The position numbers were made by a program, and so were the translations under genes. Shown in pieces: positions 1 to 36,695 of a DNA stretch of 36,695 bases. How positions within the stretch are numbered: position 1 is the stretch's first letter; every line of letters begins with the position of its first letter. The stretch comes from Candidatus Woesearchaeota archaeon (GTDB lineage Archaea > Nanobdellota > Nanobdellia > Woesearchaeales > B72-G16), in assembly GCA_003650545.1 (NCBI GenBank), contig QMQO01000001.1:68845-105539 (forward strand), in the 5' to 3' direction. The notes beneath the pieces are model-generated. The model had not been told where the DNA came from, did no database searches, and was given only the letters and a program-made list of their open reading frames with translations.

Positions 1-894
1 AGGTGAAATTCAGGGCTCAATTTTTTTAGAAAAAGATTACTGATCTTAGATTGAATTACTGAATTTTAGATTCTGATTTTAGATTGTTTTAGATTGAATA
101 TGTTATTTTTTTGTTATGATTTTTCATTAGTTTGAGTTTGATGATTTTCTGATGATTTTTCTCTAAACAATTTTTTTTAATTTGCATTTCTTTAATTTGT
201 TTTTCTTATTTTTAATATTTTATCTTTGATGTTTTATAGTGCATTTTTAAAATTTTAAATAAGAATAAAGAATAATAAATCTATTCTGAAGATTTAATCT
301 GATGTTTTGAAATGTACTGATGTTTTGAAATGTAATAAATGTTTTTCATTTTTGCTTAAAATGTTTAGCTTTTTACACATACAATTTTCTTAGCATTTTT
401 GCATTTTTTGTTTATTTTTTTCTTTTTTTTAAACTTGTTTTTTCAAAAATAAAATACCGACAAAAGTTTTCATTATACCAATTCTATTTTCTAATTATGC
501 TTACTTTATTCGGTAGTTCTGTGTTGTAATTATGCAGATTTATGTCGTCATTTTTCAGATATTCATTGGCTTTATTTTTATCATATTTTTATTTAAATAG
601 GAAAAAAGTCTATAGAAAAAGTGAGTTTTTGATTTTTATTTTTATTGGTTATAACTTGTATGACTTGTAACTTAAAATAAGATGAGTGTGCTAAAAATAA
701 GTAATCTAAGCTGAAATATTTTTAGCTATAAATCGAACAGACTTAAAAATGATAGGTTGTTGAAAATAGAATAAACTTTTGTGTTAGGCACTATTTAATT
801 TACTATTGAAGAAGAAATTTTATTTGATTTTATCGACGAGAAAAGTTTTATCTTGTTTTTTATAGTTTTATATGTTTCTTTATAGTTTTATTCA
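1..894. other. AT-rich gene-free stretch
   Basis: No convincing reading frame is seen on either strand. The sequence is rich in T runs and loose repeats of TTTTAGATT near 45-100, plus one exact tandem repeat listed separately. It lies downstream of the stop codon of the large minus-strand secreted protein gene, so part of it is probably that operon's 3' region with U-rich termination signals. I see no tRNA, IS element or CRISPR repeat in it. Confidence 0.6.
299..334. repeat. Exact 18-bp tandem duplication
   Basis: Two adjacent identical copies of CTGATGTTTTGAAATGTA occupy 299-316 and 317-334. They lie in otherwise non-coding AT-rich DNA. No function can be assigned; replication slippage is the simplest origin. 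Confidence 0.85.
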
Positions 895-3800
895 TTATTT
901 GCATCCATAAACCTTTATGCTTTTTCTTGCGACTGTGTAGCGGTTTTTGTCTTCAACAATAACTCTTAAATAGCTGTTTTTTGGAATAGCGGCTTTAGTA
1001 TTACAAGTGAACTCATCATCTGCTGTCTGTTCCAGAAGTTTTGGGCAAATCTCTTGATTAACATAAACATTAACCTTTTCTGGGATCTGGCTACAGTCTC
1101 CTTCACGATTGATCTTTATGGTTATCTTGCTATTAATAGGTAAGGGTGTTTTTTGTTTTTCAGGGCAATCATTAACTTCAGGCTCGATGATCTGGATACA
1201 ATGTTCAAGTGATGTATATTCTTCGCCTTTGAATTCTGCAATAATAGCTCCTGGTTCGCAGACTTCGGCAAAATCTGCATCAACAACAGGAGCAACAGCA
1301 CTTGGTGTGCTATCTGTGGTGTAGTATAAATCAGCATGTACTTCGCCTTTTCCAATCGAGAATATGTTTTGGAGGAATGTTTTCATGTCTTCATTATCCT
1401 TATAGTCACTTATATCTGTAGAGCATCTTACTTTAATATTTTCTAGATTGTCAATTGAGATTTTATTTTTATATTCATTTTCTTTTTTGCAAATAAGTTT
1501 TCTGTCTTTGTTATTTATGTAGATATCTATATATGCATTATTCGCTTCACGTGCTCCACAATCATTTGCTACAATCACTTTAATATCTTCACCTTTACAT
1601 AGTGGCTTGCTTGCAACATCGCTTCTTGAAACAGGTTCTATTATTTCTAGCTTGGCGTTGTGTTTACAGATATTGAAGTCTTTAGGGATCATGGCATCGT
1701 ACACTGGCTCGAGCGTAAGTACGAGTTCATTTCCCTCAGAATCTCTCAGCACTTCTGCGCTCTCACCAGTATAATCTTGAATATTTGGATCAGCGTCGTT
1801 GTTCTTGTCGTTGAATAATGTTAACTCTAGCTTGTATCTGCCTGTTTTGAAATCAGGTATGATTTTTTCAGGAGTCTTCTCAAGAATATAGCTAACTTCG
1901 TCATCAACTTTAGCATAGACTGATAATGGTTTAACACTGGGCCGAGTTAAATATATGTTTATATAGCTATTACTAACATCGGAATCATCAGCATCACACT
2001 CTACAGCATATTCATCATCTTTAGTCTGCTGACACTCTATTGTCTGTCTTTGGCCATTTTTAAATAACACCCATTCAGCAGTTATATGATAATATTGGAC
2101 TTGTGTAGTAGAGGCCTCACTACCAATTTCTTCAGTCTGTGTTAATCTTCTATCTGCTACAATAAAAGATATCTTGTGAGGTTGATTATTTTCTATTTTA
2201 GAGATGATTTGAGAGATGTCTATTGGGCCTATTCTGAATTTTTCTTCTTCTTCTTTAAGATTGCTAAATGGTCCGTTTTCACCAAATTCAATAGCCTTGA
2301 TCTCTCTTGGTTTGTCTGGAGTAAGTGTCATAAAGTTACTAATTGTGCCGCGCTTTTTTTCAGTTCCATCAGGATCTTTCAACACCCATTGAACAGATAT
2401 GGGGATTGGCTTTTCAGCATCAGTAGATTCAAGATCGAACTTGACAAACAGAGGACTTCCAGGATAGTATCTCTTGTTTTGAGGCACTAACATTATTTTG
2501 TGCTTTGTAACAGAACCAAAGAATGCTTCAGGCATCAGGCTCTGGCATTTTATCCCAGGTGGAACAATGCTGAAACTACACATATACCCAAGGCCGCCCA
2601 TAAGCTTTATGTTTTCAATCTTTGGCTTGTCATTGCCAGGCTTTGTGAATGAGCCATGGATCTTGTAAGTGTCACCTAGTTGGTATTCATATTCTAGTAT
2701 AACCTTGTTGAACCAATCACCTGTATCAATATTATAATGCATTGTCTTTGTTACCTGGCTCATTGCAGGGATTGTGTATTGTTCTATAAGTAAAGGTTGT
2801 TGTTGGGGTTTACAGCTTTCCTTGTGTTCACCACTTAAAGGATCACACACTAACCAGAGTCTATAGGTTACATCAGTGCTGCCAGAGATTATACCAAGAC
2901 TGATTGTGTAGTCAATACTCAGCTTGTTTGTGAATGGGTTATAGTAGCCTGCTCTTGCCTTTGGCATCATAGGACCTATTATTGGCGGTGTTGGTACAGT
3001 GATGATAGTATCAATTAATGCGTTTATGTCTGTCCAGTCGCCTGTAAATGCAACCATGCAAAACTTGTTAACTAAACCATCTCTGGTAAAACCAATCTGG
3101 CTTGCTAGCTTTGTTCCTGCATATCTGTCCTCAATTGTCTGTTTTGCGGGGTTATCTTGCATAAGTTCTATCATGTTCTCTTTTCTATTTATAAATGTTT
3201 GAGGTCTGTCTCTGGTTGCATACTTCCTAAGCGCGTAGCCGATCCAGTCGCATGTGTACTGGCCGATCATGCGCTCACAATAACCGCCTTGTACCTTACC
3301 ATAATAGGCTTCTGATAGACATTGTTTCATAGCTTCTAGGATTCTCTTATAATTAAGAAGGTGACTATGTATTCCTGTGATACAACCACACTGTATGCTT
3401 GTGATTATGTCGTCATAAGGATTGATGTTTTTCTTGCCAAAGCATTTGACATCGTCAAAGTATGGAGCTTTATCAATATAACAACCTCGCGGCAGAGCTA
3501 GACGTTCTTTGCCAAAACGAGGATTATTTCTTATAGATTGGATATCATCAGAGAAGAATTGTTGATACTCTAGGTTATCAACGCAGATATAATATTCCTC
3601 AGCCCCAGACGATCCTATGCCGCCATATGCAACTGCAGCACCAGGAAAACCAGTGTAGCCTATGACTGTTCTCTTTACAAGCTTCTTGTTGTTCTTGCAT
3701 TTTATGGTTGCTTTGTTATCTTGTGTGGTTATCTCAAAATCTTGGCTATCTAATTGTTTGTATGATTTATATATATCTGAATTCACACTTATTGTTGCTT

Positions 3801-5982
3801 TCTCTAGGTCATATTCATACTTGAACACCTTATTACCAATCTTGAATGTTTTTGTTTGTTTCTGCAACAAGGCGTTTTCTGCAATTTTCCTGTTCTCTGG
3901 GGTATCTTTTAAATTATTATTATCAAGATAGGCCTCAATTTTCTTGTCAGTGATTGCATTATTGATCTGTTTAGATGTTAAGCCGAATCTGTTGCAGTCT
4001 GGTGGTACTGAGGGACAACCAACTCTGTCACACACACTATACAATGAACGTTGATTGCTTTCTGAATATGGTGCAAAGAGATTGTAGAGCTGATGCGCAA
4101 CACAGATGCCGAGTGCTGCTTTTGATGCTGAGCTGGTGTATTTTGTTATCTTTTCCAAGCCTTTGATTCCTTTATTCAATGTTTTTATTGTCTTGTTCAC
4201 GAACTTGGGTGAGAGCCATCTGCTTGTTTCTAATGGCTTTTCAACCTTGATTTTGTGCTCAATATACTGAATTTTAATTGTGTCTGTTTTATCGCCAGCT
4301 TCTTGGTAAGTAATCCTAACCTTTAGTGCAAAATCAATAGTGTCAGGAAGATCTTTGTAGACATCTCCCTGGAACTGTCTGACCTGAATCTTGTTATAAA
4401 CAAACCAGTTGTTTTGGTCATCTCGCCATGCGCGAATGCCTTTGTGATCTTTAACTGCGATGAAATGGTTATCTAGCCTGTTACCATCAAGATCGATTGA
4501 GATGCTTTTTATCTTAACCCTGGTTGGATCGCCTATAACATAATTTAGATCGTACATTAATGAGACCTCAACAGGGCCTAAACGCATGGTATCTGTATAA
4601 ACTTCATTTGGTATTGTAAAGACGTTTGTGATTTGCCACTCGTTTGCACCAGGAACCATCTGGAACATTACTGATGTCTGAGCAATATTGCCTGCCTCGT
4701 CCATTGCAATAATAGTAAGGTGGTTTGCACCTTCTGCAATGCCGATGTATTTCTCAAAGTTTCCTGGACCTGCATGAAATGTTTTATCGTATTTGGCGAT
4801 TTCAGCGAACAGATCTATCCTGGTTGGATCTGTTGGATCATTGGCTTGGAGTATGATGTCGCCTGTCGGGCTTGTCATGATTGTAACAAAGTCTTTATTA
4901 AGCTGCTGAGTGAAGGCTTCCTCGCCAGTGTTTATAACACGGACCCATGCTTCTTCTGAGAGTTCGCCTTCCAGCTTGATAACTGTTTTATGATATGGAC
5001 CTGGATCGCTTGTTATCGTGATCGTAGGCGGCGTTACATCGACCTTAACATCGAAGCTATGTGTTGCATTATTTCCTGCTGCATCCCTAGCAAGAAATGT
5101 TATTCTATGAATTGCTTCACCTGTTATAGGAAAGGTATCATTTATCCTACCTGTCGTTGCGTTGAATCCTGTGAGTTGCTTGAAATCGCATCTGCTTATA
5201 TTTTTTGGTGTTACATAGTCTTTTTCTGTTAGAATCTCATCGCAAAAAAAGATTGTTACATTTTCAGATACACTACCTGTTACAGGAAGTTTTGCTTTGT
5301 AAGTTGCCTTTGGCAGCGGATCAATAACAAAAATAGGAGGGTCTATATCAATTGTAGTGGTGAACCACTCGGTCTTTATATTTCCTGCAGGATCTTTGCT
5401 TATAACAGTTACATTATTAAAACCACGGTTTAGAATGACAGAGAAATTAAATTTACCAGAAGAACCTGTCTTAAACATATAATCTGTAGTGCCTCCGATC
5501 AGTGGAATCTGTTTTTGACCAAGGAATACTGTGATTTCTGTGTTGGGCTCAGAGCCACCAGACACAGGAAACTTGAATCTGTTGTAATATTTTGGTAGTG
5601 CGTCCAATAATATACGGATGTCTTTTATCTCTTGTGTTTTGAAGTTATAATATCGACCATGATTATTATCTATTGTGTTGTTGAGACCTATAATGAAATA
5701 ATATATTGTGTCTGGCTCTAGATTTTCAATTATGAAGGTGTGTTGCTTCATCACAGCAGGAATTGCGATTGTGTTGTTTAGGTTAGTTCTTTCTTTACCA
5801 TAGTGTATTGATGTGTTGTAATATTCTGTAGTGTTAAATCTGATTATGGCTGAGTCGAGTGTTGTCTCTTTCTTGATAGTTAAGGCGGATGATGCTGGTA
5901 TGATTATTAGAGTAATGATTATTAGAGTAAATAGGATAATCAAACCTAAGATTTTATCTGATTTATTTGATCTCTGGTGCAT
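895..5982 (-). CDS. Giant secreted surface protein, Ig/FN3-like repeats
   Basis: About 1,695 residues. I start at the ATG at 5982 rather than the ORF's first possible start at 6057, because a hydrophobic signal/anchor (about residues 11-33) follows directly and a GAGGT Shine-Dalgarno-like stretch sits just upstream. After the signal come an FN3-like domain (about 40-120, ending in a LEPDTIYYF-type motif) and several Ig-like beta domains with a DPAGN/DAAGN pattern (about 130-450). A Cys-rich middle (about 650-980) is the least repetitive part, and more beta-rich sequence follows to the C-terminus. No catalytic motif is recognised. Its start overlaps the end of the upstream 669-residue gene by 20 nt, so the two are probably co-translated. 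Likely a cell-surface or envelope protein; exact role unknown. Confidence 0.75.
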   Translation of the reverse strand: MHQRSNKSDKILGLIILFTLIIITLIIIPASSALTIKKETTLDSAIIRFNTTEYYNTSIHYGKERTNLNNTIAIPAVMKQHTFIIENLEPDTIYYFIIGLNNTIDNNHGRYYNFKTQEIKDIRILLDALPKYYNRFKFPVSGGSEPNTEITVFLGQKQIPLIGGTTDYMFKTGSSGKFNFSVILNRGFNNVTVISKDPAGNIKTEWFTTTIDIDPPIFVIDPLPKATYKAKLPVTGSVSENVTIFFCDEILTEKDYVTPKNISRCDFKQLTGFNATTGRINDTFPITGEAIHRITFLARDAAGNNATHSFDVKVDVTPPTITITSDPGPYHKTVIKLEGELSEEAWVRVINTGEEAFTQQLNKDFVTIMTSPTGDIILQANDPTDPTRIDLFAEIAKYDKTFHAGPGNFEKYIGIAEGANHLTIIAMDEAGNIAQTSVMFQMVPGANEWQITNVFTIPNEVYTDTMRLGPVEVSLMYDLNYVIGDPTRVKIKSISIDLDGNRLDNHFIAVKDHKGIRAWRDDQNNWFVYNKIQVRQFQGDVYKDLPDTIDFALKVRITYQEAGDKTDTIKIQYIEHKIKVEKPLETSRWLSPKFVNKTIKTLNKGIKGLEKITKYTSSASKAALGICVAHQLYNLFAPYSESNQRSLYSVCDRVGCPSVPPDCNRFGLTSKQINNAITDKKIEAYLDNNNLKDTPENRKIAENALLQKQTKTFKIGNKVFKYEYDLEKATISVNSDIYKSYKQLDSQDFEITTQDNKATIKCKNNKKLVKRTVIGYTGFPGAAVAYGGIGSSGAEEYYICVDNLEYQQFFSDDIQSIRNNPRFGKERLALPRGCYIDKAPYFDDVKCFGKKNINPYDDIITSIQCGCITGIHSHLLNYKRILEAMKQCLSEAYYGKVQGGYCERMIGQYTCDWIGYALRKYATRDRPQTFINRKENMIELMQDNPAKQTIEDRYAGTKLASQIGFTRDGLVNKFCMVAFTGDWTDINALIDTIITVPTPPIIGPMMPKARAGYYNPFTNKLSIDYTISLGIISGSTDVTYRLWLVCDPLSGEHKESCKPQQQPLLIEQYTIPAMSQVTKTMHYNIDTGDWFNKVILEYEYQLGDTYKIHGSFTKPGNDKPKIENIKLMGGLGYMCSFSIVPPGIKCQSLMPEAFFGSVTKHKIMLVPQNKRYYPGSPLFVKFDLESTDAEKPIPISVQWVLKDPDGTEKKRGTISNFMTLTPDKPREIKAIEFGENGPFSNLKEEEEKFRIGPIDISQIISKIENNQPHKISFIVADRRLTQTEEIGSEASTTQVQYYHITAEWVLFKNGQRQTIECQQTKDDEYAVECDADDSDVSNSYINIYLTRPSVKPLSVYAKVDDEVSYILEKTPEKIIPDFKTGRYKLELTLFNDKNNDADPNIQDYTGESAEVLRDSEGNELVLTLEPVYDAMIPKDFNICKHNAKLEIIEPVSRSDVASKPLCKGEDIKVIVANDCGAREANNAYIDIYINNKDRKLICKKENEYKNKISIDNLENIKVRCSTDISDYKDNEDMKTFLQNIFSIGKGEVHADLYYTTDSTPSAVAPVVDADFAEVCEPGAIIAEFKGEEYTSLEHCIQIIEPEVNDCPEKQKTPLPINSKITIKINREGDCSQIPEKVNVYVNQEICPKLLEQTADDEFTCNTKAAIPKNSYLRVIVEDKNRYTVARKSIKVYGCK

Positions 5983-7972
5983 TTTGTGGTGACCTCGTAA
6001 CAATGATGTTGTTCCAGTTCTGCGCAAATGTATCAATGTCAGGACTCTCTGTTGCAAGGATGTTAAACTTGATTTTTCTGGCGCCTGAAAGTTGATCGCG
6101 TGTGATTCTGTAGTTGTCTAGCTGAAGCCCACCAATTGGTAGATCTCCTTTGATGAGAACCGCTTTTATGTTGTAGCTGTAGTCTCCGAAGATCAGCTCA
6201 AAGGTGTTATAGTCGCGAGCCGCTTCGACACTCGGGTAGAATATTGTTTTTTTGAAATTGTTCTCTTTGTTCTCAACCTCTATAAAGACGGTTTCGTTTT
6301 CCAGAAGCTGGCGCATTGAATCATCAGTAGTATCTATAATGTTAATCTCAACTTCCAACTGCTTTAGCTCCTTTAGATTAAATGAAACTACCTCTTCGTC
6401 TATGTTGTTGTCTGATGTAATCTCTGTTAGTTGATCTGGTAGATATCCTTGTTTGCTTGCAGTCAAGATACCGTTTCTACAGTTAGGTAATCTTGTGCTT
6501 AAGAAAGGTTCTGGGCTTAGCTTGATTTGGCTTCCCTCAAAGTATTGATAGTCTGTTTGCCCAATGTTACATTCAAAGCGTGCACACCTGTAAGTGATGT
6601 TGACTCCAGCCAGACTCTCTCCTGTTTCAAAATCTTGTGCAAAGATAAGAAATTTAGAGTCTTTGCTGTTACAATAGTCATTTTTAGTTAACCCTTGGTC
6701 AATGCTATCATCAAGCACAATCTTATAAGGATTTGTTATCTTGTAAGGTTGGTTCTTCTTTATTTGTACAGGGATCAGGAAATAAAAAATTGCCTGATCG
6801 CCTACAGTGTCAGTCACGTCTGTTATCTTAAATAATAACGGGTAACTAACATCATAGAAATGGTGGTATATCTTTATACACTGACCGATCAATGGGATAT
6901 TTCGCTCGTAAGGCTCTACAAGAAAGCCAGTTTTCGGTGCAACATCAAAAGACATAGGAAACAACTCAACTTCCCGACCATTTCTTTCGATAGTTGCATC
7001 AGAGAATTGGTGCTCAACTTTTAATTTACTGTGTTTTTTTGTTAATGGAATTACATAATTTATCTTGGATGCGTCAGGGTCGTCGGTTGGAAAGATTCTT
7101 GGTGATCTATAATAATCCAAATAATCTTGAAGCTCCGGCGATGTTATTTGTGATGGTGCTGTGTTCTTAAACTCGAGAAATCGCAGATTATATTTTATTA
7201 TTTTCTTCAGGTCCTCCTTAAGATCTGAGACAAGCCACTGACGTTGACCACAGTAAAACTCTGCACCTTGATAAGGGAATTTCCCCAGCCTATCAGTATT
7301 CGCTGTTGCAATCATGTCCATTGTAAGCTTTTCTAAAAATAAATTTTGATTTTCATAATCGTTAATTTCGTTTGCTAGATCAATCATGTCTCCCAAACGA
7401 ACCTTGATAACAGCTTGGTATTCAGGCAGACTTTTAGTCTTTGTTCTGCCAAGATCTGAGATTCTTATTGGATAGTTGACAACCACAACAACTCTGTCTG
7501 TTTGTATGGATACTTCAACTTGCAAAGGAACATTTTCTTCTATTATGAATTCTTGCTTAAAGAAAGACAGATTTGCTGTGCATTTTCTAAGATTTGTTTT
7601 GATGTATTTGCTAAGCTGCTTTTCAACATCTTTTCTGTCTAGTGAGCGATCCTCACCTTCGTAATACCAGTATGGAATTTTGTATGCGCCGTATTCATAG
7701 TATGCGAGAGGATTTCTGTCGATATGCGGCGGAAGCTCGATATATCCGCCCTGTAGCGATGCAAGCTTTATTGCTTCTCTTGTTAAATCATTGATACAAC
7801 CATCAACTGTGTTCTTGATGGGCATGAATTCTATTGGAATAGGTGGTCTTGGCTCAACCTGTCTCAGCTCTGTTAGAATGTATGATGTTAGAGCAACTAA
7901 TATTAGAACGATTAGGCCGATGATTATATAAGTGGTTATCTGACCTTTTTCACCTTTTTTTTCTAATGGCAT
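5963..7972 (-). CDS. Membrane-anchored extracytoplasmic protein, pilin-like N-terminus
   Basis: 669 residues. The N-terminus has a short basic segment, then KGQITTYIIIGLI and one hydrophobic helix (about 13-33). This resembles archaeal class III (pilin-type) leaders, but the usual +5 Glu is absent, so a simple N-terminal anchor is equally possible. The rest is a large, mostly beta/alpha soluble region with few cysteines and no motif I can name. The start codon overlaps the stop of the upstream ribbon-helix-helix gene (ATGCCATTAG), and the 3' end overlaps the start of the giant surface protein. The three genes look like one translationally coupled operon. Probably extracellular and a partner of the downstream giant protein; this is inferred from gene order only. 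Confidence 0.7.
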   Translation of the reverse strand: MPLEKKGEKGQITTYIIIGLIVLILVALTSYILTELRQVEPRPPIPIEFMPIKNTVDGCINDLTREAIKLASLQGGYIELPPHIDRNPLAYYEYGAYKIPYWYYEGEDRSLDRKDVEKQLSKYIKTNLRKCTANLSFFKQEFIIEENVPLQVEVSIQTDRVVVVVNYPIRISDLGRTKTKSLPEYQAVIKVRLGDMIDLANEINDYENQNLFLEKLTMDMIATANTDRLGKFPYQGAEFYCGQRQWLVSDLKEDLKKIIKYNLRFLEFKNTAPSQITSPELQDYLDYYRSPRIFPTDDPDASKINYVIPLTKKHSKLKVEHQFSDATIERNGREVELFPMSFDVAPKTGFLVEPYERNIPLIGQCIKIYHHFYDVSYPLLFKITDVTDTVGDQAIFYFLIPVQIKKNQPYKITNPYKIVLDDSIDQGLTKNDYCNSKDSKFLIFAQDFETGESLAGVNITYRCARFECNIGQTDYQYFEGSQIKLSPEPFLSTRLPNCRNGILTASKQGYLPDQLTEITSDNNIDEEVVSFNLKELKQLEVEINIIDTTDDSMRQLLENETVFIEVENKENNFKKTIFYPSVEAARDYNTFELIFGDYSYNIKAVLIKGDLPIGGLQLDNYRITRDQLSGARKIKFNILATESPDIDTFAQNWNNIIVTRSPQNAPEIK

Positions 7973-8145
7973 TTTTTATTTATTTTCCTTTTAGTCAAAC
8001 TTTTATTCCAACTTTTCTTTAGCAAGTATTCTATGTAGGTAGAGATCTTTATCATGTTTTTATCACAGTATTCTCTAATCTCTTTGTAGAGATTTTTGTC
8101 TAGAGAAATGCTGATCTTGATTTTTGTCTGATTACCTTTAAGCAT
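7963..8145 (-). CDS. Small ribbon-helix-helix protein
   Basis: 60 residues. The segment KIKISISLDKNLYKEIREYC followed by an amphipathic helix ending in YIEYLLKKSW has the beta-strand/helix/helix pattern of CopG/MetJ-type ribbon-helix-helix DNA-binding proteins. The C-terminus is basic. The gene ends inside the start codon region of the 669-residue membrane protein gene (10-nt overlap), so it is the first gene of the surface operon. Such proteins usually bind operators as dimers, so autoregulation of this operon is plausible but not shown. No toxin gene is adjacent, which argues against a simple toxin-antitoxin pair. No Shine-Dalgarno is visible before the ATG. Confidence 0.65.
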   Translation of the reverse strand: MLKGNQTKIKISISLDKNLYKEIREYCDKNMIKISTYIEYLLKKSWNKSLTKRKINKKCH

Positions 8146-8458
8146 TTTTTTTTCTTAATTTTCTTACTTATCTTACCTGTATTACTTGTATGTTTTAACC
8201 TACTTTTAGGATTTGTCCTGAAAGTATTACTTAAATCTATGTTATGTTACTTAATGTTATATAAATCTTTTGGATTCTAATATTCTAATAATATGAAATC
8301 TATACAAAACTTACAAAACCTTAAATAATCCAAATCTTACTACCCAACATACAAGAGAATGAGCCTTGGCTATAAAAATGCTTGGATTTATTATGTAGTG
8401 GTGACTAGTAAGTTATTTATTCTGTTATGTTTTCTTACCTTTCTGAGAGGTAATTGCT
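8146..8458. promoter_or_regulatory. Divergent promoter region
   Basis: This 313-nt gap separates the minus-strand surface operon from the plus-strand 308-residue gene. On the plus strand GCTATAAAAATGC near 8369-8381 is a good TATA candidate, leaving a leader of roughly 60 nt with GAGAGGT just before the ATG at 8459. On the minus strand a TTTATATAA-like element near 8257-8266 could serve the ribbon-helix-helix operon. No small ORF is convincing. Confidence 0.45.
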
Positions 8459-9385
8459 ATGAACAATGATGATCAAAAAGATATTGACGAATTAATTAGA
8501 GAGTTGTTTCAAAAACAAGAGGAATCTGCAGAAAAGAAACTTTTGCTTCGTCCTTTTGACAGGGAGACTCTTTCCAAGATACCAAAGCGCGCTAGTTTTG
8601 ATGTCTTTAAGAAGCCTTTTTTTAAAGGGGTTAACCCAAGATTCAATCTTAGAATCAGACATATAGAAAATCTCGTTGAGTTGGAGTATCATTTAGAGTC
8701 TAATAAAAATCTTTATGGCGATTTTTTTAGTGTTTCTCCTATAAATTTTATTCCTGAGACCTCATATGAAGACAAATATGTTTCCTCTGTTATTCTTAGA
8801 TGTGAAGAGTATAGAAAGTATAATCAGCCAGAACCGATTGGACCAATAGAATCTGTGTGTGAAAAAGGTGTGTTTTTTTCTAATTATAAAGAGATCATTA
8901 TAGCAGAGTCTTTTAAAAGATCATTGTGTTTTGTAGATGCAAAAGATCACATTGCAGTGGCTCTGGTTGTTGGAGATGGTATATTAGTGCCTTCTTATGT
9001 TAAAGAACTTCACACATTTACATGTGATATCGAGTATGAAGATCATGTATTATATATGCGTTTTGTTGGACCAAAATACAAACTTAAGGATTCGCAATTG
9101 AGTGTGTATAATGATTCTTATCTGTTATATAAGCCAACCTCGACATATTCAAGATACTTTAAACAAATCTTTACCTTAGATGCTCTAGAGAGTAGGTTGC
9201 CCAGAGCAGCTACTATTGATGAGAGGATTAGCAGAATAAAAAATCAACTTGTTAGTTGCGGTTTAAAGCAAGATGTAATCTTTGCGTCATTAAAAATACC
9301 ATTTGGTACATTTGGTATGGGGCGTTCACTAAAAGAAAGGTATTTAGGTGTGTTAAGAGATTTATACCTAAAAAAATTAGGCTAA
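8459..9385 (+). CDS. Unknown protein, paralogue of the 9852 gene
   Basis: 308 residues, soluble by eye, with no signal peptide or membrane helix. I do not recognise the family. An acidic N-terminal extension of about 45 residues precedes a region resembling the neighbouring 9852-10523 product: NPRFNLRIRHIENLVEL against KPVFNLRVKRIDLRELL, VVGDGILVPSYVKELHTFTCDI against VVTGGTLLPCLVTDLHSIPCEI, and FTLDALESRLPRA against FTLEGLEARLKDA. The C-terminus is helical and basic. GAGAGGT lies 8 nt upstream of the ATG. The two genes are separated by about 470 nt of non-coding DNA, so they are a tandem duplication rather than a tight operon. No function is proposed. Confidence 0.7.
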   Translation: MNNDDQKDIDELIRELFQKQEESAEKKLLLRPFDRETLSKIPKRASFDVFKKPFFKGVNPRFNLRIRHIENLVELEYHLESNKNLYGDFFSVSPINFIPETSYEDKYVSSVILRCEEYRKYNQPEPIGPIESVCEKGVFFSNYKEIIIAESFKRSLCFVDAKDHIAVALVVGDGILVPSYVKELHTFTCDIEYEDHVLYMRFVGPKYKLKDSQLSVYNDSYLLYKPTSTYSRYFKQIFTLDALESRLPRAATIDERISRIKNQLVSCGLKQDVIFASLKIPFGTFGMGRSLKERYLGVLRDLYLKKLG

Positions 9386-9851
9386 ATTAAGTTAATCTTG
9401 GATTAATCAACCATTAATCAATCGAGTTTCGATAGCCATCTTTCATCGCTCACAGCAGTCATCCTTGAAAATAAATGGATTTTATAATTTTTAAAGAATG
9501 TAAATACTAAAGAATATAAATACTAGTGTTTAATAATATATTTATATGAGGTGTTTTTTTAATATATGAGATAGTTAATTTTTATATATTAGATTGTTAA
9601 TAATCTTTTGATTATTAAATCAAAAACATAATTCAAATTTGAATTGTGTTGGGTATGAATTTTGTTGAGATTGCAAAAATTTTGCAAAAATTTCAACTAT
9701 TTAAAAAATAAAAATTCAATTTAAAATCAAATTAAAATCCAAATTTTAGGTATTTATCTCAAATCAAGATGTTAAGGTTGTCCGTCCCTAAGGTTGTTAA
9801 GACTTATAGTTATATAGTTAAATTATATAGTTAAATTCGGGGGAGGGTAAA
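9386..9851. other. Non-coding gap between the two paralogues
   Basis: This 466-nt AT-rich stretch has no believable reading frame. Near 9590-9640 there are short self-complementary AT stretches (AATAATC/GATTATT). Just before the next gene, ATAGTTAAATT-like units recur near 9815-9838, next to the GGGGGAGG ribosome-binding site. No tRNA or box C/D pattern is clear. Confidence 0.5.
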
Positions 9852-10523
9852 ATGAAGAGAGCTCCATATTTTTTATCAATGCTTTTTGACAATTTTTCTC
9901 TAGTTGAAAGGCGCGAAACCTATGATAATTTTAGAGATTTTAGTGTTAAGCCAGTCTTTAACTTGAGGGTAAAGCGGATAGACCTGCGTGAATTACTTTA
10001 TCTGGATAGTAAAGAACTGGCTAAGAAACAAGCTGATACAGGGGTTTCTGATTTTGAGAAGGCATCATCAATCATTCAATGTGTCTCAAACTCCCTTGTA
10101 TTAGCCGATAGCAATGGGTATGTTGCTGATTCTGCAGTTGTTACTGGAGGTACGCTGCTGCCGTGTTTAGTTACTGATTTACATTCGATTCCCTGCGAAA
10201 TTCATTATAGGGATGAGAGGTTGTTTTTAAAGTTGCTTGATAGGAAGAGAAAAAAGAACGAATCTGTATTGGGTTATCATAATAAAAAACTGACATACGC
10301 CTATGCTAAAGAACATTTTCCATTGTTAAGTGTACCTTTATTTACGCTGGAAGGTTTAGAAGCAAGGTTGAAAGATGCATCAGTGAGTGATAAAATAGAA
10401 GCAATAGAAAAGCAACTTAAAGAAAGTGGGCGGGAAAAGAAACTCAAAGGTTTGATAGATATAGAAGATCCTGATGAACGCTTAGAAGCTTTAAGGACGA
10501 TTTATAGAAGAGAGTTTAGCTAA
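9852..10523 (+). CDS. Unknown protein, shorter paralogue of the 8459 gene
   Basis: 223 residues with no signal or membrane helix. It aligns by eye with residues from about 45 to the end of the 308-residue neighbour, sharing an NLR[IV]+[RH]I motif, a hydrophobic GG-x-LLP-x-LV-x-x-LHS-x-PC core and a C-terminal FTLEGLEARL plus ERLEALRTIYRR helical tail. It lacks the acidic N-terminal extension of the longer copy. A strong purine-rich ribosome-binding site (GGGGGAGG) lies directly upstream of the ATG. The family is not recognised. The shared LHS/LHT-x-PC/TC motif might mark an active or metal site, but that is a guess. Confidence 0.7.
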   Translation: MKRAPYFLSMLFDNFSLVERRETYDNFRDFSVKPVFNLRVKRIDLRELLYLDSKELAKKQADTGVSDFEKASSIIQCVSNSLVLADSNGYVADSAVVTGGTLLPCLVTDLHSIPCEIHYRDERLFLKLLDRKRKKNESVLGYHNKKLTYAYAKEHFPLLSVPLFTLEGLEARLKDASVSDKIEAIEKQLKESGREKKLKGLIDIEDPDERLEALRTIYRREFS

Positions 10524-10685
10524 GTTTGTGGTAGGATGTTTGATGTTTGTTTATCCTAAATTTACCCTAAACTTTATTCTTTTTATGTTTTTTGGTATAA
10601 TTCATAATTATAATTCATAATTCCACTATAGTTCTACACATTTTGAGCATGCATTTGATATGCTTAGAGAAATTTTAAGAAATTA

Positions 10686-12407
10686 TCAGTGGTATTTTTT
10701 TAGGCTCGTCTGTCCCTTCTGTTTGCCTTCTGGCACTTGAATCTTTTCAGTTAGTATCTCTTGTCCTGTCTGTTTTTTGATGTTCAATGCTATGGCTTTA
10801 CCAATTAACTGAGCTAACAATGTTACATCTGCTCTCTTTACATCACCCAGATTGCGAATCTTGTTGTTGAATAGTTTTCTTGCACGTACCCTGCCTATGT
10901 CTTTCAACTTTAGAAGTGGAAGAAGTTCTTCGTGAACACCATATTTGAGACGGAATCTTAACTTTTTAATCTCTCTTAGTAACGATTGAAACTGCAAAAT
11001 TCTAGTTAACTCTTCTGTAGAATAAAGCAACCAGTCGGCAATCTCGAGCTTGACGCGGATCTCGCCCGGACGAATATCGTATTTCTCAAGAAGATATTCT
11101 TCATTGCACTCTTCGATCCAGTCTAGCATAAACAAAGCTGTTTTAACAGAATTGATGTAGTCTCCATATTCTGACCCGTAGATGTCGGGTTCATTCTCTA
11201 GTAGATGATCTTGCCATTCAATGATTGAGCTCTGTATATCCTCATATTCTCTAGTTTTAACACGTAAAAGCGGACGCATCTCTAATGTGTGACTTATAAT
11301 CTGAAGAAATGATATCGGTTTGATGCTATAGGGTTTAGACGCAGCACATTTTATAGCTTCTATGATGTGGTGTGCTGTTAGAGGATCAAGGTATAGTTCA
11401 GCGATTCTCTTGCCGAGAGTGGTTGCTCTATAAGATTCAAAAGATTCTATGTTAATAGAATTGGTTGCTGCATTGTTACCTTCTTTATTGTTATCAAAAT
11501 TGTCAGAATTATTGTTATCAGAATTATTATTGTCGGAGTTATTATTGTCAGAATTATTATTGTTAGAATTATTATTGTCGGAATTATTATTATCAGAAGT
11601 TACAAGACTATCTGCACTAGTAAAATCTTCGGATCCTTTTTTGATGAATTCAAAATCCTCAAGCATGTGGATCACCTTTTCAAGGATTAGTTTTATGTGT
11701 TCCATGTCTTTAAACTGGTGCGCCCAAAATGTTCTCGAAAAGAAATTCAGCATTTCTTTCTTTGTGCTTACAACACCTGTAGCTATTAATGATAGCACAT
11801 ATGTCCTAAGAACAGGTTCAACAGCAAGCTTTGAATATATATCTTCAGGATAACCATTGATGTAACGTTTTATAATCTCTTTTCTTTCATGTTCAGTTGA
11901 TGCGATTGCAACAGCTTCGCCAATCTTTTCGTATTTAGGGCGACCAGCCCTGCCGGACATTTGCATATATTCTAGAACTGGGACATATTTTAATCCCTGA
12001 TGCGTATAACGTTTCAGGTCCTTGGTGATTGCTCTATATGCGGGGAGATCAACACCCATTGCAAGACTGGGGGTACACGCAATGATCTTTAGTTCACCAG
12101 ATCTGAATGCTTCTTCTATAATATCGCGTTGTTTTGCGGTGAGACCAGCATGATGGAATGCTGTACCTTTTTTGACACATTTTGCGAGACGCAAGCATTG
12201 CTTTGTTGGTTTACTTATTGCTTTTAATATCCCATCTGCAAGTTTTGTTAATTTTGTGTTGGTTGTTTTGATATGTTTGGCAATGTCCTCTGCTGTTTTC
12301 TCTGCTGATCTTTTAGTGTTCACAAAGATTAAAGCTTGCTTTTGCTTATTAATCGTATCAATAGCTATATTAATTACAGGATAATCTGTTGGCTGAGCAA
12401 TTTTCAT
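10686..12407 (-). CDS. Hel308/Hjm-type Ski2-like helicase, C-terminal half only
   Basis: About 573 residues from the ATG at 12407; the ORF also opens at a TTG at 12425. Only the second RecA domain and the accessory domains are present: ALIFVNTKRSAEKT (motif IV region), FHHAGL, TPSLAMGVDLPAYRAI (motif V) and QMSGRAGRPKYEKIGEA (motif VI). These are followed by winged-helix and ratchet regions and a helix-hairpin-helix near KLKDIGRVRARKLF. The Q motif, Walker A and DExH box of RecA domain 1 are absent, and upstream DNA is scpA, so the N-terminal half must be encoded elsewhere or lost. A low-complexity (SDNNN)n insert lies between the winged helix and the ratchet. The C-terminal QTSLKKYH resembles a PCNA-binding peptide. 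It probably forms an operon with scpA, whose stop lies 7 nt upstream. Confidence 0.8.
   Translation of the reverse strand: MKIAQPTDYPVINIAIDTINKQKQALIFVNTKRSAEKTAEDIAKHIKTTNTKLTKLADGILKAISKPTKQCLRLAKCVKKGTAFHHAGLTAKQRDIIEEAFRSGELKIIACTPSLAMGVDLPAYRAITKDLKRYTHQGLKYVPVLEYMQMSGRAGRPKYEKIGEAVAIASTEHERKEIIKRYINGYPEDIYSKLAVEPVLRTYVLSLIATGVVSTKKEMLNFFSRTFWAHQFKDMEHIKLILEKVIHMLEDFEFIKKGSEDFTSADSLVTSDNNNSDNNNSNNNNSDNNNSDNNNSDNNNSDNFDNNKEGNNAATNSINIESFESYRATTLGKRIAELYLDPLTAHHIIEAIKCAASKPYSIKPISFLQIISHTLEMRPLLRVKTREYEDIQSSIIEWQDHLLENEPDIYGSEYGDYINSVKTALFMLDWIEECNEEYLLEKYDIRPGEIRVKLEIADWLLYSTEELTRILQFQSLLREIKKLRFRLKYGVHEELLPLLKLKDIGRVRARKLFNNKIRNLGDVKRADVTLLAQLIGKAIALNIKKQTGQEILTEKIQVPEGKQKGQTSLKKYH
11486..11602 (-). 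repeat. 15-bp coding minisatellite in the helicase gene
   Basis: About seven copies of a 15-bp unit (GAATTATTATTGTCA and variants on the plus strand) encode a run of Ser-Asp-Asn-Asn-Asn in the Hel308-like protein. One unit reads SNNNN and the last is imperfect (SDNFDNNK). The unit length keeps the frame, so copy number can change without breaking the gene. The plus-strand shadow reading frame over this region (Leu/Ser/Glu repeats) is not a gene. Confidence 0.9.
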
Positions 12408-12414
12408 TTGAGAA

Positions 12415-13182
12415 TCAAATTTCAATCTTTTCTTTTGTAGGTTGTTCTAACGCTGCTCTGGCTTTGGTTATTGTTATATCTCCGAAATGCTTTAGTTGTT
12501 CTATGTTAATTTTTCTACTGTTAGCCAGATGCAACAACGATATGAATGTGTATATAACATCTGCTTTCTTTTTTGAAGGCAGGATTTGAGAGAATTTAAC
12601 CTGCTCAGTCTCCTTAAACATACTTTCTATTTTACTATAGACCTTTTCGATTAACTTGCTTATATCTATCTTTTTCTTCGGTACTTCAACCTTACGGAAT
12701 GTATCTGGTTTGAATGGCCTTCTATGTTTTACTTCGAGAGCTTTATCTAATGCCTTAACCAAGTCAAAGATTGATACTTTTCTTCTTCTAGGCTGTGGTG
12801 TTCTTGGAACAAGTTTAACACCAGTATCCTGGCTTGGATATTTCATCGCTCTATACTCTTGTTGCAGTTCTTCATAAAACTCGTCTGTTTCTGGTGATGT
12901 AAGTAATTGATCAAGCGCGTTTATGTCGTCCTTCAATAGTTTTCTTGACTTTATTCTAAGAAGAATTGCAGATGCAAAGATGAGTTTGGCTGGCAGGTTT
13001 AGATTTAGCTCTTTCATTGCTTTAATCGTCTCCAAAAAACGAGCAGATAGCTTTGATACGTCTATATCCCAAGGATCCATCTCTTCGCTCTTTATTGCAT
13101 TATATAGAATGGACTTCCATGTGATCTCTTCTTCACTCATCAATAAATTGTATATGCGATCTTGAATTTCTTTTTTTGACAT
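12415..13182 (-). CDS. scpA: Segregation and condensation protein A
   Basis: 255 residues, the usual size for ScpA, the kleisin subunit bridging SMC heads in the chromosome-condensing complex. N-terminal helices contain the typical WDIDVSKLSARFLE stretch (ScpA consensus [L/P]WDIDV) and a conserved LPAKLIFASAILLRIKSRKLL segment. The C-terminal winged helix holds ADVIYTFISLLHLANSRKI. The gene starts close to a TATA-like ATATATAAATA (about 13203-13213), so its mRNA is probably leaderless. The stop is followed within 7 nt by the ATG of the helicase half. No smc gene is in the window. Confidence 0.9.
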   Translation of the reverse strand: MSKKEIQDRIYNLLMSEEEITWKSILYNAIKSEEMDPWDIDVSKLSARFLETIKAMKELNLNLPAKLIFASAILLRIKSRKLLKDDINALDQLLTSPETDEFYEELQQEYRAMKYPSQDTGVKLVPRTPQPRRRKVSIFDLVKALDKALEVKHRRPFKPDTFRKVEVPKKKIDISKLIEKVYSKIESMFKETEQVKFSQILPSKKKADVIYTFISLLHLANSRKINIEQLKHFGDITITKARAALEQPTKEKIEI

Positions 13183-13199
13183 AAGTTCATTGTTTTTCT

Positions 13200-13290
13200 T
13201 TAATATATAAATATTTGTAGTTTTATGGTGTTGAAATGTGAAATTCTTATATGAAATTTAATTGTTGTATGGAAAAATTTATAAATAATC
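13200..13290. promoter_or_regulatory. Divergent TATA promoters for scpA and the surface operon
   Basis: Between scpA (minus) and the 13327 gene (plus) there are two TATA-like elements: ATATATAAATA near 13203-13213, about 25 nt upstream of the scpA start, and TTTATAAATA at 13278-13287, about 40 nt before the plus-strand ATG. The plus gene also has a GAGAGGTTAGAG ribosome-binding stretch, so it has a short leader. scpA appears leaderless. Confidence 0.55.
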
Positions 13291-13326
13291 TATATTTTAA
13301 GGTTGTGAGAAAAGAGAGGTTAGAGT

Positions 13327-14766
13327 ATGCAGAGATATGTGCGATTTGGGATGTTGATTTTGTTAATATTAATTTTATCTTCATTATCGTATGCTGCATC
13401 AACTGCTAACACAACCACGAATATTTACATTCTTAATTCTGCTCCAAACATAACTTCTATTAGTGATTCTCCAGACCCTGTTGAGATAACTACACAGACA
13501 ATGACTTTTACAGCAAATATTACTGATAACAATGGTGTTCCTCAAGATATAGCTTCAGTTGTTGTTGAGCTTAACAATGGGACAGGATCAACAACAGACG
13601 ATATTAATTTAACAATGACATATAATGAAGGCTCAGGTTTATATAAAAATACAACTTATTTTGTGCCTCATTCAGGAACATTGGGGGCTTGGAGTTACAT
13701 TATTTACGCAACCGATAATACAGGAGCTGTTGATAGCCTGTCTGGCGCATTCACAGTACAGGATACGCTTAGACCAAATGTAACAAATGTGTTACCATCT
13801 AAAAATATAACTCTTATAGATGATTCAAATGTTAGCATCAATGCAACAGTAACAGATAATGGAATTATCAGTTCAGTGATTGTTGAGGTGACTCAACCAA
13901 ACAACTTTAAAGAAAATGTAACTGCTACTTATCTTGGAAATAATGTATATGGTTATACTTATACGAATACAACACAAGACGGTTATTATAATGCGACTTT
14001 CTATGTGTATGATACAGCAAATAATCTGAATAATTCCGGCTACACATACTTTATAGTGGGAGATATTATATCACCTTCAATTGGACAACCAGTTAGTACG
14101 CCACAAGCTGTTGACCCTGGTAATTCGCTCAATATAACAGTAAATGTTACTGATAATATTGCTGTGGATACTGTCTTGGTTGAGATACAAAATATTAACT
14201 ATACAATGAATGATGGTCCTGGTAATTTATACTATTATGATCAACATGATACATCTGTTCCTAATGCAGGAACATATGTTTATACTGTGTATGCAAATGA
14301 TACTTCCCAAAACTGGGGAACGCCACAGACAGGAAACTTCACGATTAATCCGTTGGTGTCGATCACAATAACCCAAATACCAATTGACTTTGGTAATGTA
14401 ACAGTGCCTGCAACAAACAGACGCGCAGATAATGGTACGGCAGGTAGTGGGTACTCAGGAGGAACGATCAAAGGGTTCCCAATGATTGCTAACAACACTG
14501 GAAATGTACAAGAGAACTTTAGCATTTCAGGAACTGACTTGTATGGTTTAACTAATTCATCTTATACAATCACTGTTAGCAATATTAAGTATGACACTGA
14601 CAATAACATAACAGGCGCCAGTTCATTATCAGGAACACCAACTAGGTATGCTGGAAATGTTATCCGATTTAACATCCAGAATGTATACTTTTGGATAACA
14701 GTGCCTACAGGAATACCGAGCCAGGCATACCAAGGTAATGTAACTGTTTCAGCACAACAATCGTAA
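13327..14766 (+). CDS. Secreted Ig-like surface protein
   Basis: 479 residues. A clear signal peptide (residues 1-24, hydrophobic LILLILILSSLSYA) is followed by Thr/Asn-rich beta sequence with many N-x-S/T sequons. Several Ig-like repeats show the pattern NITDNNGV/TVTDNGIISSV/NVTDNIAVDTV, about 100 residues apart. The C-terminal region (about 345-479) differs and has conserved aromatic and Gly positions. There is no C-terminal membrane helix, so the protein is secreted or held by partners. It is the first gene of a three-gene plus-strand group with the 14869 and 16190 genes. The best guess is an S-layer-like or adhesive protein; the family is not identified. Confidence 0.7.
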   Translation: MQRYVRFGMLILLILILSSLSYAASTANTTTNIYILNSAPNITSISDSPDPVEITTQTMTFTANITDNNGVPQDIASVVVELNNGTGSTTDDINLTMTYNEGSGLYKNTTYFVPHSGTLGAWSYIIYATDNTGAVDSLSGAFTVQDTLRPNVTNVLPSKNITLIDDSNVSINATVTDNGIISSVIVEVTQPNNFKENVTATYLGNNVYGYTYTNTTQDGYYNATFYVYDTANNLNNSGYTYFIVGDIISPSIGQPVSTPQAVDPGNSLNITVNVTDNIAVDTVLVEIQNINYTMNDGPGNLYYYDQHDTSVPNAGTYVYTVYANDTSQNWGTPQTGNFTINPLVSITITQIPIDFGNVTVPATNRRADNGTAGSGYSGGTIKGFPMIANNTGNVQENFSISGTDLYGLTNSSYTITVSNIKYDTDNNITGASSLSGTPTRYAGNVIRFNIQNVYFWITVPTGIPSQAYQGNVTVSAQQS

Positions 14767-14823
14767 AATGATTTTTATGCCAAAAAATACAAAATAGAAT
14801 TTGCTGATTTTTGGTGTCTCGAA

Positions 14824-14851
14824 ATCCGCATGGCGGATCTTTAGGATTTTT
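14824..14851 (+). terminator. Hairpin plus T-run after the 13327 gene
   Basis: A perfect 6-bp stem, ATCCGC (14824-14829) with GCGGAT (14833-14838) around a 3-nt loop, is followed by CTTTAGGATTTTT. This resembles an intrinsic terminator or an mRNA 3'-end structure between two co-directional genes. The next gene starts 18 nt after it with its own GAGGTGGGG ribosome-binding site, so partial read-through is likely. Confidence 0.45.
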
Positions 14852-14868
14852 AAACTTGAGGTGGGGCA

Positions 14869-16203
14869 ATGAAAAAAATATTCTTTTTTTTGATTTTTTT
14901 TTTAGTTATGATGTCTGCTTTTGTTGTTGCTAGAACAGGTATCGCTGTTGCACCAGGTTGTTATAAAGTTGGTGTCAATGGTAATTGTGTTAGGGATTAC
15001 CATCTGAGAAATGAGTCTGTGGTTTATTATGAATTCAGGGTTTACAACTATGATAATCATTCAAAAGGTTTTGTGGTCTATACAGAAGGGGTAAACAAGG
15101 ACTCTATTAATATCGTACCCAAAACTTTTAATTTAGGTCAGTATCAACAAGGAGAACAATGTGGTGAATCTGAAGGCTGTAAACGTATCATTGTTGCTGT
15201 TCATGTATCAAAGCTTTATACAGGGAATTACTCTTTTCCTATAATTATTGAAACCTTAACTGGTGGAAGTGTACTCTCTCTAAAACAGCAGGTTATTGCA
15301 AGAATACAATTAGGATTGGTTGATACATATGAGGAATTAAATGAACATCTAAATAAGCAATCGGCTGCACAGCAAATTCCTAGTCAGGAAGAGTTTGAAA
15401 AAGAATCTACTAATATAACAAGAAAAGAGAAGGTGGTTTATACATATGTGGATATACCTGGCAGACCATATTGGCACTATATACTTTTTTTCACGATTTT
15501 GGTTCTGGTTATTGCATTTCTTATGCTATTTTTCCTTCCGATTAAATTAAAAAGATATCTTAAAGTAAAAGGGGAGGGTTATAGCCTTTTGATAATTGCG
15601 AAAAATATTTCTTTTTTGAGATTGATACATAATTTTGTGATAGTTTGTACCTTTAAAGATCCTTTCTTGATAAAGAGTGTCAATGTGAATAACAAACCTA
15701 TTAGCTTAATACGAGCTGATGCAAAAAAAAAGAACACATTCAACAACCTTATAGAGAATGTGATTAAACACTCGACTGCGTTCCACCTGGATAAACATCT
15801 AATAATTTTCTGTAAGGGTAGACTAAAGTTTAATAAATCTGTTAATATAGAAGTGAAGTTTAGTCAAGAAGATTTTGAAGAAGATTTTGAAGAAAAGCCT
15901 AAAAGAGAATTTATACATTTTAAATATTACATTCTGGAGGGGCTGTCAAAGGCATTACGTGATATAGACCTAAAGATTTTATATGAGCTAGAGCCAACTG
16001 AGATCGAAGCCAAGGCTATAAGACATCACGATTATAAAGGCCTATTAAAGCTTATGAGGAAAGAGCTCAAGTATCTTTACCTAGACCATTATTTACTTTG
16101 TGCAGAAGCTTTAAAGATTCTTGTGAAAAACAAAAGGTTTAAGAGATTCCATTTTTTATTGAGGATATACGAAAACTTAGTGAGGGAGCATGGGAAAAAA
16201 TAA
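14869..16203 (+). CDS. Type I membrane protein with beta ectodomain
   Basis: 444 residues: signal peptide (1-21), an extracellular beta-rich domain with two Cys pairs (about 22-160), a linker, one membrane helix near 203-223 (WHYILFFTILVLVIAFLML), and a basic cytoplasmic tail of about 220 residues that looks helical towards the end. GAGGTGGGG lies directly before the ATG. The 3' end overlaps the start of the next gene by 14 nt, indicating translational coupling. The ectodomain resembles the archaeal proteins that bracket surface-protein clusters, but I cannot name a family. It may anchor or signal for the secreted neighbours; this is inference from order and topology. Confidence 0.65.
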   Translation: MKKIFFFLIFFLVMMSAFVVARTGIAVAPGCYKVGVNGNCVRDYHLRNESVVYYEFRVYNYDNHSKGFVVYTEGVNKDSINIVPKTFNLGQYQQGEQCGESEGCKRIIVAVHVSKLYTGNYSFPIIIETLTGGSVLSLKQQVIARIQLGLVDTYEELNEHLNKQSAAQQIPSQEEFEKESTNITRKEKVVYTYVDIPGRPYWHYILFFTILVLVIAFLMLFFLPIKLKRYLKVKGEGYSLLIIAKNISFLRLIHNFVIVCTFKDPFLIKSVNVNNKPISLIRADAKKKNTFNNLIENVIKHSTAFHLDKHLIIFCKGRLKFNKSVNIEVKFSQEDFEEDFEEKPKREFIHFKYYILEGLSKALRDIDLKILYELEPTEIEAKAIRHHDYKGLLKLMRKELKYLYLDHYLLCAEALKILVKNKRFKRFHFLLRIYENLVREHGKK

Positions 16204-18289
16204 TCTTTTTATTGGTTTTATTGTTCTCTTGGTTTTGTTAGTACTTCCTATGGCATATTCTGATGTAACTTCTGCAAATGTATTTCTTAATCCACAACCG
16301 ACAGGCGAACCCTGTGTTTCAGATGAGGGTTGTATAACAGGACTTTGTGTGCCGGGTTATGGTATTTGTGCTTGCCTGAATAATGGGCATTGTCCGAATG
16401 GTTATGTTTGTATTAATAACCTTTGTGTTACTTCTCATCTTTCGACTGATTTTAACAAATACTCTATGAATACGAATGTCACAATAACAGGGGATGATTT
16501 TAGCAGCAATGGATTGTTAGAATTATCTATTAGAAATTCAAGTGCTTTTGTTTTTGGACCATTAAATAGATCTCTGGATTCAGGAGGATGGTTTACCTAC
16601 TCGTGGAATATATCAGATAGTCCATATGGAAATTACACTGTTGTTGCTACTGATTTGAATGAGTCTGCATTGAGCAAGAATATAACTTTTCAGGTAGTGC
16701 CTCCATATACTCTGAGCGTGAGGGTTGTTGATGCTTCAAATGCGAGTATGCCGAGCATAGTCAATATAAGCATCAAAAGAGCAGGACAAAATGATTCAGA
16801 GTATCATTTAGATGATGAAAATATATCGACTGTTTTGAGTTACGCTGTATATTATAACATAAGGATACAGCCAACAGATGAGATAGATGTTGAAGAGGTT
16901 TTTATTGATAGCCTTGTAAATATAGGCAATCTATCTGGAGAGCTGGTTGGGATAGACGATACACCAGAGAATGCGTCTACATTTGCCAATTTTGTTGCTT
17001 TGGCTGCAATACAGCCTTATTTTAATGTTTCTCGCATAGATCATTATAGTGTAGTCATAAAGCACCCTACAAATAAAACATTTGTTTTATTTAAATGTGT
17101 TGACTGGAATTTTACAGAAAGAAGGTGTAATACAGACGCAACGAACTGGACGTTTGTTAAGTTCGTAACAGCTGGTGCTTCTTTAACTACTGTTGATATA
17201 TACAATCAGGGCGATCCTGGTTTGGGTGTTTTTACATCATGTGGGCGGGATATAGATGGTAATGGCAACAGATGCGATTCAAATGAAGATTCCTTAAGTT
17301 GTCCCGAGGATTGTCCACCAGGCTCTCCGCCTCCATCAGGTGGTGGCGGTGGTGTCTATTATCGTAGTTATTCTCCAGCAGTGTACAAGGCTATCAATGC
17401 CACCCCCCCAGAAGAAATTAAAAAGCTATTAGCTGATGGAATGAAGCTACTTGTTCCATACATGATAAAGCAATATTATATAATAAATGATAGCGCTTCT
17501 ATATTGTTGAAGGATCAGTTTGATGAAATTATTGTAGGAGCACATGTTAAAATAATCAAACCTGATGGCGAGGTCTATAACCTAAAGACCGGCATGGATG
17601 GAACTGTTATGATTGTATTTGATATCCCTGGGTTATGGAAGGTACAATTCTCAAAGGAAGATTACATTGCGACTCAAATCGAAATTAATGTTGGACTTAA
17701 AAGCGAAGTGATTATGCCGTTCTTTATTGAAAAAGTTAGGATAAGTTATCCATTTTTTACAATCTTTGTGGTCTTGTTTGGGGTATTGGCATCGTTGTTC
17801 GTTGTACATAGTAGTGCACATGTTGTTAAATATAGAAGAACAGTGATGCATGATATTTTATTGTTAAAAGAAAAAGAAAAACAGTTAATGATGGAGCATA
17901 GCCTAAAAAATAAACAGTATGTGCAACAAAAGAAAAAAGAGCGTTTGGCCACATTAAGGGAAAAAGAGAAAAAAGAAAAAGCCAAGGTTAAAGTGTCGGC
18001 TGTCGAAGAAAAGCATGTAATAGATACTGATAAAAAGCATGTTAAAGAAGCCCCAAAGAAAACTTTTATCGAGAAAATTAGGGAGCGTTATGTTGTTAGA
18101 AGCAGGAATATGGCAGATGCTAAGGCTAAAATGGCAAAGGATAGGATGCTTGCGAAGAAAATAGAAGAAGGCCAAGCTGAGATCAAAAAAGCTGAAGTAG
18201 TAAAAGAGGACGCAAAGCATGAGCATCTAAGGAACAAGTTGATTTCTAGATTGAAAAGCTTTTTGGGAAAGAAAAGAAAAAAGGTATAG
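16190..18289 (+). CDS. Cys-rich membrane protein with charged coiled-coil tail
   Basis: 699 residues. A signal peptide (1-25) is followed by a Cys-rich module (about 37-85, ten Cys, EGF/Dickkopf-like spacing), an Ig-like domain near 90-170 and a mixed domain to about 345. A DIDGNGNRCDSNEDSLSCPEDC stretch looks like a calcium-binding thrombospondin-type-3 or dockerin-like loop. A Pro/Gly-rich hinge and another beta domain precede a membrane helix (about 521-545). The final 150 residues are Lys/Glu-rich and probably a cytoplasmic coiled coil. The gene starts inside the end of the 14869 gene, so the two are translationally coupled and probably form a complex. Function unknown; a surface receptor or anchor is plausible. 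Confidence 0.65.
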   Translation: MGKNNLFIGFIVLLVLLVLPMAYSDVTSANVFLNPQPTGEPCVSDEGCITGLCVPGYGICACLNNGHCPNGYVCINNLCVTSHLSTDFNKYSMNTNVTITGDDFSSNGLLELSIRNSSAFVFGPLNRSLDSGGWFTYSWNISDSPYGNYTVVATDLNESALSKNITFQVVPPYTLSVRVVDASNASMPSIVNISIKRAGQNDSEYHLDDENISTVLSYAVYYNIRIQPTDEIDVEEVFIDSLVNIGNLSGELVGIDDTPENASTFANFVALAAIQPYFNVSRIDHYSVVIKHPTNKTFVLFKCVDWNFTERRCNTDATNWTFVKFVTAGASLTTVDIYNQGDPGLGVFTSCGRDIDGNGNRCDSNEDSLSCPEDCPPGSPPPSGGGGGVYYRSYSPAVYKAINATPPEEIKKLLADGMKLLVPYMIKQYYIINDSASILLKDQFDEIIVGAHVKIIKPDGEVYNLKTGMDGTVMIVFDIPGLWKVQFSKEDYIATQIEINVGLKSEVIMPFFIEKVRISYPFFTIFVVLFGVLASLFVVHSSAHVVKYRRTVMHDILLLKEKEKQLMMEHSLKNKQYVQQKKKERLATLREKEKKEKAKVKVSAVEEKHVIDTDKKHVKEAPKKTFIEKIRERYVVRSRNMADAKAKMAKDRMLAKKIEEGQAEIKKAEVVKEDAKHEHLRNKLISRLKSFLGKKRKKV

Positions 18290-18398
18290 AGCATCCTAAG
18301 AACTAACATTAAGTTAACTTCTAAAAAAATATATTGGTTTGGTGTTTCTTGAAGAATAAAAAGCTAAAACTAAAGCAAGTGAGAAAAATTATAAAGAA

Positions 18399-18554
18399 TG
18401 AGCCCGAGGGGATTTGAACCCCCGACTTCGAGAGATTAAATCTGTGTTTTGATCTTCACTCGATCTCTAGCCTGGCTTACCTTTTTTTTTCAGGATATCA
18501 GTTTTGCTGTCTCTTGTGAGACTCGAGCACTCCACCAGACTAAGCTACGGGCTC
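18399..18554 (-). tRNA. tRNA-Ile(GAU) with three introns
   Basis: Acceptor strands GAGCCCG/CGGGCTC, T8-A9, D-arm GCTTAGTCTGGTGGAGT and T-arm GGGGG-TTCAAAT-CCCCT define a class I tRNA with discriminator A. Unspliced it has no sensible anticodon arm. Three BHB introns resolve it: 18503-18523 (21 nt, position 30/31, central helix TGCT/AGCA, inner hairpin GTCTC/GAGAC); 18465-18495 (31 nt, 37/38, inner CCTG/CAGG); 18427-18456 (30 nt, 45/46, central CGAG/CTCG, inner AGAT/ATCT). Removing them gives stem CTCGA/TCGAG, loop CTGATAA (anticodon GAT) and variable loop TGGTC, 74 nt in all. The lengths add up exactly (74+82=156). Confidence 0.92.
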
Positions 18555-18578
18555 GATGAAAAGGGCCTTATGGCCCAA
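18555..18578 (-). other. Hairpin spacer between tRNA-Asn and tRNA-Ile
   Basis: Only 24 nt separate the end of tRNA-Asn from the start of tRNA-Ile. On the minus strand it holds GGGCC-ATAA-GGCCC, a perfect 5-bp hairpin, followed by TTTT. There is no room for a separate promoter, so the two tRNAs are probably one transcript and the hairpin is a processing element, or an attenuator limiting Ile relative to Asn. Confidence 0.5.
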
Positions 18579-18765
18579 CGCCTCCGGGCAGATTTTCTCG
18601 CTGCGAAAGCAAGCTCACAACATCTCGAACTGCCGACCTTTGCCGGGTAAAGCGTTTAGTTTTACCTTGCGGTGACTGCTAGTAGGTTTAACAGCTTCGT
18701 GGTCTCAGAGAGACTCGCACGCTCTACCTATTGCTCCATGCTTAACATGTCTAAGCTACGGAGGC
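18579..18765 (-). tRNA. tRNA-Asn(GUU) with five introns
   Basis: Acceptor GCCTCCG/CGGAGGC with discriminator G. Five introns, each with BHB-like folding: 18731-18750 (20 nt, D-loop 15/16, central GCTT/GAGC, inner CATG/CATG); 18696-18715 (20 nt, 30/31, central CGTG/CACG, inner GTCTC/GAGAC); 18674-18688 (15 nt, 37/38, central CTGT/GCAG, almost no inner helix); 18640-18667 (28 nt, 43/44, inner GGTAAA/TTTACC); 18593-18623 (31 nt, T-loop 59/60, outer helix is the T-stem GGCAG/CTGCC). Splicing gives D-loop AGTAGGTA, stem TGCGG/CCGCA, loop CTGTTAA (anticodon GTT), variable AGGTC and T-loop TTCGAGT: a regular 73-nt tRNA. The lengths sum exactly (73+114=187). A TTTAAA-type TATA lies about 25-33 nt upstream. 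Confidence 0.92.
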
Positions 18766-18921
18766 ATGTATTTTGGATAAATTAGTCGTTTTTAAAGTTT
18801 ACTGTTTTCTGTTTTGAGTGCTCATTGTGAAAATTGGTTACAAAAATGATCTTCTATGTTATCTGTTATCTTTCTGAGATTTTATAGTAGAAATTACAGA
18901 AAAAAAATTTAGGTGATTGTA

Positions 18922-19230
18922 CTAAAATAGTCTTTTCTGTCCAGATTCATCATCATGTTTTAAATCATACCAAGATATAGCCATTTGAAATGGTGAATGT
19001 CCCATTGGTTTTTCTATATAAAAGTGACCACAGCTTTTATTGCTTCTAAAATTACCATGATGCATGTCTCTATTGTAGCCAGCATCTTCGGTTTGATAAA
19101 TTATATCTGATTTTACTGCATCTCTTGTAGAATCTTTATATGTTTTTACAAATCTAACAAAACGTGGTGTGATCATGCCTTCGAATCTTGCAATTCCTAG
19201 AATATCTTCTATTCTTCCACTGACATGCTC
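18922..19230 (-). pseudogene. C-terminal part of the 19209 gene in the -1 frame
   Basis: Open frame of about 100 residues continuing the upstream TraB/EreA-like reading frame after a one-base shift. Read together, ...GTWD..., ...GYFELFID... and GRIEDILGIARFEGMITP...VRFVKTYK make one lipocalin-like beta pattern, which is broken if the frames are taken separately. The shift falls near the AAAG at 19230-19233. Read on its own, the downstream ORF would begin at an internal ATG (19176) without a ribosome-binding site. It is either a real disabling frameshift, a sequencing/assembly indel, or recoding; no classical slippery heptamer is present. Confidence 0.6.
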
Positions 19231-20057
19231 TTTGTTCGTTTGTCAATAAAAAGTTCAAAATAACCACTTGATGGTTTAGTTACGTCCCATGTACCTACTA
19301 AATCCGGTTCTTCGTCAGAAAATCTTCCTCTCTCCAAAAAATTAATTGCTTTTCTCAAGCTGATAAAATCATAAGCAACATTTAGATCTGGAATGGCTTC
19401 ATCTATGAATCTTAAAATAAACTTAGAATCTACAACAATATCAGTTGAATATTGTCCAAATTCAATTCCATATTCCTCCTTAATTTCTTTTTGGTTTAAC
19501 ATCCACGCATCAGTATGCCCAATTCCAGCAATAACAGTTTGCACTTCTGCAGCAACAATGTTTCTTAAAATAGCATCGTCTCTTTCTATTAGGTGTATTC
19601 TGTCAGAATTAATCTGAGCCCTGTATAACTTTTCATTTAGCTCTACTAATTTTTTATAATGGTCCCTTTGTGACAGATCATAGTCTAATTCAGAATATTT
19701 TTCTATTATCTTCCTAACTTCAATTATTGTCTGAACATATTTTAACCAAGTAGTTTTATCCTCAAGCCATATAATCCTATGACCAGATGCTGTACAGATC
19801 TGGGCTATTCTGTCCCAGTACCTTGTTGAAGATAGGTAAGCCACCCTAAAACTATTATCGTGACAGATGGCCATAAGATTAGCTTTTACTTCTATCCAGT
19901 CTTCTGGACTTAAATTTTCAATTCCAACTCTAGTCCCTGCAGGAATTTGTTTCAATTTTTCTTCTAATTCTGAAGAAGGTTCTAGATCTATTTCTATTTT
20001 GCCTGACAACAAGTTTACTATATATCCCCCATGCACAACGCCGAACAGTCTTATCAT
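19209..20057 (-). CDS. TraB/Tiki/EreA-like protein, frameshifted at the 3' end
   Basis: 282 residues in the main frame. The N-terminal RLFGVVHGG (GxxH), the mid-protein LIERDDAILRNI (ER[D/N] motif) and VIAGIGHTDAWML (second GxxH) match the spaced motifs of the TraB/PrgY-Tiki-EreA/ChaN superfamily of putative metal-dependent hydrolases. There is no signal peptide. The coding sequence ends in a stop shortly after GYFELFID, but a compatible C-terminal domain continues in the -1 frame down to 18922, so the intact protein would be about 380 residues. Assignment is by motif only; substrate unknown. Confidence 0.5.
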   Translation of the reverse strand: MIRLFGVVHGGYIVNLLSGKIEIDLEPSSELEEKLKQIPAGTRVGIENLSPEDWIEVKANLMAICHDNSFRVAYLSSTRYWDRIAQICTASGHRIIWLEDKTTWLKYVQTIIEVRKIIEKYSELDYDLSQRDHYKKLVELNEKLYRAQINSDRIHLIERDDAILRNIVAAEVQTVIAGIGHTDAWMLNQKEIKEEYGIEFGQYSTDIVVDSKFILRFIDEAIPDLNVAYDFISLRKAINFLERGRFSDEEPDLVGTWDVTKPSSGYFELFIDKRTKSMSVEE

Positions 20058-20240
20058 CTTACTTTATCTTTTACTTTACCCTTTTATTTTACCTAGGAAT
20101 ATTAAGATCTTTTCGCTATTAATTCTTGTAACAATATTAACCTTAAAAATCTTTTGGAATAGTAATATGAAATAATGGGATGGAATAGTGGAAAGATAGC
20201 TGATTAGATTCTTTTGAACAGACAATTTTTTATTTAAGAC

Positions 20241-20547
20241 TTATCTAGTTGCTGTTTTCCATAAATATTCAAAATAGTTCTTATAAGATTCATAGACCTT
20301 TTTGTGTTCTATTAAAATGCCTATTGGATTTTCCACCCATATGATCATCGCAACTTTTCCATCAAAAACATACCGTAGAAACAGAAGAATTGAATTCTGA
20401 CAGGACATATTTTATTGTTGTTAGGGGTATTATTGTTGGTTTTATTTTAATGTTAGCTACAATTCGCATTTTAATTTTTCTCTTTACTCTTTCTTTGTTC
20501 CATTTTGGGTAATCATATGGCAAATATTCTTTTATTTTGTATTCAGC
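20241..20547 (-). pseudogene. Remnant of a TrmB-like transcription regulator
   Basis: On the minus strand one frame reads PYDYPKWNKERVKRKIKMRI, then IKYVLSEFNSSVSTVCF and a stop. The next frame continues FDGKVAMIIW, ENPIGILIEHKKVYESYKNY, FEYLWKTATR and stop. This matches the C-terminal effector domain of archaeal TrmB-type regulators (KVAIIxW, PIAILIESKEVAESYRxYFxLLW, from memory of the family). The two parts are joined by a one-base change in the A5 run at 20364-20368. The N-terminal helix-turn-helix is missing and the frame is closed upstream by a stop at 20548-20550. The remnant lies opposite the carS promoter. Confidence 0.65.
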
Positions 20548-20566
20548 TCAAGCCACAAACCAAAAC

Positions 20567-20576
20567 CTTTATATTC
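20567..20576 (+). promoter_or_regulatory. TATA box of carS
   Basis: CTTTATATTC lies about 30 nt before the ATG at 20601, the spacing expected for a leaderless archaeal transcript. No Shine-Dalgarno precedes that ATG, which supports this start over the upstream ATG at 20505. Confidence 0.5.
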
Positions 20577-20600
20577 GCTCTACTTCTTCATTGTTATAAA

Positions 20601-21164
20601 ATGAACATTGGCTTACTGATAATAATGAGCGTGTACTTCTTTTTACCAGGTGCTTTTGCTAACATGGCTCCTGTTTTCTCTAAAAACATTTTGAAATGGA
20701 TGGCTAAACCGGTTGATTTTGGTTTTAAAGTTCGTGGCAAGCCGTTATTTGGAAAGAATAAAACTTTCCGTGGATTTTTTGTTGGTTTTGTTTATGCTCT
20801 AATTGTTGTATGGGTACAAAAATGGTTGTTTTTGGATTATCCAATTATGAGAGAAATAGCTGTTATTGATTATTCAGCTATCAATATATTCATGTTGGCA
20901 TTTTTGATGAGTTTTGGAGTTCTTATTGGCGATGCTGCCGAATCTTTTTTTAAGAGACAGCGTGGTGTAGAACCTGGAAGATCATGGTTTCCATTTGATC
21001 AACTTGACTTTGTATTTGGATTTTTGATTTTTACACTTTGGACAGTTCCGTGGTTAGTTAATAAATGGTATGTTGCATTAATACTGGTTATAACAATCCC
21101 GATTTTTCATGTGATCTTTAATATTTTTGGGAAATTATTAAAATTAAAAAAAACTTGGATATGA
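20601..21164 (+). CDS. carS: CDP-archaeol synthase
   Basis: 187 residues from the ATG at 20601. It transfers CTP to digeranylgeranylglycerol phosphate, making CDP-archaeol for archaeal membrane lipids. The family signatures are clear: FLPGAFANMAPVF at the N-terminus, GKNKTFRGFFVG, and GDAAESFFKRQRGVEPGRSW followed by FPFDQLDFVFG, the CDP-alcohol-forming active region. About five membrane helices. The ORF could start at 20505, but the extra 32 residues are not family-like and the TATA box lies inside them. It is followed after 20 nt by a small membrane protein gene with a GGTGACC ribosome-binding stretch. Confidence 0.92.
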   Translation: MNIGLLIIMSVYFFLPGAFANMAPVFSKNILKWMAKPVDFGFKVRGKPLFGKNKTFRGFFVGFVYALIVVWVQKWLFLDYPIMREIAVIDYSAINIFMLAFLMSFGVLIGDAAESFFKRQRGVEPGRSWFPFDQLDFVFGFLIFTLWTVPWLVNKWYVALILVITIPIFHVIFNIFGKLLKLKKTWI

Positions 21165-21184
21165 AGATAGGGTGACCACCTAAA

Positions 21185-21616
21185 ATGGTAGAACAAACAC
21201 AAACTGAATCTGTCCTGCAGCAACAAGTTTATCCCAAAACAAAGCTGATTTCAGCTCCATGTGAAAAAACAAATGAAGACATATTAAAGATTCTTGCAGC
21301 TGTTGGGTACCCTATATGGATTTTTGCTGCTATAACAATTGCACTTTCTAAGAAAGGAGATAAGTGGCGCTACCACGGATGGCAGGCATTGTTTCTATTT
21401 GTTTGTTATATCATACTGTTCCTCGCATTAGAAACAGTGAAGATGATTTTTGGATTTATATTAGGGGTAGGGTTTATCTTTGGAATGTTACAATGGCTAT
21501 TAACAATTGCGTATTTAACAACAGCAATAGTTTATGGTGTTAAGGCGTATTCTGGCAAAATGTTTCAGATACCATTTGTGTATAAGTTTATGATGATTTC
21601 TATTAAGGAATATTGA
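21185..21616 (+). CDS. Small DUF4870/Tic20-like membrane protein
   Basis: 143 residues. A hydrophilic N-terminus of about 35 residues is followed by three or four membrane helices: AAVGYPIWIFAAITIAL, WQALFLFVCYIILFLAL, FGFILGVGFIFGMLQWLLTI and a last segment with VYGVKAYSGKMFQIPFV. The K-x-x-x-RYHGWQAL block followed by helices and AYxGKxFxIPF resembles the DUF4870/Tic20-like family of small membrane proteins, whose role is unknown. It starts 20 nt after carS and is probably co-transcribed. Confidence 0.6.
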   Translation: MVEQTQTESVLQQQVYPKTKLISAPCEKTNEDILKILAAVGYPIWIFAAITIALSKKGDKWRYHGWQALFLFVCYIILFLALETVKMIFGFILGVGFIFGMLQWLLTIAYLTTAIVYGVKAYSGKMFQIPFVYKFMMISIKEY

Positions 21617-21786
21617 TACTTCTTATTTTTTTAATTTTTTATCTTCTATTTTTTTTTACCTTTTTGATTTTATCTGTCTGAATATTTTTGATTTTATCTT
21701 CCTGAAAGTATGAACTTGTTTTTCTGAAATTATAAATACTTATTTCAGTAAACTATTTATTAATCACTAAATTATGTTTATCTTGG

Positions 21787-22959
21787 ATGCAAAAAAGAGG
21801 TTTTTTCCGCGGCATTGGTAAGAATGTTTTGATCTTAGGTTTTGTTAGTATGCTAACTGACTTAAGTAGTCAGATGGTGTTTCCTTTAATACCACTTTTC
21901 TTGTTATCTGTTCTAAAATCGCCAGCATGGGTTATAGGTTTGATAGAAGGTTCGGCTATTACAACTGCTAGTATTTTTGATGCGTTGTCCGGTCATTGGT
22001 CTGACATTGCACAAAAAAGGAAAAGATTTGTGTTTTTAGGGTATGGATTGTCGACTATAACAAAGCCGCTGTTTGCTTTGGCAACAGTATGGCCTTTTGT
22101 TTTGATTACTAGAATTGTTGAACGTGTTGGTAAGGGTATTAGAGACGCACCGCGTGATGCGCTCATTGCAGAATCGACTACTGTTAAGGCAAGGGGAAAG
22201 GCGTATGGCTTCCAACGTTCGTTAGATGGTATTGGTTCGATATTAGGAGCATGTGCAGCTTATCTGCTGCTCGACATTCTAGGGTATAGAAAACTCTTCT
22301 TGTTAACTTTTATTCCTGGATTTTTTACTGTTCTTCTTATTCTTTTTGTGAAAGAAAAAAAGAGGATTAAATATTATAAGAAAGAAAAACTGAAAATTGG
22401 TTTGAAAAATTTTCCATTAAACCTTAAACTATTCATCATAATGTCAGCTGTATTCTATCTTGGTAATTTTGGTTATACTTTTTTGTTGTTAAAGGCTAAA
22501 GATATTGGAGTTCAAGATAGCTCTGCAGTTTTAATGTACATATTGTTCTATGTTGTTTATTCTTTGTTCACTATTCCAGCAGGATTATTGTCTGATAAAC
22601 TTGGAAGAAAGCCTATACTCCTAGTTGGGTATGCTTTGTTTACAATAACATCTATAGGTTTGGTTTTTTCGACTTCGTTGTTGTCTGTTGTTGTATTTTT
22701 TGCAATTTTCGGAGTATTTTTTGCTGCTGTTGATAGTGTTCAAAGAGCTTTTGCAGTGGATCTGGCGCCTAAACGTCTAAAGGCCACGGCTTTGGGAACA
22801 TTACATGCTGCAATCGGTCTTGTTGCCCTACCTGGTGGTTTTATTGCGGGTATGTTGTGGGACAAAATTAGCCCTGCTGCAACATTTATTTATGGAGCGG
22901 TGTTGGCTGCTATTGCTATTGTAATGTTTTTCTTGTGCATTAAGCCAAAGAAGCGCTAA
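21787..22959 (+). CDS. Major facilitator superfamily transporter
   Basis: 390 residues with about 12 hydrophobic helices in two halves. The loop between helices 2 and 3 (DALSGHWSDIAQKRKRF) and its counterpart in the second half (GLLSDKLGRKPILLVG) are the MFS motif A (GxLxDRxGRR) repeats. The segment RIVERVGKGIRDAPRDALIAES is typical of the MFS subgroup annotated as multidrug or unknown-substrate efflux proteins. Substrate cannot be told from sequence. Its stop overlaps the stop of the convergent minus-strand gene by 4 nt. A possible TATA (ATTATAAATA) lies about 60 nt upstream. Confidence 0.85.
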   Translation: MQKRGFFRGIGKNVLILGFVSMLTDLSSQMVFPLIPLFLLSVLKSPAWVIGLIEGSAITTASIFDALSGHWSDIAQKRKRFVFLGYGLSTITKPLFALATVWPFVLITRIVERVGKGIRDAPRDALIAESTTVKARGKAYGFQRSLDGIGSILGACAAYLLLDILGYRKLFLLTFIPGFFTVLLILFVKEKKRIKYYKKEKLKIGLKNFPLNLKLFIIMSAVFYLGNFGYTFLLLKAKDIGVQDSSAVLMYILFYVVYSLFTIPAGLLSDKLGRKPILLVGYALFTITSIGLVFSTSLLSVVVFFAIFGVFFAAVDSVQRAFAVDLAPKRLKATALGTLHAAIGLVALPGGFIAGMLWDKISPAATFIYGAVLAAIAIVMFFLCIKPKKR

Positions 22960-23417
22960 AGCAAAATAAGAATGATTCCAATCACTAAAAACCAAACATA
23001 TTCGATAAATAATTTACCTAACATTTTTTTAAGATTGAGTTTTTCATTATTTGCAAAGAATATTACCCCTATTGTCAAGCCAAGTAAGTAAATTAATGTT
23101 GCTACAAGCTCAAAGCTCTGAAGTGTGAGTGTAGATGCATAATAGAATATAAAAGCGGTCAGTGGAAAAAGTATCCTGTTGCTTAGGTTAAAGAACAATA
23201 ACAACATAAATATGGGGGCTGCAATAAAAGCTGCATATGGGTTAACGAAGTAAGCAAATGTTCCTAGAATACCTGAGAAAAGCGAATTCTTGATGACTCT
23301 TATGTACTTTAAAGCGGGCTTTACTTCTAGCTTTGAGAGATATGCAAGTATTAAGCCAATATAAATAGAAAGAAAAGAAATAACCAATGTTGTTAGAAGA
23401 TTTATCTGTTTGACCAT
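22956..23417 (-). CDS. Unknown membrane protein
   Basis: 153 residues, almost entirely hydrophobic, with about five membrane helices and a short Lys-rich loop (NNEKLNLKKMLGK) before the last one. No family recognised. The start codon lies within the last codons of an upstream 48-residue membrane ORF (23548-23402) in another frame, so the two are translationally coupled. Its 3' end meets the MFS transporter gene tail-to-tail. Confidence 0.6.
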   Translation of the reverse strand: MVKQINLLTTLVISFLSIYIGLILAYLSKLEVKPALKYIRVIKNSLFSGILGTFAYFVNPYAAFIAAPIFMLLLFFNLSNRILFPLTAFIFYYASTLTLQSFELVATLIYLLGLTIGVIFFANNEKLNLKKMLGKLFIEYVWFLVIGIILILL

Positions 23418-23548
23418 TTTAGTAGTGGTTTGCCTCTTTTTTGGCCAAGCCAGAGAAATCTTTCGTCAATGCTTTCTTTTTTTCTTAGCAAATACGTTGT
23501 CAACACCGTAATCAACATTATTCCTATTAAGGTGATTATTTCGATCAT
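23402..23548 (-). CDS. Small single-helix membrane protein (48 aa)
   Basis: A 48-residue ORF beginning MIEIITLIGIMLITVLTTYL, i.e. one membrane helix, followed by a basic tail with the motif DERFLWLGQKRGKPLL. A strong GGGGGTGA Shine-Dalgarno lies about 9 nt before the ATG, the best evidence that it is real. It overlaps the start of the 153-residue membrane protein gene by 16 nt in a different frame, indicating coupled translation. No family recognised. Confidence 0.6.
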   Translation of the reverse strand: MIEIITLIGIMLITVLTTYLLRKKESIDERFLWLGQKRGKPLLKWSNR

Positions 23549-23585
23549 ACTACTGTCACCCCCAAATTGTTTATTTATTGTTTAT

Positions 23586-23867
23586 TTATTTCTTACTTAG
23601 TAAGATTTCAATAGAGCTGACTCTTACTTGTTTACCTTCTTTATTTTCGAATTCATCTGAGTCTATTTTGATATCCTTTACTTCTACTTGGTCTTTTAGG
23701 AAGCGTTTTATCGCTACTTCGGCTACGTCTACTGCTCTTGAAATAAATTTGCCGCGTGCTTTTACTATTATTTCGTCTGCATTTTTAGTCGTGAACTGCA
23801 TCACTATTGCAGTAACGTAGTTCATAAAGGGTTTGCCCCCAACAAAGATAGAGTTGTCTCCTGCCAT
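23586..23867 (-). CDS. albA: DNA/RNA-binding protein Alba
   Basis: 93 residues, the normal Alba size. The family pattern is present: NSIFVGGKPFMNYVTAIVMQF at the N-terminus with the nucleic-acid-contacting Lys in GGKP, then EIIVKARGKFISRAVDVAEV and a C-terminal beta hairpin with VRVSSIEILL. Alba dimers coat and bridge chromosomal DNA and also bind RNA. AAGGAGGT precedes the ATG. The S17e gene lies 12 nt upstream on the same strand, so the two form an operon. Confidence 0.93.
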   Translation of the reverse strand: MAGDNSIFVGGKPFMNYVTAIVMQFTTKNADEIIVKARGKFISRAVDVAEVAIKRFLKDQVEVKDIKIDSDEFENKEGKQVRVSSIEILLSKK

Positions 23868-23879
23868 TGCTAAACCTCC

Positions 23880-24083
23880 TTAAAGTTCTTCTTTTGTTTT
23901 TGTAAGTCTTGTAACATACCCTGCAATGATGTTTCTTAGTTTTTTACTTGGAATGTTTGCGAATTTTTCAACTAGTTTTTTATTCTCTTCAAAATTGTTC
24001 TTAAATTCATCTCCGTACTCTCTAATCAATTCGTGTGTTTTTCTCTTTATCAATTGTGTTCTGATACGTCCCATTACTGGCAT
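23880..24083 (-). CDS. rps17e: 30S ribosomal protein S17e
   Basis: 67 residues (64 from the second ATG at 24074, where MGRIRTQLIKR matches the usual S17e start MGxIRxxxIKR). The body has the eS17 pattern: IKRKTHELI followed by NKKLVEKFANIPSKKLRNIIAGYVTRL. It belongs to the small ribosomal subunit and is found in archaea and eukaryotes only. A TTTATAAA-type TATA lies about 20 nt upstream of the first ATG, so the mRNA is probably near-leaderless and the second ATG is a realistic start. Confidence 0.92.
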   Translation of the reverse strand: MPVMGRIRTQLIKRKTHELIREYGDEFKNNFEENKKLVEKFANIPSKKLRNIIAGYVTRLTKTKEEL

Positions 24084-24483
24084 GATTTTGATTTTTGTTT
24101 ATAAAAGTTTTGTAGAAAGATACATATTTTTAAATGATTGCTATATGGAAATAAAAAAATAGACTAGATATTTTCTTTTTTATTTTTTAGATTTGTCTAT
24201 TATTTTTTTTAGCTTTTTTGAAACTTAGTTTTCTAAAAGCGTACTTTTATAGATAAAATTCATTTTTTTTGGTAGATAAATTTTTATGGATAAGAGCGAT
24301 AAGAGCTAATCAACAAATAAAAATTGATGGAAAATAAAAAATGCAAACCCTTAAATATTCCTTATTTTTTTCAAAATATAAACCTATGACGTATGAAGGC
24401 GAAAGTCTGAAGAGGTAATTCATTGAATTACTTCTGGTAAAGTTAATAAAGACTAAGAGATAAAAACTAAGAGAGGGGTAATT
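24084..24483. promoter_or_regulatory. Divergent region with structured leader of rpl7ae
   Basis: This 400-nt gap lies between S17e (minus) and L7Ae (plus). The half next to S17e is AT-rich. On the plus strand a CTTAAATATTC TATA candidate near 24342 would give a leader of about 110 nt. The leader contains a long hairpin: GAA (24409-24411), a 3-nt bulge GAG, GTAATTC (24415-24421), loop, GAATTAC (24425-24431) and TTC. Close upstream, ATGA and CTGA flank a short loop (24393-24411). GAGAGGGG is the ribosome-binding site for L7Ae. Confidence 0.4.
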
Positions 24484-24804
24484 ATGGCTGATGAAGATAA
24501 AATCTATGAAATTATCGAGGTCGCAAGAAGTACTGGTAAGATCAAAAAAGGAACAAATGAAGTGACAAAAACACTTGAAAAGGGTGCTGCTAAACTGGTT
24601 GTTGTTGCAAAAGATATCACACCACCCGAAGTGGTGATGCATCTTCCTTTACTTGCTAAAGAGAAGAATGTACCGCTAGTGGAAGTGCCAAGTAAAGAAG
24701 AGCTTGGTGCAGCAGCAGGCTTAAGTGTGGGTACTGCAAGTGTTGCAGTCATTCAAGAAGGGGAAGCAAAAAACCTTATCGAAGCATTGAAGAGCGAAGG
24801 TTAA
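24484..24804 (+). CDS. rpl7ae: Ribosomal protein L7Ae
   Basis: 106 residues, slightly shorter than the usual 120. Conserved kink-turn-binding features are visible: [20 protein letters not shown], then [20 protein letters not shown], and the C-terminal hydrophobic loop [12 protein letters not shown]. Besides the large subunit, archaeal L7Ae is the core protein of box C/D and H/ACA guide RNPs and of RNase P. It starts an operon with S28e, L24e, Ndk and adenylate kinase; S28e begins 2 nt after its stop. GAGAGGGG lies upstream of the ATG. Confidence 0.95.
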
Positions 24805-24806
24805 AA

Positions 24807-25112
24807 ATGGGGTCTACAAAGATAAGGGATTATACAAAGTTTAAGAAAGGTCAAGAAGCACAGACAAAAGGGCAGATTAACTTCAGTACAGCAGTTCCAG
24901 CAAGAGTCGAAGAGATAATAGGTCGGACCGGTGCAAGAGGCGAAGCTATTCAAGTTAGGTGTAAGGTCTTGGAAGGACGGGATCAGAACAAAGTGCTTAG
25001 ACGAAATGTTAAAGGACTTGTTAGGATCGGAGACATCCTGATGCTACGTGAGACTGAGATAGAAGCACGACCTTTGAGTAGGAAGGGTAGGGGTGTGATA
25101 AGAAATGTCTAG
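24807..25112 (+). CDS. rps28e: 30S ribosomal protein S28e, N-terminally extended
   Basis: 101 residues; S28e is normally about 65-75. The core is unmistakable: [22 protein letters not shown], then [21 protein letters not shown] and [11 protein letters not shown]. The first 28 or so residues ([16 protein letters not shown] and following) are an extension not usual in the family; there is no good internal start just before the core. The gene follows rpl7ae by 2 nt and overlaps rpl24e by 8 nt, so all are translationally coupled. Role: small-subunit protein near the mRNA exit channel. Confidence 0.93.
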
Positions 25113-25293
25113 ATGTGACTTCTGTAAAAAGGTTATAGAGCGTGGTACAGGAAAGATATATGTCAAATCAGATGGCAAAATTCTTTATTTTTGTTCAAGT
25201 AAATGTGAAAAGAATACATTTAAGCTAAATAGAAAATCACGTGAAACAAAGTGGACTCGCGAGTACCATAAACTAAAGAAGACAGGTAGATGA
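25105..25293 (+). CDS. rpl24e: 50S ribosomal protein L24e
   Basis: 62 residues, the normal archaeal size. A zinc ribbon is formed by CDFC (residues 4-7) and CSSKC (about 31-35), with family motifs [20 protein letters not shown] and TRETKW-like [11 protein letters not shown]. Overlaps rps28e by 8 nt and precedes ndk by 6 nt in the L7Ae operon. The zinc-binding cysteines are all present. Confidence 0.95.
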
Positions 25294-25299
25294 TGAAAA

Positions 25300-25890
25300 A
25301 TGAAAAAACTAGAAGAACATGTTGAAAGAACTTTAATTCTTGCAAAGCACGATGCTATCCAACGTGGTTTAGTTGGAGAGATAATCAAAAGGTTCGAGAA
25401 TCGTGGAATGAAGATTGTTGCATGCAAAATGGTAGAGCCAACGGAAGAAATGTTGGCTTTGCATTATCCAGATGATGAAGAATGGAAGAAGAGAGTTGGA
25501 GCTAGAAACAGAGAGATCATGGCTGAAAAAGGTATTGAGATGAAAGAGAGTGATGTTGAATTCGGTGCCATGATAAGAGCATATAACATGGCAAGTTTAC
25601 GTGGTACCCCGTTACTAGCATTTGTGTTTGAGGGTTTGCATGCAGTTGAGATCGGAAGAAAAATAGTAGGTCATACAGAACCTCGCAAGGCTGATCCTGG
25701 AACAATCAGAGGAGATTTTTCAACAGAGAGTTTTCAGTTAGCAGATGTTGAGAAACGAGTTGTTCGTAACTTAGTGCATGCATCTGGCTCGAAAAAGGAA
25801 GCTGAAAACGAGATTAAGATTTGGTTTAAGGACGAAGAGATCTATGACTATGAAAAACACGACTGGGTTGTGATGCATAGCTTTGACTAA
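25300..25890 (+). CDS. ndk: Nucleoside diphosphate kinase (long form)
   Basis: 196 residues against about 140-150 for most Ndk proteins. It exchanges gamma-phosphate between nucleoside tri- and diphosphates through a phospho-His. The N-terminus RTLILAKHDAIQRGLVGEII matches the family RTlxxiKPDaxxRgLvGeIi (Lys present; the usual Pro is His here). The catalytic His lies in RNLVHASGS (family NxxHgSDS). The extra length is a segment of about 40-45 residues after KMVEPTEEML (HYPDDEEWKKRVGARNREIM and following), as seen in some archaeal long Ndks. It sits fourth in the L7Ae operon, a conserved archaeal placement. Confidence 0.88.
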   Translation: MKKLEEHVERTLILAKHDAIQRGLVGEIIKRFENRGMKIVACKMVEPTEEMLALHYPDDEEWKKRVGARNREIMAEKGIEMKESDVEFGAMIRAYNMASLRGTPLLAFVFEGLHAVEIGRKIVGHTEPRKADPGTIRGDFSTESFQLADVEKRVVRNLVHASGSKKEAENEIKIWFKDEEIYDYEKHDWVVMHSFD

Positions 25891-25912
25891 TAGTTTTGAC
25901 TAAGGTGGTAGA

Positions 25913-26581
25913 TTGAATGTTGTACTATTAGGATCGCAGGGTGTTGGGAAAGGTACGTATGCACAACGTTTAAAGGATATCTATAAGATTCCACATGTTG
26001 CAATAGGCGATCTATTCCGAGAAGAGATGAGAAGTGGCAGCAAGCTTGGCAACAAAATTGCTGAATTTGTAAATACCGGTAAGTTAGTCCCTGATGATAT
26101 TGCGCTAGAAGTTTTGAAGAAAAGACTCACAAAAAAAGATACAAAAAACGGTTTTTTGTTGGATGGTTTTCCTCGCACATTAGACCAGGCAAAGGCTTTG
26201 GAAAAGATAACTAAGATTGATAAAGTTATTTATTATCATGCAAGCGAAGATGTTATTGTTGATCGTCTAAGCGGAAGAAGAACTTGTAGGAAATGTGCGC
26301 ATATTTACCACATTAAATTTTTACCACCTAAAAAAGAGGGTGTTTGTGATATCTGTGGAGGAGAACTCTACCAAAGAGAAGATGATTATCCTGAAGCTAT
26401 CAGGAAAAGACTTTCTATTTATTACAAGAAAACCGCTCCCCTTATTGATTATTATAAGAAGAAGGGTTTGCTTGTCGAAATCGACGCTAACCTAAATATT
26501 TCAGATCCAAGATCGCATATTATTAAAGACACGCAAGATATTTTAGACAGATTAAAACAAGAAAAACAAATGAAAAATTAG
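25913..26581 (+). CDS. adk: Adenylate kinase
   Basis: 222 residues, bacterial-type long adenylate kinase that interconverts ATP+AMP and 2 ADP. The P-loop is GSQGVGKGT (a Gln replaces the usual Pro of GxPGxGKGT), the AMP-binding segment is HVAIGDLFREEM, and DGFPRTLDQA is diagnostic. The LID domain carries a four-Cys zinc site (CRKC near 123 and CDIC near 145). I use TTG at 25913 as start because the next residues (NVVLLGSQG) lead straight into the P-loop and AAGGTGGT lies just upstream. It is the last gene of the L7Ae operon. Confidence 0.93.
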   Translation: MNVVLLGSQGVGKGTYAQRLKDIYKIPHVAIGDLFREEMRSGSKLGNKIAEFVNTGKLVPDDIALEVLKKRLTKKDTKNGFLLDGFPRTLDQAKALEKITKIDKVIYYHASEDVIVDRLSGRRTCRKCAHIYHIKFLPPKKEGVCDICGGELYQREDDYPEAIRKRLSIYYKKTAPLIDYYKKKGLLVEIDANLNISDPRSHIIKDTQDILDRLKQEKQMKN

Positions 26582-27071
26582 ATCTTTGATAGATGAAGAT
26601 GGAAAAAATATGCTAAAAAAATATGCTAAAAAATGTGCTAAAAAAATGCACAAAATGTCTAAAAAAAAATATGCAGAAAAAATATACTGCTTCTATGCCC
26701 ATGTTTGCTAAGGAATATTTTAAATAAACTATGATTTACTATTTTAAATAACATAGAATTTAACATTTACGAACCTATACAACTTTGAAGTTGAACGAAA
26801 GATTTAAAAACGGCTCTCAAATACTTTGATATAACTTATCCTTAAGTAAGAATATGTTACCACTGTTACCACATCTTGTGGTTAACAATTTTCGCGGATT
26901 TGAATGACGAGAATGACGAGCAAGGATAAATGTTGCAAAACCTGTTTAAATGCAATAAAATAGCTAATCAATAGCGTAAAATTCAAAAAATTTAATTATT
27001 ACTCAATGAGAAGAAAGATGCTCAAGATTTAGAAATTGATTTGGACTTTATGAGAGGAGGTATGAAAAAAC
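26582..27071. other. Gap between adk and EF-2
   Basis: This 490-nt AT-rich stretch contains repeats of ATATGCTAAAAA (about 26608-26660), a 6-bp hairpin ACCACA-TCT-TGTGGT near 26866-26883, and a TATA-like GATTTAAAAAC near 26800 that may drive EF-2 with a long leader. A strong GAGAGGAGGT ribosome-binding site lies at 27052-27061. No ORF with recognisable content is present. Confidence 0.5.
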
Positions 27072-29287
27072 ATGGCTGAAAGGATGGTTGAAAAGGTTAC
27101 TAGGCTCATGAAAGAGCAATCACAAATCAGAAACATCGCTATTGCGGCCCATATCGATTGAGATTAAAGCGAGAGCTTATTCTCCGAGTGCATGGAAAAA
27201 CCACATTTTCTGATAACCTTCTAGCTGGTGCTGGAATGATGGCTGAAGAACTAGCCGGAAAAGCTTGTGTTCTTGATTTTCGTGAAGACGAACAAGAAAG
27301 AGGAATCACAATCGATGCTGCCAATGTTTCGATGGTGCATGAATTTGAAGGCGAAGAATATCTGATAAATCTTATCGATACTCCAGGTCATGTTGACTTT
27401 GGCGGCGATGTAACAAGAGCGATGCGCGCTGTTGACGGTGCTATTGTGCTTTGTTGCGCTTCTGAAGGGATAATGCCTCAGACAGAGACTGTTCTGAGGC
27501 AGGCTCTAAAAGAAAGAGTTAAGCCTATCTTATTTATCAATAAAACTGATCGCTTGATCAAGGAGCTTCAGCTAACGCCTGAAGCAATGCAAGAACGATT
27601 TATTAACATAATAAACAATGTTAATCAACTGATAAGAGGTATTGCAGAAAAGGAGTACGCAGAAAAATGGCTTGTTAATGTGCAGGATGGTAGCGTTTGT
27701 TTTGGTTCTGCATTTCATAATTGGGCGTTATCTCTTCCATATATGAAAAAGAAGGGAATTACGTTTAAGGATATAATTTCTGCTTACCAAAGTGGAAATG
27801 ATGAGGATTGGAAGGCTCTTAAGAAAAAGGCGCCATTACATGAAGTTGTTCTTGATGCAGTTGTAAAGCATTTACCAAATCCTCTTGAAGCTCAAGAATA
27901 TAGAATCCCTAAGATTTGGCACGGTGAACTTGAAAGTGAAGAAGGTAGGTCGTTAGTCAAATGTGATTCGAAGGGACCATTATTTTTTGTGATTACTAAG
28001 GTTGTTATAGATCCGCAGGCTGGCGAGATTTCAGCTGGCAGGCTCTTTTCTGGAACAATGACTAAAGGAACTCAGGTTTTTTTGAATCGTGCAAGGCAAC
28101 ATGCAAGGATACAACAAGTTTATATTTATAACGGAGCAAAGCGCGAGATTGTTGACAATGTTCCAGCAGGAAACATAATAGGTGTTGGTGGATTGAAACT
28201 GGGTTTACCTGGTGAAACAGTAACCTTTGAAGATACAGAACCGTTTGAGAAGATCACTCACATCTTTGAGCCGGTTGTAACAAAGGCAATCGAAGCTAAG
28301 AAGCCTAGCGACTTACCAAAGTTAATAGAAGTGCTAAGGCAGGTCCAGAAAGAGGATCCTACTATAACAATCAATATTAATGAGGAGACAGGTGAGCATT
28401 TAATGAGTGGGATGGGAGAACTCCACTTGGAGGTTATTGAGCATAGAATTGTTAAGGATAAAGGTATCGAAGTACAGACTTCCCCTCCTATAGTTGTTTA
28501 CAGAGAAGCAATCACAAAACCAGGTGAGGAATATATGGGTAAGTCACCTAACAAACATAATCACCTATTTTTCGAAGTAAGACCATTAATGCCAGAGGTT
28601 GCGAAAAAAATAAAGAAGGATGAAATATATGAAGGTAGGATCAAGAAAAAGGATCAGAAGTTGATAGATGCATTTGTTGAGGCTGGCTATGATGCAAAGA
28701 CAGCTGCGAAGATTAAGAATGTTTGTAAAGGCAATATACTAATAGATGGTACTCGAGGTATAGTACATATTGGCGAGATAATGGAGATGGTAAATGACAT
28801 GTTTGAAGATGTGATGAATGCAGGTCCAATAGCAAGAGAGCCTTGTATTAATATGGAGGTTACACTAACTGATTGTAAACTACATGAAGATGCTATTCAT
28901 CGTGGACCTGCACAGATCTACCCTGCTGTTCGTGAGGGTATCCGTGGAAGTATTATGTCTGCAAAACCCATTATATTTGAACCAGTACAAACATTACAGT
29001 TTGAGGCACCAGCAGAATATATGGGCGAGTTGAGTAAATTAGTGAGCAATAAACGTGGACAGTTATTGGAGATGAACCAAGAAGGAACGATTGTTGTTGT
29101 TAAGGCAAAGTTACCTGTTGGAGAAATGTTTGGATTAAGCTCAGACTTAAGATCTGCAACAGGAGGCAGAGGAAACTTCTATTTGATTGACCAGAGCTAT
29201 CAAAAACTGCCAGACGAGTTACAACAGAAGATCATTAAACAGATTCGTGATAGGAAAGGTTTGAAAGAAGGGCAGGTTGGGGTATAG
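27072..29287 (+). CDS. fusA: Elongation factor 2, gene interrupted by a 32-nt intron
   Basis: aEF-2, the translocase GTPase. Exon 1 (27072-27158) encodes 29 residues ending NIAIAAHID. The unspliced frame then hits TGA. Exon 2 (27191-29287) resumes HGKTTFSDNLLAGAG and runs to the end, giving 727 residues, the normal archaeal size. G1 (AHID^HGKTT) is split by the intron. G3 is DTPGH and G4 is NKTD. The diphthamide His lies in DAIHRGPAQIYP, and the C-terminus has SDLRSATGGRGNF typical of the family. The start is preceded by GAGGAGGT. The next genes are EF-1A and S10, the usual archaeal str order. Everything except the 32-nt insert is well conserved, so the gene is clearly functional if spliced. 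Confidence 0.92.
27159..27190 (+). other. BHB intron in the EF-2 mRNA
   Basis: The 32-nt insert starts TGAGATT and ends CCGAGTG. Its exon-intron joints fold as a bulge-helix-bulge: outer helix CCAT/ATGG (exon-exon), central helix TCG/CGA plus an A.G mismatch (exon 1 with intron), 3-nt bulges ATT and TGC each cut after the second base, and inner helix GAGA/TCTC. The hairpin ends in AAGC-GAGA-GCTT with a GNRA tetraloop. Only this boundary gives GAT+CAT (Asp-His) and the correct frame. Without removal the product stops after 29 residues. Confidence 0.88.
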
Positions 29288-29567
29288 ATTCTTAATAGAT
29301 TCTTAAATTAATGTAGCTTAGGTTAAGTCAACCTTGATAGGTTAACTTTGATAGGTTAAACTGCCCTGTTTCACATGTACCAAAGATGACTAGAAGCATC
29401 TAATATTAGCATACTTATTAGCACACTTAAGTTGATAGTGCCATTAGCTTGAATCAAAAAATTGTTCTGTTAAATAATTATTTTCTTATATAGAAATAAT
29501 AGTAACATTTATAAATATGGTCAAAAACCCATATAGAACTTATTTATAATAGTTGGAGGGGTATTAC

Positions 29568-30860
29568 ATGGCAAAAGATAAAGAACATATCAACATAGTG
29601 TTCATCGGACATGTTGATCATGGTAAATCCACGATTGTTGGAAGATTACTATTTGACAGCGGTAATATCGATGAACAGACACTTAGAAAGTTGAAGGAAA
29701 AAGCAGCAGAGCTAGGTAAAGCTGGCTTCGAGTTCGCTTTTGTGATGGATAACCTGAAAGAGGAGCGAGAACGTGGGGTTACTATTGACCTAAGCCATAA
29801 GAAGTTTACAACTGATAAATATTACTTTACTATAATCGATGCTCCTGGACATAAAGACTTCATCAAGAACATGATTACCGGCGCAAGCCAGGCTGATGTA
29901 GCTGTTCTGGTTGTAGCTGCAAATGATAGTGTGATGGCACAGACAAAAGAACACGCCTATCTTGCAAAGGTACTTGGAGTGCAACAGATGATTGTTGCAA
30001 TTAATAAGATGGACATTAAAGGAGTAGAGTATAGTGAAGAACGATTCAACAAAGTTAAAGAAGATGTCACAAACTTGCTAAAGTCGATAGGATTTAAGAC
30101 AGAAGAGATACCATTCTTGCCTGTTGCAGCTCTTGTTGGGGATAATATTGTAAAAAAGAGTGAAAAAATGGAATGGTATAAAGGCGATACTCTTCTGCAG
30201 GCTATGGATAACCTAAATCCACCAGAAAAACCTACTGAATTACCATTGAGACTACCAATACAGGATGTATATAATATTACTGGTATTGGTGTTGTCCCTG
30301 TTGGTAGGGTTGAGACAGGCGTAATGAAGGTTGGCGATAAAGTAATTGTTGTGCCAGCTCGAGAAGGTAAAGGTATAACTGGTGAAGTGAAGAGTATAGA
30401 GATGCATCATGAGCAGATGGATCAAGCTGAGCCTGGTGATAATGTTGGTTTTTCAGTGAGAGGTATTGGAAAGAAAGATGTAGCAAGGGGAGATGTTTTA
30501 GGCCACGTAGATAATGTGCCGACTGTAGCAGAAGAATTTACAGCGCAGATTATTGTGCTAAATCATCCTAGTGTGATAACTGCTGGTTATACACCTGTTT
30601 TCCACATTCACACAGCACAGGTTGCATGTACTATTACTGCGATTGAAAAGAAGCTAAACCCTGCAACAGGTGAAGTTATGCAGGAGAATCCTGATTTTAT
30701 CAGGAATGGCGATGCTGCTATAGTAAAAATCAAGCCAACACAACCTTTATGCATTGAAAAGAAAGAAGATATTCCGCAAATGTCAAGCTTTGCTATTAGG
30801 GATAGTGGTGCGACAGTCGCAGCAGGTATGTGTATTGACTTGAAAAAGAAAGAAATATAA
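29568..30860 (+). CDS. tuf: Elongation factor 1-alpha
   Basis: 430 residues from the ATG at 29568. It delivers aminoacyl-tRNA to the ribosome. G1 is [10 protein letters not shown]3 is DAPGH (in [20 protein letters not shown]) and G4 is NKMD. The switch region [15 protein letters not shown] and the C-terminal barrel motif HIHTAQVAC are also present. The ORF could begin at 29553, but [19 protein letters not shown] is the normal N-terminus and TTGGAGGGG lies just before this ATG. Unlike EF-2 it has no intron. It is preceded by about 280 nt of non-coding DNA with a TTTATAAATATG TATA candidate near 29508-29519. Confidence 0.96.
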
Positions 30861-30952
30861 ATTTTTATTTTAAGTTTTTATCAAATCCTAAAAACCAGCT
30901 TTTAGTTGGTTCATGGTAAATGATCGTAAAGTTTATCATGAGGTAAACGACC

Positions 30953-31264
30953 ATGCAAAAAGCTAGAATCAAGATTGCAAGTGCAGATATAGATAAAGTG
31001 AACCAAGTATGTGACCAGATTAGAGGTATTGTTGAGCAGGTTGGTGTTGATATGCGTGGTCCGATACCTTTGCCGACCAAAAAATTAAAGGTTACAACAA
31101 GACGTTCTCCCTGTGGCGATGGAAAGGCTACTTGGGAGCGCTATGAAATGCGTATCCATAAAAGGTTGATTGATGTTTCAGTTGATGAACGAGTTCTTAG
31201 GTTGATTATGAGGGTTGCTATCCCTGAAGGATTAAATATAGAGATTGAGATGGTTGGAGGATAA
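30953..31264 (+). CDS. rps10: 30S ribosomal protein S10
   Basis: 103 residues, normal size. Typical archaeal S10 pattern: QKARIKIASADIDKVNQVCD, GPIPLPTKKLKVTTRRSPCG and the C-terminal IPEGLNIEIEM. ATGAGGTAAACGACC precedes the ATG as ribosome-binding site. It follows EF-1A as in other archaea, and tRNA-Ser(GGA) starts 34 nt after its stop, a linkage also known from other archaea. Confidence 0.95.
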   Translation: MQKARIKIASADIDKVNQVCDQIRGIVEQVGVDMRGPIPLPTKKLKVTTRRSPCGDGKATWERYEMRIHKRLIDVSVDERVLRLIMRVAIPEGLNIEIEMVGG

Positions 31265-31274
31265 TTTTATAAAT
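31265..31274 (+). promoter_or_regulatory. TATA box of tRNA-Ser(GGA)
   Basis: TTTTATAAAT starts at the base after the rps10 stop codon and lies about 25-34 nt upstream of the tRNA 5' end, the normal archaeal spacing. The tRNA can therefore be transcribed independently of rps10. Confidence 0.6.
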
Positions 31275-31298
31275 CAAGTATTATTCTTCTAATGTAAA

Positions 31299-31555
31299 GC
31301 CGCGGTCGCATAACCTGGTACGCTTACTCGCTTATGTTCGTAAAGCGTACATCTTCCACACTATTGATGGGCTTCGCTTGGCGTGTCCTATCCTGAGCAA
31401 TGGAAGAATGATGGAAGAATGTTATGTGCGATGTGTATGTGAGAAGCGCAGGAGATTGCGCTGGATTGGAGATCCAGTTCCTTTGGGAATTGTGGGTTCA
31501 AAAACGTTGAAGCAAAACTGAAGAAACTTCACGATTGAATTTCCCACCCGCGGCG
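31299..31555 (+). tRNA. tRNA-Ser(GGA) with two introns, one of 135 nt
   Basis: Acceptor GCCGCGG/CCGCGGC with discriminator G, class II with a variable arm (TTCC...GGGAA). Anticodon stem CTGGA/TCCAG, loop TTGGAGA (anticodon GGA). Intron 1 at 31320-31454 (135 nt) interrupts the D-loop after GG-T20; its BHB has outer TAA/TTG, central CCTG/CAGG, bulges GTA/AGA and inner CGCTT/AAGCG. Splicing gives the D-loop TAACCTGGTAT closed by GCA/TGC, the same size as in tRNA-Ser(CGA). Intron 2 at 31503-31541 (39 nt) sits at 59/60 in the T-loop, with outer helix the T-stem GTGGG/CCCAC and central TTCA/TGAA; the T-loop becomes TTCAAAT. Mature length is 83 nt. Confidence 0.9.
31320..31454 (+). other. 135-nt D-loop intron of tRNA-Ser(GGA)
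   Basis: Much longer than the other introns here. Beyond the BHB stem it contains a hairpin pairing ACATCTTCCA (31350-31359) with a TGGAAGAATGT stretch, and a direct repeat of GGAAGAATG (31402-31410 and 31413-31421). Degenerate box-like elements appear in C/D order: TTGATGG (31364-31370), CTGA (31393-31396), ATGATGG (31408-31414) and GTGA (31439-31442). No open reading frame of note. Confidence 0.8.
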
Positions 31556-31579
31556 TATTTAAAATGAAAATTATTTAAA

Positions 31580-32581
31580 ATGAAAATAGCTATATTGAGT
31601 GGAGGAAAGTGGGGAACAACCCTTTCTGTTCTATATGCACATAAATACCCTGATAGTAAAGTCAAGTTTTGGATACGTGCAGAAAGTAAATACCGGGATC
31701 AACCATTAGTAGAATATATAAAAACAAATAGAGTGAATCCAAAAAGATTTCTCGATATAAAAGTTCCTAATAATGTTTTTGTTTCTTCAGACATAAAATC
31801 TGTTGTTAATGATGTTGATATTGTTCTTTCTGCAATTCCTTCAGAATACCTGAAAGAACATCTTCCGAAACTAAAAGGACTTAATTTTAAACAGTTTGTG
31901 AACTGTTCAAAAGGAATTGTTGATGATAAACCTATTTCATTTTATTTTAAGAGTCTTTTAGCTGGGGTGCCATATGCAACTATTTCTGGACCAAATATCG
32001 CTAATGAGATTATTGCAAATTTTAATGATAGAGGCAAGATAAATCCTTCATTTGCAACTATTGCTTTTGATAATGAAAACGCTATACAAGATTTGGTTTC
32101 AATATTAGATTTTAAACCTTATTTTATATTAGATCCACATAACGATATAAAATCAGTAGAATACTGCGGAATACTTAAACAGGTATATGCTTTAGCATTA
32201 GGTATCTGCGTTGGACTTGGTTATAGTGGAAATACCATTGCAGGGCTTTTCCACGCATGTGGTAGAGAAATTAAAAAACTGTTGGCGTTTCTAAATGCAA
32301 ATCCTAATGTGTATGACGAGACATATGCTGGCTATCCTGATCTGGAAGTGACTTATAAGTTCGCTAGACATGGAAGAACAGGCAAACTTATAGCTGAACA
32401 TGGCTTAAATGCTGCGAAAGAAGAGATGAAGGGTGAATGTATAGAAGGATTTAGGGTGCTTGAATCTATGTATAAACTAACAAATGATCTGATACATTTA
32501 CCCATCTTGAAATGGTTATATTCGATTATTTATCAGGAAGATGATATTAAACCAATATCTGAATTGGTAAATTCTTTTTAG
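31580..32581 (+). CDS. gpsA: Glycerol-3-phosphate dehydrogenase, GpsA type
   Basis: 333 residues, the usual GpsA length; it reduces dihydroxyacetone phosphate to sn-glycerol-3-phosphate with NAD(P)H. N-terminal Rossmann motif LSGGKWGTTLSVLYA (family GGGxWGTALA). SGPNIANEI near 135 matches the family SGPxxAxE. The catalytic Lys lies in SVEYCGILKQVYALALGICV near 200, followed by GLGYSGNTIAGL. CxExFRVLES-like GECIEGFRVLES lies near the C-terminus. This is a bacterial-type enzyme of sn-3 stereochemistry; archaeal membrane lipids need sn-glycerol-1-phosphate. The gene starts only 25 nt after tRNA-Ser. ATG at 31580 is chosen because MKIAILSGG leads directly into the NAD site. Confidence 0.85.
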   Translation: MKIAILSGGKWGTTLSVLYAHKYPDSKVKFWIRAESKYRDQPLVEYIKTNRVNPKRFLDIKVPNNVFVSSDIKSVVNDVDIVLSAIPSEYLKEHLPKLKGLNFKQFVNCSKGIVDDKPISFYFKSLLAGVPYATISGPNIANEIIANFNDRGKINPSFATIAFDNENAIQDLVSILDFKPYFILDPHNDIKSVEYCGILKQVYALALGICVGLGYSGNTIAGLFHACGREIKKLLAFLNANPNVYDETYAGYPDLEVTYKFARHGRTGKLIAEHGLNAAKEEMKGECIEGFRVLESMYKLTNDLIHLPILKWLYSIIYQEDDIKPISELVNSF

Positions 32582-32818
32582 GATTATGGTAGTTTATTTT
32601 GGTTGGATCAAAGGAGTAAAGCAAGAAAGAACCTTAATTTCCGATTACCTTATTTTCGGTTTAACTTAATTAATTTTAACCAGTTGCATAATTTCAATTT
32701 TACAATTACAGAAACCTTTAAAAATAAATGATTTTCTTGTGTACATATATATAGTTAGTATGTACAGTTAGTTATTTAGGTTATTTAGTATGTTTAAAAT
32801 AGCAGGATAAAAATTAGT

Positions 32819-32893
32819 GCCTCTGTAGTGTAGTCCGGCCAATCATATTGCCCTCTCGAGGCAATGACCCGGGTTCAAATCCCGGCGGAGGCA
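32819..32893 (+). tRNA. tRNA-Glu(CUC), no intron
   Basis: Acceptor GCCTCTG/CGGAGGC with one G.U pair, discriminator A. The D-arm GTGTAGTCCGGCCAATCAT is typical of archaeal tRNA-Glu. Anticodon stem TTGCC/GGCAA, loop CTCTCGA (anticodon CTC), T-arm CCGGG-TTCAAAT-CCCGG. It is the only intron-free tRNA of the six in the window. A TTTAAAAT element near 32792-32799 and a TATATATA stretch near 32745 are promoter candidates. Confidence 0.95.
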
Positions 32894-33029
32894 TCCTAAG
32901 GTTATTCTTTCAAAGAGGTATTCTTGCTAAAGTGTAAATATTATTATTCTCACGATAAAAGTTCCAAAAATACTATGAATGCTGGAATTGCAATCAATCT
33001 GATTCAGTCTACTGGGATTTGATTAGACT

Positions 33030-33476
33030 TTACTTCAATAATAACTTCTTAGCTTTCTTCTTTAACTGTGCAACCTTTGGCAATGTTATCTTTAAAACAC
33101 CATTCTTAAACTCGGATTTTGCCTTATCAGGGTTAACAATTGCAGGTAGTGTAAACGCTCTATAAAAACCACTATAAGATCGCTCTTGTCTGTAGAAATC
33201 TTTTTTCTTAACCTCGATTTCTTCCTTTTTTTTAGCTTTTATCTCTATTCTTTCGGGTTCGACATTGATGATGATGTCTTTCTTATCGATACCTGGAAGC
33301 TCCGCAGTAATTTCTATTGCATTCTTCTTGTCCCTAACATCAACCAATGGCTGTCTTAACTGTATACCAGTTCTTTTCATAATCTTTTTCTGTTCAGCCC
33401 AGAAGTCATCAAACATCTTATCCATTTCCCTTCGAAAACGTTTCATTTCTTCAAAAGGATCCCAGATGTCTTTCAT
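33030..33476 (-). CDS. hsp20: Small heat shock protein (Hsp20/alpha-crystallin)
   Basis: 148 residues, normal size. N-terminal helix DPFEEMKRFRREMDKMFDDF, then an alpha-crystallin domain (about 45-135) from QPLVDVRDKKNAIEITAELP through GIDKKDIIINVEPERIEIKA to the diagnostic ending FKNGVLKITLPK. ATP-independent holdase chaperone. The 5' side is unusually clear: AAAGGAGGTGATA (33481-33493) is a near-perfect complement of the 16S rRNA tail, and CTATAAATAG (33514-33523) is a TATA box, so the mRNA should have a short leader and high translation. Confidence 0.95.
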   Translation of the reverse strand: MKDIWDPFEEMKRFRREMDKMFDDFWAEQKKIMKRTGIQLRQPLVDVRDKKNAIEITAELPGIDKKDIIINVEPERIEIKAKKKEEIEVKKKDFYRQERSYSGFYRAFTLPAIVNPDKAKSEFKNGVLKITLPKVAQLKKKAKKLLLK

Positions 33477-33480
33477 GGTG

Positions 33481-33523
33481 TATCACCTCCTTTTTAGACG
33501 TAGTTTCGAATTACTATTTATAG
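33481..33523 (-). promoter_or_regulatory. Promoter and strong ribosome-binding site of hsp20
   Basis: On the minus strand CTATAAATAG (33514-33523) is followed after about 20 nt by AAAGGAGGTGATA (33481-33493), then CACC and the ATG at 33476. The GGAGGTGAT core is the full anti-Shine-Dalgarno complement, stronger than at any other gene in the window. Confidence 0.65.
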
Positions 33524-33600
33524 CTTTGTATTTTTAAGAAATCAAGCATAGTCCCTTGTTTGATAATTTATATAAAATATAAGTTAATTCTTTTATCTTT

Positions 33601-34137
33601 ATGGCACACACAAAACCAATACCAAAGGTTAAACTTTTTATAGGAATAATGTATGTTAATGAAACTTTCTTTAATAAGGCTGTTGAAATCTTAAAGCAGT
33701 CTTTTGGTGAAGTAGAAGACATATCCGAAAGTTATAATTTTAATCAGTTTACGGATTACTATAACAATGAGATGGGCGATGGGCAAGTGAAAAGATTTAT
33801 CGTTTTCAGGGATTTAATAGATAGGGATGAACTGGCGAATATTAAACATCTAACGAACAAGATTGAAGACGATTTTGCAGTGAATGGTAAACGCTTGATC
33901 AACTTAGATCCTGGCTATCTTACTGAGCATAACGTGGTTTTAGCAAGTGCCAAGGAACAACCGCACAAGGTTTCAATTGGTATGGGTATGTTTGGTGATG
34001 TTGTGCTCGTCTATAGAAGTGGTAACTATAGAAGCTATTTTAAAACATTTGCAGATTATAAAACAGAATTTGTACAGAAATATTTATTAAGTGTAAGAAA
34101 AAAGTATCTTCTGCAAAGGAGGTCGGAAAATGTGTGA
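33601..34137 (+). CDS. DUF4416 family protein
   Basis: 178 residues. The body matches the DUF4416 pattern: KLFIGIMYVNETFFNKAVEI, a central FIVFRDLIDRDELANIKHLT and the diagnostic LINLDPGYLTEHNVVLASAK followed by HKVSIGMGMFGDVVLVY and TFADYK. Function of the family is unknown; it is usually annotated as a GTP-binding-like protein without proof. TTTATATAAAAT at 33568-33579 lies about 28 nt before the ATG and there is no ribosome-binding site, so the transcript is leaderless. The 3' end overlaps the next gene by 8 nt and contains that gene's AAAGGAGGT. Confidence 0.8.
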   Translation: MAHTKPIPKVKLFIGIMYVNETFFNKAVEILKQSFGEVEDISESYNFNQFTDYYNNEMGDGQVKRFIVFRDLIDRDELANIKHLTNKIEDDFAVNGKRLINLDPGYLTEHNVVLASAKEQPHKVSIGMGMFGDVVLVYRSGNYRSYFKTFADYKTEFVQKYLLSVRKKYLLQRRSENV

Positions 34138-34417
34138 AAATTGTGGATGTGGTTGTGAAAGAAAGGATGTTGATTGTTGCGAGAGCTGTGGAATGCCGAT
34201 GGAGTCTGTTGAGATGAGAGGGGGGGCTAAACCAGATAATAAGTATTGCAAGTATTGTTGTGACGAAAATGGCAATCTCAAGAGTAAGGAGGAAGTAAGG
34301 AAGGGGATGATTGAGTTTTATAAAGCGCAAGGAAAAAGTCAGGAAGAAGCTGAAAAGTTTGTTGACGATTATATGAAGAAGATGCCTGCTTGGAAAGAAG
34401 GAAAAGAAGGAGAATAA
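34130..34417 (+). CDS. Zinc-ribbon protein
   Basis: 95 residues. The N-terminus is very Cys-rich (CENCGCGC, then CCESCGMPM). YCKYCCDENGN provides the second Cys pair about 20 residues later. The CxxCGMPM...YCxxCxxxNGxL pattern is that of the putative zinc-ribbon family (Zn_ribbon_2). A helical Glu/Lys-rich tail follows (KSKEEVRKGMIEFYKAQGKS and following). It overlaps the DUF4416 gene by 8 nt and is translated from AAAGGAGGT inside it, so the two are coupled. Precise role unknown. Confidence 0.75.
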   Translation: MCENCGCGCERKDVDCCESCGMPMESVEMRGGAKPDNKYCKYCCDENGNLKSKEEVRKGMIEFYKAQGKSQEEAEKFVDDYMKKMPAWKEGKEGE

Positions 34418-34446
34418 ACTCAAATTAAAATGAAGGAGGTAATAAA

Positions 34447-34686
34447 ATGAAGAGTGGTGAGGCATTTAAATGGGTTGTATCAACAATAGCTAGTTATTTC
34501 TGCATTTACATAGCATTTTACATTATTAAGAATGTTTCTGTGATTAATCTTTGGCTATGGTCATTGATATTTTTGGTGCTGTTGTTCATAGCAATACTGG
34601 TGTGTCCATTCTTAAATAAAATGCTCTGTACATGTCAAACAGCTAAAAATCCCAAAAGAAAAAAAAGTAATACGGTCGTGGTCTAG
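34447..34686 (+). CDS. Small two-helix membrane protein, ends inside tRNA-Gly
   Basis: 79 residues with two hydrophobic segments (about 9-28 and 31-55) and a basic C-terminus. GAAGGAGGT lies 8 nt before the ATG, strong support for translation. The family is not recognised. The last 15 nt, including the TAG stop, are also the first 15 nt of tRNA-Gly (34672-34686), so the message and tRNA overlap and cannot both be matured from one transcript. Third gene of the DUF4416/zinc-ribbon operon. Confidence 0.6.
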   Translation: MKSGEAFKWVVSTIASYFCIYIAFYIIKNVSVINLWLWSLIFLVLLFIAILVCPFLNKMLCTCQTAKNPKRKKSNTVVV

Positions 34687-34828
34687 TGGTATGACCGCAC
34701 CCTCCCAATCTCTCAACCACAAGCAAAATTTTTGTGGAATAATAGGCGAGAGGTGCTAACCCGGGTTCGAAAGATTGTTAGGGTTAAGTCAAACCTGAAC
34801 CCTATCAGCGAAAATCCCGGCGGCCGTA
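34672..34828 (+). tRNA. tRNA-Gly(CCC) with two introns
   Basis: Acceptor ACGGTCG/CGGCCGT (A1-U72, one G.U), discriminator A. D-arm GTC-TAGTGGTAT-GAC, anticodon stem GCACC/GGTGC, loop CTCCCAA after splicing (anticodon CCC), T-stem CCGGG/CCCGG. Intron 1 is 34708-34750 (43 nt, 37/38); its central helix has 3 of 4 pairs (CTCC/GGCG) and a long CCACAA/TTGTGG hairpin. Intron 2 is 34772-34814 (43 nt, T-loop 59/60); central TTCG/CGAA is perfect, inner TAGGGTT/AACCCTA, and splicing gives T-loop TTCGAAT. Mature length 71 nt. The first 15 nt overlap the upstream coding sequence. Confidence 0.9.
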
Positions 34829-34846
34829 TTTTATCCGTATTTTATA

Positions 34847-35038
34847 TTAATTTATGGCTTTAAATTTTTTTATGCTTCTGTCATAGGTGCGTTCTATATC
34901 ATCCGGAAAAAAGCATGCTGGTAACTCACCTAAATTTTTATGATAAGCAATACACTCACAGCAGATACCTTTTTTGTCGCAGGGATAGGTGCAGTTGCAA
35001 TTCTTTAGATTTTCTTGCTTGTTTGGACAAGGTTTCAT
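34847..35038 (-). CDS. DUF6485-like Cys-rich protein
   Basis: 63 residues with eight Cys: [20 protein letters not shown], then [20 protein letters not shown] and the ending [16 protein letters not shown]. This Cys spacing and ending match the small DUF6485 family as I remember it; function unknown, presumably metal-binding. It lies in the short interval between tRNA-Gly and tRNA-Ser(CGA), pointing against both. No clear ribosome-binding site; the upstream AT-rich stretch may serve as promoter. Confidence 0.7.
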
Positions 35039-35060
35039 GATTATGCTTGGTTTGGTAATG

Positions 35061-35069
35061 TTTATAAAG
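35061..35069 (+). promoter_or_regulatory. TATA box of tRNA-Ser(CGA)
   Basis: TTTATAAAG lies 25-33 nt upstream of the tRNA 5' end at 35094, the expected archaeal spacing. It faces away from the DUF6485-like gene, whose start codon is about 23 nt away on the other strand. Confidence 0.6.
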
Positions 35070-35093
35070 ATTGTTATATTCTATGTGTGATGA

Positions 35094-35204
35094 GCCGCGG
35101 TGGCACAATTAGGTACTGCGCTCGCCTCGAGAGCGAGTTCCTTCGGGAATTCCCGGTTCAAAAGCGTTGAATAAACTTAACGATTGAAAATCCGGGCCGC
35201 GGCG
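35094..35204 (+). tRNA. tRNA-Ser(CGA) with a T-loop intron
   Basis: Acceptor GCCGCGG/CCGCGGC, discriminator G, D-arm GCA-CAATTAGGTAC-TGC, anticodon stem CTCGC/GCGAG, loop CTCGAGA (anticodon CGA), long variable arm TTCC-TTC-GGGAA. One intron of 28 nt at 35163-35190, position 59/60: the outer helix is the T-stem CCCGG/CCGGG, central TTCA/TGAA, inner CGTT/AACG. Splicing gives T-loop TTCAAAT and an 83-nt tRNA of the same length as tRNA-Ser(GGA). Its D-loop has no intron, confirming the expected D-loop size used for the GGA isoacceptor. Confidence 0.93.
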
Positions 35205-35274
35205 TTTTATTACTATTATTATCATGAAATCATAATACTTTTTGTAACTATCTAGTGACTAAAAAAAGACAAAA

Positions 35275-35282
35275 TTTATATA
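35275..35282 (+). promoter_or_regulatory. TATA box of the 35305 gene
   Basis: TTTATATA lies about 27 nt before the ATG at 35305 with no ribosome-binding site between, so the transcript is probably leaderless. Confidence 0.5.
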
Positions 35283-35304
35283 TTTTGAATCTATTATTCT
35301 CTTT

Positions 35305-36048
35305 ATGGAATTTATATGGGGTCCAGAGCTTGATAAAGTCGTTATAGAAGGATTAAAATTAATAGATAAAATAAAGATAAGTGGCTTTAACATAGAAGAT
35401 GATTTATTTCTTAATGAAATTTCTATACATGTAAAATATTATCACTCTGTTAAACAGCATATTGATAATATTAAACAGCATTTACAAACAGAATTTTTTA
35501 ATAAGGACAAAGTTGAATACGTCTTAAGGGAACATTTAAAGGACGGTTTATTCAAATGGGAAAAAAGATTTAAACATCAAGAAGATTATAAATATATTGT
35601 ACTCATAAAAAAAGGACAAGAACATGTAATTAAAAGGATAAATTATGACGAAACCTTTGACTATATTGATACAAATCTTGTGATGGCTGTATCAAAAAAC
35701 CATGTGTTAACATACACATTAGATAATGATTATATACTTAATTTCCTTGAAATATTAATCAATAGTACAGACCCCTCTATGTCACCAGTAAATGATTGGT
35801 GCGACGAGGTGCCTTTAATAGTGTTTAAAGACAAACAAAATATTATAACTTTAGACGATAAATTAAAAAATAATTTTGGTGAGGCTATTAATATTAAATT
35901 TATTAAGGATAAGTACTGTATACAAAGTTTACAAACTACAGAGAAAGCAGAAAAAGCTCTTAAGAGACTTGTTAAGTACGAATGTGATTTTAGAATTGAA
36001 AAAGAAAGGAGGTTAGTTAATAAAAAGTTCTTAGAATATTTAATTTAA
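35305..36048 (+). CDS. Unknown protein, 247 aa
   Basis: Soluble, Lys/Asp/Ile-rich, without signal or membrane helix. An N-terminal helical region (about 1-70, with YYHSVKQHIDNIKQHLQ) is followed by beta-rich sequence (YKYIVLIKKGQEHVIKRI, HVLTYTLDNDYILNFLEIL) and a C-terminal helical basic part. No known family recognised. It is leaderless, and its 3' end overlaps the 3' end of the convergent 93-residue minus-strand ORF by 9 nt. Its very AT-rich codon use is like its neighbours. Confidence 0.6.
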   Translation: MEFIWGPELDKVVIEGLKLIDKIKISGFNIEDDLFLNEISIHVKYYHSVKQHIDNIKQHLQTEFFNKDKVEYVLREHLKDGLFKWEKRFKHQEDYKYIVLIKKGQEHVIKRINYDETFDYIDTNLVMAVSKNHVLTYTLDNDYILNFLEILINSTDPSMSPVNDWCDEVPLIVFKDKQNIITLDDKLKNNFGEAINIKFIKDKYCIQSLQTTEKAEKALKRLVKYECDFRIEKERRLVNKKFLEYLI

Positions 36049-36321
36049 AGAACTCCCGCTAGTTATTCCTATGATATAAGGATTTTTTCTTTGATTGCGT
36101 TCTTGCGTATATTCTGCAAGGTTTTTATCCTCAAAAGACCTTACTATAATATTGCCGCCTTGATGAAACCAATCAGTCAGGCTCATACTTTGTTCTATTA
36201 AATAAGTCTTTATTTCTCTCCTTAAACTAGCGTCTCTAAGGTCCGGATCTTCGTCTATTCTTTCTAATAGATCTTTTTCTACATCGTTTCTTGGTTTTGT
36301 GGGTGTTTTTAACATATTCAT
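36040..36321 (-). CDS. Hypothetical protein, 93 aa
   Basis: An acidic/basic N-terminal half (NDVEKDLLERIDEDPDLRDA) is followed by SLRREIKTYLIEQSMSLTDW and a Gly/Asn-rich end. No family or membrane segment seen. TATATAAAT (36347-36355) or its reverse lies about 25-35 nt upstream of the ATG and could be its promoter. Moderate support only: length, charge pattern and placement are consistent with a gene. Confidence 0.5.
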   Translation of the reverse strand: MNMLKTPTKPRNDVEKDLLERIDEDPDLRDASLRREIKTYLIEQSMSLTDWFHQGGNIIVRSFEDKNLAEYTQERNQRKNPYIIGITSGSSLN

Positions 36322-36378
36322 TATAAAAAGCTATACAACATTAAAATATATAAATATTTCTATTATTTGGTTAAGTAA

Positions 36379-36471
36379 GGTTGGTGGTGCTGGCAAACAT
36401 TCGGTTATGATGATATAACCATAAACCAGAGAATGCTAGAGCGCCCCTCGCGCTTTGGAATGTGCTGAACC
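36379..36471 (+). ncRNA. Candidate structured small RNA
   Basis: The 93-nt segment can fold as a three-way junction: closing pairs GGTT (36379-36382)/AACC (36468-36471), stem ACATTC (36397-36402)/GAATGT (36458-36463), hairpin GGTTAT-GATGAT-ATAACC (36403-36420) and hairpin AGCGC-CCCTC-GCGCT (36440-36454). A TATATAAAT element (36347-36355) lies about 25-30 nt before its 5' end. It also contains an exact C box (ATGATGA, 36407-36413) and D box (CTGA, 36465-36468) about 50 nt apart, so a box C/D RNA is an alternative reading. No coding potential. Confidence 0.4.
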
Positions 36472-36583
36472 ATTTAAATCTGCGTTTGATTTTCTCTTCT
36501 AGCTTCTTTGTAGGCATTGTTTTTTTCATCGGATAAATCCGATTCTATACTATATAGTTTTGATAATTTTTCATTAAATGAAA

Positions 36584-36664
36584 GAGTGCGCAGCGAAAAT
36601 TTCGGCGCACTCAACTTGACGCGATCAAGTTAGTGTAAGCTTTCGTTGCGTGGAGGCAACGAAA
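36584..36664 (+). other. Three consecutive perfect hairpins
   Basis: Hairpin 1: GAGTGCGC (36584-36591)/GCGCACTC (36605-36612), extended inside by CGAAA/TTTCG. Hairpin 2: AACTTGA (36613-36619)/TCAAGTT (36625-36631). Hairpin 3: TTTCGTTGC (36641-36649)/GCAACGAAA (36656-36664). Stems of 8, 7 and 9 bp without a mismatch in an otherwise AT-rich gap point to a structured RNA or RNA leader cut by the window edge. No known RNA recognised. Confidence 0.45.
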
Positions 36665-36695
36665 ATGAAAGGTTTAAAACACTTCACCCATTCAG

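Follow-up and report, generated by a model that had tools for sequence, protein, structure and literature searches.

The maximum number of introns in a single archaeal tRNA gene has been stated as three (PMC8450103; PMC4033280; PMC6379350), in agreement with the figure that an earlier note on this DNA gave for Thermoproteales. In the Thermoproteales (Pyrobaculum and relatives), a tRNA gene can hold several short introns with BHB or relaxed BHB motifs, at canonical as well as non-canonical sites, as in P. calidifontis with 71 introns in 46 tRNA genes (PMC8450103), and the splicing endonuclease EndA is an (alpha-beta)2 enzyme with a Crenarchaea-specific loop. Relaxed motif forms are also counted among archaeal tRNA introns and are said to require an (alpha-beta)2 or epsilon-2 endonuclease (PMC6379350); reviews tie their cutting to a specificity loop in EndA. 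ARMAN-2, a DPANN-type archaeon with relaxed motifs at diverse sites, has an epsilon-2 endonuclease that is built of three units and carries a specificity loop (PMC12397907). According to the main text of their description, which gives no per-gene maximum, the Asgard Atabeyarchaeia and Freyarchaeia have introns in 92–95% of their tRNA genes, many of them non-canonical, and more than half of the genes hold several (PMC11291895). For Woesearchaeota, no description of tRNA introns was found in the literature searched.

Here we analyzed a 36,695-nt stretch (the window) from a Candidatus Woesearchaeota genome, which contains a tRNA-Asn(GUU) gene with five introns (Table 1). The introns resemble those of Thermoproteales in kind, but the window gene exceeds the maximum of three per gene reported there, and its host, from a different phylum, has 39 introns in 19 sampled tRNA genes. 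The host shares intron-rich tRNA genes with the Asgard archaea, although in a different lineage, and relaxed motifs at diverse sites with ARMAN-2. We consider this, with a probability of roughly 0.93, to be a functional gene whose five BHB-type introns would be removed by protein splicing, with EndA cutting them out and RtcB ligating the exons, to give a 73-nt tRNA.

Table 1 Features of the tRNA-Asn locus and other tRNA genes of the host (window positions unless stated otherwise).
Feature	Position	Strand	Basis or detail
tRNA-Asn(GUU) gene, 187 nt, five introns	18765-18579	-
Box-A-like element (archaeal), TTTAAAAA	18789..18796	-	24-31 nt upstream of tRNA-Asn; read from sequence
Exon 1 (tRNA positions 1-15)	18751..18765	-	parse and scanner
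Intron 15/16, 20 nt, ACATGTTAAGCATGGAGCAA	18731..18750	-	central helix GCUU/GAGC, inner helix CAUGU/GCAUG
Exon 2 (16-30)	18716..18730	-	parse and scanner
Intron 30/31, 20 nt, AGTCTCTCTGAGACCACGAA	18696..18715	-	central helix CGUG/CACG, inner helix GUCUC/GAGAC
Exon 3 (31-37)	18689..18695	-	parse and scanner; anticodon GUU at 18692-18690
Intron 37/38, 15 nt, AACCTACTAGCAGTC	18674..18688	-	bulge-helix-loop, anticodon stem as outer helix
Exon 4 (38-43)	18668..18673	-	parse and scanner
Intron 43/44, 28 nt	18640..18667	-	central helix ACCG/CGGC (one A.C mismatch), inner helix GGUAAA/UUUACC
Exon 5 (44-59)	18624..18639	-	parse and scanner
Intron 59/60, 31 nt, in T loop	18593..18623	-	T stem as outer helix, 9-bp inner helix
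Exon 6 (60-73), discriminator G	18579..18592	-	parse and scanner
Putative hairpin then T run, GGGCCATAAGGCCCTTTT	18560-18577	-	between Asn and Ile genes
tRNA-Ile(GAU), three introns at 31/32, 38/39, 46/47 (scanner numbering)	18399..18554	-	scanner
tRNA-Ser(GGA), two introns, 135 nt (D arm) and 39 nt	31299..31555	+	scanner
tRNA-Glu(CUC), intronless	32819..32893	+	ARAGORN, Rfam and scanner
tRNA-Gly(CCC), two introns	34672..34828	+	scanner
tRNA-Ser(CGA), one intron (28 nt)	35094..35204	+	scanner
tRNA-Arg(CCU), four predicted introns, one of just 11 nt	L162:14052-14208 (G000 contig 7)	+	scanner parse
RtcB gene, intact	L037:11499-14486 (G000 contig 10)	-

Gene anatomy and splice motifs

Introns make up 114 of the 187 nt of the gene, and the six exons (15+15+7+6+16+14) join into a 73-nt product, GCCTCCGTAGCTTAGTAGGTAGAGCGTGCGGCTGTTAACCGCAAGGTCGGCAGTTCGAGTCTGCCCGGAGGCG, which forms a full cloverleaf with 0 mispairs and 0 conserved bases missed. 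The earlier note had proposed this arrangement, with the same five sites and a faultless tRNA-Asn(GUU) upon joint removal, and both points were borne out, the five introns by our parse, by the scanner and by the relatives. The hairpin and T run in the spacer to tRNA-Ile look terminator- or processing-like.

A custom scanner was used that searches either strand for cloverleaves and allows introns if these obey the central-helix and bulge register. Run unconstrained, its best result (score 58) was the same parse with the same joints. No shuffled sequence reached a score of 30, whether made from the 187 nt (2,000 shuffles) or from the 601-nt region (400 shuffles), and the top score in 734 kb of dinucleotide-shuffled genome was 38. 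A looser scan (six introns, up to 80 nt each) gave one spurious AT-rich match with a score of 41; therefore, later scans used only scores of 46–50 or more. As RNA, the unspliced gene has a fold that beats 200/200 shuffles (z -3.6), and in the minimum-energy structure of the precursor, introns 15/16 and 59/60 already form hairpins in the register predicted for them.

One register fits all five introns: a central helix is formed by p-5 to p-2 of the exon and -6 to -3 of the intron and is flanked by two 3-nt bulges (xx^x and xx^x), with the predicted cut after the second base of each. The central helix has 4/4 pairs at 15/16, 30/31 and 37/38 and 3/4 at 43/44 and 59/60, while the inner helix, counted from i2/-7, has 5, 5, 0, 6 and 9 pairs at 15/16, 30/31, 37/38, 43/44 and 59/60, respectively. 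The BHB-like pairing that the earlier note drew at each intron stood as far as the register is concerned, but 37/38, where the inner helix is absent, forms a bulge-helix-loop instead of a complete BHB, and the central helix contains a single mismatch at each of 43/44 and 59/60. The strict form, with an outer and an inner helix, is not found at every intron: 15/16 and 43/44 have no outer helix and 37/38 has no inner one. These belong to the relaxed forms that are likewise counted as archaeal tRNA introns.

Two other classes of gene were considered and rejected. Split and permuted tRNAs have BHB-based joining in common with this gene, but here all exons lie in order inside 187 nt of a single gene. 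A group I intron would have a long self-splicing core; these introns are 15–31 nt long and an Rfam match was absent.

Orthologues across the order

The exon-1 sequence (one mismatch allowed) was found in 136 of 193 genomes of the order; tRNA-Thr genes, which the pattern also catches, were set aside. In the orthologues, introns were allowed at the five sites only. Most give the same parse without this constraint, and L200, L205, L212 and L215, whose unconstrained parses were wrong or partial, were redone with it; L214 was excluded because it contains unknown bases. Among 45 distinct parsed tRNA-Asn genes, a sample biased toward genes carrying the 15/16 intron, 12 have no intron, 12 have one, 11 two, 1 three, 6 four and 3 five. 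The five-intron genes (the window gene, L200 and L212) belong to three different families. In 23 of the 45 loci tRNA-Ile(GAU) lies downstream of tRNA-Asn, as in the window, and this conserved tandem supports the orthologues being the same gene.

The intronless orthologues (L140, L142 and L143) run uninterrupted across all five junctions; together with Woesearchaeota orthologues that have one or two introns, they cover every junction without a break. The existence of relatives that have this gene with none to five of the introns shows that all five are real. As for the exact joints, the spliced product alone fixes those at 15/16, 30/31 and 59/60 and leaves 37/38 or 38/39 for the third intron and any of 42–47 for the fourth; homologues in relatives favor the register given here at both. 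This latitude in the variable loop, together with one family of relatives that uses 44/45, is what could be said for fewer than five real introns with one or two misplaced joints, for instance at 43/44. We regard this as highly improbable, as a standard variable loop requires the loss of the extra 28 nt and as AAGGTC is uninterrupted at this junction in L142, L190, L208 and L217. The uncertainty at 43/44 is about the exact joint and not about the number of introns. In L212 and two four-intron genes, the variable-loop joint is at 44/45.

The intron helices are themselves conserved. The motif of the 15/16 intron was found in 25 of 353 genomes of the order (24 besides the host), in many families, and a reversed control pattern in 0 of 353. 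In 21 distinct 15/16 introns, compensatory changes are seen at i3/-8 (GC in 10, AT in 9, GT in 2) and at i5/-10 (GC in 16, TA in 2, AT in 2, CG in 1). For 30/31, 43/44 and 59/60, we collected 7, 6 and 6 distinct homologous introns, whose inner helices mostly remain paired despite altered letters, and 4 of the 6 at 43/44 have the full 4/4 central helix where the window gene has one mismatch.

These data also bear on whether the locus is a decaying pseudogene with leftover exon-like pieces, its tRNA-Asn being supplied by another gene. As the assembly is 85% complete, another tRNA-Asn gene could be unassembled; the search for an uninterrupted second copy that the earlier note had called for, by BLAST of this assembly, returned only exon pieces of the window gene. 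Decay has very little probability in our view, since all stems and conserved bases are intact once spliced, the inner helices covary across genera, and the same five-intron layout occurs in two other genomes. The product differs from that of intronless L142 at 5 of 73 bases and from that of L217 (two introns) at 2 of 73, and these two differences are a single compensated swap of pair 50-64.

A separate observation concerns the Thr-type tRNAs of order-mates (L125, L129-L132, L135, L137, L147-L149, L152, L177, L178, L185, L186 and L192). Their D and T loops covary perfectly: G18C19 occurs with G55C56 in 16 and the usual GG with TC in 5, with 0 mixed cases. This suggests a rewired tRNA elbow, perhaps with G18-C56 and C19-G55 contacts.

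Splicing enzymes and proposed pathway

The host EndA has 176 aa, with both the N- and C-terminal family domains present, and its closest relatives are from Candidatus Woesearchaeota genomes. It is intact and of catalytic type, resembling the catalytic subunits of solved enzymes, and, in contrast to that of N. equitans, it lacks an insertion between catalytic Tyr and His. Profile searches of the assembly gave one PF01974 and one PF02778 match, and nearly all order-mates searched have one PF01974 match each. No second EndA-type (beta) subunit was found in the assembly with these profiles, which a diverged beta could escape. The single matches in the host and its order-mates suggest that the host EndA is a homotetramer. 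The host enzyme appears to be alpha-only, in contrast to the (alpha-beta)2 enzyme of Thermoproteales, and it is a single unit, in contrast to the three-unit enzyme of ARMAN-2. Judged from gene content, this EndA does not appear to fit the rule that relaxed motifs require an (alpha-beta)2 or epsilon-2 endonuclease. An intact RtcB gene is present in the genome (Table 1), with an intein of about 500 residues inside its reading frame.

The proposed protein splicing builds on the sequence and its splice register, on covariation, on orthologues that read through the junctions and on the presence of the enzyme genes; from these we infer transcription, cutting, joining and the order of steps. In the transcript, each of the five introns would form a hairpin closed by pairing of four exon bases with four near the intron 3' end, EndA would cut both bulges of every hairpin, and RtcB would join the exons into the tRNA. 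The 30/31 intron probably leaves before 37/38 can adopt its full motif, because it interrupts the anticodon stem that serves as the 37/38 outer helix.

Removal might instead involve more than EndA and RtcB, for instance an EndA with an unrecognized beta-like partner. A diverged beta subunit might have escaped the two profiles, and the single matches are hard to square with the enzyme types that relaxed motifs are said to need. However, the catalytic-type EndA and RtcB are both intact and the intron register is the EndA register, and we consider removal of this kind unlikely. Returning to EndA as the lone endonuclease, we tentatively entertain, at somewhat below even odds, a single-subunit enzyme without the crenarchaeal or ARMAN specificity loops that copes with the highest known tRNA-gene intron load and cuts five sites in an obligatory order. 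If so, broad EndA specificity would have evolved once more, or would be unnecessary.

Intron load of the host and implications

Introns are common among the other tRNA genes of the host (assembly of 1.64 Mb in 133 contigs). In the window and 734 kb of sampled stretches, the scanner identified the 19 tRNA genes with 39 introns, of which 16 have at least one intron and 12 have two or more; the joints checked individually were those of tRNA-Asn. Two sampled order-mates carry a lighter load (6 introns in 5 tRNA genes and 10 in 9). Within the window, the scanner found six tRNA genes versus one by ARAGORN and two by Rfam. Only 6 tRNA genes in the whole assembly are above the Rfam cut-off, compared to 9 to 42 in 19 relatives searched. 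Standard finders overlook such genes, and tRNA counts used for grading such genomes are therefore too low.

Introns of this kind are known; what is new is how many one gene holds, the lineage in which they occur and their mismatch with the EndA type. The reported maximum for one archaeal tRNA gene rises from three to five, and the extreme in intron number no longer lies in the Thermoproteales but in a large, uncultured lineage of DPANN type. The finding challenges the rule by which relaxed introns depend on an (alpha-beta)2 or epsilon-2 endonuclease. As the orthologues range from zero to five introns and share the sites, intron gain and loss become directly traceable within one gene.

Follow-up and report, generated by a model that had tools for sequence, protein, structure and literature searches.

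How could a cell obtain elongation factor 2 (EF-2) from a gene that is interrupted within its GTP-binding P-loop? The question is raised by a tiny archaeon whose EF-2 gene lies at 27072–29287 (+) of the window, the whole stretch of 36,695 nucleotides that we analysed. A 32-nt insert, TGAGATTAAAGCGAGAGCTTATTCTCCGAGTG (27159–27190, +), which occurs only once in the window, splits the gene exactly between the codons of Asp29 and His30 (AHID^HGKTT). Upstream, exon 1 (27072–27158, +) translates to the 29 amino acids MAERMVEKVTRLMKEQSQIRNIAIAAHID, matching the N-terminus of archaeal EF-2 (aEF-2); downstream, exon 2 (27191–29287, +) reads HGKTTFSDN... through to the stop, 698 amino acids in all. Read unspliced, the frame meets a TGA as the first codon after Asp29, and the insert, whose length is not a multiple of three, also shifts the frame. 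Joining the exons gives a stop-free aEF-2 of 727 amino acids that scores 1033 bits against TIGR00490 (cut-off 738), and the junction is unambiguous because a one-base shift breaks the protein. An initial sequence-only reading of 27072–27240, which covers exon 1, the intron and the beginning of exon 2, had described a 32-nt insert between Asp and His carrying a TGA and a frameshift, and had proposed that excision at bulge-helix-bulge (BHB) cut sites restores EF-2; the sequence and the joined product agree with it. We conclude that the insert is very probably an archaeal BHB-class pre-mRNA intron, one of a recurrent set in EF-2.

The RNA predicted from the borders of the insert has all the parts listed in that reading: outer helix, central helix, bulges, inner helix and GNRA hairpin. 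On the + strand, the outer helix pairs CCAT of exon 1 (27149–27152) with AUGG of exon 2 (27192–27195), which falls in the His30-Gly31 codons, and the central helix pairs AUCG of exon 1 (27153–27156) with CGAG (27185–27188) through three base pairs and an A.G. The inner helix pairs GAGA (27160–27163) with UCUC (27181–27184) and is topped by an apical hairpin, AAGC-GAGA-GCUU (27167–27178), whose GNRA loop is seen in the sequence and by RNAfold. Two 3-nt bulges lie on opposite strands, AU^U (27157–27159) and UG^C (27189–27191), with predicted cuts at 27158/27159 and 27190/27191. EndA usually cuts after the second base of each BHB bulge; applied to the window bulges, this rule gives exactly the EF-2 protein junction. 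Only 0.8% of inserts with shuffled bases matched the central and inner pairing of the window. A group I or group II intron was rejected, as the insert is only 32 nt long and has no Rfam match at gathering thresholds, and so was an intein, given the same length, the in-frame stop and the frameshift.

We searched for similar inserts in other genomes using sequence patterns. An AHID-gap-HGKTT pattern matched 5 genomes among 353 of the order (reversed control 0), and a wider pattern matched 9 among 371 of the phylum (control 0) and 13 among 103 of a second order (one control match); protein searches added four that the patterns had missed (G529, G544, G561 and G428). A still broader pattern, CAYAT...TT[F/L], was replaced by a stricter one after matching mostly intact genes via the upstream His-Ile. 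Gaps in G030 proved to be masked Ns. G056 and G238 were also discarded, as frameshifts or deletions; such lesions in EF-2 of L136 (G056), L127 (G238) and L090 are probably sequencing errors. In total, 21 genomes carry BHB introns in the EF-2 P-loop, 14 at the window position and seven at four other positions, all within 14 nt. Site A, the window position between the Asp and His codons, holds introns of 22–36 nt in the 14 genomes; site B lies inside the Ile codon (G442, = L045), sites C (G528, = L044) and C' (G359, G398, G413 and G559) inside the Lys codon, and site D between His27 and Ile28 (G428). G563 has, within its Lys codon, a hairpin insert of 31 nt with two central pairs only; we counted it as an uncertain 22nd case. 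A single cutting rule restores the EF-2 reading in 21 of 21, with G544 requiring a 4-nt 3' bulge, and all 14 site-A inserts place a stop in the exon 1 frame. We saw no intron-like inserts elsewhere along the EF-2 genes examined. Two further observations concern EF-2 itself: L135 (G052) is otherwise intact but has an in-frame loss of ~57 residues in domain II (...NPNGKVAQMEEV...), and five genomes that are 91–97% complete (G006, G017, G055, G357 and G553) have no EF-2 match, reflecting a missing contig or something odd.

Base pairing is conserved across these introns while their sequences change. Of 12 proposed pairs in 11 site-A genes, 94.7% are standard, and the covariation score is 0.517 vs 0.174 for shuffled alignments (0 of 500 reaching it) and no more than 0.155 once the structure is slid by 1–3 columns, counts that lean both on choosing sequences for an insert at site A and on laying them out in the proposed register. 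The inner helix is paired in 100% of cells, with changes on both sides at four of four pairs, and the outer helix in 97.7%. G527, G549 and G558 use ATT rather than ATC for Ile and carry A rather than G at the opposite intron base, so that exon and intron positions change together. These compensating stem changes, and an insert common to relatives, are what the sequence-only reading had suggested looking for. The structures are not uniform. The central helix, three pairs plus A.G in the window, has four of four pairs in 5 of the 10 other aligned site-A genes, at sites B, C and D and in two C' genes; outer and inner helices form at site A, and the outer helix is weak to not formed at B, C, C' and D. 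Some of the substrates are therefore relaxed, given the A.G in the window and these weak outer helices. Shuffling the inserts of other site-A genes matched in 0.02–1.3% of cases, except for G544, where the strict register does not hold. CAT encodes both His27 and His30 in 14 of 14 intron genes but in 36 of 116 intact sites (P=4e-7 by Fisher's test, indicative, being uncorrected for kinship among related sequences). Such a bias could arise either because pairing is selected for or because introns insert preferentially where these codons already stand.

We then asked how the introns came to be distributed in this way, using a tree of 159 EF-2 proteins from which the P-loop columns were left out. 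Site A required 13 changes to account for its 13 rows, of which well supported branches forced 10, compared with 12.7 for shuffled labels. Close by on the tree, at 0.07 changes per site from G543 and 0.05 from G160, stand genes that lack the intron. G172 and the intron-free G173 match at every one of 26 nt spanning the joined site, so that G173 presents a clean empty site. One family yielded six EF-2 genes, each of them interrupted, and four different positions are used among them. The site-A trait is thus spread over the tree no differently from shuffled labels, and near relatives often lack it; gain and loss are therefore frequent, and on this sequence evidence the EF-2 P-loop of this archaeal class forms a hot spot at which BHB introns have come and gone repeatedly, at several different positions. 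The pattern may reflect repeated insertion, sliding, loss or transfer. One account of origin, compatible with the main reading, is a serious possibility although we do not favour it: a single old intron was kept and often lost, or moved along with EF-2 DNA. Site-A introns do share CGA(G/T)-like 3' ends, and many of their hairpins share UUAAG/CUUAA, but the shared 3' end is dictated by exon pairing, and both the tree, which fits no better than shuffled labels, and the five positions, four of which occur in a single family, count against it. As for transfer, identity around the G160 insert dips to 70–73%, vs 83% between its two neighbours, weakly suggesting co-conversion there, whereas four other pairs compared had no clear dip.

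Two accounts dispense with splicing altogether, and both appear very unlikely. In the first, the ribosome would skip the insert by translational bypassing, as in T4 gene 60. A hairpin is present, and in the window gene a stop stands right after the would-be take-off codon; bypassing in T4 gene 60, however, requires a landing codon matching the take-off codon, which here would be GAT, and the last codon of the insert is GTG. None of the 13 other site-A inserts ends in GAT, and inserts at five positions fit BHB geometry. The second account, just as unlikely, divides the locus into two proteins, a 29-aa leader and an EF-2 starting inside the intron or later. It draws on the exon 2 frame being open back to TTG 27158, inside codon 29, where a mechanical six-frame call places a false start beside the intron and reports a 709-aa ORF, thereby hiding the intron. 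Such a protein would have the first strand and the AHID of its GTP-binding site replaced, and in all the intron-bearing genes that we read, the N-terminus encoded by exon 1 is still that of a normal EF-2. Finally, an error of assembly or sequencing, or else a pseudogene undergoing decay, can practically be dismissed, for although the assembly is fragmented (133 contigs), the reading is refuted by same-position inserts in 13 independent genomes, different in sequence and alike in fold, and the remainder of the gene is intact. A second intact EF-2, whose presence alongside never-spliced transcripts would have refuted the intron according to the sequence-only reading, was not found in a search of the 85%-complete genome.

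For the BHB intron, the predicted course of events is as follows. The EF-2 transcript would fold into the bulge-helix-bulge at the exon-intron borders, EndA would cut each of the 3-nt bulges between its second and third bases, and the exons would be joined, most likely by RtcB, into a restored mRNA encoding an intact P-loop. A single EndA subunit was recognised in the genome, 170 aa long (TIGR00324, 117 bits vs a cut-off of 59.6); full-length comparison places it nearest to Nanoarchaeum equitans chain 3iey_A and to chain 1a79_A, and no beta subunit was found in the 85%-complete assembly. RtcB is encoded as well (456.7 bits vs a cut-off of 27). Its gene (L176/L177, G000 contig 10) lies in a frame of 1008 aa that contains an intein-like insert following ...GVGFDIN; the presumed exon ligase would then have to undergo protein splicing itself. 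We infer cleavage, ligation and essentiality from the sequence. Production of EF-2 would depend on splicing because an unspliced message runs into a stop at the first codon of the intron, and with EndA and RtcB both encoded it is sound to infer that the EF-2 supply would depend on the tRNA splicing enzymes. A tRNA gene of the window (18399–18554, −; Rfam tRNA 38.7 bits) also contains an intron, an insertion of about 85 nt into the anticodon arm, and was missed by ARAGORN.

The same loop is also a target of inteins. At Lys|Thr of the EF-2 P-loop (HGK^...HN^TT) we saw about 30 inteins in related genes, several read directly and about 18 more judged from frames of 880–1233 aa; the one in G026 has splicing and LAGLIDADG domains. 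Inteins at HGK^TT, full-size and shortened, occur in L134, L135, L161, L170, L172, L049, L067, L075, L090, L091, L094, L224 and L237; they are common in this archaeal class. Every EF-2 intron is located upstream of the intein site, at a distance of no more than 16 nt, and in no gene did we see an intron and an intein at once. In the second order, 17 genes bear introns (G563 included) and 19 bear inteins among about 87 covering the loop, and none bears both, against 3.7 expected (P=0.009, from counts made by hand and ignoring kinship). This sequence comparison suggests that the two kinds of insert may be rivals for one target. The equivalent loop of EF-1A has no credible intron in 338 genomes, and thus a conserved P-loop alone does not attract them; the sole match there was read as chance, resembling AAA-type ...GHGKTT and not EF-1A. 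The reason for this particular spot is a matter of speculation. An intron splitting a homing site would protect the gene, and so the BHB introns might act as a vaccine that splits the DNA site of the intein homing endonuclease, leaves the RNA and protects the essential EF-2, a tentative idea that we consider rather improbable. It is similarly doubtful, on the same reading, that an arms race between two self-removing inserts sustains the turnover of both at one spot. The overlap of intron and intein hot spots makes the long-standing question of intron placement directly testable, and the recurrence allows archaeal mRNA introns to be watched as they are gained and lost.

We finally compared the EF-2 intron with known systems. 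The sequence-only reading knew of no BHB intron in EF-2, and our literature search on BHB together with EF-2 or elongation factor 2 found nothing either, in a coverage that leaves subscription journals and preprints mostly outside and priority uncertain. The one protein gene named with a coding BHB intron is cbf5 (PMC2738675, PMC7714728). Like the EF-2 intron, that of crenarchaeal cbf5 is short (16–44 nt), is cut by EndA, disrupts the codon of a catalytic residue and has been gained and lost patchily (PMC2738675); its splicing was shown experimentally, whereas that of the EF-2 intron is predicted from sequence. The EF-2 introns differ in gene and phylum (relatives are named Woesearchaeota or Nanoarchaeota) and in occupying five positions at a hot spot shared with inteins. 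Coding BHB introns would thus extend beyond cbf5 and Crenarchaeota, here to a central translation gene far from that group. The mRNA of Haloferax HVO_1309 is likewise cut by EndA, but its BHB sites are in the 5' UTR and not in coding sequence (PMC7714728), and the 12-bp introns of a rudivirus are putative, without proof of splicing (PMC2738675). Inteins in nucleotide-binding loops share the EF-2 P-loop (HGK^TT) but are long and are removed from the protein instead of the RNA, and the one tested has a LAGLIDADG domain. Archaeal tRNA and rRNA introns have the same recognition structure and presumed enzymes, some also with relaxed motifs; the host RNA of the EF-2 intron, unlike theirs, is a translated mRNA, and therefore reading frame and protein are at stake.
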